A stretch of 64,000 nucleotides of DNA from Vitis vinifera (lineage: Eukaryota > Streptophyta > Magnoliopsida > Vitales > Vitaceae), in contig NC_081817.1 in assembly GCF_030704535.1 (NCBI RefSeq), forward strand, positions 25,669,001 through 25,733,000, written 5' to 3'. The notes beneath the pieces were generated by a model. It was not told the origin of the DNA. It saw nothing but the letters and a program-made list of their open reading frames with translations, and did not search any database. The position numbers and the translations under genes are program-made. Positions 1 to 64,000 of this stretch are shown here, in pieces (the first letter of the stretch is position 1; every line of letters starts with the position of its first letter).

Positions 1-684
1 TATTTGTCATTAATAAATATAGCTTGTCATAAAAATCTGCTCTCTTTTCTCTTATCCTTAAATTTCCTCCCCACTTTTCAATAAATTCCTCTCCTTCTAG
101 TTGCAACCAAATATGTATTAATAATTATGAAATTGGCTAGTAAATCTATAGTCCCACTTCTCTTGGCATAGTTAAAAGCAACAACAAGCTAATGTGTTTG
201 TATGACTGTTGGTACATATTAAATATTTTTCCCTGAACTCTTGCTTGGACTGATATAAAACTAAAACTGGGGAACATTTTTGGATGCTTGCTTAAATGCA
301 CTGTTTGCCTTCAATTCAAAATGGAATATATCAATGTTGTTTGAGATCACTTTTTTTAGGGAAGATTTTTTCCCCAAGATTGTTAAGACACATTTTCTGC
401 TTTCTTTTGTAATAGTAAGGAAAGTTGAGGCGGGTGAATCCCCTGCCAATAAAGGCCAAACTTTATTGACAAGCCTTTTTGAGATGCTTGTTGCCATTTT
501 TTTCGTCTTCAACTAAACATCATTAAAGAAGATTACTAGACAATATTTGTGTTGTAATGCATTAAAAAGAAGTGCATCAAGACACCTGAAGTGGTCTGTG
601 GTCACTTGGGAGTTGCTGTCCACATGTCTGTAGTTGTGTTATTGGTGCTTTCTTTTTTCTCTCCTAGAAACTAACACTCTGTAG
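1..684. other. Intron or upstream part of INTS9-like gene, no exon recognised
   Basis: This stretch lies 5' of the first exon I can recognise in the INTS9-like gene. It is AT-rich with no convincing coding frame. The acceptor at 681-684 starts the first visible exon in mid-protein, so the earlier exons are probably left of the window and this is mostly intron. An earlier small exon here cannot be excluded. Confidence 0.5.
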
Positions 685-2507
685 ATAGAAAAATTTGGCA
701 GGAACCGTGCATTGCATTTTCTCCACACTGGAGCCTGCGGCTTGGTCCTGTTGTTCATTTGCTTCGACGGTGGTCTGGAGATGAAAACTCTTTACTTATA
801 ATGGAGGTAATTTTTCATCATATAATTTTTTTTTTTGTCTAACTCATGAAGCATGCTTGCATTATGATTAAATTTCACAGAAGCATCTTATTCACATGTT
901 TGAATTGTAAATAAGCCTGACATGATATTTTTGGCATTACTCTTAATGGAAAAGGAATGTTCAATTTTCAGGAAGGAGTAGATGCGGATCTAGCTCTCTT
1001 ACCTTTCAAGCCAATGGCAATGAAGGTTCTTCAATGCTCATTTCTTTCAGGAATAAAGTAAGGTGCATTTTGATTACTTATATATGCCTACTGTCTAGGA
1101 CTTGCAATGGGATGGGTTAATCTTGGCAGCAATATGGATGGGATTTGATATACCAGGTCCATCTAGGGTGAGAATTGTGGGTGATGTGTAGGTTCTTTTT
1201 GGAGACATCTAATAAAACCGGAGCAATATAGTGACGATTTTTACGCAAGAGCTCCAGTTAATGAAAATAGGTTAATTTCATTTACCTCCCCTAAGGTTTT
1301 GATTAAATATATCTAATCCCCATAGGTTTAAAATTTCATCAAATACCTCATCTATCATTTTTATTTCGTATTTTCACTCACCTTCCCTCCCACTCAAAAT
1401 AAGGGAAGTGTATGATGAAATTTCGAACCTATGGAGGCTAAATGTATTTAGCCAAAACCTCAGGGGAGGGGAATGAAATTAACCCTAATGAAAATTTTGG
1501 GTTGTAAGGTGTAAATGCTCAATATTTTTTATTTATTCTTAGTAGGCATTAGTTTTCCTTTTTGTTAAATGAAGGAGGTATTCAGATTGGATGATCTGCA
1601 TTCACAATATTTTGGCATTGACCACAGTTTAAACATGAGGCATCTAATGTTTCCTGGACCCCTGTAAGATGAGTGATTTTTACATCGAAGATGCTTAAGA
1701 ACCTGGGCTTCAGAAGTGCTGAGAGTTGATATTAAGAGAATGTTTCTCTGGGTGCCTAATTTGAATTTTTCTCTTGGTTTCAGGTTGCAAAAAGTTCAAC
1801 CTTTGCTGAAGATATTGCAGCCAAAGTTTGTTCTGGTAATCACATTCTAGTAGTGTGCTTTTGGGTTTGTCTTTCTTCTTCTTCATTTTTTATTTTTTAA
1901 GATTTCTGTATGAGATCTTATTCTATGTCTAAAATAATTTCTGCAATTAACTCATTTTCGTTTTCCTATTTTCTGCTCAACATAGTTTCCTGAGGATTTG
2001 AGACAGCTGGTTAGTTATTCAGACACAAACTCTCACGCATTCTTTTACTACTGTGAAAATGAAACATTGCCTGTGCCAAGCTTGAAAAACAGTTCAGAAT
2101 TAGAGATTGCAGCAGACTTGGTCTCCCTGATCCATTGCAGAAGATTAACAGCAGAAAGCATAGGCATTGGAAGATTGAAGGGAGACTTCTCTGTAACTCA
2201 TGGTAAACATCAGCTACATTCTGGAAGTGAGCAGGCAGACTCTTCACAGAGTAGGCCACCATTGCTGCATTGGGGTTCACTCGATCTGGAAAGGCTTCTG
2301 GCAGTTTTAGAGAAGATGGGCATTAGAGGATCTGTAGAACAAGGCAATAGCGATACTGACTCGGAAAATGCACGTGTTGTACATGTCTATGAGCCTAACA
2401 AGGCACTGATAGAAGTCCGAGAAAACAGTACTATTATCAGTGCTTCTAATGAGAGCTTATCATCCCTCATCTTTGAGGCTGTAGATGGCATTTTGTCTGG
2501 CCTTTAA
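685..2507 (+). CDS. INTS9: Integrator complex subunit 9 homologue, C-terminal part (partial)
   Basis: INTS9 is the catalytically inactive metallo-beta-lactamase/beta-CASP partner of INTS11 in the Integrator complex, which cleaves snRNA 3' ends in the nucleus. Four exons join in frame: 685-806, 972-1057, 1784-1835 and 1986-2507, all GT-AG, stop TAA at 2505-2507, giving about 260 residues. The first exon reads EPCIAFSPHWSLRLGP, and the second and third give LALLPFKPMAMKVLQC and a stretch ending LQPKFVLFPEDLRQ. This follows the end of the beta-CASP domain of INTS9, where human INTS9 has a related EPCVVF...LRFG stretch. The last exon encodes a C-terminal domain of about 170 residues, likely the INTS11-binding region. 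The 5' part, including the metallo-beta-lactamase fold, is outside the window. CPSF100-type relatives are the alternative, but this stretch fits INTS9 better. Confidence 0.85.
1259..1495. mobile_element. Foldback MITE with 10 bp target-site duplication (Mutator-like)
   Basis: An inverted-repeat element occupies 1269-1485 within the intron between 1058 and 1783 of the INTS9-like gene. The left arm (GGTTAATTTCATT, then ACCTCCCCT and AGGTTTTG) is mirrored by the right arm, which ends in the reverse complement GGGTTAATTTCATT with CCTCCCCT and AGGTTTTGGC. The arms are about 75 bp with scattered mismatches and the loop is short. The element is flanked by TAATGAAAAT at 1259-1268 and 1486-1495. A perfect 10 bp duplication falls in the 9-11 bp range typical of Mutator-like elements. 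It has no coding capacity. Confidence 0.75.
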
Positions 2508-2572
2508 GCAACAGAGAAAGTTTTAATTTCTTTTCTTTTTGTTTATTATTTCTGTAACTATTGATGTTTTTC

Positions 2573-2578
2573 AATAAA
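2573..2578 (+). terminator. Poly(A) signal of INTS9-like gene
   Basis: AATAAA lies 66 bases after the stop codon in a T-rich context, the usual near-upstream element for 3'-end formation. Confidence 0.5.
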
Positions 2579-3136
2579 GCTAGATCATTTGTTACTGTTG
2601 TTTCTTTACTCTTGCAAGAAAGTCTTGTTTCCTGTTAGATTCACGCTCTATCATCTAATTGCAGATTTTCAGCCATTTTAAGAAGCTGGCTATCATTTCT
2701 TCTGGTCTCTGTCTCTGAAATGAAAAATTCTATCAAATACAGCTTACAGTTCAACCTTAAAGTTAATCTTATAGTTGCTCAGAAGAAGGAACTTCTTGCA
2801 AGCTCAGGTGAACTTGGAACCAACATTCAACCAAGCCTTCATGATAGGATCTCCAATATGCTGCTATAGTCCAAAGGGAAAAAAAGCCGATTTTCAAAGC
2901 AGTCTCTAACTCAGAAATACATCAAAGTAGAGTATCAACTGTCGAATATGGAAGGAAAATATATCTTGCTCCAAGCTATGTTGACATGGAAGTAGTCTGT
3001 TGTGATTAAACGAATTTTCCTATAGATGGCATGTGCATTACGTTTGTTCCAAAGCAAACAGAGCATAGACATCCAACATACTTATTCGGAAAGTATTTCC
3101 CATTTTTTCTTTGAAAGACAAATCAATGATCAAACT
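2579..3136. other. Convergent intergenic gap INTS9 / annexin D3
   Basis: About 550 bases between two genes that face each other. No coding frame or repeat was recognised; it probably contains the 3' UTR ends of both. Confidence 0.4.
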
Positions 3137-3142
3137 TTTATT
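3137..3142 (-). terminator. Poly(A) signal of annexin D3
   Basis: On the minus strand AATAAA reads at 3142-3137, about 105 bases past the annexin stop codon. Confidence 0.45.
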
Positions 3143-3245
3143 TACAAACAATCAACTCTGGAAGCAAAGAAACATACTTAAGAAGCATTTTTTTCCGAAA
3201 ACAACGATGAAATTCAATCAGGGGCTTAGACTGAAGAGAGTACAA

Positions 3246-6200
3246 TCATATTCTTGCTCCAAGCAAGGTCATCAAGAAGTCCTTGTAGTCTCCCGAGGTA
3301 TCACCACTAACTGCATTGTCCAGGCTGGTCTTGTTTGTGTTGAAATACTCCCCTCTGATCTTCATCATGTCAATTTCTGCTCGAGTAACAATGGCTCGGG
3401 TTAAGGAATCTTCGTCTGTCCCAAGCCCAACAATGGAAGCTCTGATGACCTGGTGATTTCTCAAGCAACAAGAAACAGCAAGCTGAAAGAGTCACTGTCT
3501 GAGAGAACAGTTTAGGTAATATTTGAAGCAGCTTAGACAAAGAATGACTGGTTTGTAACAAGTCACTTGCCTACCAAACTTTCATACATCTAGAGAATAT
3601 GCATACTATAGCTTAATAATTCTGAAGAAATTAAATTGTGAACTCATTCTGAAATGAAGCCAACATTCACAAAAATATAAAAGGCCTTTGCAAGGATAAA
3701 TGGAGAGATTCAATTGAAGCTACATGACTAAGCACTATTATGCAAACTCATATTTCTATCCTAAACAGTACACTGAACTGAAATACACCGCCTACCTGGA
3801 TCACATATTAATGGTTTTGCTTGACATGAAAACTAGGTTTTGACAGAATTTAATTTCAAAAACCCGGGTTTAAACAGGGCCAGGGCAGTGCTGTCTTAAG
3901 TTGCCCTGTCATCCAAACAGTTCACTTTGTATATCAAGACCATTTTTCTACTTGCTTGAAATGCATTGAAAGGCATTATACGTAGAAGCTACTTCAAGGA
4001 AGAACAAAGTTCTAATGGCTGCAAAATGAATTACAACATGTTGTTTTATAAGTTGGTTTTGGCTTGTCCATTTCAATATGAAAATGAAAATGAAAATGAA
4101 AATGCAGAGCCTTGTCCACTCAAATTCAACAAGATGCCTCCTCAAACCTCCAAAATTGCCTTTTTGGCTTTTATCATAGAGAGCTGACACAGTATATTCT
4201 TCTAAAGGTCCATCACACTTAAGAGTTAGAAGGTATTAAAATGTAACAAAAAGAAAATATTAAAGCTTTTGGCACAGTTTGGTAATGACTCCAAATATAA
4301 AAGCTCCACTATCGCTTTTCTTCTAGAAGTTAATAAAAAGGCCTTCTTTGGGCAGTTGCATCCAATTTATATGAAGTCAAAAATGAGAAACAATAGAATT
4401 CTCATAAAATTTAGAAATCCAGTGTTTGCAATCACCTCAGCAAAGTGTTTCTCTGGGGAGTCAATGCACCAAATTATCACTCTCAATAAAGATGCCAAAT
4501 CACCAATGCCGAAACTTTTAATATCCTGTCAACATGATCATCTCAATGAATGCCCAGAAAAAATAAACCAGAGTACTGCAATCGATTAAATCTCTGTAGA
4601 GGCCAAACCTGGTCAATGGAATTTCCATAGTTTTGCTTATAGAACTCAAATGTTGCTTGTAGTTGAAAGACATTCCTGGTGCTGAGTATCCACACAACAT
4701 CATCATGATCTAATTGCTTCTTCTTGATGGCTTCATGAAGCTTAGCTGCCTCCAACTTTGCAACATTTAAGTCCACCATTTCCTTATCATACCTGTAGGA
4801 GCTCACCAACCCCACTAGCAGCTGTGAAGAACGGACACTTTTAGTAATTTACATGTTTTAGAATTCCCAAGATTATAAATGAAGTAAGTTTTACTGGGTT
4901 GAAAGCTTTTAACAATTTGGCATGTTAGCAAGTTTTTCAATTTGACAGCTCAAGGGGTCATCCTCAGGGTTCATGCCTCGATGGGAATGGTTACCAGTTT
5001 ACCAATAGAGAACTGAAGAAGACCACTACCTCTGGAGGTCCTAATCTTTCACATTCACCTTTCAAACCTTTTCTTGAATGCAAATTACACGACACTGAGC
5101 TGAGTGAACTCATTTCAGTGTTAGAACTATATCATTCACCATCATAGGCAGATTATGGTTCATTGACTAGACATTACCCGAAATTGGTACCTTACATTTT
5201 GAACAAGTTTTTTTACCTTCTTGAGCGGCAAGGAGACATTAGCTGTGATGTCTTCTTCAAGTGAGCTCTCAAAGAGAGAACAGTAGGCCTGCCTAACTGA
5301 CATCAAATGATGAGGAGATGATGCACATGCTATCTCAACTATCACTTGCAGGTGATTGATGCCCTTCTTCCTCGCTTTCAAGGCTTCCTTTGCCAGTCTT
5401 GCATCCCTTTCTGGAGGGTCATATGTCCACAGGACCACCGCATTCTGTCACATATCAAAAGGGTAAATCGCTGCAGATTTAAATTTCCGTCACAGTATCA
5501 TCAGAACTTCAATTCAAAGTTCCGCAAAAATTCAACCCAAGTACAGATCCATCCCTCAATCCAAATTTAATTTTCGATATCAAATTCGTTACTTTCTATG
5601 GGGAACCAGCAAAGTTAATAGGACTGCATCAGTAGCCATGAAAATTAGAAATAAACCCAAAAATGATATGTAAAATTGCATTTTAACACAAAATTGGCTA
5701 CAATAAACTCTGTTTCATATCATTTTTTTTTCAATTTTATTACTGTTGGATCCGGAATGCTTTGCAGAAAAGCCATGGAACTTCTCGTACTATGAAAAAA
5801 AAATACATCAAAAAGTTTCTCCCCAACCAAACACTCAATAGTCCATACAACTAATACAGTTCCGCAAAAATTCAACCCAAGTACAGATTCATCCCTCAAT
5901 CCAAATTTAATTTTCGATATCAAATTCGTTACTTTCCATGGGGAACCAGCAAAGTTAATAGGACTGCATCAGTAGCCATGAAAATTAGAAATAAACCCAA
6001 AAATGGTAAGTAAAATTGCATTTTAACACAAAATTGGCTACAATAAACTCTGTTTCATATCATTTTTTTCAATTTTATTACTGTTGGATCCGGAATGCTT
6101 CGCAGAAAAGCCATGGAACTTCTCGTACTATGAAAAAAAAATACATCAAAAAGTTTCTCCCCAACCAAACACTCAATAATCCATACAACTAATACACAAA

Positions 6201-6872
6201 TAAAAAATATTTTCTTGCTCATATACATAACACATCTTCCTATTCTCAACCCACAAATTCATAAAAAGAAAACAAAGAAATTTCAAAAAAAAAAAGCCTA
6301 ATTTAATTTTCAATGATCCAAAAACAGCAAGGGATGAACAAAATTAGTAAAGCAGCAGCAATAATAACAATGGGATTATTCTAATATTTTGGGGAAATTC
6401 CTTAAATTCGAGAGTTGATTTATTAAATTAGAAAAAAATAATAATGAGGGATTGTAAACAGAGAAGAGCAAAGAGAAGAATACCCTGAAATCACCAGAGA
6501 GCTCAGACTGGAGGCGATCAATGAGGGATTCATTGTAAAGATGTTGATAGGTGTCTCTGATAATCCTCCTTTGGCTTGCATTTCTGTGTCCCAATACCCA
6601 TATTATTGCCTTCTCGTCTGTTCCCCACCCTACACCCACCAAAATAACCCAAAAATCATCAACAGAATTCACACAAATATTCTGATAAAACCAAAAATAA
6701 ATATTTAATGTAGTAATGATTCAATCTCAATCACCTTCAAGAATCAGACGAAGGAAAAACCCAGAAAGAAATGAGAGAGAAGGAGAGAGAGGAGACCTTG
6801 GAAGGCTTTTTGGAGCTTTTCACAGTCTTGGGCTGGAGGAGGCACAGCATCTGGTACTCTGAGTGTGCTCAT
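3246..6872 (-). CDS. ANN3: Annexin D3-like (AnnAt3 type)
   Basis: Annexins are cytosolic proteins that bind acidic membrane phospholipids in a calcium-dependent way. Six exons (minus strand) are 6872-6797, 6629-6484, 5444-5217, 4821-4609, 4525-4436 and 3449-3246. All introns are GT-AG and the total is 957 nt, or 318 residues, close to AnnAt3 at 321. The start [16 protein letters not shown] matches the AnnAt3 N-terminus. Four annexin repeats are present. Type II calcium loops occur in repeat I (GWGTDE, residues 26-31, acidic cap near E68) and repeat IV (GLGTDE, residues 259-264, cap near D301). Repeats II and III lack GxGT, as usual in plants. The protein ends LGARI, where AnnAt3 ends LGSKI. 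The exon 2 to exon 3 intron carries a tandem duplication. The gene is head-to-head with an annexin D4 gene 5.8 kb away. Confidence 0.93.
5518..6196. repeat. Tandem duplication of about 340 bp in annexin D3 intron 2
   Basis: Two adjacent direct copies begin at about 5518 (TTCCGCAAAAATTCAACC) and 5858, period 340. They differ at about seven positions and by two T residues in a poly-T run, so divergence is around 2 percent, a recent event. No coding frame is involved and both copies lie between intact splice sites. Confidence 0.9.
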
Positions 6873-9240
6873 TTTCTCTCAGAATTTTCTCAGGAAACAA
6901 ACGATACCCAGTAAAACTGAGATTCAATTTAAAGGAAATCTATGTTTAAATCTTCAAAAAATAAGCATAAAAAAAAAAATAAAAAAAAAAAATTTGTCAA
7001 CTGCTGTATGATGGAGTGCTATTTGCTGGCTGCTGTTTTTCCTCCCCATGCATGGGGGATTGAGAAATTGTAATCCAACCTCTCTCAATTTGGACCAAAA
7101 TGCCCCTGCTCTAGATTTCAATTCCTTCCAAGTACTTCATTTATTTATTTTTTGGTTATTTTTCAACAAGTTGTAGATATTATAAAATCTGCCCCCATAC
7201 TTTCTGTAATATTATTTGGCACCAAGTTGGTTTCTTAAATGTCATTAGCCTTCCCCGGTACTTTCTCTTAATTTGTTTAATATAATAATTTCATCTTTTA
7301 AAACCACATATTAATGTGGACTCTTGAGGTTATGATTTTTAGAGTTTGTTTCGTAATTTTAAAAAATGTTTTTAGTCTTTTTTAATATTTAAAATATAAA
7401 AAATTTTAAATATTAAAAAGACGAAAAATACTTTCTAAAATCATTATCAAAATATACTCTTCGACTAAGTTATTTGACCATGTTTAAGTCATATTTGTTT
7501 TTTTCTCCAAAGTTCAGGCTTGAGATGTTTCAATATTATTCATGATTTAAATTAAGTCTTATTTTAAAAAATCTTGTCTCAACAAAAATAAAAAATAAAA
7601 AAATTATTTTATCCAAACTTTGAAGATATTTTTTTAGTGATTTTTATTCAGATTTAGAACAAATTTAGTATATCATTAATAAGTAAAAAAGCTTAATAAA
7701 AGGTAATTTCATAAGCCATCTCAAGACATTTACATTTTTAGGGTTTAAGTACTTATGAAGTTATATTCAATGCTCAATGTTTTAGAACAAATTTCTTTTT
7801 GTTTTCTAAAATTAATTGTTAATAAATAGTTTAATTAATGGTATGGGAAATGCTATGTATCATGTCAAAACTTTGAAACTTCTCATTTTATTAATTTTAA
7901 TGTAAGAAAAAAAATTTGAAGCATTATTTGATAACTGTTTTTTAAAACAGTTTTATGTTTTTCGGAGAAAAAAAAAAAACAGAAAACATGTTTAACAATA
8001 AGAAAATAGAAAATAATTTTTTATTTTTAAGAATATAAAAAATTCAGATAATATCTTTTAGTTATTTTAATTATTTTATAAAAATTATTTTAAAAAATAA
8101 TTATGTAAATATCAAGATCGATTAAAAATAAAGAATTACATATAAAAATATTTTTAAAATATATTAAAAACAAAACAAACTTTATTTTACAAAATTTTCT
8201 TAAAAATTGTTTTCCAAAATAAATATTTTTCAAAAACTGTTTTTAATGATTAGGAAAATTCTGAAAAACACTTCTTTATGCCAGAGAGATTTTTTTTTAA
8301 TACACCCACTGTTGATTTTTTTTTTTTTTTTTTTGTTTCAAAGTTGTCATAATAGTAGGATAAGGTGATAGGACACAAAGATGCCTTTTCAGACTGCAGA
8401 CCCCCCTCAGGCCCTTCCAACCAACATGTGAAACACAAAAGTCCCCAAAAAGATGGGTAAAAAATAAAAAAAAAAAGTCATGAATCTGAACCAGGCTCTC
8501 ATCATGTGGCTGGTCATGTTTGTATATATCTTCTCCGAAGGAAGAATCACATGATTCACATCAAGAAAAATAATAATAATAATAATAATAATTAAGGATA
8601 TAAAGACATGAGCTGTAAATTCAACTACTAGCTTGGACTGATCCCATTAATAATGGAGCATGGTACCATATGAAGATATATTGAAATAATTAAGGGTATA
8701 CCCCACAAGGCATGTCTTTGTTTATAGATATGAAGAAAACTACAATTTCTTCCCCTACTTTAAAGAACATTTATTGATTTTGTTTGGCACATATTAGTTG
8801 GACTCATCTCTAATACTAATAATTGACCCAACACTTGGTTCCACCTTGCCAACCTCTCAAGTCACCTTGCACCCCATTTTGTGGTGGGGAAGAATTTTGT
8901 ACCAAGAAAACACTCAAAAATATTTGATGTGGTTGTACCTACATTTAGGGAAAAAAATACAAAAAAAAAAGTTATAATTCTTGAATTTTGAAAGAAGGAT
9001 TAAAAGATCAAAAAATAAATAAAATATTGGTGGTTGGATTTTACAAAAATATCAAGAAATCTCTCATAAAAAATTATCATTCAAATAACAATCAATCAAA
9101 ATTCATAAATATATAAAATAAATAACTTAGAAAATGATAATATAAACTATAATAAGCATATTGAAAAGAATGATATATTTGTCATAAAATCTGTAATATT
9201 TCATAATAATATGTGAAACTTAAAAACACATCTAATATTA
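6873..9240. other. AT-rich intergenic DNA upstream of annexin D3
   Basis: No gene was recognised. The region holds the annexin D3 promoter, in which I find no clear TATA box, several homopolymer runs such as the poly-T near 8313-8333, and an (AAT)n microsatellite near 8569-8593. Confidence 0.5.
7925..8255 (+). repeat. Dispersed AT-rich foldback repeat, copy 1
   Basis: An AT-rich, non-coding repeat with rough terminal symmetry: it begins with an AAACAGTTTT-type motif and ends with CAAAAACTGTTTTTAATGA. A related copy lies inverted at about 30375-30720. Shared pieces include TTCAGATAAT(A/T)TCTTTTA, GATTAAAAATAAA and ACAAACTTTTATTTTACAAAA with small changes. It is probably an old MITE family; the ends are approximate. 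Confidence 0.45.
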
Positions 9241-9601
9241 GGACTTCAAGGGGGAGTTGATGGATGCACCAACCTCTGATCTGTCAATAATTTCCCCCCT
9301 AAACGACACATTGGAATTCAAACTTTTGATCTTAACTCTAATACTACTGTGGGACCTCAAATACTATCAATTCTTTTAAAACAATTACTGTCAGAAAAGA
9401 GACATATTTTAACTTTATAGTGTATTCATGTGAGAGTCCACGACATTCAAATATAAGGAGAGTCGATGGACACAACCAACCTCCAATTTGCCCATAATTA
9501 GTATTTTTATTATTTTATGCAAATTCTTTTTTATTTTTATTATTATTACATTAATACATGATATTATAATTTTCACTAATAGAGTTTATGGTATCAGAGC
9601 C
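9241..9601 (+). mobile_element. Decayed LTR-like segment ending in a tRNA-iMet primer binding site
   Basis: TGGTATCAGAGCC at 9589-9601 matches the complement of the 3' end of initiator tRNA-Met, the usual primer binding site of plant Ty1-copia and TRIM elements. Polypurine-like AAGGGGGAG occurs at about 9248-9256, followed by TGATGGATGCACC. A degenerate repeat of the same stretch (AAGGAGAGTCGATGG) occurs near 9456. No gag or pol frame was found downstream. The extent of the LTR, about 9255-9586, is a guess. Confidence 0.45.
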
Positions 9602-10412
9602 TTCATTAACATAAGAGATATTAGATGTTATGATTTATTTCATAAGGAAAATTTATCATTTATCATAAATACATATGAATACAACATTTATGTTTTCAAT
9701 ATGAAAAATAACTTATAGCAATTTTATTTTTTATTTGGAATGATATTCTAACTCATCATGAAAAAGGAAGAAAAGTATTCAAACATTTTATTATAATGTT
9801 GTCTAATCAAGGGTAAAGAATATTGAAGTCAAGAGTTGACGACACCTACTCTTTATCCAAAATATTCATTATTATCAGCATCTACCTTAATGTTTTCCCT
9901 TAATTTAAATACATCAAATAATGTGAAACATGTTACACGAGCTTGATACCTTATAAAAGCCCAAACTAAAATATAATTGATAGGGCATAGTGTGTCGTGC
10001 ATGTTCTAAGTCATGCCACATGAATAGGAAATGGATTTATTTAAATTTATTTTTATTAAATTTATGTGATGTTAGATAATAAAAATGTGTCTTAAAAGTT
10101 GAAATATGTTCATTTAAAAGATAGAATCAAGCATACTTCATCAAAATTGAAATTTGATGTATTGTGATTCGGTAATTATTATTATTTTGTTAAATACTAA
10201 ATGTGTTATAATATGATGAGACAAATTTGAGATGTGTCATGTTTGTCTCTAAGGATTTGAGACAAGCCATTTTTATTTTCGTTTTATCACTATAATATAA
10301 ATATATTCTCATGATTTTCCAATATAATGTAAGGTTAATATATGTTTTTTCTTAATAATAAGATTTTTGGAACACATTAGGAACAAATTATCGATATTTT
10401 TACTAAATGTGT

Positions 10413-10960
10413 TATAATGTAAATGAAAAGGCCTTGAGATGAGTTATTAATTTCTTTAAATATATTCTCATCATCTTCCTAAGTAAGGTAGGTGAAAAAA
10501 AATGGACTCCCTCTTATGAATTGTATTAAATAAATATAATTTATAAATAAATAATTTAAATTTTATATATGCGATATAATGTGGACGAGAAGGATTTGAA
10601 ATAAGCCACTAATTTCTCTAAATATATTTTCATCATCTTCTAGAGGAAGTAAGGTTGGTGAAAAAAAAATTGGATTCCCTCTTATAATTTGTATTAAATA
10701 AATAAATAAATTTTTTATGTATAAGCTATAATGTGAACAAGTAGGATTTGAATGAGAGTCAATAATTTCTCCAAATATATTATCATCATCTTCCCAAGGA
10801 AGTAAGTTAGGTGGAAAAAAAAAAGGGTTCCCTCTTATGAATTGTATTAAATAAATTATATTTATACACATGCTATAATGTGAATGAGAAGGGTTTGAGA
10901 CGAGTCATTGATTTCTCTAAATATATTCTCATCATCTTCCTAAGAAAGTAATATCGGTGA
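10413..10960. repeat. Tandem array of about 150 bp units
   Basis: At least four diverged units start with TATAATGTGAA-like motifs at 10413, 10575, 10727 and 10874, so spacings are 162, 152 and 147. Each unit then has a GAGAAGGATTTGAGA motif, TCTCTAAATATATTCTCATCATCTTCC, GGTGAAAAAAAA and CCCTCTTATGAATTGTATTAAATAAA. A weaker unit may precede at about 10205. No coding frame. Confidence 0.8.
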
Positions 10961-12194
10961 ACATTATTATTAAATTTGTATTGACTACGATTATAAACAC
11001 TCCATCGATATATTACAATAACATGTATCCTGTGAAAAATAATTATCGAATATTATATATATATTATCAATTTTAAACTTATTTAATAATCTGAAATCAT
11101 AGATGGGTTTCAACTAATCCAAATCACAAGGAGCAAGATCTCTTGGTGTGAATTTTTTTTTTTTTTTTTTCATATAGTTGGTCCAAATTAAATATTAGAG
11201 CTGGCTAGAGCCCTTCATGATGTCTAATTCAATCATATATTATAGGCATCACATTTTTCACGCGCGTGAGAATAAAATTATGTCATATTCCTCCTATCTT
11301 TTCTCTTTGATTGTCATATGGGCATTTTGGTAAATTCAATCTTCGAATTGGATAAGATTTTATATTGCTTTGTCATGTGGGGCATATGGATGAAAAACAC
11401 AAGTGAGGGAATGAGCATAAAATAAGATAAAAGAGGGGAATTGATGCAAATAAGCTAAGATGTATGGACTTCTTTGAAATAAATGGTATAATAACTACTC
11501 ATAAATAAATTTGGCCTTTAAACCATCTTTCCTTTAACTTATTTGTTAATTAATGTACTGCGTTTGGTAATATATGAAAAATAAAAAAAAAAAATTTAGT
11601 ATTAAAAATATTAAAAACGTTTTTTAAAATCACCACTAACTGAACTCTACTCAATTTTATTAATATGAAAATTTATTATTAATAAAAACGTTAATTTATT
11701 TTAATTGACTTATTTTATTATTTTTCATTATTTATAACTCCCTTATAATTATTTCTTGAATTATCTTGCCCTAGTAATAATAATAATTAAAGTTACATTA
11801 ATGAATTTAGAAATAATCAATATTAATTATTCATATGTTTAATCAAAATACAAAATTTACAATAAAAGTTTTTATTTATAAAAATAATACATATTTTTTC
11901 ATGTAACTAATAATTAGTTGTTGGTTAAAAATTTATAGTTTTTTTAAATATTTAAGTTTCATACAAAAAGCTAAAATAAATTAAATAAATTTAAAATAAT
12001 ACAAAAAAATACTTTTAAACATATTTTTAATTGTCTTTTATTTTTCTTACATTTTCTCTTAAATTTTCCAAAAACCCGAAAATAGTGTAAAAAAATCTAA
12101 GAAGAAATCCCATTTTAATTATCTATTATGATTGAGATAATATTTTAAAACTAAAATATAACATTATTAAGATAAGTCTTATTTCTTAAATGGT

Positions 12195-12320
12195 TTTAGA
12201 AAATCTACCAATTCTTTTAAAAGTAATTACTATTAGAAAAAACGTATAATCTAATGTATGTTTAAATACAAAGAAATGAACGTGACCAACCTCAGATCGG
12301 TAGGTTTTATTAATTTATTT
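12195..12320 (+). repeat. Second copy of the 9.4 kb LTR-like segment
   Basis: The stretch CAATTCTTTTAAAAGTAATTACTATTAGAAAA... with ACCAACCTCAGATCGG resembles 9365-9500, which reads CAATTCTTTTAAAACAATTACTGTCAGAAAA and CCAACCTCCAATTTG. The two related segments lie about 2.8 kb apart in the same orientation, which could be two LTR remnants of one element. Confidence 0.35.
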
Positions 12321-12583
12321 TTGATGTTATGTACCTTTACTCGACACATTTACATTTATATTGAAATGTTTTATTCTTTAACAATGAAGGTAGCATTATT
12401 TATTTTAATTATTTATAATTATTGATGTGGATGTTACATTTTATATTTTTAAAATCTTTGTGGAAAGGAAATCATATTAATATCCAAAAGGGTGAAAGTG
12501 TCATTTTAACTGATTATACCTATTTAAATTGCCAAAAATACCCCCTTGACTTTTTAAATGACAAACACATCCCCATGGATTCA

Positions 12584-12592
12584 TATAAATAT
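12584..12592 (+). promoter_or_regulatory. TATA box of annexin D4
   Basis: TATAAATAT lies about 60 bases before the ATG at 12652, followed by a CT-rich leader. This implies a short 5' UTR of roughly 35 bases. Confidence 0.55.
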
Positions 12593-12651
12593 TGAACATC
12601 AGAGAAGGCCTGTCCTTCTCATCTCTCTCTTCAGCACAGAACAGAAAAATC

Positions 12652-15460
12652 ATGGCTCTCTCTCATGAGTTCCAAGCTCTCACAAAGTCTTTTTCAGGTT
12701 CTATCTCTTCACTTTTTATTTTTTCTAATAATTTTTTTATTATTTTATTTTCTGAATTTTTATAATTAGTAATTCTTTGTTCAGCTCAATTTGATTTTTC
12801 CCAAATTTTTATTATTTCACCTTTTTTTGGTTAATATACTCCACAAAAAATTAATGTAGCTGTTTTTGTTAAAAAAAAGAAAAAGAAAAAAAAAGTCCCT
12901 TTTTCTTCCCCATTTTCCTGCATTTTCTTTTCTATCATTTTCACTTCTTTTAATCTCACCATTTTACAAATAATATTTTTTAAAAAAATTATTTCAATTA
13001 ATAATTTCCACAATTCAATATATTTCTTCTTCTTCTTCTTCTTTTCTTTTTTTTTTTTTTTATAAAAAAATCCTCCCTTCAAAACCCTCTTCCTTCCCTA
13101 ATTTCCCAGCTATTTTCTCATCTCCATTCCTTTTAATATCATCATGCTGAAAATATTATTTCTTTTTAAAGTTTTTTGCCAGTTAATAATTTATATAATT
13201 ATATAAGTTTTCTCTCTCAAATTTTATTTTTTATTTTTTTAAAGTTTCTTTAAATATAAAATTGTATTTAATTATTATTATTTTATAGGATTTGGAGTGG
13301 ATGAGAAATCAATGATATCAATATTGGGAAAATGGCACCAAGATGATAGAAAATCATATAGAAAGGGGTGTCCTCAATTTTTCACACAAGATGATCGCCT
13401 TTTTGAGAAGTGGGATGATCGCCATGTTGCTTTTTTAAAGCATGAATTCCTACGTCTTAAGGTATAGTTGTCCTTTCTTTCTTCTTCTTCTAAATTTTGT
13501 ACATTTATTGGTATTTACAAAAGTGGAATATTGAATTATTCCAAATAATGTTTATTTTCTTAGATTTTTTTTAGTATGGTAAATATGAAAATTAGTAGAT
13601 TTATATGCAAAAATCATTATAAAGATTAATAGCTTTTACATGGGTTTTTTTTTATTATTAGGTTTTATCTTAATTTTTTTTCATATTATCTGAGTCGATA
13701 GCCTCAATTTTTTTTCTATCGAAATAATGATATAAAAAATGAGATCAAAATATAAAAAATATAAATAAATGAAACTTAGATATAAATCTATGTGACCTAA
13801 AAATATGTACGAGACGTCATCTAATTGATAATAATATTTTAATACATATTAAAAGTATCTTTCGGGAATATGATACGGGTCATAAATAATTCATTTTTTT
13901 ATACCTTTCCTACTATGATAGGATCCACAAATAATTTTATTTCTTTATATTTTTATTTAATAATTGAGATTTAATCATACATATTAAGGGGTTGAAATTT
14001 AAAATTTAATATGATATCTAATGATTGTTGAGAGTGAAATATATGATGATCAGAATGCGGTGGTGCTATGGACCATGCATCCTTGGGAAAGAGATGCTCG
14101 CTTGATGAAGGAAGCATTGGTGAAGGGCCCGCAGGCCTATGCTGTTATCATAGAGGTCGCAAGCACCAGATCATCTGAACAATTATTAGGTGCTCGTCGG
14201 GCCTACCACTCCCTCTTTGATCACTCCATTGAGGAAGATGTTGCCTACCATATCAACGACTCTTGTCGTAAGGTCAGCATTTTTTTCCTTTTTACTAAAA
14301 TCATGATGGGTTGGGCCACAAAATTGCATTGCCAATCATCTTATGGGTCATAACGTTAGGCCCAACCTAATTTACCTGTTTGGAGTTGGGACATCATAGT
14401 TTTAAACGTTTGGTCAAGCCTAACACTTACGGGCTCAAGAACCTATTGCAGTACAAAGCCCATTCAAAGACCCAGCATAGAAATCCAATGGGGCGGGATT
14501 AGGATGGGGGCGACCAGTCCCAAACCCGTCCCGTTGCCATTCTATATGAGACATCATTTTCATTCTGTATGAAGATATTATTTGCTTTGAGTTGTTAACC
14601 TTCTGGGCAAATAAATGCATCTACATAAATTGATTGAGTCAATCTTGCAAGTGTCAAGAACTTCTCTCTTAGATAATGTAGGATGTCACAAATTAAAACT
14701 AATCAATTCCTTAATTCCATGTTATAAGCAAGAAATAGCGTCTAACAAAGATTGTCTTGTGCATTGAACAGCTCTTGGTAGGATTGGTGAGCTCATATCG
14801 ATATGAAGGGCCAAAGGTTAACGAAGAGATTGCAAAATCCGAGGCCAAAACACTTTTTGCTGCCATAAAAAATGCTGATAAAAAGAATCCCATTGAAGAT
14901 GAAGAGGTAGTGAGGATACTAACAACAAGGAGCAAGCCCCATCTCAAGGCCATATTCAAACACTACAAAGAGATCAATGGCAAGAACATTGATGAGGTAT
15001 GAGATCAAAATGGAATAACAAACAATAGAATGAAGTCATACCTTTACTTCCTAAGTTTAACGAACCAAGGTTTTCTTTAGGATCTTGATGATGAGTTAAG
15101 CTTGGATGAGACCATGCAATGCCTATGTACTCCCCAAACCTACTTCTCTAAGGTAAGATGAACTGCTTAATGGGGTTACAAAGATATACCTCCAAGCTCT
15201 TAGATGACTTCCTTTGTTTATTTACTTGTCCCTATATCGATTTTTCTCAGGTTTTGGGTGCGGCCTTTCAAAATGACGCTGATGAGCATGCTAAAGAAGC
15301 TCTTACTCGAGTAATTGTGACTCGAGCTGATGATGATATGAAGGAAATCAAAGAAGAGTACCAAAAGAAGTATGGAGTTTCACTGTCAAAGAAGATTGAA
15401 GATGCAGTCAATGGGAACTATAAGGATTTCTTGCTTACTTTGATTGCAAGAGGAGAGTGA
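12652..15460 (+). CDS. ANN4: Annexin D4-like (AnnAt4 type)
   Basis: Divergent plant annexin. Exons are 12652-12697, 13289-13461, 14054-14272, 14772-14996, 15081-15152 and 15251-15460; all introns are GT-AG. The total of 945 nt gives 314 residues, close to AnnAt4. The start MALSHEFQALTKSFSGFGVD parallels the AnnAt4 N-terminus, and NAVVLWTMHPWERDARL in exon 3 closely follows its second repeat. The canonical type II calcium loop is altered in repeat I (GFGVDE, residues 16-21, V for T), and repeat IV has no GxGT (AAFQNDADEHAKEA). Calcium-dependent membrane binding by the usual sites is therefore probably weak, as expected for the AnnAt4 group. Exon number and relative intron positions resemble the annexin D3 gene upstream, supporting an old duplication. 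Confidence 0.93.
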
Positions 15461-15799
15461 AAAGTAAGGAAATAATTAAGTGACCCAAAGTTGGTTTTGA
15501 TGAATCCTTTTCTTGTCCTTTTTTTTTGTGGGGGTTTTTCTTTTTCATCATCTCTTGTGTTCTTGTACTTGTGTATTGAGTGTTGTGTTACCATAAAGAA
15601 CATTATGAAATCAATGATTCTGTTGCTATATGCCAGTATCTAAGTTAAGGATTTTCCTAAGCAAAAATACGAAATTCAAACCGAAGATATAGCCACGATA
15701 CAACTATGTTTGATATGAATTTCAAACTTAGGTTGCAAAGAGCAATTTAATTAGGAGACTCCAATGGAATGTTTATTTATTGCCAGAACCATGAACTTG
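15461..15799. other. Convergent gap annexin D4 / GDSL lipase
   Basis: About 340 bases with no recognised feature; it should hold both 3' UTRs. Confidence 0.4.
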
Positions 15800-18308
15800 T
15801 TACAAATATGATAATACAACAAAGAAGGCCAAAACTAGCAAGATGTTCAAATATGACACAGAGTTTGGGCCAGTCCCATTGTGTGCAGTAGGAGTAGATT
15901 TAGCAGACTTAATAGCATCAACAATGTTTGCTGGCGTGCTGAGGCCCGAACCATTGAAAGCTTTGACAGCAATAATCGTATTCGCTGCTTCACTGATGTG
16001 GGCTTGATCCCAAAACAAAGTTGTGTTTCTCTTCTCACATGGAGTCTTCTCGGGAACACACAGCCCACTTCCATCTTTCCCAACTACACAGCATGGCTTT
16101 GCTGCCTCCTCCAACCCTTTTTCATAACAAAAACACCATCCCATTACTGACTGTTTGTGGGAATTTTTCACTATAGAAAGCAAAAGAAGGATATAGAGAT
16201 GGATGTATTACCGTAGGTGGAAGAATTGTTGATCATATCGTAGACAAGTTCATAGGTTTTGGCAAGAATAATAGTTGTATCTTTCAATGTGGAGCTCAGC
16301 TCTTTCACCTTAGCTCCCAGCTTGTCATTGAAAATGGTTACCATGTTATTAACGTTTTCCACGCATCTGGTGTTGGATTTGATGCGTTCAAGCACAATGG
16401 GGTAGCAGCCGAGCGGAGGAATCTCGAACACGACCATTCTTCTTGCCCCCAAAGTGTGTAATTCCTGAAGCCGGTATTAGGGTTTAGTGAAGATTGGAGA
16501 AAGTATTAGGTTATGTTTTGTTTCAAAAAATAATATAAACTAAAAAAATTATGTTAAAAAAAATTATTTGTTCATATTTGATTTTACCATGAAAAATATA
16601 AAAGGAAATAAAATATAATTAAAATTAATTAAAAACTTGTGCATTCATATTATTTAATCTTTTCTCCCTATTTTCTTTTCCTACCATTTTCCCTCAATTT
16701 TTCAAAGAACCAAACATAATCTTAGGGTTTAGTGAAGATCGAAGAAAGTATTAGGTTGTGTTTTGTTTTGGAAAGTACTATAAAGAAAAAAAAAAAGAAG
16801 TGAAAGGAAAATTGTTTGATTTTACTATGAAAAATATTAAAGAAAATCAAATATAATTAAAATTAATTAGAAATTTATGGATTGTCATATTATTTAATCT
16901 TTCCTTCCTATTTTCTTTTCCTGCCATTCTCCCTTAATTTTTCGAAGAACCAAATAGAGCCTTAGGGTTTAGTGAAAATCGGAGAAAGTATTAGGCTATA
17001 TTTTGTTTTAGAAAGTATTATAAAAAAAAAAGTTAAAAGAAAATGATTTTCTCATATTTGATTTTATTATGAAAAATATCAAAAAAAATTAATTATAATT
17101 AAAATTAATTAGAAATTTATGCATTTTCATATTATTTAATTTTTCCTCTTTATTTTCTTTTCCTACCATTTTCCCTCAATTTTTTGGAGAACCAAACATA
17201 CTCTTAGGGTTAGTAAAGATCGAAAAAAGTATTAGACTATGTTTTGTTTCAAAAAATACTATAAAAAAAAGGTTAAAAAAATGATTTTCTCGTGATTTTA
17301 CTGTAAAAAATATTTAAAAAAATTAAAATTAATTAAAAATGTATGTATTTTCTTATTATTTTATCTTTCTTCTTTATTTTCATTTTCCTTCAACTTTTCG
17401 GTGGAGCAAACATAGCCTTAGGTTTGAAAGAAAGTATTTGGGTTTAATGAGGATGGGAGAAACGTCTGTTAATTAGTCATGGTGAAGGTGGCGGATAGAA
17501 TTGCTTACCGACAGCTGATTTCCATATTCTGTTACCAGGAGATCAGCGAATTTTTCGTCATTGTATTGGCGACTGCTGTTGTACTGACTGGGTTGAAGAT
17601 AATTGTGGATGTAATCGTTGCTGCCGGTGAAGACCACGAACAAGGAGTTGGAAATGTACCGTGAGATTTCTTGTGAGCTCTTGAATTGTTGAGGCAAGTA
17701 GATCTCTACTGTCTGCTTGAACAATCCAACTTGTTGCCCCAAGCTCAATGTCTCTCCCTGCATGAAAATGTACGTCCATATTATTATTCCTATTTTGTCC
17801 TAATGACAACAATGTCATGCCAGAGTAATTTTTCTTACCGTTGCCTCTCCTGTCTCGGGAAGAATGCCTGCTGTTCCATAAGCATAATTGAAAGCTTGGT
17901 TTTTGTTATAGAGGAAATTAATCGTGTTGGTGCCATTGACAATGGGATACGCAAGGTCTACCCCAAGTGCCGTACCTGCACATATTTAAGAATTTGTCAT
18001 TCAGATGTTCAATCTAATCTTATTGAGATTAAAAAAGAGTTCTCGACTTCTGCTACGTCTTTATCTTTACCTAAGACATCGGTGATCGAGACACCATTTG
18101 AGAATCGCCCAGTTTGCCCAACAACGAAATCGATGCCGTAGGGAGCAAAATCGGCTCGGAAGGACGTGTTCAAGTAAATACTATTGCCGACATCAACCGC
18201 GGAGTCTCCGAATATATGAAGGGCAGGTACAAGCTGAGATTGAGATTTTATACAGAGCTGAAGAAGCACAAGAGAAAGAAACAACGACACGAAGGTATTT
18301 TCTTCCAT
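15800..18308 (-). CDS. GDSL esterase/lipase, secreted
   Basis: SGNH-fold serine hydrolase of the plant GDSL family, which cleaves lipid or wall acyl esters in the apoplast; the substrate cannot be told. Exons (minus) are 18308-18071, 17975-17839, 17757-17509, 16464-16212 and 16116-15800; total 1194 nt, 397 residues. Residues 1-25 are a hydrophobic signal peptide. Block I is FGDSAVDVGN with the nucleophile at S36. Block III is FTGSNDY (N172). Block V is FWDQAHISEAAN with D329 and H332, so the triad looks complete. The C-terminus after about residue 375 is a hydrophobic stretch (LNILLVLAFFVVLSYL) following a small-residue region, which could be a GPI-anchor signal. The acceptor of exon 5 (GAAAAAG before 16116) is weak and chosen to keep frame and the cysteine pair. 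Intron 4 carries a tandem array. Confidence 0.88.
16478..17430. repeat. Tandem array of about 240 bp units in GDSL intron 4
   Basis: Four units begin with TAGGGTTTAGTGAAGAT-like motifs at 16478, 16723, 16963 and 17205 (spacings 245, 240, 242). A partial fifth begins near 17419. Each contains AGAAAGTATTAGG, a TTTTGTTT stretch, a TTTGATTTTA(C/T)TATGAAAAATAT motif, AAAATTAATTA and CCATTTTCCCTCAATTTTTC followed by GAACCAAACATA. They are diverged by substitutions and small indels. The unit resembles a dispersed family seen near 18540-19140, 31930-32200, 42620-42760 and 43140-43260. Confidence 0.85.
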
Positions 18309-18376
18309 CCTTCCCTGAAAATTAGAAAGAGGAAGGATGAAGATTACCTTGGTGAGGATGGAGGTTGAAGGGTGTC

Positions 18377-18386
18377 TCTTTATATC
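18377..18386 (-). promoter_or_regulatory. TATA box of GDSL lipase gene
   Basis: On the minus strand GATATAAAGA lies about 70 bases upstream of the ATG at 18308, a usual core-promoter distance. Confidence 0.5.
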
Positions 18387-18539
18387 GTCTTTTGTGTTCT
18401 AAAAATAGCATTGAGACCAAAAGATTTTGAACCACAAGCCCACAACCAATGCTGAATTTTTGGATTTTATAACATTTTTTCACTATCAATAATGGAATCT
18501 GTTATTTCTACAAGTGGTTGAGTTGAATGTATCTTACTT

Positions 18540-19145
18540 TCAAAATGTTTATATTATGTTTGATTGGGACTCGAATTTGATTTCATTATAAAAAATATGA
18601 AAGAAAATAAAATATAATTAAATATTTTATATTATCAGATTTTATATAAAAAGTTAAAATAAATAAAATGAATTTTAATTGACATATAAAAATAATTTAA
18701 TGACTTTATTTTTTTCTTTATTTTCATTTTTATTTTTGGTGTTTTCTTTCAAAATTTTTGTTCTTTTGCTTTCTTAATTATATTCTAAATTTAATAATTT
18801 GAAGTTCAAAATTGCTAAAGAGTGTCACGATGCATTTATTTTGACTACAAATAATCTAAAGCTATATTTGGTTCCTATAAAATTTGAGGGAAAATGTAAA
18901 TGAAGGAAAATATAAAGAAAAAATAATAAATAAATAAAAATCGATAAATTATTTTTATTTATTACTTCAAACTCAATTTACTTATTTTAATTCATCAATA
19001 TAAAGATTAAATAATTTAAAAATACATAAATTTTTACCTAGTTTTAATTATATCTATTTTTTTTATATTTTTTTTTTATAAAAAACCAAATATGAAAAAG
19101 TCATTTTTTTTTTGCATTCTTTTTTTTCCTCAAACATGAAAAACA
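18540..19145. repeat. Dispersed AT-rich repeat (MITE-like family)
   Basis: Non-coding AT-rich blocks beginning near 18550 (TTATGTTTGATTGG) and 18855 (CTATATTTGGTTCC) and ending near 19145 contain TTTTAATTGACATA-, TTAATTATAT- and ACCAAATATGAAAAAGTCATTTTT-type motifs. They belong with the intron array at 16.5-17.4 kb and with copies at about 31.9-32.2 kb and 43.1-43.3 kb. Ends are not resolved. Confidence 0.4.
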
Positions 19146-19299
19146 TGTTTGATAATATTTAATTATTTAAACTCTTTTTTAACTATTTTTTTTAATTCAA
19201 CAAAAAATTTATAATAAGTCATGATAAAGTAGAAAAACAAACAATATAAAATCTAAAAGTATTGTAAAACAAGGATAAATGTAATGTAAATCAAAGTAG

Positions 19300-19710
19300 T
19301 AAAGATAAAATATATCTTACTTTAACAATATATATATAATGAGAAGAAGGAATCATAGAAGAGAGTTGAGAAAATGAAAGACAAAGAGAATGAAAGAAAG
19401 AGAGAAATTTTTTTCTTGCTTAGGGATACATATTACAGGATGGAAAACCCTTTTATAAGCTTTCCAAATGACTTCCATTAATATTCTCATTAATAGATAT
19501 TAATGGAACTCATAAATAACATTAATGATTTCCATTAATAAGTATTAATAGAAATCATAAATAATACTTAATTAACATTTATTATAATTAATGTGGTGGC
19601 ATTTATTATACTTAACACTCTCGTACCGCTTAAGATACTTCTTAAGTTTATGAATGTCTTTTACATTGTCTCACTTGTAACATCCGTGAAGACGAGACAG
19701 TATCACATGG
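19300..19710 (-). mobile_element. LTR-like remnant, minus orientation
   Basis: Read on the minus strand, the block has a promoter-like layout: AT-rich DNA with repeated CATTAATG motifs, then CTTATAAAAGGG (19460-19449 region), TCCATCCTGTAATATGTATCCC, and a CT-rich stretch with CTCTCTT and TCTATGATTCC. A TATA box followed by a short transcribed leader suits a Ty1-copia LTR. No internal coding domain was found beside it, so it may be a solo LTR. Boundaries are approximate. Confidence 0.4.
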
Positions 19711-19995
19711 ATTATCTAAGATTCCGAAATTTCTTCGTTCTTTCTACCATCCAGTGATGGTCCAATGAACATGAAATAAGAAATTCTACAACAAATTTTC
19801 CAGATCATGATATAAATAGGATTGTAGATTGAATATTGGCTAATATGGCTTAATCCTTTCTCCTAACAGACCTTTTCACTAAAGAGCTGCGTGGAAATTA
19901 AGGAATGTTAATGGTATATTTTACAGCAAGATTATAACTAAATCTTCAAAAGAATAAAATGGAAAGTGAAACTTAGATGATCCTGAGCTGAAAAA

Positions 19996-22900
19996 TCATG
20001 TTGAAGAGACCAATGGCTGCATGGAGCTTGATTCTGGTGGGGAGCTCACCTGCGGCTGCAAGAAGGATCTGCAGTATGCATTATGCGCATTCTCATAGTT
20101 TACTTCCAGCAGCCCATTCTTCTCATCAAGTTCATCATTTTCCATAGCATTCTGACCACACAAAAGTAATCCAAACAAGGCTGTAAGTAAAAACACAGCA
20201 CATGGCATTAAATTCTCGAGTATGAACCAGACTGATTCTAAGAGTTTGTTTGACAATGCTTTTAGAAAGTACTTCTAACATAATATTTAAAAAAAAAAAA
20301 AAAATCAAGTATCGAGTAAAATTTAAAAAATACTTTTAAAAAGTTTAAAAATCACTTATAGTGCTTTTTAGAAAAGCACTTCAATAACGTGGATAAGACT
20401 CTTTGCATTGAGGTGTTCATTCGGAAAACAAAAAGGAGGAAACAAAACACTGTTTAATTAGTATAATCGGAGAGGGGTAAAAGGTCTAAGGTCATCCAAA
20501 GACTATAAATCCCCAAATTGATACTATTTACACGGTTTGGCAGGCTAGGTGATTTATCAAAAGTGTTCAATGGAGGATATGGGACCACTAAATGGGCAAA
20601 TATGATAGTACTCCAAATTCTTTTTCGATCATCAAATGAGGATGATATTTCAAGGGAAGAAGATTCAGAGTAGGATTCGGTTACATGAATAACAGATAAC
20701 CGATTGTCATACAAAAAGGAAGACATGAAAAGAAAATAGCAATACAGAGAAGTGATCCTGTCATGCATAATTGTTAGCAAAGAAATAAAGGCATAACATG
20801 ATATCACACAAACCCTAGAGATTTGGATGCCAGCAAATTGTAACACATGTAGCCCACCATATAATAACTAATGTTTTGGAAATAATGTGAGTAGCTCAAA
20901 TTTGAGATATCTAATTCACATTTTGAAGAAGGAAAAGGAATCACATAGAAGATATAGAACAGGGTGGTACATTGGATACACTACGATCAATAATAATATA
21001 AAACTCGAAGACCGAGAGAAGGAGAGAAATCACGAGGCTAACCGAGGACTAAACTTGCCACCATCTAGTACTTTGTGACTGATTTGAGGGTCTTGGTCTT
21101 CAGTGTTGCAAGGGAATTGACAAGCCTATTTTGGAGGGAATGAGAGGAAGGCATAGTAGTACCTATGGGATAAATGTCATCACTAGAAGCTTCCATATCA
21201 CTATATGATAATCAACATGGGAGGGAGTTACCTATTTGGAGCCATGCAAAAAATTCCATTTCCTACCAGAGAAAAAAGGAAGAATGGAAAGAAACGTTCT
21301 CCCAGGTTCTCAAGATCCTCTCTAAATTTGAGAATATCTCACAAGTAAGCTTTACATACAAGATGCCCTACCACTCTCTCAAATCCCCTCCTATCTTTCA
21401 CTCCACTCCATTCTCCCTTAAATTTGGACACAGTTGCATCCTCCATAGTTGACCACCTCCAACTAACAGCTCAACATAAATCCCATCTCCTTTCAAGAAC
21501 ACTTTCATTATCAAAACACTATTTTCCTTTTATTCCTTCATGGTTCTTCCATTGGGTTTCAACTCCCAATTCTTGGATGCCTGATTGCTTAAGTGTCATT
21601 CGGATAGCACCTAGCTTTCTTTCAATTTCCAAATATGTTCTTTCATTCAGTATCACTAATCACATATTGTGTGTTATATCGATAAACCCTGTCAATTCTC
21701 CTAATTACTGCATCTTCCAACTGTATCCCTTTTATTTATCGATGTCCTATGTTACAAGTTGCCAAGGAAGCCTACTCTTTTTCACTAGCTTTTTTGCCTG
21801 TCCTTGCCTGTATTATGGGAATCCTTTTCTGTTTCTCCCCATAACCATGTATGTTCCTGATAAATGCTCTAATTCTTGCTAATTTCTCACTCCACTTGGG
21901 GGTTGATGCAACACCCTGCTTCTAAGACATGCCACAAACACAGGATTAGAGCTTTAGGGTCCATGTCCATGTCCATGCGAGGTTTGACCATGATACTATA
22001 ATCCTACCCCTTTCTCCCTGCCTGGGACCAACTGTGAGAAACACACACAGAGAAAAGTGGATTAGAGAAGTAAAGTTCACACAGACTGAGTAGAAATAAT
22101 CCATATGTGGTCTGTGAGGCTCAATGGATATAATCTTGTGTTGAAACTGCAGTCTGATAGGCAAATGGAAATACATGAATGGCATCAAAAGCACAAAAGA
22201 AAGCAGAAGCAAATATTTGATCCATAACAAAGTGATAATTTCTTTTCCTTTATGATGCAATTTTAATATATACCTCGCATCCTAATCCATTGATCAAATA
22301 AAAAGTGCATGAATCAAAATCTACCTGGATAGAGCAACGGTAAAATGTAGGAAGGAAACGGATCTTGCAGTACTCATTGAACAATATAGTAAACAAGAGG
22401 AGTGGTATTGTGGAAATGGCTGCAGCCGGTTTTGACTTCAACCCAAAGAGACCAATCATTGTTATTTGCATAAGGACGATTGCAACAAGAATATAGTGAT
22501 GAATGTATGGCCAATATTGTCCACACGACTCGTAAACAGTCTCATATACATCTTGAATCTGCAAGGTAGTATGTGAAAGAAAATGTGTTAATGAAAATGA
22601 AAGAACACAGAACTAGTAAATTAAAGAGGATGCTATAGCAATAGGAAGTATGCAATTCTATGAGGGATCAACCCGAGAACTTGCTACTTGGTAAACAATT
22701 TGTCTCACTATACATTATTTTGTTAGTTGTTTTAATACATTTTTACTTATCAAAAAGTAGTTAGTATGCAGATTATCAATAAAATGGAAGAATCTGCTGT
22801 CCACATGCAAAAATCTTTTGAACTTCGCAAATAAAGGTCATTTAGTAGATAGTTTAATTGATTCTGAGGTGTATATGCATCCTAAGCACTAAAAAAGAAC

Positions 22901-25900
22901 GGTTTTCATGAAACTATCTATAAGTTCAATATATGACTTAATCTGTACATTGTATGTCAAAGAAATAAATGAAAATTTTATATCAATCGAGTTCCTTTAA
23001 AAGTTAAAACACACAAATGTAGATCTATTTCATCTAACTTAAGGCTTAGACAATAACTAGGATCCTCTCAAGAAGGGGATGACTTTTCACAGGTTCAAAA
23101 AGGCAGTTTTCAGATTTTAAACAAGGAAAAATTAGTATCTTTTTAACAGCATTGAAATGGTCTCTGCTAGTTCCAAATGCAATGGAGCCTTATGACAGAA
23201 TTTGTGACAGCAGAAAATTTTAGGACATCAATTGAGGCAGACAGTATTCCTCCTCCAAGCCCCTTAATATGGTTTTCACTGATATAATGAATTTCTACAA
23301 GACTGGATTTGAGAACATTCCTTAATGAACATCTACTTCTTGATCAGTTTTATGGGACCTCATTCTCAGGGTGAGTCTCACTGAAGATATTTCTACTCTG
23401 TTTCAAGTTCATAAAGAAAGGGGCAAAGGAAAAAGGAAAAAACAACGCCTAAAACATCTTGAGCAAGGAATCCATTTTTAAGTAAAATTAAGCATTGTCC
23501 TTTCCTTTCCTTTCCTTTTAACTGTCCAACATAAAAACGGTTCTCGATATAGAGCAAACTAGAATTCTCATCCACTACATAACTGTTTTTAAATATCAAA
23601 GCCAAGAAGCTCATATTGTTAATCAAGAAAAACACTAAAACAACAAAATTTAGTTTAGTTAATTACTCAATTTTTCGGGTATACAAGGAGTCCATCCTCA
23701 TACAGAAACTAGGCCAATAGGGATTTCCCAGTTTTAATAAGTTCAAGTTCACAGATGAAGAATAAAGGCAGGAAAAAGAAAAAAAAAATGAAAAAAGAAA
23801 AAAAAAGAAAAAAAAAAAAGGATTCTTTTTCCCACCTCAACCCCCCAGCCAAAACTCATATTGCTTCCTCTGAAATCATTTTGATTGCACTTAATAATAT
23901 GCATTCACAACAATAATGCTATAAAAGAAATCTTGTGCAACATTTTCATTTGATAGGACAAAGTTGAGAGTGTAAACCTGGTTGACGTACACGGCATAGC
24001 CAAAAAAGAAGTAGCCAATAAGAAATGGTAGCAGCAATGGTGCAACTACTGCATATACCATGCCAATCAGTATTGAGAGAGAGACGAATGGAATAACTCG
24101 GAAGTAGGGCATTGAATAAAGATAAGGAACTTTCTCCTTCCCACGGGAGTATGTGTGTGATTTGATGAAATCCCAAATGAGTAAGCCAGGTTGAAGAACC
24201 TCCAAAGAAAATCCTGACAGCCCATCTGTCAAGATGTATGTCATAAAGAAATCTGCCTAACAAACAAATATCATTAAGATCTGTAAGGCCCTTTTCTAAA
24301 TGAAAATCTTTTGTCAGCAGGGATAAATTTCTTTTCAAATGATACATGCAATAAAAAACTGATAATTTTTCAGGAGAATTGAGAAATATGAACCAAGCTT
24401 ACTTGAGCCGAGACAGCACTTGCAAGATGACTAGGAAAATTCTTAGGATTAGAGAAAGATTCTCCAATTTCATCAAGTAAAGACCCTGATAACAAGCTCA
24501 AGAAGAATACATTTCCCACCAAAAAATAGAAAACCATGCTGCAACATTTTATCTCCTGCTTGCTCCCCGAGACACAGCCTGCTAGCTTAGCCATTCCAAG
24601 CATGGCAAAGGGCACAATATATATAAATCCTTTGAGAACTGCACTTGGAAGATATCCTGTCACAACAGAGCGCAATCCTGGTCTGTAGGACAGTTGATAT
24701 GTCAGACAAAAACCAAGGGAACCATAAGATGCATCATTAAGAAAAGGACAAATGCATACATCAAAACCTAAGCACCAAAATAAATTCATACAACTTTGAG
24801 GCTTCAAGTTATGATAATTGTGTAAACATTTTCCTCTAAAAACTGAGAGAACATCTTGAGTACTCGGTTCAAAGAATATATACCACTGGAAATTGAAGCA
24901 CCTTGTCTAAAGAAAGATAAAAGTAGAAAAGAAAAAAATACATAAAGCAAGTGATGCCTTCTCTTTACTTAGCTTTTTGTAGCATCTCAGTCTCAAGGAA
25001 GTGCATATTGGGTTTGTTTTGGATGTTAGATTCTAAGGGTGTTGGATCTTGGTTTTGTACTTGTCTCTGTCTTTGTAAATAATCTAAATTGGTTTCTCTT
25101 CCCTCATTTTTTATTTGGTAAAATGCTTATTTCTAGAAAGAAAATGGCAATAAGTTATAATGAATTCATCAGTATGCTCATATACAGAAAACAAAAAGAC
25201 AGGCATTTAGAAGAAATCTCATCCTAAATCAATGATAGAGCTGCATATTAGGCTTTGGCTCCTTATCAGTACAGCCCCATCCTGTAAATACCAAAATCAG
25301 TGGCATCTGATTATGTCAACCTAATGAGATATCACCCATGTAGTATAGTGATCAATTGCTAATGAATCAACCGTAGGAAAAAGAAATTAAAGTTTTGGTG
25401 CTAAAAACAAGACAGATTCCAAAATATACACAATACCTAAAAATTTACAATATGAACGAGAAAAGTTAATCCTTACATCAACTGTAAGGCCATGGCAGGA
25501 GGAAACCATTTCCTTAACTTTTCAAATTTTGCTATTCCTTGAACTGCAGTGACTGGGATAGCAAAGAATATTGTAAGAAGTGATGCAGCAATAAAAACAA
25601 GAAGGTTCTGAAGTGGCAGATATCTGTATGAAGTAGCCAAGTTCTTCCATAAGACATCCCTTGGCTCTGGAGCCATTTCTGTGATCCACAATAGTGGATG
25701 TGGGTGCTGCTGACTCTGTGCTGCTAGTGCAGCACCCCATCGGGACTTGAAAGTAACAAAAGCAACAGGCAACTCCTAAAAAGATGAAAAAAAAATAGAG
25801 AAAGAAAAAAAAAAAGTATAACCAGATGTTACCCCAAATAGCCATATGACATAAGAATATGATGTGAAGCAGAGAGCATTCCAACTAATCAGAAGTTACC

Positions 25901-28900
25901 CCAAATAGCCGTAAGAAAGCCAAAAGAAAGATGAATATGATGTGAGGCAGAGTGTATGTCTACTAAAGCATGGCACAATCATATTAGTCTTGATTTTCCG
26001 ACCAGTAAAAATAGAAAGGCAAATACCCACATGGATTCTGTGGATAGAAGATATAATTGGAAGCCAAATCTAAACATAATATCGGTAGTTAACTTGATGT
26101 AGAAGATTATTGGTTTTAACTTAGCTTGTTCCATCGGTATGAGATGTTAAATATATTGATCAAGTTCATAACATGTGCCATGCATGATCCACATCTTAGC
26201 ATTAAGGCATTGACATCGCTACTTAGCACAGACTCTGAGCCTTCCCTGCAAATTAGATAAAATTTGATCCAGTTCTTTCTGTATATGCTAATAGAAGAAT
26301 TCATGGGGTCCATGGAAATTTTAAGATAAACAAAAGGAAACACTGTCGTTCACTTAACAGGTATCCATATGGCTATAGTCTGAGATGGTAAAAAATATCA
26401 ATGATCTGGAGAAGCCACAATTCCAAATATATATGGGCATCATAGCATCAGCAATAAAATAGTTGCCTTCATAACGATTTTGCCAAAAGAAGCAGAAGAA
26501 ATGATCAATCCAAAATCATTTTAAAATATCTCTTTTCTACTCCTGTTTCCCCAAACAACATTTTCAATTCCACTAAGATCCAGGAAGGTTACATCTTTAT
26601 GTGACATGTGTTGATAAAAGAATTTTTTAGTTTTATACATTCTTGAATTTTTTACCAATATATTTTTGCCTGTGAAAGTGACATAAGATGCATGTACAAG
26701 GAAATAATTTTAACAGAGTGAAACCATAAAAATAATTTTCACACAAAAGTAATGAAACTCTAATGCATATATTGGGGTACCAGCGAATTCTGGCTCAGTA
26801 GATCCTTACCAACAATTGCTCGAGGTCTGTCGCATCATATAACATTTGATAAGAGTGATATGCATATGGATAGTGTTTAGAGAAGAAATGATCTACAGAA
26901 CACCCACTAGTTTTGTGCTCACTGCAGAGGGGAATTTCTCGAACCAGAACAGTGAACTGAGCAGGTTGATGCCTAATGTTTTGAAGTTGTTGAGTTCTTT
27001 TCGCCAATATCTCATTGTATTCCTGCAGATCAAATGGTTGCATCTTGCAATGACTGAAGTGCAATGGAATAGCAAAGAGAATATTAAGAAGATGCGAAGT
27101 CTAAGAACTCGATACTTCTACTCTGTTTTAACTAAGCCATTCAAAGATAATATACAGATAATATAGAGAAAAGAATACAGGGAGTTGATTGATATTATTT
27201 CTCTCACAGTTCCATGGTTCTGTGGCACACTGAAGCTGTGTTCCATTGTTCCCATATTGCAGAAAAATATGCTGGCTCATATTTCAAACCAGAAATGATT
27301 ACAGAGGAAAAAGTACTTCAGTCTTCCCACACTGACAATCTTTATAGTAAGGTCATATTCCTTCACTTCTGCAAACCAGGAAACTTTCTTCCCTTTCATA
27401 CAGCATACTTATCATATGCACATCTTTAGCATAATTTTCGAAAAAACCACATATGAAATATATTTTTGTGTAATAGAATTCAATTAAAATGACCAAACCA
27501 TTAGATTATATCAATGTCTGAAAATCAAATTCTTGGTGCTGTAATGGAACAGAACATAGTGTATCATTCAGAGATGACTGCTGTGCATCATAATGAATCC
27601 ATGTAAGATAGATATGATCTTTTGCAGACTGGAGTTGAGAAATTATCATATTGCAGACACACGATGATTTGGTTTAAAAGGCTAGGAGTAACAGTAAGAA
27701 AACAAGCTTGAGAGCAGATCAAATAAGTGAATGACAGCATCTAGGATTCTAGATTCTTCAATATCTTCTATCTGTATCACAATGTATAACTAGAACCACA
27801 ATAGATTTCATCCTTGTTTAATTCACCATGTAGTTTGTAGTGAAACAGTTGCATAAATGTGAATTTCAGTAACCCAACATTACATTGATGATCTGTTTGT
27901 GTATTTAAACAGACAAGAAAATATGTCATAAATGCTTCTTGAAATTTTTGTGTACCGGAAAGAATTGAGTGCAAAATACCTTATATAGCAGGTACAATCC
28001 ATAGAATGATATCAAGCATAGGCATGAAAAATGAACCCAAAGCCTGTGGAGCAGGAAAAAACATGGTAAGTACTCTTGAGTTGATAGGCTTTCTGGGTTT
28101 AAGACAAGAATAAATTAGAATACAACAGGCATTTCATGAGCTCAATCAAAGAAGAAAATATCATCATAATCTGATAAACATGTACCATCTTGCATATTTA
28201 TATGCATGTATATGTGCATGATATACAGCATGATTATAAACCACCACTCAGATTTCTGTTTAAGGCAAGATAGCATACGAAAGGAGGCCTTATCTTTTTG
28301 GATATATTGCTTGCAGTTTGTATACCACTATTTAGACCATCCTCATTCTAGATAAATGATGGGGAAGTAACCTAAGATATTATTCCATTGCCACAAGTTC
28401 CTGAAGAAGTAATTTATCACTTGCTTTCCAAACATAATCTGGTGCAACATCGATCTCCACAAAATGCAGTAAAATTAAGGGATTGAAAACAGATAAATGA
28501 TAATTCCAGGGCAGTTAATCACTTCAAGTATGTTCTTCTAAATGGTAATTGGCCAAACAAAAACAGTGAGACTCATCTACATTCTTTTATGTAGGTGAAT
28601 TAAGAAAGGGAAAGATAGTAAGCATGCTCATCTAAGGATTTGGCAGAATGTTTGTATTAATGGACCACCACAGGATGAACTAATTCGACATTCTATTGAA
28701 CCGACAATCCTCAAAATTCTGTAAAAATGAAAATCCTCGTCAGTGATGGAGACCTACCAACACTGGAAACAACAGGATAGGGCATGGAGGAGAGGGTGAT
28801 GGTATTGGAAACATTATTGATGTTGGTCTGGAAATGTTATCAGTGTTGGTAACATGAGCTGCAACTATCAAATGGCTACAAGGACCCCTCTCTTCAGAAC

Positions 28901-31100
28901 CAAGGCTTCACTCCTGCAATATATGGAGTTTGCCTTTGTTAGGCCAACTCCCTAAGAAAACAATCACTATTGAACCTCTCAACTGTGAAAATAAGTACAA
29001 GAAGCAATAAAATGAGTCATTTCAGAAGAGATAGCATGACAATAGATCGAGCTTATAATCCTTCATTGATTTAATTCAACCCTACAACAGTCTAAACTTT
29101 CATATCCTAAAAATTTCAAAAGTTCATAGAAATCAGTGTGGATCGAAAATATTTTACATACCCTTTCTTTAGACATAGAAATAACATACACAACATTTTT
29201 ATATCCCTAGATTATAATCAACAGCTAGATAAAATTGTGATGCCCATACCACTACTCTTAAACAGGATGGTCATTAAAAACTTAAGTGGAAAGAACTGGA
29301 ACATATGGTAAGTCACATGCTGCACATAATGTTTTGATATTACACTTGAAATTCCTCATGGAAAATGAGATTGCCTTACCGGTTAGAGCCTCTACTGATA
29401 TTAGATATTGTAAAAGAATCCATGGAATGTGAACTCTTATATGGTCCACCAGGACTGGTATAATTGAGTGGGAGAAGAACCAGCAATCCCACAAGAGAAC
29501 ATGCCACAAAGAAATTGATGCTGCAAAATGAATGAAAAACTTTTAAGAGCATTATTCACAAACCAGTGCACAATGTATTGCAAATTGTTTGTGTGCTCAT
29601 TAACTCTACTATATGATCATGACAAGGGTATCATTCCATTTCTTAGGAACTAAATGGAGTCATCTCTCCTCTGTAGCAGTGTGGCCTCCTAAGATATAGA
29701 AGGGAAAAGAACAAAACTCAATTTTTAGGAAAAAGCATACTTAAAAGACATCTTTCTAACAGTGTCCCGTTACAAAGCTATCAATTTAACACAAAAGCTT
29801 AGCAAGGAGAGACAAAAAATAAACTGCGGATCACAAAGAAATAAGTGGAGAACAAATAGACAAACTCAAGACCTATAGAAGTCATGACGTGCTATGCAAC
29901 ATATTAAACAAAAAGTTTGGGTTTCGATTAGATACATTTTTTGTTTTCTGTTTTTAAAAAATAAAAAAATGATCATAACTTCTATGTAAAATATTAAGAC
30001 TTACCTTAAAAAATTGAGGTCTTAAAAGTTTTTTAATACTTCAAAAGTTTAAACTTCCTAATCCTCCTATTCGATAAGTCTACACTAATTTTGATAACAC
30101 TTTTATGTAAGAGTTATAATATTTTATATACAAGTTAAGAAGTATATCAAAAGAATCGAGAACTTAGAAATGGCTCAACAAAAAACCAATGAAAATTTAA
30201 GTTTTAGAGATTACTAATCCATCGCTAGCCCATTGGTTATTTAGGTGAAACCCTAACTAAAAATATAAAAAGGCCTTCCCAAAATTAGCATGAATGCTTC
30301 AAATGAATTCTTCTCACTGTTTGTCATTCCTAATGGATATAATATTTCTTCCAATAAATTCCACTTAGTAGAAGAATAATTTGGTAACAATTTTCAATAA
30401 CAATTCTAAAAAATAGTTATTGAAAACTACTCTCTAATTTTTGTAAAATAAAAGTTTGTTTAAAAACATAAAATGTTTTTAATTTATTTTTAATATTTTT
30501 AAATATGTTTTAAAAATAATTTTTATATCTAGTGTTTTATTTTTAATCATTCTACATATTAATATACAATAAAAAACAATTAAAAGAAATTATCTGAAAA
30601 TATCATGTTTTTTTGTTCTTAAGAACAAAAAATAGAAAACAACAGTTTTTAGTTATTAAATATGTTTTCTATATTTTTTATTTTAGAGAACAAAAAACTA
30701 TCGTTTCCAAACAGGTCCAACATTTTCTAAACCTTAATTCCAAAACTCATTTTTTGAAGTCAAAGTTGCCCAAGAAAAAACACATTTTATTTCATTTTAT
30801 TGTCTCATTTTCATTTTATTTATTTATTATTATTATTATTTGTAAATTAGGAAATCACCTGTGCACTTTCAATCCTAAACTTCTGTTAAAAAAGTCAACC
30901 ATAAATTACGCCCCAATTTTCGAGTATGCGGACAGGTTGACCATGTACAAACAATGGATATAGCATATGAAAACTGATGTTGATGCCCACAAAAAAGTAT
31001 CCTATGATTTTTCCATCAATTTTTAGACATAGTTAGGATTTGTAAATTGACATGGGTTGTAAGGAGGGTAGTGATTTTTGCAATTCTTTTTTTTTTTTAG

Positions 31101-31131
<31 letters not shown>

Positions 31132-31677
31132 AGAAAATCTCTGCAGTGTCGAATCCACCAAACACCCAAATCAAAACCATCTCTTAACTTGGCCTTTTCC
31201 CTATATTTCCATAAGTATCTCTCTCTACTTTCACATTTCAAAGCCACCAACGAAAAAAACCCAGAACAAAAAAATTCCCATTCCAAAGCAATCCCAATTC
31301 ATATCAAAAAAGAAAAAAAGATCATCAAAAACAAGAGCCGATTATAATAACAAAAGTAATAAAAGAAAGAAAGACCCGAATTTGAAGAGTCTGATGACGA
31401 CGAGAGCATCGAGTCCACTGGTGTGAAGAATCTCATCTTCCGACACCCGGAAGGCTTGGGGAATCCAAGAAACCGAGGGAAGAAAGCGGAGAAGAGTGGA
31501 GCAGCACCAGTTGTGGTGGTGGTGGTGGGAGGGGATGGGGTGGCGGTGGGAGAGGCGGCGAGAGTAGTAGATGGGGGCGTTAGAGGGCTGTTTCTTCAGT
31601 ATGGAGAAGAGGAAGATGGTGATCAATGCTAATCCTATGTTGATAGCCGCTGAGGCGAATAAGCTTTGGGCGTTCAT
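19996..31677 (-). CDS. CSC1-like / OSCA hyperosmolality-gated cation channel (At3g54510 type)
   Basis: Plasma-membrane channel of the OSCA/TMEM63 family (RSN1_7TM domains), which gates calcium and other cations on osmotic or mechanical stress. Exons (minus) are 31677-31376, 29520-29380, 28043-27980, 27022-26810, then an unresolved part, then 25775-25477, 24682-24403, 24256-23978, 22558-22325 and 20151-19996. The resolved exons keep frame across GT-AG introns and give about 655 residues. The start MNAQSLFASAAINIGLAL is the first TM segment. Family landmarks are ILHTSGLDALVVIRLFKFG, FTVLVREIPLC, LPVAFVTFKSRWGAALAAQ, WITEMAPEPRDVLWKNLA, VVTGYLPSAVLKGFIYIVPF and QYWPYIHHYILVAIVLMQ. The loop between residue 240 and ELPVAFV, about 55 residues in At3g54510, is not convincingly found in 25776-26809. 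The gene spans 11.7 kb because of long introns. Confidence 0.88.
25776..26809 (-). other. Unresolved exon region of OSCA cytosolic loop
   Basis: The exon upstream ends in phase 0 at 26810 and the next clear exon starts in phase 0 at 25775, so a missing part must be a multiple of three. Candidate acceptors (minus) are TTTCACAG before GCAAAAATATATTG near 26670 and TTTGCAG before GGAAGGCTCAGAG near 26250. The combination of these two is open for a while (WEGSESVLSSDVN) but shows no clear similarity to the family. Small exons may lie here, or the loop may be damaged. Confidence 0.4.
25826..25954. repeat. Short direct duplication of about 64 bp in OSCA intron
   Basis: GTTACCCCAAATAGCC, followed by an interval and GAATATGATGTGA(A/G)GCAGAG, occurs twice, at about 25830-25878 and 25894-25952. 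The second copy has a slightly longer spacer. Confidence 0.65.
30375..30720 (-). repeat. Dispersed AT-rich foldback repeat, copy 2 (inverted)
   Basis: Reverse complement of the family at 7925-8255, inside intron 1 of the OSCA gene. It runs from about TTTGGTAACAATTTTC to TTTCCAAACAGG and has an internal TTCTTAAGAA palindrome. No coding content. Confidence 0.45.
31095..31131. repeat. Poly-A run in OSCA intron 1
   Basis: A run of about 30 A preceded by a T run (TTTTTTTTTTTAG). It creates low-complexity frames that are not genes. Confidence 0.7.
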
Positions 31678-31817
31678 CCCTGCGAAGAAGTTAAAAGAAG
31701 ACGAAGGGGAAGAAAAAGAAGAAGCAGATGGAGAGAGAGTGAGGGAGGGGTTGCCACCCTTGGTGGGAACGTGGCACTGTTGCCCTTGCCCTGCGTAACC
31801 GCCTTTGGCTGCATGCA

Positions 31818-31845
31818 TTATAATAATAATAATAATAATAATAAT
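31818..31845. repeat. (TAA)n microsatellite upstream of OSCA gene
   Basis: About nine TAA units lie 140 bases upstream of the OSCA start codon, in its promoter or 5' UTR. Such runs are usually length-polymorphic. Confidence 0.85.
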
Positions 31846-32989
31846 TTAATTAACGGTCGAATGAGGAAATTAATCAAGGGACAGGGTATAAAATTTTATT
31901 ACAATGACAATGAAAAGGCCAAACTACTTTTAATAGGTATTTTATAATAAAATATGAAAATTTTGATTGATTTATTAGAAATTAAAAATAATTATAAATA
32001 AAAGGAGAATAATTATAAATTTTGATTGATTTATTTTAACTCATTGATTAAAAAATTAAATAATTGAAAACACACAACTTTCTAACTAGTTTTAATCATA
32101 TTTAATTTTCGCTGGTATTTTTTGTAAGACAACCGAGTATGATAAAATCATTTTTTTCGATATTTTTTTTCTTTCTTTAATATTTTTCGGGAACTAAATA
32201 TAACCTTGAGAGTGCTCTCATGTGTTCCCTCTAATTTAAAGCACAAAAGTACTTATATAGAGGCTAGGGTTACGACAAAAAAACTGACTAAAGAAGATTA
32301 ATTGGACTATGATAATTAAAGTATAAATCATAGTTCATGACCTACTATGTCATTGTATGATGTTTTCCATGAACTAATATTCATAATCTAAATTAAATAT
32401 TATCATAAACTACTTAGATTACATCTTAATTCTCCTCGAGTGAAGTCTACCTTTTGTATGGTCACTTGATATCATATCCAAAAGGATAAATGTCATATTT
32501 CAACTTAATGAAATTGTTATGGTCATGATTTAAATATGATCATTAACCTTTGAATTATTTGAAGAGATACAACTTTTTCGGTATAAAGATATCATGGTGT
32601 TTACGAAGAAAAATGTCTATAACCCATTGTTGAATTAACAACCAATATCTAGTAGCATATTCACCTTGGAATGCAATTCTAATGCCCAAGATAAGTGCTT
32701 CAATTAAAAGGGTAATATACTACGACTTCTACGAAATTGTCCAAACTCATGAACAACCATGAACTACTTATCAAGTCATGGGAAACTTGTTATTTGTATC
32801 TTGTGTATAACCATTCATACACCCAGACTATGTACAATACAACTTGATTGAGCAAATACTCATAATATCAATAGTTAAAATAAGTAAACATCAAAATAAT
32901 AATGTGTGGAAAAAATTTATATTTTATTAATAATGATAAATATTTTTAGTCTAACCTTGCTTTCTAAGGCTAACATTAATACTCATAAC

Positions 32990-34080
32990 TTCTCAACAAT
33001 TTTATATGTGCATGGATCCACTGGAGTCATGTATACCTAAAGAAATCAATTTTTTCTTCAACTCTAGAGCATGTCTTATATTAATCAATGTCTTCACAAT
33101 GCCATCTATTTGTGTCTATCCCAATGACCTTGTAAGCAATATTGTTTCTCTCATAAAAATCTTTTGATCATTATCTATAAGTTTGTAAGTACTAAACCAA
33201 TTTGTGTTGGGAGGCATATGATTATAAGATTACCCTAAATCAAGGATCCACCCATCATCCGAGTATTGATAGTAACTAAAAGAACATTTGTAGTATCGAA
33301 ATTTTCCTTGACGACTATTGCATTACCAATAGTAGAAGCTTTTTTCTTTTTCTTTTTCTTTATATTTTGAACAATTTCTTACATAATGTTTTTCTTTGTG
33401 ATATTGAAACACTTGTTTCCCTTGGATTTTGATTCAGATCTAGATCAACCTTTCTTTTCATTTTTTCCTATCATGTTTCTCCTCTAGTTGCCAAATCTGT
33501 ATTCAAGCTTTCTTTTCTATTTGTAACTTCATTTTATTTCCTCGTCTTTGACTTTAGGGTTGCCTTAATATCCGCCATGAAAAAAGAATCTCTAGAATAT
33601 ATCTTGTCATTCATAAAGTAACAATAAGAATTTGACAATACCACATCAATGTTATAACTTGTTCTTATTATAAATTCTAACATTAATATTTTTTAAATTT
33701 ATAATCAGTCTATTGAACGGATAAGGTGGCCTTCAAGGGATAGACCATCTTATTTCATAAAGAGATTAAACAACCATGATCATCTATAGATTTTCTAGCT
33801 TTGTGGTAGTTATATCCATTTTTTACAATTTCATGAAGTACCTTATTTATTATCCGAGCATAACAAAATAGCTTTTTTTTGTATGCTCATAAGTTCATGA
33901 TTCTATTCTTAAGACATCATTACTGATCGAACCTCTTTATATTTTTGTGCTTCATATAAGCCCCATCGAAGCAACAAGATAACATCTTAACACTTTATAA
34001 ATGAAGATCGTTTCTTTCGTCAAACTTCTCAACCTCAAAATTTATCTCTCTTCAAGGTTTAACAATTTTAACTTTAATTT
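32990..34080 (-). mobile_element. Decayed Ty1-copia gag/protease remnant
   Basis: Minus-strand frames, broken by many stops and shifts, recall a copia polyprotein read from 34080 downwards. A gag start like FEVEKFDERNDL is followed by a short zinc-knuckle relic (QYHKEKHYVRNC, cysteines mostly lost) near 33400. Near 33240-33000 there is a WILD...G stretch with NHMPPNTNWFSTYK and then GIVKTL and LKKKLISLG, the protease and GAG-pre-integrase region. No integrase, reverse transcriptase or LTRs were recognised, so it is a truncated inactive copy. The surrounding 31850-32990 holds no gene I can see. Confidence 0.65.
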
Positions 34081-34282
34081 TGGTTTATTGTGAAAATAAA
34101 ACACATAAAACATGCAAACATCTCAATAAATTAAAATATTTTTTAAAAGGATTAAAAAGCTTATAATAATAATTTAAATAGCGTTGACTCAAACAGGCAG
34201 GAGCCGTCCCCAAATCACTTTCAAAGCCGACGCTTGAAAGAGAGAGCCGATAAATAAAACTAAATAAATAAAAATAAATGAA

Positions 34283-34290
34283 TATAAAAG
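34283..34290 (+). promoter_or_regulatory. TATA box of ARM-repeat gene
   Basis: TATAAAAG about 430 bases before the ATG at 34717 precedes a pyrimidine-rich stretch that would be a long 5' UTR. The start site near 34315 is inferred. Confidence 0.45.
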
Positions 34291-34716
34291 AGGCGGATAT
34301 AAACAAGCGTGTGAGCTTTGACTTCGTCTTCTCCACAGAGAAGAATGAGAACGAAAGAAAGAACGCAGAAACACGACAAATCCCCCGAAATGCCCCTAGA
34401 ATCTATCATACTCCCATTCTCTTCAAATTCAACCCAACCTATCTTCAAAGTCTTTAAACCAAGAAGAAAATATTGGCTCCCACTTTCCCTCAGTCTTCTG
34501 TCTAGATTTATTCTCGTTTTTGTCTGTTTGGTTCCCGAGAAAAATACTCAACTTCGGTCGTCTTTCACCTCATTTTTCTTCTTCTTTGTTGACTTCTCAT
34601 TTTTCTTCTTCTTTTTTTCTTGGTCTTTAGTGCTGCTTCCACGGCTGCAAATTTCGTCTCTCTGTGGTTCGGTTCTTGGTGTTTTGTGAGAAAGTAAAGC
34701 TTGTAATCTTCACAGC

Positions 34717-37700
34717 ATGGGGAGTAGAACTAAGACGTTCTCGGAGCTGTTGGCGGAGCGACAGGCGTCGGCCGGCGAGGTTGCGTCTCTGTCAAAGGAC
34801 TCTGAGACGGAGCAGGAAATTTTGGCTGAATTTGCATCTCTGGTCGCGAAATTCGGACCGATTCTCGATGATTTGAGGGAGAACAAGGTCATGGACACGC
34901 CTTCGATTAGAGAAGCGGTGGAGTCGCTGGAGAAAGAGCTTGGTCGAGCTAGGGGTTTGATGAAAAGCCTTAACCCCAAAATATCGGTTAAGCAAATCGA
35001 GGAATTGACTCGAGGTCTGGGGCGATCTCTGGGCCTCGTTCTGTCTGCTAGTCTTGATTTTTTGTCAGTAGATGTTAAAGAAAAGATTGGAGCATTGCAT
35101 AAGGAAATGATGAAGGCAAAATTTGATACGAGCTCCATCCCCGATCGTGAAGAACCTGAGTTTGATCGCGAAAAAGAATTTGTAAATGAGTTCGGAGTAG
35201 AAGACGAGATGGTGGAGGAGATGAATGCAAAATTTGATACGAGCTCGAGCCCCGACCGCGAAGAATCTGAGTATGATCGCGAAACAGAATCTGTAAATGA
35301 GTTCGGAGTAGAAGACGAGATAGTGGAGGAGGTGGCGGAGGTGGAGGAGATAGAAGAGATAAAGGAGGAGATTATCAATCTTGACATCGATGATGTTGTG
35401 CTACAATTGAAGTATGGTAATGATGACGAATTCAAATTCGCACTTTCGGGATTGAGGTCACTCATTAGGGACCAAATGGTGGATGATGAATGGATTAACG
35501 ATGAAGGGGTTATTCTAATCCTATCCAATAGATTGGGTTCGAGCAAGCCAAACAATAGGTTGACTATAATTCAAATGTTGCGCAACCTTGTGGAGAATGC
35601 TAAAAACAAGGTATATGACATTCCAATTCTGATGATTATATTTCCAATGTTGTTGTTGATCTTACATTTTCAGGTAATGTGTAGGAGAAGTTGGCAGACC
35701 CAAATTCATTGTCAACCATTGTGAAATCTTTGACTCGGGATGTCGAGGAGCGGAGGGAGGCTGTGGGACTGTTGCTTGACCTCTCAGACCTTCCTGCAGT
35801 TCATAGGCGGATTGGTAGAATTCAAGGGTGTATTGTCATGTTGGTTGCGATTCTTAATGGAGAAGATCCAGTTGCTTCACGTGATGCAGGGAAGTTGTTA
35901 AGCGCATTATCTAGTAATACTCAGAATGCTCTTCATATGGCTGAGGCTGGATACTTTAAGCCATTAGTGCATTACTTAAAGGAAGGTGACTATAATGACT
36001 GAATCTCTTTTTCCTTTACTTTTGCCTTTTTTTTCCCCTCCTTTTGATGTGTATTAATTATTTTATGATTCCATTGCCAATTTAGTGTCCTAGTTTGTCA
36101 TTGCAAATGAATTTGTGGATTTAGTTACATGAAACTTTGATATTGCATATAAACCTCAAAATTCACGACATTTGGGATTAGTGGTTGGTGTCTATTCTCT
36201 GTTGATTGAACCACAATATATGGTGGGGTCGATGTACCGAGCATGGTGTATCTTTGATCTTAAGGTGTGGATGACCTAAGAAAATGAGCCCTTATTCCTT
36301 TCTTCAATTTTTTTTTATTTTTTATTTTTTTTTAAGTGGTATTTCATTCATTTTATTTTATTTTATTTTTGTTTGAAACCAAGAAGGAAAGCAAACAGTG
36401 GCAAAAGCACAGACTCAATAGATTGAGAGGTTGTATGCTCACAGAAAACTATTTGACTTGATGTGTTTTGCTGATCATGGTGATGAAGTTGGAGCTTGAC
36501 TGGTAGATTTGATAGCATATTGCCTTTTTTTTAGCTTGTGTGATTTTACATAACCAGAGAAAGTGTTTGTAAATATGTAGTGATTTTAATTAATAAACCA
36601 CAAATCTTTATTAAAGATGTGTAGTCGTTTTCAAGGCCGATTAGGTATATGTTATTTTGATTTCTCTATCTTTCACCTTTAGCAATTTGATTTTAACAAT
36701 TTGACCCTCTAGTGGCACTCTAATCTAAAAGGTCTCACGGTGTTCTGAACTCAGGAAATTCTTATTGTCAAGTGTGATTAAATTTTCCTTTACCATGTCT
36801 GCAGGTTCTGACATGAGTAAAATTCTCATGGCAACAGCACTTTCAAGAATGGAGCTCACAGATCAAAGCAGAGGTTCCCTTGGCAAAGATGGGGCAATTG
36901 AACCCCTTGTGAAAATGTTTAATGCTGGGAAGCTTGAATCCAAGTTATCTGCTTTAAGCGCATTGCAAAATTTGTCCATGTTGACTGAGAACATCCAACG
37001 TTTGATCAGTTCAGGGATTGTAGTTACTTTGCTTCAGCTCCTTTTCTCTGTCACATCTGTGCTCATGACACTTCGGGAGCCAGCATCTGCTATTCTGGCA
37101 AGGATAGCTCAGTCCGAATCTATTCTTGTCAACCAAGACGTGGCTCAACAAATGCTCTCACTTCTAAACCTGTCCAGTCCTGTAATTCAATATCACCTCT
37201 TACAGGCACTGAATAGCATCGCTGCTCATTCCAGTGCGTCCAAAGTCAGAAATAAAATGAAGGAAAATGGTGCAATTCAGCTTCTCCTCCCTTTCCTGAG
37301 TGAAACCAACACTAAGACCAGAACTGGTGCTTTGAATTTACTATACACTCTCTCCAAATATTTACCAGCAGAGTTCACAGAGCAGCTCAGTGAGACCCAT
37401 CTCAATATTATTGTAAATATTATCTCATTATCAACTTCTGATAGTGAAAAGGCTGCTGCTGTTGGCATACTGAGCAATCTCCCAGTTAATGACAAAAAAG
37501 CAACAGATACTCTTAAGAGGGCAAATTTGTTGCCAATTTTGGTCTCCATAATGAGTTCCTTCCCTGCAACTTCCACACCCACAACCTGCTGGTTAGTGGA
37601 GAGCATTGCAGGTGTATTCATTCGGTTTACAGTTCCTTCTGATAAGAAATTGCAAATTTTTTCAGCAGAACATGGAGTAATACCTTTGCTTGTGAAGTTG

Positions 37701-38258
37701 CTTTCAAGTGGATCACCAGTTGCTAAATGTAGAGCTGCAACTTCACTAGCTCAGCTGTCACAGAATTCATTATCTCTTCGGAAGTCCAGATCATCGAGAT
37801 GGTTTTGTGTTCCTCCTTCTGTCGATGCATATTGTGAAATTCATGATGGTTTCTGCTTTGTCAAAAGTACATTTTGTTTACTTAAGGCAGGTGCTATTTC
37901 TCCCTTGGTCCAAATCTTGGAAGGTGATGAGAGAGAAGCAGATGAAGCTGCTCTCAATGCTCTTGCAACTCTTGCCCAGGATGAAATTTGGGAACATGGA
38001 ATCAATCGCATTACCAAAATATCAGGCACTCAGCCTATTATAAAGGTTTTGGAATTGGGGACTGTCAAAGCTCAAGAAAAGGCACTATGGATACTAGAGA
38101 GGATTTTTAGGGTTGAGGCTCACAGGGTACAGTATGGTGAATCTGCTCAGGTAGTGCTCATTGATCTGGCACAGAAGGGTGATCCCAAATTGAAATCAAC
38201 AATTGCTAAGTTACTGGCACAACTTGAGCTCTTGCAAGCCCAATCTAGTTACTTTTGA
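34717..38258 (+). CDS. ARM-repeat protein related to U-box proteins 43/44, without U-box
   Basis: Exons 34717-35610, 35685-35985 and 36805-38258, GT-AG introns, 2649 nt, 882 residues. The C-terminal two thirds is a run of armadillo-type helices matching the U-box 43/44 (SAUL1-like) family. Markers are GLLLDLSDLPAVHRRIGRIQGC, a PPSVDAYCEIHDGFC and FCLLKAGAISPLV stretch, and the family-like end QAQSSYF. Residues 1-110 resemble the family's N-terminal helical domain. The U-box, expected between them, is absent: residues 130-240 are acidic instead, with a 37-residue tandem repeat (AKFDTSS at residues 134 and 171) and a VEEVAEVEEIEEIKEE run. It therefore cannot be assumed to be an E3 ligase; a scaffold or regulatory role is possible. 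The start follows a 5' UTR with TATA upstream. Confidence 0.85.
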
Positions 38259-41200
38259 GACAGTTCATATCAAGTAAGCAACCTTGTGCATGTAATACTT
38301 ACATTGTTTTTCAGATACCTTTTGATATACGTTTTTTCCGTTCCTCTGTTTGTATTGTGTGATTTAGTGGATGAGCCATGAGAATCCACAACACCTGATG
38401 TGTATAAAAGAAACAATAATATGGATGCACATGAAGTGGTTTTGATATTGTAAGAATAAAGAATGGAAGATGAAGATCGTGATGAAGAATTCTTCTTCCT
38501 CAAATTCCTGGTATATCAATCACAAATTGAGTAGAGCCATATTTTAGATTTGACTGTGACAAGGCTAGCCATTGGCATGTAAATCATCCCCACACAGCAT
38601 CGCCACAACGCACAAACCCCCATGTCCCCATCCACCTTATGCCTCTTGTTTTTTTGGGTGAATTTTCACCTGTGTAAGGTAACTTTCCATTGATTGTGTG
38701 CACTGTAATTTCAAAGAGAAAACAGATAACCAGGGTGGAGGTTATGCTGTACTGCTGTTCTTTTAAAATTTTACGTCTGTAAGTAACAATGTTATTTTTT
38801 TATGTTTTTAATTTTTGTTTTTCTTTCTTTATATTTACTGGAAATTTCTCTTTTTCTCGATAAGTTGAATCTAACTGAACTGTAAAAATAATATAAAATG
38901 ACTTGCCCTTATGACTAAGCAATAGTTTATGCTGTATGGAGTTTCATGAAATGTTCCCTGCCTTATTTTTTCGCATTCTTTCAAAGGGTAAATAGATTGA
39001 CTTTCTCATTTTGTGAGTATAAACCCTATAATATGCATATTGTCCTAGCATGATTGGGACTATCTTTGAGGTTGGCTGAAGTGTGACATTAGTGAAATTG
39101 GGTTATTGTACTTTGACTAGCTATCTATGTGTTGTATACATGTATGTGAAGTGTGATGTAAGTGAAATTGGGTTATTGTACTTTGACTAGCTATCTATGT
39201 GTTGTATACATGTGTGTGTGTGTGTGGTTATTGTACTTTGAATAGTTATCTATGTGTGTGTTTTCTCCTATCATCTTTGTAGAATTGATTTGAGAAGTGA
39301 GAACATTGGATGAATGTAAGCTTATTATCAAACTAAACAGAAATTTGAGATAAAAAAGAGCTAAAAAAATAACAAAAAAAAATTCGCATACTACTTGTAG
39401 AATTATAGATCACATACAAAATTTAACATTAGAAAATCAACAGTGGAGAAATGACATAGCAAGTGGTTGAAAGTGTAAGTTGAGGCCTTTGAATGGAACT
39501 GCTGCCTTCTTGTCGCTGTCATCTGGTTCCATTAAAAGCAAGCTTCACAGAGCCAACAGCAACACAAAGTGAAGAGGCTGCAACAGTGACATGATTTACA
39601 ACTTTTAAATAAACACCCTAAAAACAATATAATGCTGTCTGAAATAATTGGATTATGTGAAAGATAGCTTTTTCATAGGACTTGGTAGGAAAATGGACAA
39701 TGATGAGGGCCAGAACAAAAGAAATAAAGAAAGAATTATTTGTTTACTTATGCTGCATCAAATTTATTGGAAACAGACCCTATGGGGATTGAAAAATAAT
39801 AGTGACAACAAGAAGATTATCAGTGAAGAAAACAGATGTACCATCCTTCAATGAAGCCTCACTGTCCTTTCTTTGATTTATGTGGACAACAGTTCTTCAT
39901 TCCTGTTCCAGATGCTGTAAGTAAGGTTGAATTGAGTTCAAACACTCGATTAAAATTAAGAAATTATTTATTCTGCCTGCATATGGAGGGAGAGATACCT
40001 GTTTCCCCTGTCTCTGGGTTTGTTTCAGGTGGCGAAACTTTGGTGGCAGTCTCAGCCTTTGCCTGTGTCACTAACTTCTTGGTCATTTGAAAGCAAGAGC
40101 ACTGGCTCTAAAGGTACTTCTTCTTTGTCTTTCAGAAGCTCCTTTTAGCTATATCTTCCCACGCTATTGACAATCTCTTTGCCCTTTTGTGTACACATAT
40201 ACACATGCAATTGGATGAAGGAATTCCAGTATATAGTTTTTCTTTCTGGTTGATTTGTGTTGGCTCATGCTTGAGCCAGCTTCTCTTCATTTGCTACACA
40301 CCTTAGAATCAGAATATAAGCTCATTATGGCAAACATGATGGCTCATAAAATGGATTCCTTGATTAAAAAAAGAGTAGTACTTTGCCATGGTATCTAGTG
40401 GCTTAAGAGGCACAAAAGATCAATTAGGATGTTGATTAGCTTGCTAGGACAAAAGGATCTAAGCACTTGAGTTCAGTAATTGTTGTTCTGATGCTTTGAT
40501 TCTAAATATTGTTTGATTGGAAAATAGTTCTGTTAGTTGATTGGAGGTTTATAACTTTCATTTTTGACTTGCAAGCTTGAATCCTGAGATATTCCCTGGC
40601 TATGATAAGAGCAAATAAAAAAACCTTAATGGCATGTTTTGTCAAAAACTGTCCCTGGTTTCTGGGAAGTGTTTTTTCTTTTACTATTTGTCATATGAGA
40701 GGTCTGTTTCTTTTTCTTTTCTTTGTTTCGGAAATTTCATAATGAGCTTTGCTGTTGTTCTGATCTCACCAAAAATAAAACAAATAAAAACTCAACAATC
40801 TCAATTATTTCTAGATCCAGAACACCTGGTGAAAGTATTTGATCTTGAGCTTGTATGAGAAAAAAAAGTTGTAGACTTTGTATTGAACAGTTAAGACTCA
40901 GTAAAAGAGAAGAATACTGCTGGTTGTTGCCTTTTAGTTGGGTGCTTCTATGGAGAAAACCAAGATAAGATAAAGAACACATGGAATTTTAATACTAGGA
41001 AAGGAATGTAGAACTCTAAACCAGGTGATCAGAATATATACCCTTTTCCACTATTGTTCAAAGACTGGAAGTTTAGGGATAAACCCCACTAAAAAAGTGA
41101 AGAAAATCTATCTAATGGTGTTCATATTCACACTAGAAGCTCTGTGCACAGCAAAGACAAGGCACTGAAAATGACACTTCATGAAATCCGAAAAATGGGC

Positions 41201-43355
41201 ATTGTTGAGTTCAATAGTCTGACCATTTGGATGATAACATTGTTGAGGTAAACTATTTTTCATTCTTGCATGGATTTGTGTTGTTTATATAACCCCATAA
41301 AGGCTGTTGAAAGCAACTGATGGAAGAATCAGACACACACATTGCTTATATAACTACTTATACCGGAGCTGAGTATTTCATCATTTGGATGTTAAATTGA
41401 ATTATGATAGTTTTGCTGTGGGATAAATTTATATGTTCTTTTTCTCATTGGATTGTGTCATTTTTAATGATCTGGAAATCCACTGTAGGTTTTAGAGCTT
41501 TAATTCTATGACCACCCCAAAGAACAGGAGTTTCGATTCCCTTAAAACTAGCAGGTAGGTGTAGCTGAGAATCTCTGTATTTACTTGTGAGCTGATTTAT
41601 TGTTCTAGTTGGTTTGGCCACTGATTTTCTTTGATAACTGCATAAAAAGCCAATGCCTATCACATTATTGTATTGATGGTGACACTGATAGTTTCTCCAT
41701 GTCGATTTTGAATTAGAACCAGTCAGTTCTTGAACTCACAGATATTTTTCTCATTGAAAATGACTTCCAACTGCTTGTGAGATGCTAACCCTCTTTCAGG
41801 GAAAATCTTCCTAACACCAACTTAATTAAACTAAGCCTAAATTGTTACTAGGATTGATATGTTCATAGCACAAAATTTTCAGGTATTTTTCCCCAGAAAT
41901 CACAATGCCTGATCTCCATTAGGGAAAAATCATGTGGAGATGAGAATAAATAAAGTTTGAAATTAGAAATGTGTACCACTACTAATTGAATTGGAAAAGT
42001 TGTTGTTTCAATTAATAACCAAGAAACCTTTCATGGCCGAACCCTTAAAACTCTCTACGGGGGATTCAAATCTTAGGATGCTGACCATAACAATTATCTA
42101 TGACAGAATTCAAATCCAAGATCATGTGTCGCTTATTGACACCACACTTTCTAATGTTCGTCTTGACCAATTGGGCTACCCAATGGGTTGTTTCATGATT
42201 CAATAATGGAATTGGTGTTTGAAATAATGGAACCAATGTTTGAATGATGATCAAATAAGTGATATCATAATTATATAGTTTATATATTATTAAATTAAAA
42301 ATAATTATAAAAAGTTTAAAATATATATAAATAAATAAATTAAAAATCAATACTATTTATATTTGAAAATAAAAATACTTTTGTTTGTAAAGGCCCTATG
42401 CCATGTCTTGTCTTGGAAGTCCAAAGTTGAAGTCCTTTAGATGAGTTTTCTGTTATGAAATTTTTCTTAAAAATTAATATCATGAATCCTACTTCGGGCG
42501 AACATAAGAATAAAGAGGGCGACAAATCTCTGACATGTCCACGTGTTCCATTGCAGCGTGTGGATCCGGGGCATAATTCACTAAGAGACCTCTTGGGCTG
42601 GGCTTTGCATTAAAACCTAAAAGATTACCGGGATTTTTTATTTAAATAATATATTTTTTTTAAATTATAAAATATTTATACAATATAATATTTTAAAATC
42701 TTCTTTTTATTTTATTTTTATTTTCTTTCAAAATTTTCAATAACCGAACATAGCCTTGACATCTAATAAAATAACATCCATTTTTGGAGAGGCATAGAAA
42801 TCTTAGCAATTGCATGATGAGTGCATTTCTTCTTTTTTTATTTTATTTTAGTTTTAAATAAACCTACCTTTCTAGGGCAATATTTTTTATGAGTTCTATA
42901 ATCAGATTCCAACCCATGACATTGGGCTTTTTATACATTTGAACTTATGTCAATTCATTAAGAAGGCATAAAATGATTGAGTCAATTGAAATATTTGGTA
43001 ACCAATTTTCATGTGAATAAAATGAGTTAGCAAATGAAATTTAACATTTTTAGTTTTAAATTCATTTGACTCAAATGTAGTAGGTGGAGCCATTGTCATG
43101 GATGACTTGGAAATTAATTTTTTTTCATGTTGTTTACTAGCATTATATTTGATTATGAGAAAATGTTAAAAATAAAATAAAATAAAATATGAAAAATAAT
43201 TTTTCTCATATTTGATTTTATTGTAAACATATGAAAGTTAATAAAATATAATTAAAAATGAAGTTTATAGACCTTAATTATGAAATACCTAGAGGGCTTA
43301 AATTAGTATTTACTTCTTTTTAACTCAAATTTTTATTTTTAATTCCACTTTAATA
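38259..43355. other. Intergenic region, no gene recognised
   Basis: After the ARM-repeat gene (its 3' UTR at the start) I see no frame with family similarity. Short open stretches near 39650-40090 and 40630-40860 are not convincing. A small tandem duplication lies at 39078-39240, and AT-rich dispersed repeats lie near 42250-42360 and 42620-42760. Confidence 0.45.
39078..39240. repeat. 70 bp tandem duplication ending in (GT)n
   Basis: GAAGTGTGA..AGTGAAATTGGG followed by TTATTGTACTTTGACTAG and CTATCTATGTGTTGTATACATG occurs at 39078 and again at 39148. A third partial copy follows a short GT run at about 39213-39222. Confidence 0.85.
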
Positions 43356-43359
43356 TTTA

Positions 43360-44940
43360 GGGAAGTGGAAGAGAAACCGGTTGCACAAAACACCATGATT
43401 TTTATGTGAAAAACCACTAACATAGCCTCTTGGAGACTAGACCAATGTAAAAATCATGAGATAAGAGATCACAAAATATAAATCACTATTGAATGAAAAG
43501 TATACAAATATACTAGTCTTCATGTTTGCGATACAACACCATACATGCACATAGTAGACTACCTCAATGACTAAGGGGATATATATCTCTCTCACAAACT
43601 CAAGGAATGAGAAAACCAACTTCTAATAATTTTGGAAGGTTAGTACTTTGGTTTTTTCAAAGTTAATTTGCATCAAAGAGCAAAACCCTTTTTAGCATGG
43701 TATTTATAAGGAAAAATCGTCGTGGACAAAATCTAGAAGTTTTCAAAAAAAAAAAAAAAAAAACAACTTTAAAAAATATGGAATTAGAATTCTAGCTCAA
43801 GCACTTGAGTGCTCTAAGAAGCACTTAAGCACTCCAAGATGCGGTTGAATGCTAGGAGGAATGCTTGAGTGTTCGTGCAATCTCTAAAATCAATTTTAAA
43901 AACATTTTTTGCTTAATTAATGTTTAACTTCCACTTTATGCCATGATCAATCTCAATTAGCCTTTCTAGGACCTCTCTATACTTTGTGTCATTTCGTTTG
44001 ATCATTCAACAACTTTGAATCTTCAATAGAGACTAAGACATGATAATCTAGAAAAGTCCTAAGCCAAGTTTAAACTAAGTAGCCTGATACATTAACAATC
44101 TTCCATTTTGACAATTTTGTGACAAAATACAAATTACATAAACTCCTCAATCCTCTCAAATAAAGTATAGAAAATCCCTCAATGGCACTCGTCTAAACTA
44201 AACATCCACAAACTCGAAAGCAATGACCATACAACATCTAAAAATGAACAACACTATGATCTGCAAACACATACAAAACAAATACCCAAGTAAAGCATTG
44301 TGTGAGAAAAAGAACATAACCATAGATGTATATGATCATGATCTATCATATCAAGAAGAAAATAATGCCAATCATGCAAACATGTCTCCCTTTTTTGTCG
44401 CAAAAATGACAAAGAATAAAATAGATGTAATAAATTCATAAGGGATAGAATAAAGCAAAGATATTCATAAGTAATGAATGGTATCTGAGTATAAATAAAA
44501 TCAAAATAAATCTAGACCAAAGCAACAATAGAAAAATTAAGCCAACACAACTTCAATAACCAAACACCACTACACTAGAAATTATCCACAAAATAACTAA
44601 AAAATGTTTAAAAACCAAGATTGGTAGGTGGCTAGGGAGTAAAACTGGAATTGGCTTGTAAACCAATCCGATTTGAGATGGATATCGACCGACCATTTAT
44701 GTGTTGAGCTCGATGGTAAAGCTCATCAAACCATTGATCCACATGAGTATGAAAAGAGCAAATGGGGGCATCCGTGCAATTGATACCCAATCAAAGAGGG
44801 TAGCAACCCAAAGGTGTAGCTAGTTGAGATTGTCTAGAACATTTTGAAGCTTGGACCCATCAGAAGGGCTAGAAGAAAGAGCAATAGAACAAGCAAAACG
44901 ACTCATCCTATGACTACCTCGCTCATTCATTGCCTATGTT
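43360..44940 (-). mobile_element. LTR retrotransposon fragment: 3' LTR and adjacent internal DNA
   Basis: On the minus strand a polypurine-like AAAATGGAAGA (44109-44098) is followed by TGTTAATGTATCAGG from 44097, a typical TG start of a Ty1-copia LTR. The LTR contains CCTTATAAATACC (TATA, about 43711-43699) and later a transcribed region ending near 43360. Upstream (44110-44940) is non-coding internal DNA with TTTGTCATTTTTGCGACAAAAAAGGG, common near the 3' end of copia elements. No protein domain remains and the outer end is not defined. Confidence 0.6.
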
Positions 44941-46000
44941 GCTAAGTGCTTTACCATTTCAAAGCAAAACTGCAACACTGGCTATAAGGTGCTTCTTTGG
45001 CTTTTGGAAACCCCTTTTACCTTGTTTAGATTTTACGGAACCTATCCTAACAAGGATAGGTTGAACTTGGTATAGCAAAAAAATCTATCCCATGTTAGTG
45101 TTATTATGGAATTATATGAGTGGCATTTCCTCATGTTTATACAATAAGAGAAAATTTAAAAAATAATCTAGTCCAAGTTATGTGTTTCTTCTTGTATTTT
45201 ATTTGAAATGTATCGTGATACTATTACTTAATTTCTAATTAATGCTTGTAATATGTTTATTGGGGAGGTTGGAAGGACATGGAAAAAGAAAATTATGATT
45301 TCTTATATTATTGGCATAATCATTTAACTTCTTTCCAAAAATTTCATTATTATTTCACACTGGCTTTGAAAAAGGGTACACAAAATCTTTAATCAAATTT
45401 CATTTTTATAATTTTCTGACCTATGTATGTTTGGTAATTTTAATTTTAGTTTTTAAAAATAAAACATAAAAACATATTGAAGTCTGAATTTGATAATTTA
45501 TAATTGGTAATATTTATATAATCAAACTAATCATTGGACTATAAAAATTATCAATTCATAGTTAAATAGTTATATCAATAGTTGAATCGTAGTCGAACTG
45601 ATGATATCATAAATATATCATTTATATATTATTAAAATTTAAAATAAATATAATATTTTAATATATATATTAAGAAATTAAAAATCATAATATTTATTTT
45701 TCATCTTTGATATTTTTAAACTTAAATTATGAATAAATAAAATATGTATAATATTTTAATATGAAAAAATAAATTAAAATAGAAGAAAATTCTTTTATTT
45801 ATAATTTATTTTACTTATATTACATTATTTTACTTTTAAAAAATTAAAAGAATTATTATTTGATTTTTAGTTTGCAACTTCGAGATAGCAACCATCAGTA
45901 GCAAGGTGGTCATATTACAGGTTATAGTTTATGGATTTTTCAATACTTATGGAAGGGGACCGAAGGCAGGGCCTGAACTAAGCCTCATGTTGGGGTCCGG
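44941..46000. other. AT-rich intergenic DNA before IMP4
   Basis: No recognisable gene or element; long AT-rich blocks near 45450-45860. Confidence 0.4.
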
Positions 46001-46019
46001 GCTTTCCCCCACCAACCAT

Positions 46020-46211
46020 CAATGGTGGGTTGGGCTTCTACTCAGTCGGAAAAAGGCCAATCCAACCGCCGGTCTTTCCGTTCAAGGCCGGATCAATGAT
46101 ATTAGGATCTTTGACCCGACCCAGTATCTTTAACCTAAAACCGATTTCTTCTTTTCGCTTTTGTGGGATTTAGGGGTTTAGGGTTAGGGTTTTAGCAAAG
46201 GTTTAGGGTTC
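46020..46211 (+). promoter_or_regulatory. IMP4 promoter with telo-box and site II motifs
   Basis: Just before the IMP4 start the sequence has GGTTTAGGGTTAGGGTTTTAG at about 46174-46194 and GGTTTAGGGTT at 46200-46210, which are reverse forms of the plant telo-box (AAACCCTA). TTGGGCTT near 46030 resembles a site II element (TGGGCY). In plants these two motifs together mark promoters of ribosome-biogenesis genes, which fits IMP4. The telo-boxes lie so close to the ATG that they are probably in or next to the 5' UTR. Confidence 0.65.
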
Positions 46212-46218
46212 TGGGAAG

Positions 46219-46916
46219 ATGTTGCGCAGGAACATTAGATTGAGAAGAGAGTACATCTACAGAAAAAGCTTGGAGGGCAAAGAGCGTTTGCTTTACGAGA
46301 AAAAACGAAAAATCAAAGAAGCCTTAGAAGGTTAATAGAAAGAAAGATTTCGGTTTTTTCATTAAATCCATTCTTATTCGCAATTTTCTCATTCAATTCA
46401 CGTGTCTTTGTTTTGTGCCAGAGGGGAAACCGATTCCCACTGAGCTCAGGAATGAAGAGGCCGCGCTTCGCCAAGAAATTGACCTCGAAGACGAACAAAC
46501 AGCTGGTATGTCTTTGTTTTATTTTTATGTTTTTCCCAACTCTGTTTGCCAGCTGGGAAAATTGCTGAACGGAAAATTTGGAGGTGGAAGATTCCAAGTA
46601 TTAGGAGGTTGAGGGTTATTCATTGGTTTCGCAAGTTTAAATTGCGTCAATTTGGGGAGTGTTTGTAATTTCAATACACAGTTGGAAAGCCAATTTAAAT
46701 TGATTTGAGAATTGAGAATTGCTGAAACTAGGTTTTATGTAAAAACCACTTGGGTTCTGCTGGAACAGATTGTATTCTTTTATTTTATTTTATTTTTTTG
46801 GGATTTTGGCCAATTTGACCAATTAATAAATAATATCTAGTGATATTAAGCATTCTGGGCTTTTCCCTTAAATCTTCTTCTACAAGACTCAAGTCTTATA
46901 TGTTTTTTTCTTCTTC

Positions 46917-46947
<31 letters not shown>

Positions 46948-49900
46948 GTTGCTCATAATGTTTGTTTCTTTGGGATTTAGTACCAAGGTCGCATATAGAC
47001 GATGAATATGCAAATGCAACAGAAAAAGATCCTAAAATCTTGCTGACCACATCCAGGAATCCAAGTGCTCCTCTTACACAATTTGTAAAGGTTGACCCAC
47101 CTGCTTAGTTCTCTTTTCTTATGGATGCACCCTTTAGTTAGTTATGCTTACATCCATATAACGAATTGTTGCAGGAACTTAAGTTCGTATTTCCTAATGC
47201 GCAACGAATGAATCGTGGTGGTCAGGTGGCTCTTTTGTTCTTTTTTTTTTCTTCTCTTTGTTCTTTGGCTTAGGCCCTTTTAGCTATTTGTGCAACTGAC
47301 TAATTCTCAAGTGTGTATTTCATTCCTGTTACCTACTTATCCAGCTTTTTCCTTTTTCGTAAATCTTATACAGAATTGAGGTTTAGATTTCTAGATGTGT
47401 GCATTTTGATCTACAAATTTGAAATTTGCATATTTTCTAAATCCAATGTTTGTATTTTTTTTAAAAAAAAAAACCTATGAAAATTTTGACTTGATAAACC
47501 TACTCATAACCCTGGCTGTGGCTTTGAAATTCTACTACTTATGGCTAACAAGTAGTAGTATCACTGAAACCAGCATCTTAAATGGAATGTGGAGGAACTT
47601 ATTTGACAAAGTTGGTCTAAATTCAAAAACTGGGTCATGATTTTAATATTTTCACAAAATTTTAGGCCAGTAGACATTTTTATTAATTCTTCTATTAATC
47701 TGGCTAGAGAATTAAATGCAGTTTGATCCCAAAAACCAGGTGCTTTTACAATTTTGCATCCTTGTGTTGTTAAATTTTTAGCTGTCCTAAGTCTTCCTAG
47801 GTATATATTTTGCTTGTAGAAATATAATCTGAGCAAGGTGATCCCTCCAAACCTGTGAAGTAATAGTGAGAAAAAATTGACAATGAGATGTTTGTTATTG
47901 TCAAGCCAAACCACTGAATTTGTCTCTTGTTTTTTTTTTTCTTGGAAGCACATAAACATGGAGAAAAAAGCTCTGTAATTCTTCGCCAACTAAACAAATC
48001 ATTTGCTGACTCACAATGAAAGAGCATCCACTTTCACTTATAAAAATGTAAAATAAAAGCAAAAAAATCCTGATGCCACTGGCTCCCCTACCCTCCATTG
48101 ACCAACATTGTCTAAATGGGTTCACAGATGTCTCTCCAAAGCAATGATCCACTCTCTCTGACTTAAACTTAAACATAGCATATGTATGATGAGTTGCTAT
48201 AAGATTTAAAGGAATACAGCAGTTCTAGCCTTTTGATTTTTAGACAGAGAAGATCCAAATTCGGATGCCAAACATGAAAAGAGTAGTCATACCAACAAGT
48301 GAAGACGAACAAAGGATGATCCTGTTTTCAGTGTGCAATCCTTGAACATCTTGAAAGAACATATTTGTTATATGATATAAGTTCTAGTTTTAACTATTCA
48401 ATATAAACTATACTTCTGTTCTCATTTTTAACTCTAAAAGGTAACAAGCAATATTAAGATTGCCTTGATGGGCTGGTTACTGAAGAAAAAAGGTAAAAAA
48501 ATATGCTGATCAATGGCAGCATTTGTTTAAATGGTTATTGATAAAAGTGTATTTTGAGCTGGAGTTGAATGATTATTGTGGAATGATGTTTCTGAATTCT
48601 CTTCCTTTGCAGGTTATTTCTGAAATTATTGAAACTTGCAGGGCACATGATTTTACAGATGTTGTGTTGGTTCATGAGCATCGTGGTGTGCCCGATGGGA
48701 TAATTATAAGCCACCTACCTTTTGGTCCAACTGCTTACTTTGGTTTGCTCAATGTGGTAAGTAGTTTGATTCCATATGGTGTCTTTTCAACCTTTTCCTT
48801 GTCATAGACACAAATTTAAAGCTCATTGTTTACATCTAGGTTACAAGACATGACATTAAGGACAAGAAAGCCATTGGAAAAATGTCCGAGGCTTACCCAC
48901 ACTTGATTCTAAACAACTTCTCAACCAAGGTAAAGTTCATAATTCTATTTCCTTCTCTGAATTGGAAGTTCTTAGCTCATTTCCTACATGATCAGTGGCA
49001 ATATCAGTGGGTAGTGATAGCTATGGATGAGGGATCATATTCTTCTCCTTTTTTTAAATAAATAAATAAATAAATATATGTATATATATGTATGTATGTA
49101 TGTATAATATTATATATCATGTGAGTCTTCACCATTCTTTCTGAAATGTAAATTATATTCATGCAATTCATGCATTTAACATTATTTATTGATTTCCTTT
49201 CATGTTCATGTTGTGATCTTGATTTATCAATAGTTGGTTATACATTGACCATTTTAGATTTAATTTTTGGTTTGATAGCTTGGTGAAAGGACAGCAAACA
49301 TTTTAAAGCATCTCTTTCCAGTGCCCAAGCCAGACACCAAACGGATCATCACATTTGCGAATCAGTCTGATTATGTCTCATTCAGGTCAGTTCATTGTTG
49401 AATTCTTTTATAGATGCTTGTGTTGTATGCTATTTACCTTTGGCCCTTTTCTCTTTTTAATTCATCATTCAAGAAAAAAGGATCCGGATGAAGTACTGTA
49501 GACTTCTTTTTAACAATCCTTTCCACATTTTATAACCTTGATCCATACAATGTACCACCATCCAGATACTTTTACTTAAGATATCCTCTGTATTTTCCTT
49601 TTTCCCTAACCTCCCACCTGTAGGTTCAAAAAAAATTGTTCTCAAGGTACTTGTATTTTGTAGCGGTCAAACAATATAAAAGTTATTTAAACTAGCCAAA
49701 TTTCTAGAGGATACCATATTGTCTAATGAACCAGAACAATTGCACATGACATTTCTTTTATGCTAATGATAATTAAAAATAAATAAATAAATTGCTCCAT
49801 GTGCATCCTACTCTTTTCTGAACAAATTTACATGTCTATCTTTATCATGTATTAACATTTTGTGAGTGTGCAGGCATCATGTCTATGAAAAACGTGGAGG

Positions 49901-51227
49901 TCCCAAGTCGATTGAGCTGAAGGAGGTTGGTCCTCGTTTTGAATTGCGGCTTTATCAGGTAACAGGATGTTTAGTTCATTTTGCACTGTTGCTTGATTTA
50001 TTCTTTGGTATTGTTGTCAAGAGATATGCCCTCTTATTAGGTGAAACTAGTTTTGCTTTTTGGTATTACAAATTCACCCTATGTTTGGTTACATGATATT
50101 GATCAAATGAATTTTCTTTTCCTTAATCCCCTCATTACTTTCCAATAAAAGCTACCTGTGATATATTCATGTATTACTTCGGTTTGTGTCTATCAGTTCC
50201 TACCAAATTCATGCCATCAATTTTCATTTTAAGAACATCGTAGAAACCTTGATGTTAAATATTCCCTTTGCTGTATTTTTTATAGTTTTCTTCAGAAATT
50301 TAATGCTGAAGCTAATAAACCATGTGATTAGCATATAGTAGTAAAAATTGAGTGGAATTAAATGCTTTTCATAAGACAAAACCCTTTTAAAACATTGGAG
50401 CAGTATATGTGCTGGAGGTCTGCCTTTTTCACAATCATTTGTTGCATCAATTGGGCAAGATTGTAAGTTCTTAGAGGATCCTGGGAACATCAGGAATAGA
50501 ATCAATCTCTTGGCTTCACTTTAGTAAATGAAATAAAAGAACAATTTCCAGGATGTTCTGGGGATCAGTTGCTATAGGGCCTGAAGGCATCCCCATAGAT
50601 CCCATCTTTAGGGGATTTGGTTTCAATTTGTAGTAAATGTTTTCTTTTAGGTGTCAGATGGTTTTTGTGGATGGATTATCTTCGGCCCATAGGTATGGTC
50701 AGGCTAAAATGTTCTACCTTGAAGGATGTTGTCTTATCAACTTGGTTCAAGTGTGCAGATGTCATTTGTAGGTCAACTTTATGATGGAGTTCCATTCTTT
50801 TAATGCCTAATACAATGATTAGTCAGACTAAATTGCACTTGAAAGTGAATTTATATCTTGGCTTGAATATTTCTGAGGATAGTTTTGTGCACCATGTGAG
50901 TAACTGTAATGTGGAAGCTATAGCTTGGTCGGAGAAGTCAATATCTTCTTCAAAAGCCCAAAATTAGGTTAGTGGCCCTGCACTAATCAAGGTTAGTGTC
51001 TAATGATGAGTTCTGTCACAAACGTTTTTCCTTTGTGGTTTGATAACTTGGCTACTATATGGAGGATCTTAGTGCTAGAACATTTGACTATCTTTGGTTT
51101 CTCTCATAAAATGTTCATGATGCTGCAGATTAAGTTGGGAACAATGGATCAGAGTGAAGCCCAGATTGAATGGGTCATCAGACCATACATGAACACGACA
51201 AAGAAACGGAAGTTTCTTGGGGATTGA
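46219..51227 (+). CDS. IMP4: U3 small nucleolar ribonucleoprotein IMP4
   Basis: Nucleolar Brix-domain protein of the Mpp10-Imp3-Imp4 complex; it helps U3 snoRNA pair with pre-rRNA for 18S processing. Nine exons are 46219-46330, 46422-46505, 46981-47090, 47175-47225, 48613-48756, 48840-48929, 49279-49385, 49874-49958 and 51129-51227, all GT-AG. The total of 882 nt gives 293 residues, near the usual length. The basic N-terminus MLRRNIRLRREYIYRKSLEG is the conserved IMP4 start. The Brix domain runs from about residue 85 to 265 with LTTSRNPSAPLTQFVKEL, FPNAQRMNRGGQV, HLPFGPTAYFGLLNVVTRHD, HLILNNFSTKLGER and the C-terminal GTMDQSEAQIEWV. The end MNTTKKRKFLGD also fits. Two introns exceed 1 kb. Confidence 0.95.
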
Positions 51228-52445
51228 ATCAAACTGTAGGTGAATTTCACACCTTCTGTCTCATTATGTTTTTATGAGGATAGCAGCTGCAAACCTTGTG
51301 TTTCATTTCCTCATTTTAATTCTTACAGATCAACCGAATTCAACTCTTATTGCTAGATCAATTTTGTGAGGGCTATCTTTTCGTCTATTGGTGAGCTTGC
51401 CTGGGTCCAGTTGCAACTGAAACACGCTCAGATCAAATGTGCCTCCATCACTCGAACCACTTGACAAAGAAAGACCCCGACATCCTCTTGGGAGAAATTA
51501 TGTATCACAATATCACCAAATTCAAACAAAACGATGTTGTTCTGTTACTTGGTGATGGGAGCCGTACGTTTTGTTCATTGGGAATTTTTTTTTTTTTTTT
51601 TTCTTCTCCCTCAAATTGATTCAGATAGTTTATTGTTTATTTTTCCAATTTTGTTCTCTCTCCCTGTCAAATTGATACAGATTTGACTGTTAATCCCGTC
51701 TTCTCAGAACCAATGATTGAATTTTCATTTTAAAGAGATGGATCACATTGAAAAGATCCGGCTGCATTGAGGCAACAACAGCCATTACTGCTATTCCAAT
51801 TAATCAAGAACCAGTTACATTAACAAGTCAGTGCCCAATGAAAGCCTTAAAAATTCTTGGATGAGTATTTTTAACAAGAGTAGAATAGCCAGAATTCTAC
51901 ATTCAAACATCTTCTGATCTGCCAAAGCAAAGATTCAGCAATCAGTTTTCCTGAATTGCACAAAAGAGAAGAAAATACATACTGAATATGATGCTCGCAT
52001 GTACATTCCCCTAGCAATTCTGTTATGGGTTATAAAATAAGGAGGCTGCTTTTAACTCCAACTTGCAAAAAGTTCAGTCAGAGTTCTAATATTACAAGAT
52101 TTCTCGTAATGGATCAGTAACATGGCTGCTAACTTTCATCTCTTTCATGAAGATGAATGTTGATCTTCCATTTGTCATTCTTTAAGCACAGCCATAACAT
52201 GTATAAATGACGCTTCCCTTTTCTTTGCTTTCCCACAAGATGAAATTGGAAACTACCTTCAAAACTCTCGGCCCTGATGCCTTCAACCGACGATTGGAAA
52301 GGACTGTCTGTTCTCGTTTACCACCTAAGTAGTTCAAAGACTAGATGCATTAATTAGCATCATCCAATAACTAGATGCATTGGGGCCCAAAATCCTGAAC
52401 AATTACACATTGTGAAAATAATTGTTCTCCCGAGCTCAACCCATT
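51228..52445. other. Convergent gap IMP4 / AQR
   Basis: About 1.2 kb between converging stop codons. It holds the IMP4 3' UTR (T-rich near 51586) and presumably the AQR 3' UTR; no other feature was seen. Confidence 0.45.
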
Positions 52446-55400
52446 CTACTCCATTTTGTTCTCATCAATCGACCTGTTTTGGAGTGGTGCACCTCTGTCG
52501 CCATCCATATCTGTGTTTTCCTTCAAATTGTTCTCTGGTGATAAATCCCCATCCTGACCGTTTTCAAGGACTTCCATTTCTGTAGCTTCCTCTGGTTTGC
52601 TTTCAGGAGGCAAGATGCCATTTGCATCATGTGAATTGGCAGGCATATCGGTGCCCATGGGCTGGTGTTGGGATGTTGAATCCCGCTGGCTTTTTTGCTC
52701 CTCCCATCCACCCAGGGATGGTGCTACTTGTCCAGAATAAGCTGAAAACTGATCAAATTGATGGCCCATTACCCGTGCCTAGGATCAAGGAAAGACCAGT
52801 TGTATAACTTCAGAGATTCAGTAAATAATAAAGGTAACAAAAAATATTACAAGGTATAAGGCCATCCATTAGGCACAGGCACCCATAAGGCATCTAAATT
52901 GAGCATAAATTCTATAAATTCTCAATAACCTTGGCCTGTAGCCTGATCTAATATGAATGAAAGTTAGACAAAGCTTGGATTGGCTTCCTCTAAAGAATGG
53001 GATTAGCTTCACTCCCACATTTGTATCCATTTATTACTAGAGGCTAATAAGAGTATAGAGAAGTTCTAATCACATCATTCACAAATAGACAAAGATTTGA
53101 CAATGTTGTATTCATAACCAAAAGAAATCCACGTCAGATTTTATTTTGGTGAATGCCATTAACACATAAAAAACCATGATCAATCCAAACCAAAATCCTA
53201 CAAAACATTTATATTTTGAAGTTTTCATGCAAGATATGGTTAAAACAATAGTTCTAAATTCAGCTAAAACCAAAATAAGAATGATAGATTCACTTGAAAA
53301 AAGTGAAAAATGAAAACAAAAAAAGAAGACAAACGAAACAAACAGATTGGAAAGTAAACAACAAGCATGGAAGATTATAAGATTATACTTATTGACACGT
53401 GTTCCCATCAACAACTGATACATTGTACAAAAGCAAGCATTGCCTTGTGCTTTCAGAGTGATGAAGAATAGAAAGGCATTTGAAACCAGACAAATGAAAT
53501 TCAAAGCCTTCTGATAAAAGGAAGTTCAGACTAAAGAAAGATACAAGACATCAAAAGCAAAATCATATTTCACTTGAGAAGGGAGCTGAGAAGTTTCTCC
53601 TAGGATGGATCAACTCCAGGATGCAGGAATGGATTATATTTCATGGGTAAGATGTTTTAATTCACCAGTCAGAGATCCTCGTAGTATAAAATGAAGGAAC
53701 CAGAAGACTAAAACTCAAACCACCCCCGAGACCTGATTAATACATGAGGCAAGGCCTGCCTTACATTTGGGGCATAAGGAAACCTTATAAGCAACACAAT
53801 TTTTAAGAACAATCCTCTGTTGTTGAAGCACATGACTATAGGCCTCACTTCAACTCAGAATTTTTAAAGACAAGTGAGAAAACTTTTTGGCATGTGAGGC
53901 AAGGCATAAAGCAATAAAACATATCACTATATCAGTATCATAATTTATCCAATTTATTTAAGCATAAAATCAGAAATATAGGAAATGAAAGGGTACCCAG
54001 AGGAAAATATAAAGTAGGATCTATGTACTGAGTGTACTGAGTGCATTTTCTACCACATTATGTTTCCTCAACCTCAACAATTCAATCTAAGCTCAATAAA
54101 CAAATTATCCATTTGAATCTCCAAGAACTTTTTGAAAGCCACAAAGTCAACATGAAACTCATTCAAAATGTCAATTCATCGAAGACTTTTAGTAGCCCGC
54201 ACATACGTTCAATCACAAGGCAAGTTCAAAGGTTTGAGGCACATAGCTAACAAGAACTGTACACCTAGGGGTAGCCTCAAATTTAGGCCTCAAGGTTGAG
54301 CTTCCTTGCATTTACCTTGGACAATGATCCCTCTGAAGCCTTTCAAATTTCTAGCCCAAAATGGAATGTGATTTTCAACATACTGCTACCCACCAAAAAA
54401 GCTAAGCTAAACTTAATCTTACTAGCAGGTGAACTTTCAAACAAACTTTGCTCCCAACATGCCCAAATTCCAAACTTATTCAATAACCATGAAGTCAAGA
54501 AAGGCATACCTGATACACCTGATGCATTTTGAAATTAACAATGCCACTCATCTCTTCAACACTACTGACAAGCTGGACTAATCCAGGATCTGCAACATGA
54601 CGATCTGTAAATGATGTGGTTTCATTCAAATTTAGGGCAAGATGGTCTGGTCTTTGAAGCAGAAGTTGAAATGTAGGCTGCAGTTCATAGCATTGTTCAA
54701 ACAGAAAGCGACGGCAAAACACATAGAGACCAAGTCGAGCACGGGACATGGCAACAACCAGTCTTCTAACATCACGAAGGTGACCCACGAAGCGAGTACG
54801 AACAAGAGACAGTAAGATAAAATCATTTTGCTGACCTTGAAACTTATCTACTGTAGTAACCTGTAAAGAAAAAAACAATCAAATAAGTGATCTGTGATTA
54901 TAGCCATGACACATGCCCTTATTGAAAATAAAGGAATGCACAGGAAATGGTGCCAGCAGATTCTACTGCCCTAGTACTGTACACAAGCTAAATAAAGTCA
55001 GAACACCATCAGTGGAACCCAACAAAGCTCATCTTGGCCTTTCTTCAAACTGTGCAGAAGAACCCACCATAAGGTAGTCAAATATTTAATGATGAGCAGA
55101 AAGTAATTCAACATGGATGGGTAGGCTAATTCAATCAGGTTTGCAGTTGTGCAAACAAGGAGATCTCATAAGTGGGATTTTCAATTGGCAATTCCAACTA
55201 CAATTCTGCCATTCATTAAAAAAGCATATGTCGCAAAACCTGAATGAGTGAATAGCCTAAGCCACGAAATTGATGATTACTACAAATTTAAATTTAGAAA
55301 GTGTACACCCATCTCAATAATTTACCTTACTGGGAGGACCTATGAAATCATATGGAACGCATCGTCTGTTGATAACATCACGTATCAGCAGTTTCTGGCC

Positions 55401-58400
55401 ATTGTAAGTTGTCAGGATGGATATCTTACTTGCAGGGTACCCTAGTAACCGCATATACATATAGACACTGACAACATATTCAGCCTCTCCCTCATTTTGA
55501 TAGAACCAAGGAGAAGGGGCAGTTTCACCTTTCCCAAGGTAATCAGGGACATCCACTAACTGATAATCATAGGAGAATCCAGCATTTGCTTTATGGAAAA
55601 TATCCGCCTCCTTTACATATGGAAGGTCCCCCAGTTCTCTGTACCTCCAATTGTAAAGTTGAGCAATACTTGGCCTGGCTCTACCCTGGGCATTAAGCTC
55701 AATATATGGAATACCTAGACGGACAAACCTGGTAAACAGACTTTGATCCATGTGACTATACTTTTGGAAAGCCATATTCTTGACAACAGGAGGCAACTGG
55801 TGATGATCACCAATCAATATGCAGCGTTTAAGCCGTGCATACCCATCTTCCTGTCTTTGAAGCAACATTGGAATGAAAGTTTCAATCTCTAATATTTGTG
55901 CACTTTCTTCCATCAACAAGTTGTCATACTTGAACCCTAACTGAAGAAAATCTTTTCTCTTCAAAGCAGCATGGGTGCAAGTCATCGCCACAATTTTTGC
56001 TTGCTTCGTCATTAGATAATTTGCTCGATCAGCTGTTGACTTGAGCAATTCAAATGCCCTACACTCTTCAAGTTCTTGGAACATGGTTTTAAGATGGCGA
56101 AAGCAACCCTTTGCTGCACGCATGTCTTTCTCAAAGGATTCACCCGTGAAAACTGGCTGAGGAGTGTTGGAAAAGAACTCCTTGAAGGGAAAACGATCTT
56201 GAACAAATGTTGGTTTGTCCTCATTACCAGAACAAGCAGCAAGGAACTGTTCCCAGTGTGAATAGACATGAAGCAACCAAAAATATCCAGCAGTTTCACA
56301 AGTATAACCTACATCCTCAGGAAGCTGGAGAGATCTTGCAAGCCTTTCTACTTCACTAAGTAGTTCCAACCGTCGAACAAGCATAGCATTAACACGTCCT
56401 TGACGGCTGAAGTCAAGATCAGTTGCAAGTTCTTGTTCTCCTTGGCCCAGTCGAAGAAGATAGCGAGCGGGCACATCCCTCTGACATAGTAAACATATAA
56501 ATGCTTCAGGAACTTGATTGTAACTGGAGGAGCATTAAAAGTTTCTTCTTCAATTGTAAAAAAAAACAATATCATATTCAAGTAATTAAACTTCATGCCT
56601 CATACCTGCATTATCTTCTCAAAAAGATCATTCAAAGCCTGATTTGAATGAGTGATTATTAATGTTCTCTGAGAAGGGCAATTGTGATAAAGAACATTCA
56701 AGATCTGCACAGCAGTGTCAGTCTTTCCTGTACCAGGTGGACCCACAACCATTGTTAAGCCTGGCTGAATACCTGAACTGATTGCTCCAATCTGCATAGC
56801 AGAGACATTAAGGTAAATAGTCAAAAAGACAGAGTCAATAGCAATGAACATTTTCCCTCCCATTAAAAAATGTAGCTTTCACAATCTATAAACTGTGGTC
56901 CACAAGACATGCTAGACTCACGAGATTTTGGTGGGACATTTGGGTGGGGATTCTAAGCTGAAGGATCTTTTCCCTTTGCCGCTTAGAATTGCAACCCATA
57001 ATTCTGCTGCAGTAGCTGACCTTTGGGGGAGACAAGGAGGTGGAGGCGGGGGTTGGGAGGCGCACTGTAGAAGATCTTTCCAAGATTGGGAATTGGAGGA
57101 GGTTACTCATTTTTTGGAACATATTTCTGCAGTAAAGGTTCAAGAAGGGGAGGATTCCTTAGTTTGGAAGATTGAGAGGAGGGGAAAGCTTAATGTCAAA
57201 TTGTATTATAGGTCTTTAAGGGCTGAGAATAGCCTTTTATTTTCAGCCAAAGAGATTTGGGGTTTGTATGCCCCTCTTAGAACTCGTTTTTTTGCATGGG
57301 AAGCAATTTGGGGAAAAATTTTAATAGTAGACATGTTAATGAAGAGGGGTTGGCCCATGGTCAACAGGTGCAACCTTCGTAAAGACAATGAGGAATCGGT
57401 GGACCACATTCTGATTCATTGTGGTAAGACAAAGGAGTTATGGACTTTGTTACTATCTTCTTTTGGTCTAGTGTGGGTATTCCCGGCCTCAGTGAGAAAT
57501 CTGCTTCTGGAATGGAAAGTTAAGGGACTAGAGAAGAAGAGGAGAGCAGTTTGGAGATTGGCGTCTATTTGTCTTTTTTGGTGTATTTGGGGAGAATGAA
57601 ACCGAAAAACGTTCCAAGAGGAAGGGATGTCAGATCCTTGCTCGAGAAACCTCTTTTTCCAATCTCTTCTAAAGTGGTCTCAACAATTTTTGGATTTAGA
57701 CTCTCTTTTTTCTGAATTTTTTGGGTGATTGATATGTTGGCTAGCTTTTTACCTCTCTAGGTTTTTTCTTTCTTTTTATAGCCTTGTTTTGGCTCTCTTT
57801 GTATACTGCCTGTATACGTAGGGTGCGCCCCCTGTTTTGGCATCTTATCAATTCAAGTTGTCTTCATCTATCAAAAAAAAAAAAAAAGACATGCTAGCTG
57901 GCTAGCTATATTCACACAAACACCAACATCTATGTTGAATAGAAATCAGAAATAGAATTAAAACAGTTTTAACTAAAACATCCCCTTGTTTCCAATGTTT
58001 ACAAAGAAATTCGTCACAGGACATCTAGTGTTGTGGTACTTCCTTTGCAATAATCGCACAAACTTCCAATTCCATGACACTTTCTTTCAGGCTAAAGTGT
58101 TGCCGACTTCCAAGTGAAAGGATATCAAGATCATACAAAAGTAGAAATTTACCACTAATATAAGTATGATTTCATCAATATTTATGCAATATATTTATGA
58201 TCATGTCAACTGGAAGTTCTTGCTATCAGTTCTTAAAAAGATGAAGTTTGATTTAAAAAAATGGATAGGTTGGATTAAATGGTGCACAACTTTTGCAAAG
58301 TTTTATGTGATTGTTAATTACAGCCTTTTTAGTTTGTTCCAAAATCAAAGGGTCAGGCAAGGGGACCTTCTATCTCCCTATGTATTTGTAGTGGCAATGG

Positions 58401-61400
58401 AGGCCCTTAATTGTCTCCTTAAGAGGACCAGAAAGGGAAGTTACCTCTTGAGAGTAAGGATGAGGGGGAGAAATGGTGAAAGGGAAGAGGTGTCTCATTT
58501 GTTGCTTGCTGATGATACTCTCGTTTTTTAGGCTTCCCAAGATTAAATAGTCTAGTTAAGTCGGTGGCTAATGTTGTCTAAAACCATGTTAGGGCTAAAA
58601 ATGAACTTAGAAAAGATCAAGTTGATTCCAATTGAAAGGGTGAAGAATGTAGTGAAGTTGGCCTTGGAACTAGGGTGTAGAGTAGGAGAGCTTCTGTCTA
58701 CTTACATGGGCCATTCCTTAAGTGCACCTTTTAGATCAGTAGCAGCCTAGGATGTGATGGAAGAGTGGTTTCACAAAAGGTTGTCAATGTGAAAAAGACA
58801 AGATATCCATAAAGGAGAAAGCTTATGTTAAGCAGAAGCACATCATCCAATCAACCCACACACTTGGCTTTGTTTAGCATTCCAAGGAAAGTTAGATTGA
58901 GGCTTGAAAAGATTTAAAGAGATTTCTCCTTAGAAGGCGAGGCTCTGGAAAAAAAATTGCACCTCGAAAAGTGGTTGATTGTCTGCACAAAGAATGGTAG
59001 GGGAGGATTAGGCATGAGATGTCTTTTTTCACTTAATAAAGTTCTTTTTTGCAAGTGGAGTTCGCAATACGCAAGTAAAAGGGAAGCTTTTTGGAAACAG
59101 GTCATAACTAGTGATCGATTCTTTTGGGTGGGAAGCAAGGGAAAAAGATGGAGGGTGACGGTCTTGTGAAGTAAGAGATGGGTATGGGATCATGCTATGG
59201 AAAGTTATTAGGAAGGATTGAGATACTTTTTATAGTAGAACTTCCTTTTTGAGAGTAATGGAAGGAGGGCAAAGTTTTGGAAAGCTAAATGGTGTGGATA
59301 TGAGTCCTTGTTAATATCTTTCTCATCTTTATATGCCTTAGCCAACATCAAAAGAAGCTTGGGTGGCAAATTTATGGGACCGCACAAGAGGGTCATTGAA
59401 ACTCTTGTTTTTCTAAACATTTGAATGATTGGGAGTTAGACATTGTAAAAGAATTATTTTCCAAGTTTCAAAAAATGTCAATGAATAGTGAGGGGAGGAA
59501 AAGGTGGCATGAATGGATTCAAGGAATGATAATTTTTCTGAAAAATCGTTATATGTTATCTTGGAACAAGGGGCTTCGATTCCCTTCTTGATGGGTGTAA
59601 TTTGGCATCCATAGGTACCATTTAAAGCAAGTTTCTTCATGTTGGAAGCTAGTTGAGGAAAGGTGTTGACCCTAGATAAACTTCAGGAGAGGATAGTTGT
59701 TGGCTAATAGATGTTTTTTTTGTAAAATTGAAGAACAATCCGTTGATTACATCCTTCTTTGTTTCATCATGAGGAGCACTCAAATAAGGGTTTGAAAGTT
59801 CTTTTAGTTATTTTTTTCGTGTGGGTGAAGTTGTACACTAATCAATTTTGTTGATTTGTTGCATTCTCTCCAAGGGAGGGAGTTTTTTTGTGTTCTCTTT
59901 TTTGGTTGTCTTCTGGCGTACATTATATATGTTTTGTGTACTTTGGTACATTGTTCCTTTAGCGATTGTTTATACAATTTTATTATTTGCCAAATAGATG
60001 TTTCTTGTGTAAAGAAGATAAGGAAACCAATGACCATCATTTTCTATTTTGTAACAAGGCTAGAATGTTGTGGAATCTAATCTTCTCCCTTTTCTGTCTA
60101 CATTTTTTTTTTAATAAATGAGCACAAATTATATTAAAGGGCAAAAAGTCATAAAGCATACAAGGAGTATACAACGCAGCCTAACCCAAAAACAAAAAAA
60201 CAAGCAGCCTCACCAGCCCTTAAGTAGCCGCAAGCCACTCCAAAAAGACTAAAAGCGAAGAGGACTCCTCTCCCATATACACCCTAGCCCAACTCCACAA
60301 GTTACAAACAAAAGAATTTTTGAGTTTTTGTATATCTAAAGAACCCCTCCTAAAAGCTAATCTATTTCTTTCCTTCTATACCGTCCAAAAAATACACAAC
60401 GGGATGGAATACCAGATTTTTTTCCTCTTTCTCCCCACAAAAGGGCCCCTCTAACTAAGTAACACCTCTTTGACTATCTCTGGAAACACCCAATGAACCC
60501 CAAACAATGCAAGAACAATTTCCCAGAGAACCCTGACCACTATACAGTGTAAAAGAATGTGATTTACATTTTCCTCTTCACAGCCACACAAAAAACAGCA
60601 ATTAGGAAACTGTCACCCTCATTTTTTAAGTCTATCCAAGGTGAGAATCTTCCCCCACGTAACCTCCCAAGCAAAAAAATCAGCTTTAATTGGGACCTTG
60701 TCCACCCAAATGTATTTATTCGGGAAGGCGAGGGCATTGGGAGGACCCAACAGGCTGTAAGCATCCCTAACCCCAAAAGTGCCTTGACCCCCACCTTTCC
60801 ATAGCACTGGGTCCTCTTCTTGGGAGATCTTGAAGTCCCTCAGCATATTAAACATAGCTCCTATTAGATCCAGCTCCCAATCATTAGAATCTCTAGCAAA
60901 TCTGAGATTCCAACCCCTTTGACCAAGGGTAGAGTCCCACACATCGTTAACCATTGCATTCCTATGGACCACCAAGGCAAATAACTAAGGGAAATTTCGG
61001 GACAGCGTCGCGTTACCACACCAATGATCAGTCCAGAACTTGACCTTAGTCCCCTTACCCACCTTAAACATCATGTTATCCCAGCACCAATCTGCCTCCT
61101 TCAAAATCTCCTTCCACACTCCCACTCCAAACGCCCTGCGAGCTTCATTAGTCCGCCAACCAAAGCCCTCTTGGCCATACTTCACCCCGATCACTTTCTT
61201 CCAAAGAATATCCTTTTCAAAGGCAAACCTCCAGATCCACTTACCCAACAAGGCCTTGTTAAGGAGATCAATCTTCCGTATACCTAGACCCCCTTTCTCC
61301 TTTTGAGTACACACCACCTCCCTTTTCTGTCTACATTGGGTTTCACATACCACCATGAGGGGGAACTTGCTTGGGTGGAATGGAGCTTCTAGGGGTAAAA

Positions 61401-64000
61401 AAAAGGTAGAAGGCGTGGAGGGCTGCCCCTTTTATGCCTAATGTGGACTTTATGGAGGAAAAGGAATGGGAGAGCGCTCAACGATGTCGAACGGGCCGAA
61501 CAAGCTATCAAATATTCTTTTTTGTATAATTTTGTGAATTGGGCTAGGGTGTATATAGAGGGTTACACTTTGTCTTAGGTTGACTTTATAGATTGGTTGT
61601 TTGTTAAGCAAGGGATTGGCTCTTTTGTCTTTTGACTGCCCCTTTTTTTGGGCGTTTAGTGCATACGTCGTGTATACTGTTTTCGCCATATCTAGGCATT
61701 TCTAATACATGCATTTATTTACCTATAAAAAAAAAAAAAAACAATTTTATTATTTGCCTATCAAAAAATATATATTTGTGCAATATATCATCACCCATTT
61801 GCAACTGTTTCTACATATAATAGACAATCAAGTACAATCTAATCAAAATGTTTAAACCACAATATCATCCAGCAACCTTATTCAGTAATATTGAAAACAA
61901 AAAAAGAATAAAAAAAAAAATTCCCTCTGGTAACACACTGAAAAGTTCTTTCTTTAGTTCCTTACATTGTAAAAGACTAATTTAACACACAAGAGGACTA
62001 ATGATTTAGGTCCTATTCTTCAAAGAAATCCCAATACAGTACCTGTGGGTTCGATCATACAGAGGACAGACCTGAAGAAAGTGACCAGAGTCCAGAACAA
62101 CTTCTTTTAAACCTTATAAGTAAATAACCAATCAGACTTTAGATAAGGAATAATTAGCAGATTGTCTTAACAGAAATTATAACGCACTTATCTTCAAATA
62201 TAATTTTTTTCTCATGTTTGATAGGTTTTTATGTTTAGTCTTTTTGAGGAGTTAGCAGGAGTTTATCATGATTGAGAAGATAGCACTTTTTGGTCAGTTT
62301 AGCTGTCTCTCATAAGGAGCTGGTTTGTATTTCTAGGCCCTAATTTGACTGTCATGGTGGTTTCCAGTTTACTATCTGAGTTGTTCTGGTGTAGCAGCCA
62401 TGGGGTTGCTTCACACCCTCTTTCCCTCTCCAACTTCAATAAACTCTACTATTTACTAGAAGCAAAGCCAAAACAAGAACAGTCAGATACCTACAATAAA
62501 ATAAAATAAAAGTGTGATTTTAATTCATTTAAAAGAAACCATAGCATGGCATTTTTATTTTTTTCCTCTCCCTCTTTTGGTAAGAACAAAAAAATTTTAT
62601 GAATTCTAATCATTTTTATTTTTTTTTTGATAGGAAACGACAAAGGGATGTATTGATAAAAAGGAAGTACAAGAGAAGGATGAGGAATCCTCCCACCAAA
62701 GAAAAACAAAACTACAAGGAATCAAATACAAGAAAATACAAAGTAAAAACAAGCAAACTCTAACTCTAGTGCAGAATTTTTGTACCTCTAATCATATAGA
62801 GGGTACAAAAATACAATGTGCAGAATATTCACTTTAGAAAACAAGAATACTGTATGGGAATTATGGTATTATACAGAATGAGGAAATTCCTAATAAATGA
62901 CTAAAGTTTAACAAGATTCAAAATAGAAACTGCAGATGCTAACCCAAATAGTTGAAGGCATCACTGATTTGAGTAGATTAAAATTTAAAGCTAATTCCAA
63001 CCAACTACAAGAAATGTGCAAGGAAAGACACCAAAAAATAACAAAACACAAATATACACGGAAAATAAAATCCCTTCAAAATATATGAAGCAAATATCAT
63101 GGATAAAAGAGTAGTCTTGCACCTGTGTGGGCGTAAATCTGACAGAGTTCTGTTTGGGCTGATCTTGAGGATAAGGACCTGGGTCAGGAGGAATATATGC
63201 CTCAACAATTAGCTTTTCTCGCTCAGAACCATCATCTGCCTTACTGACATCATTCATTGAAGCTGTAGAGGACTTCTTATTCCCTGGAAGAGCATGGATG
63301 TTTCCTTTCAGCATTCTGGGGAGCCTAATTCGAAAAGGGGGCCTTGGATGCAAATTTTCAGTACCATCTGAATTTATGAATTGAACCTAAAGAAATACAG
63401 TAAAAAGGTATAAGATTACCATTTACAGTTCATGAAACTGTGGAAGATATAAACAAATATAAGTAATTTTACAAAATAAAGATGTCAAAATAATATCAAC
63501 CTGATAATCTGAAAAACACTCTCTCAGATGGTCCACATCAAGAAAAGTATCTTTGAAATCCACTGTCTCAAGAAGATCGGGCATATTAGTCCACTGAGCT
63601 GCAGAAGGATTGCCATAACCGAGAAATATGTTGTGCAACCAATCAGGAACAATACAAGTTTCATTCATAAGATCTCTTATAGATTCCAAAATGGCTTTGA
63701 AATTGTTTTCCTTGGGTTTCCTCCTCATCAATATATTGAATGTCCCATACACGTCTTCTGCATCTTTCTCTGCAATATCACTGACATCCATGTGATATTG
63801 TGCTGTATCTAAAGCAACAGTCACAGTTCTCAGTTCACCTTTTGGAGGCTTCCATTCATCCCGTTTAATTCTCCCAGAGAAATCATTCATAAGAGTTCCT
63901 TCCTCATCACGGATCTCAATAACTTCACATCCACGTACAAATTGAAGACCAAGCCTTTGGGGCACACTAGCCTTTGCAGCTTCTTCCGCACTTAATGGTT
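52446..64000 (-). CDS. AQR: Aquarius (AQR/IBP160) spliceosomal RNA helicase, C-terminal part (partial)
   Basis: Aquarius (EMB2765 in Arabidopsis) is an SF1 RNA helicase that binds intron RNA near the branch site in the spliceosome. Exons (minus) are 64000-63501 (continues beyond the window), 63386-63123, 56791-56606, 56480-55326, 54860-54510 and 52778-52446; frame is kept throughout, about 929 residues in the window. Helicase motifs run in order: TPTQ then [20 protein letters not shown] and [10 protein letters not shown] (Walker A), [15 protein letters not shown] (motif II-like), [11 protein letters not shown] (III), [12 protein letters not shown] (IV), [12 protein letters not shown] (V) and [18 protein letters not shown] (VI). 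The tail after about 52778 is acidic and low-complexity, ends DENKME, and is poorly conserved. The 63386-63123 exon ends NSVRFTPTQ just before the GPPG exon. The 6.3 kb intron between them is packed with LINE insertions. Confidence 0.94.
56904..57897 (+). mobile_element. 5'-truncated LINE D with perfect 12 bp TSD
   Basis: A non-LTR retrotransposon fragment at 56916-57885, antisense to AQR, is flanked by AAGACATGCTAG at 56904-56915 and 57886-57897. It ends in a run of about 13 A. It retains a 223-residue open frame (56928-57599) typical of the C-terminal end of plant LINE ORF2: [12 protein letters not shown], then a zf-RVT-like segment ([11 protein letters not shown] followed by [15 protein letters not shown]) with the second zinc ligand changed to R. 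5' truncation is the usual result of target-primed reverse transcription. Confidence 0.9.
59974..61758 (+). mobile_element. 5'-truncated LINE B nested in LINE A
   Basis: Inserted at 59992-61740 within the 3' end of LINE A. The perfect 18 bp duplication ACAATTTTATTATTTGCC lies at 59974-59991 and 61741-61758, and a run of about 15 A precedes the second copy. The body begins with a zinc-binding RT C-terminus ([20 protein letters not shown]) and continues after 61337 with LINE 3' sequence. It is itself interrupted by LINE C. Confidence 0.88.
60085..61336 (-). mobile_element. LINE C, minus strand, nested in LINE B
   Basis: Youngest insertion, at 60104-61317. The 19 bp duplication CTCCCTTTTCTGTCTACAT is perfect at 60085-60103 and 61318-61336. 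The poly-T at 60104-60112 is its poly-A tail read backwards, so it lies on the minus strand, same direction as AQR. Minus-strand frames give the C-terminal LINE ORF2 region: [38 protein letters not shown] and [19 protein letters not shown]. It is broken between about 60976 and 60984 and is 5'-truncated. Confidence 0.9.
62605..62795 (-). mobile_element. Short poly-T retroelement fragment with 9 bp TSD
   Basis: TCTAATCAT occurs at 62605-62613 and 62787-62795, bracketing 62614-62786. That stretch starts with poly-T followed by GATAGGAAACGACAAAGGGA, which resembles a LINE 3' end on the minus strand (tail read backwards). It is only 173 bp with no coding frame. The 9 bp match could be chance. Confidence 0.45.

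Follow-up and report, generated by a model that had tools for sequence, protein, structure and literature searches.

The intron that separates two exons of the gene for the intron-binding protein aquarius (AQR) in grapevine holds three LINEs lying one inside the other. This raises the question whether the arrangement records three separate insertions, and in which order they took place, or whether it goes back to one LINE that was rearranged. The window, by which we mean the whole stretch of 64,000 nucleotides that was analysed, corresponds to C13:25669001-25733000, and the genome searched for relatives of the elements comprises 495.6 Mb in 21 contigs. A preliminary description of the window had proposed three nested, 5'-truncated LINEs (A, B and C) within a single AQR intron. 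Target-site duplications, protein domains, genomic relatives and a second AQR gene on contig C8 all agree with this proposal.

The AQR intron and its insertions

The exons adjoining the intron belong to AQR, which is encoded on the minus strand. Pfam finds Aquarius_N_3rd on one side of the intron and AAA_11/AAA_12 on the other, and the best PDB match of the exons is 8xi2_Q (E 1.2e-190). The exon ends given earlier, 56791 and 63123, are correct, with a GT..AG intron between them (donor CACACAG/GTGCAAG, acceptor TATGCAG/ATTGGAG). Because the flanking exons are open and the splice sites have been kept, we infer that the intron would still be spliced normally and that the insertions are tolerated. 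In addition to the stack of A, B and C the intron contains two more insertions, LINE D and element E (Table 1). The retrotransposon-derived share, E included, amounts to 4720 of about 6330 bases (75%).

Table 1. Position and strand of the AQR intron, its retroelements and their target-site duplications, in window coordinates.
Feature	Position	Strand	Remarks
AQR intron	56792..63122	-	6331 bp; GT..AG; both neighbouring exons AQR
LINE D	56904..57897	+	not nested; 12-bp duplication AAGACATGCTAG at 56904-56915 and 57886-57897
Left target-site duplication of A	58178..58194	+	17 bp; C8 gene the same except for one base
LINE A	58195..61771	+	truncation point of the 5' end inside the reverse-transcriptase domain; split by B
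Left target-site duplication of B	59974..59991	+	18 bp, perfect; within the 3' end of A
LINE B	59992..61740	+	5'-truncated; A-run ends at 61740; split by C
Left target-site duplication of C	60085..60104	+	20 bp, perfect; inside B
LINE C	60105..61317	-	5'-truncated; reversed with respect to B; its tail lies at the 60105 end
Right target-site duplication of C	61318..61337	+	20 bp, perfect
Right target-site duplication of B	61741..61758	+	18 bp, perfect
Right target-site duplication of A	61772..61788	+	one mismatch, private to the C13 gene copy
Element E	62605..62795	-	about 170 bp, poly(A)-tailed; 9-bp duplication TCTAATCAT at 62605-62613 and 62787-62795

A, B, C and D are non-LTR retrotransposons (LINEs of the plant L1 type). 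Their homology to the reverse-transcriptase ORF2 takes the form of an RVT_1 domain in A (Pfam, E=1.8e-10, profile positions 70-159 of 205) and of zf-RVT in C (Pfam, E=2e-8) and D (E=1.3e-17), and B is identified as a LINE by an ungapped protein-level match to C and D. LINE D has retained an open frame of 227 codons. The A-runs are six bases long in A, 14 in B, 8-10 in C and 13-15 in D, and the target-site duplications vary in length (17, 18, 20 and 12 bp for A to D and 9 bp for E); the leading AA of the duplication of D may be tail. No direct repeat over 30 nt (long terminal repeats) was found within 57500-62500. The endonuclease region is missing because of 5' truncation, and the copies of A to D start inside or after the RT domain.

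Each of the LINEs has relatives elsewhere in the genome. Among the best 40 of 705 candidates scored, A matched one locus on C8 (L002) at 86%, which lies in the second AQR gene, and otherwise reached 66-81%. The best match of B was 87% (best 40 of 472 candidates scored), that of C up to 94% over the whole length (best 40 of 1941 candidates scored) and that of D up to 90% (best 40 candidates scored); an 87% copy of E occurs at C8:1708692-1708832. These relatives also bear out the truncation. Four of six relatives of A at other loci (L003-L008) reach its first bases and all four continue upstream, and 14 of the 19 copies of B that were read begin within its first three bases and likewise extend further. 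Nine of 11 relatives of C reach its first five bases, the other two starting at position 55 (L046) and 112 (L049).

The duplications that flank the elements differ in what they can tell. Random sequences from a first-order Markov model of 57901-62500 served for comparison, and in none of 300 was there an exact repeat longer than 16 bp. The 18 and 20 bp repeats around B and C are longer than in all of these, and are therefore beyond chance by length alone. The 18-bp perfect duplication of B is as first described. That of C is indeed perfect, but it measures 20 bp instead of the 19 reported, and the extra T may be tail. The duplication of A, for which 17 bp with one mismatch had been given correctly, is AT-rich and on its own weak, within reach of chance, since 17-mer pairs that match with one mismatch or none, at least 200 bp apart, turned up in 12 of 200 first-order Markov random sequences. 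It is nonetheless credible because it is placed at the ends of the LINE and recurs in the second AQR gene.

Excision of the inner elements and the second AQR gene

Flanking repeats of this kind could have been part of the LINE consensus, and the relatives of C speak directly to this. Upstream of the point where C starts, all nine relatives that extend so far run on as LINE and do not have the repeat. At the other end the 11 relatives share a common 3' end point, and the 3' flanks of all 11 differ. The upstream sequence and the 3' flanks together rule out that the repeats around C belong to the consensus.

The excision of C had been set as a test beforehand. When C and one repeat copy are removed, the rejoined B (516 bp) gives one unbroken alignment with 14 of 19 other genomic copies of B at 79-87% identity, 13 of them nearly end to end and the 14th (L036) to position 408. 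In one of these alignments (L031) there is a one-base gap, which lies eight bases beyond the join. The remaining five copies (L028, L033, L034, L038 and L039) say nothing on the C site, since they start beyond the join, L033 by two bases. The translation of rejoined B also crosses the join ungapped, over 60 residues with 37% identity to C and over 60 residues with 40% to D. As proposed, C is inserted in B in the opposite orientation, A and B being on the plus strand and C on the minus strand. C and B, in this opposite orientation, share a 49-bp inverted repeat of 82% identity (60275-60323 and 61508-61556).

For the insertion of B into A, a second AQR gene provides the comparison. The genome carries AQR, introns included, at least twice; the two copies lie on different chromosomes, with K about 0.1 between them. 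The homology blocks run from window position 52068 to 77775, beyond the window end (L012, L015), opposite C8:1683146-1726944 (loci L009-L011, L014, L017 and L018), and the C13 copy extends to about 25746775. Block identity ranges from 80.7 to 93.8% in alignments that include rows from 60 or 80 bp up, off-diagonal LINE-to-LINE rows being excluded from gene homology. Both genes have open reading frames in those exons of the helicase region that were examined, with a one-residue deletion on C8. In blastn and tblastx searches covering the window plus 30 kb on C13 and 80 kb on C8, no convincing collinear genes were found outside AQR, and the accessible part of the open-licence literature yielded no published account of a duplicated AQR gene in grape.

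The C8 intron, about 5.6 kb long as judged from coordinates, carries A and both of its flanks at 86-92% identity. There A starts at the identical base, preceded by the same target sequence, and it ends with the same tail region. At the site of B the C8 gene reads straight through with scattered substitutions, and A, rejoined after removal of the interrupting stretch (B plus one copy of its duplication), aligns with it across this site. This confirms that A without B is a continuous LINE, as had been predicted, and that B, on the plus strand like A, sits in the 3' end of A, its insertion point being about 10 bases before the A-run of A. The C8 site and the 18-bp duplication on C13 differ at two bases, in keeping with the divergence between the genes. 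In the alignment of both genes, the C8 AQR intron lacks B with C as well as D and E, the sites of D and E both being empty. The absence of B from C8 also means that there is no independent empty site for C in that gene.

The C8 gene has a history of its own. Its copy of A contains two insertions, at C8:1688467-1689632 and about 1691187-1692216, the second of which has an 11-bp direct flanking repeat and a T-run at its left end; neither gave a tblastx match to A-E at E 1e-3. Elsewhere in the same gene, at C8:1700791-1701978, lies a LINE of the family of C (73% to C) that is missing at the matching place on C13. Further upstream in AQR, at 65180-67170 (past the window end, L012), an A-related LINE is common to both genes at about 85%.

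With these data the origin of the stack can be considered. A single LINE might have produced it by internal tandem duplication and inversion, or by template switching during one insertion. Protein-level matches do place A, B and C in one broad LINE type, and the start of B (59987-60013) has a counterpart in A at 59700-59726 (85% over 27 bp), as a tandem duplication might give. However, at the nucleotide level they are different families: blastn at E 1e-3 finds only a B-C match of 49 bp at 82%, and none between A and B or between A and C. Each element furthermore has its own tail, its own duplication and its own genomic relatives, and in the C8 gene A is present but B and C are not. One rearranged LINE is rejected on the different families and the empty site in C8, and we regard it as extremely improbable.

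An assembly artefact is another way in which a nested stack could arise. LINE families are high in copy number and prone to misjoins, the first-look candidates numbering 705 for A, 472 for B and 1941 for C. Against this, the junctions coincide with duplications and tails, the C8 gene continues without a break across exactly the base where B was inserted, and the contig is chromosome-sized (29.8 Mb), which leaves a misjoin hardly credible. Three separate retrotranspositions of L1-type LINEs, stacked in one intron, most likely by target-primed reverse transcription, are almost certainly the explanation.

Order, ages and mechanism of the insertions

The order of insertion, A, then B, then C, was put forward from the nesting, and it holds; it follows from the nesting together with the presence of A without B in the C8 gene. 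The mismatch in the duplication of A had been offered as further support, the mutated duplication being taken as the older one. This is compatible with the order but weak as evidence. The four copies of the A duplication, of which each gene has two, show three differences in all, and none of these is shared between copies. The left copy on C13 has the inferred ancestral letters, and the right copy on C13 and the left and right copies on C8 carry one change each, at three different positions. Differences that are all private show that the 17 bp were still identical when the AQR gene was duplicated. The mismatch, private to the right-hand C13 copy, is therefore younger than the gene duplication and is no proof that A is older than B.

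The position of A at the same base in both AQR genes indicates that it predates the gene duplication, barring later gene conversion. Such a transfer of A between the two genes after duplication would find some room in the patchy identity of the blocks of the gene pair. Yet K between the genes is 0.129 in the body of A and 0.108 in its 3' end, against 0.065 and 0.097 in the intron flanks. A is at least as diverged as its flanks, and there is hence no sign of recent transfer, so that conversion seems very unlikely. Fourfold-degenerate sites of the gene pair give about 0.096 (37 of 410 sites in open frames, which may include some intron). B with C, D and E, which the C8 gene lacks, either arrived later on C13 or were segregating at the time of the gene duplication.

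The terminal branches of the elements give a further indication of age. That of C is 0.044 (12 sequences) and that of B 0.103 (tree of 14 sequences), which fits a younger age of C. The branch of B is longer than half of the AQR gene divergence (half of 0.065-0.129), though B is absent from C8. It therefore probably includes a part that predates the insertion, or B was already segregating, and it can be read as an upper bound only.

In view of the above, the following course of events is by far the most probable. LINE A entered the AQR intron first, after which the AQR gene was duplicated between two chromosomes. B then entered the last bases of the 3' end of A on C13, or was segregating there at the time of duplication, and C finally entered B in reverse. 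Target-primed reverse transcription is the standard route for L1-type LINEs. In each event, most likely, a nick was followed by priming at the poly(A) end and by copying that stopped short, after which the 5' end was joined, these enzymatic steps being inferred. Incomplete copying would give rise to the 5' truncation and staggered nicks to the target-site duplications.

Short microhomology is known at truncated L1 insertions, and the 5' ends of B and C were probably joined in this way at 4-5 bases. At the 5' end of C the bases are GGGAG, which occur in eight of the nine relatives that reach the start of C, the ninth (L044) having AGGAG. At the 5' end of B they are TGCC, present in six of the 14 relatives reaching that point.

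Relation to known systems and meaning

Nested LTR-retrotransposons of plants offer a close parallel in what was available for comparison, in that there too the order is read from one element interrupting another. The terminal repeats of LTR elements can serve as a clock. In the present stack the order comes instead from target duplications, tails and a paralogous empty site. In the large introns of grapevine LINEs are among the dominant repeats, repeats make up more than 80% of the content, and some intronic LINE insertions are polymorphic among cultivars, according to the available part of a published survey (PMC3058033). The AQR intron shares this richness in LINEs, and it has both a nested LINE stack and a duplicated gene as empty site, neither of which appears in that part of the survey. 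Intragenic transposons in transcribed plant genes, as treated in the accessible portion of another study (PMC10241880), likewise lie inside genes. The AQR intron differs from these in being known from sequence alone, the tolerance of its insertions being deduced from exons and splice sites. A published description of this locus was not found in the accessible open-licence literature.

The stack belongs to a well-known kind, of which it is a clear example, and its internal control is unusually good. It leaves the view of how LINEs work unchanged, the process being ordinary and the record unusually clean. We think it improbable, if conceivable, that LINE A has acted as a repeated landing site that received B (with C) on C13 and two independent insertions on C8. 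If this were true, the preferred or safest targets of later insertions may be old LINEs that lie in the introns of essential genes. With three separate insertions as the explanation, the intron is a clean worked example of LINE stratigraphy, in which nesting fixes the order and the natural empty site of a duplicated gene checks it. The shared and private insertions of the two AQR genes could be of use in calibrating the activity of LINEs and the growth of introns in grapevine, and any private one that still segregates would serve as a ready marker.
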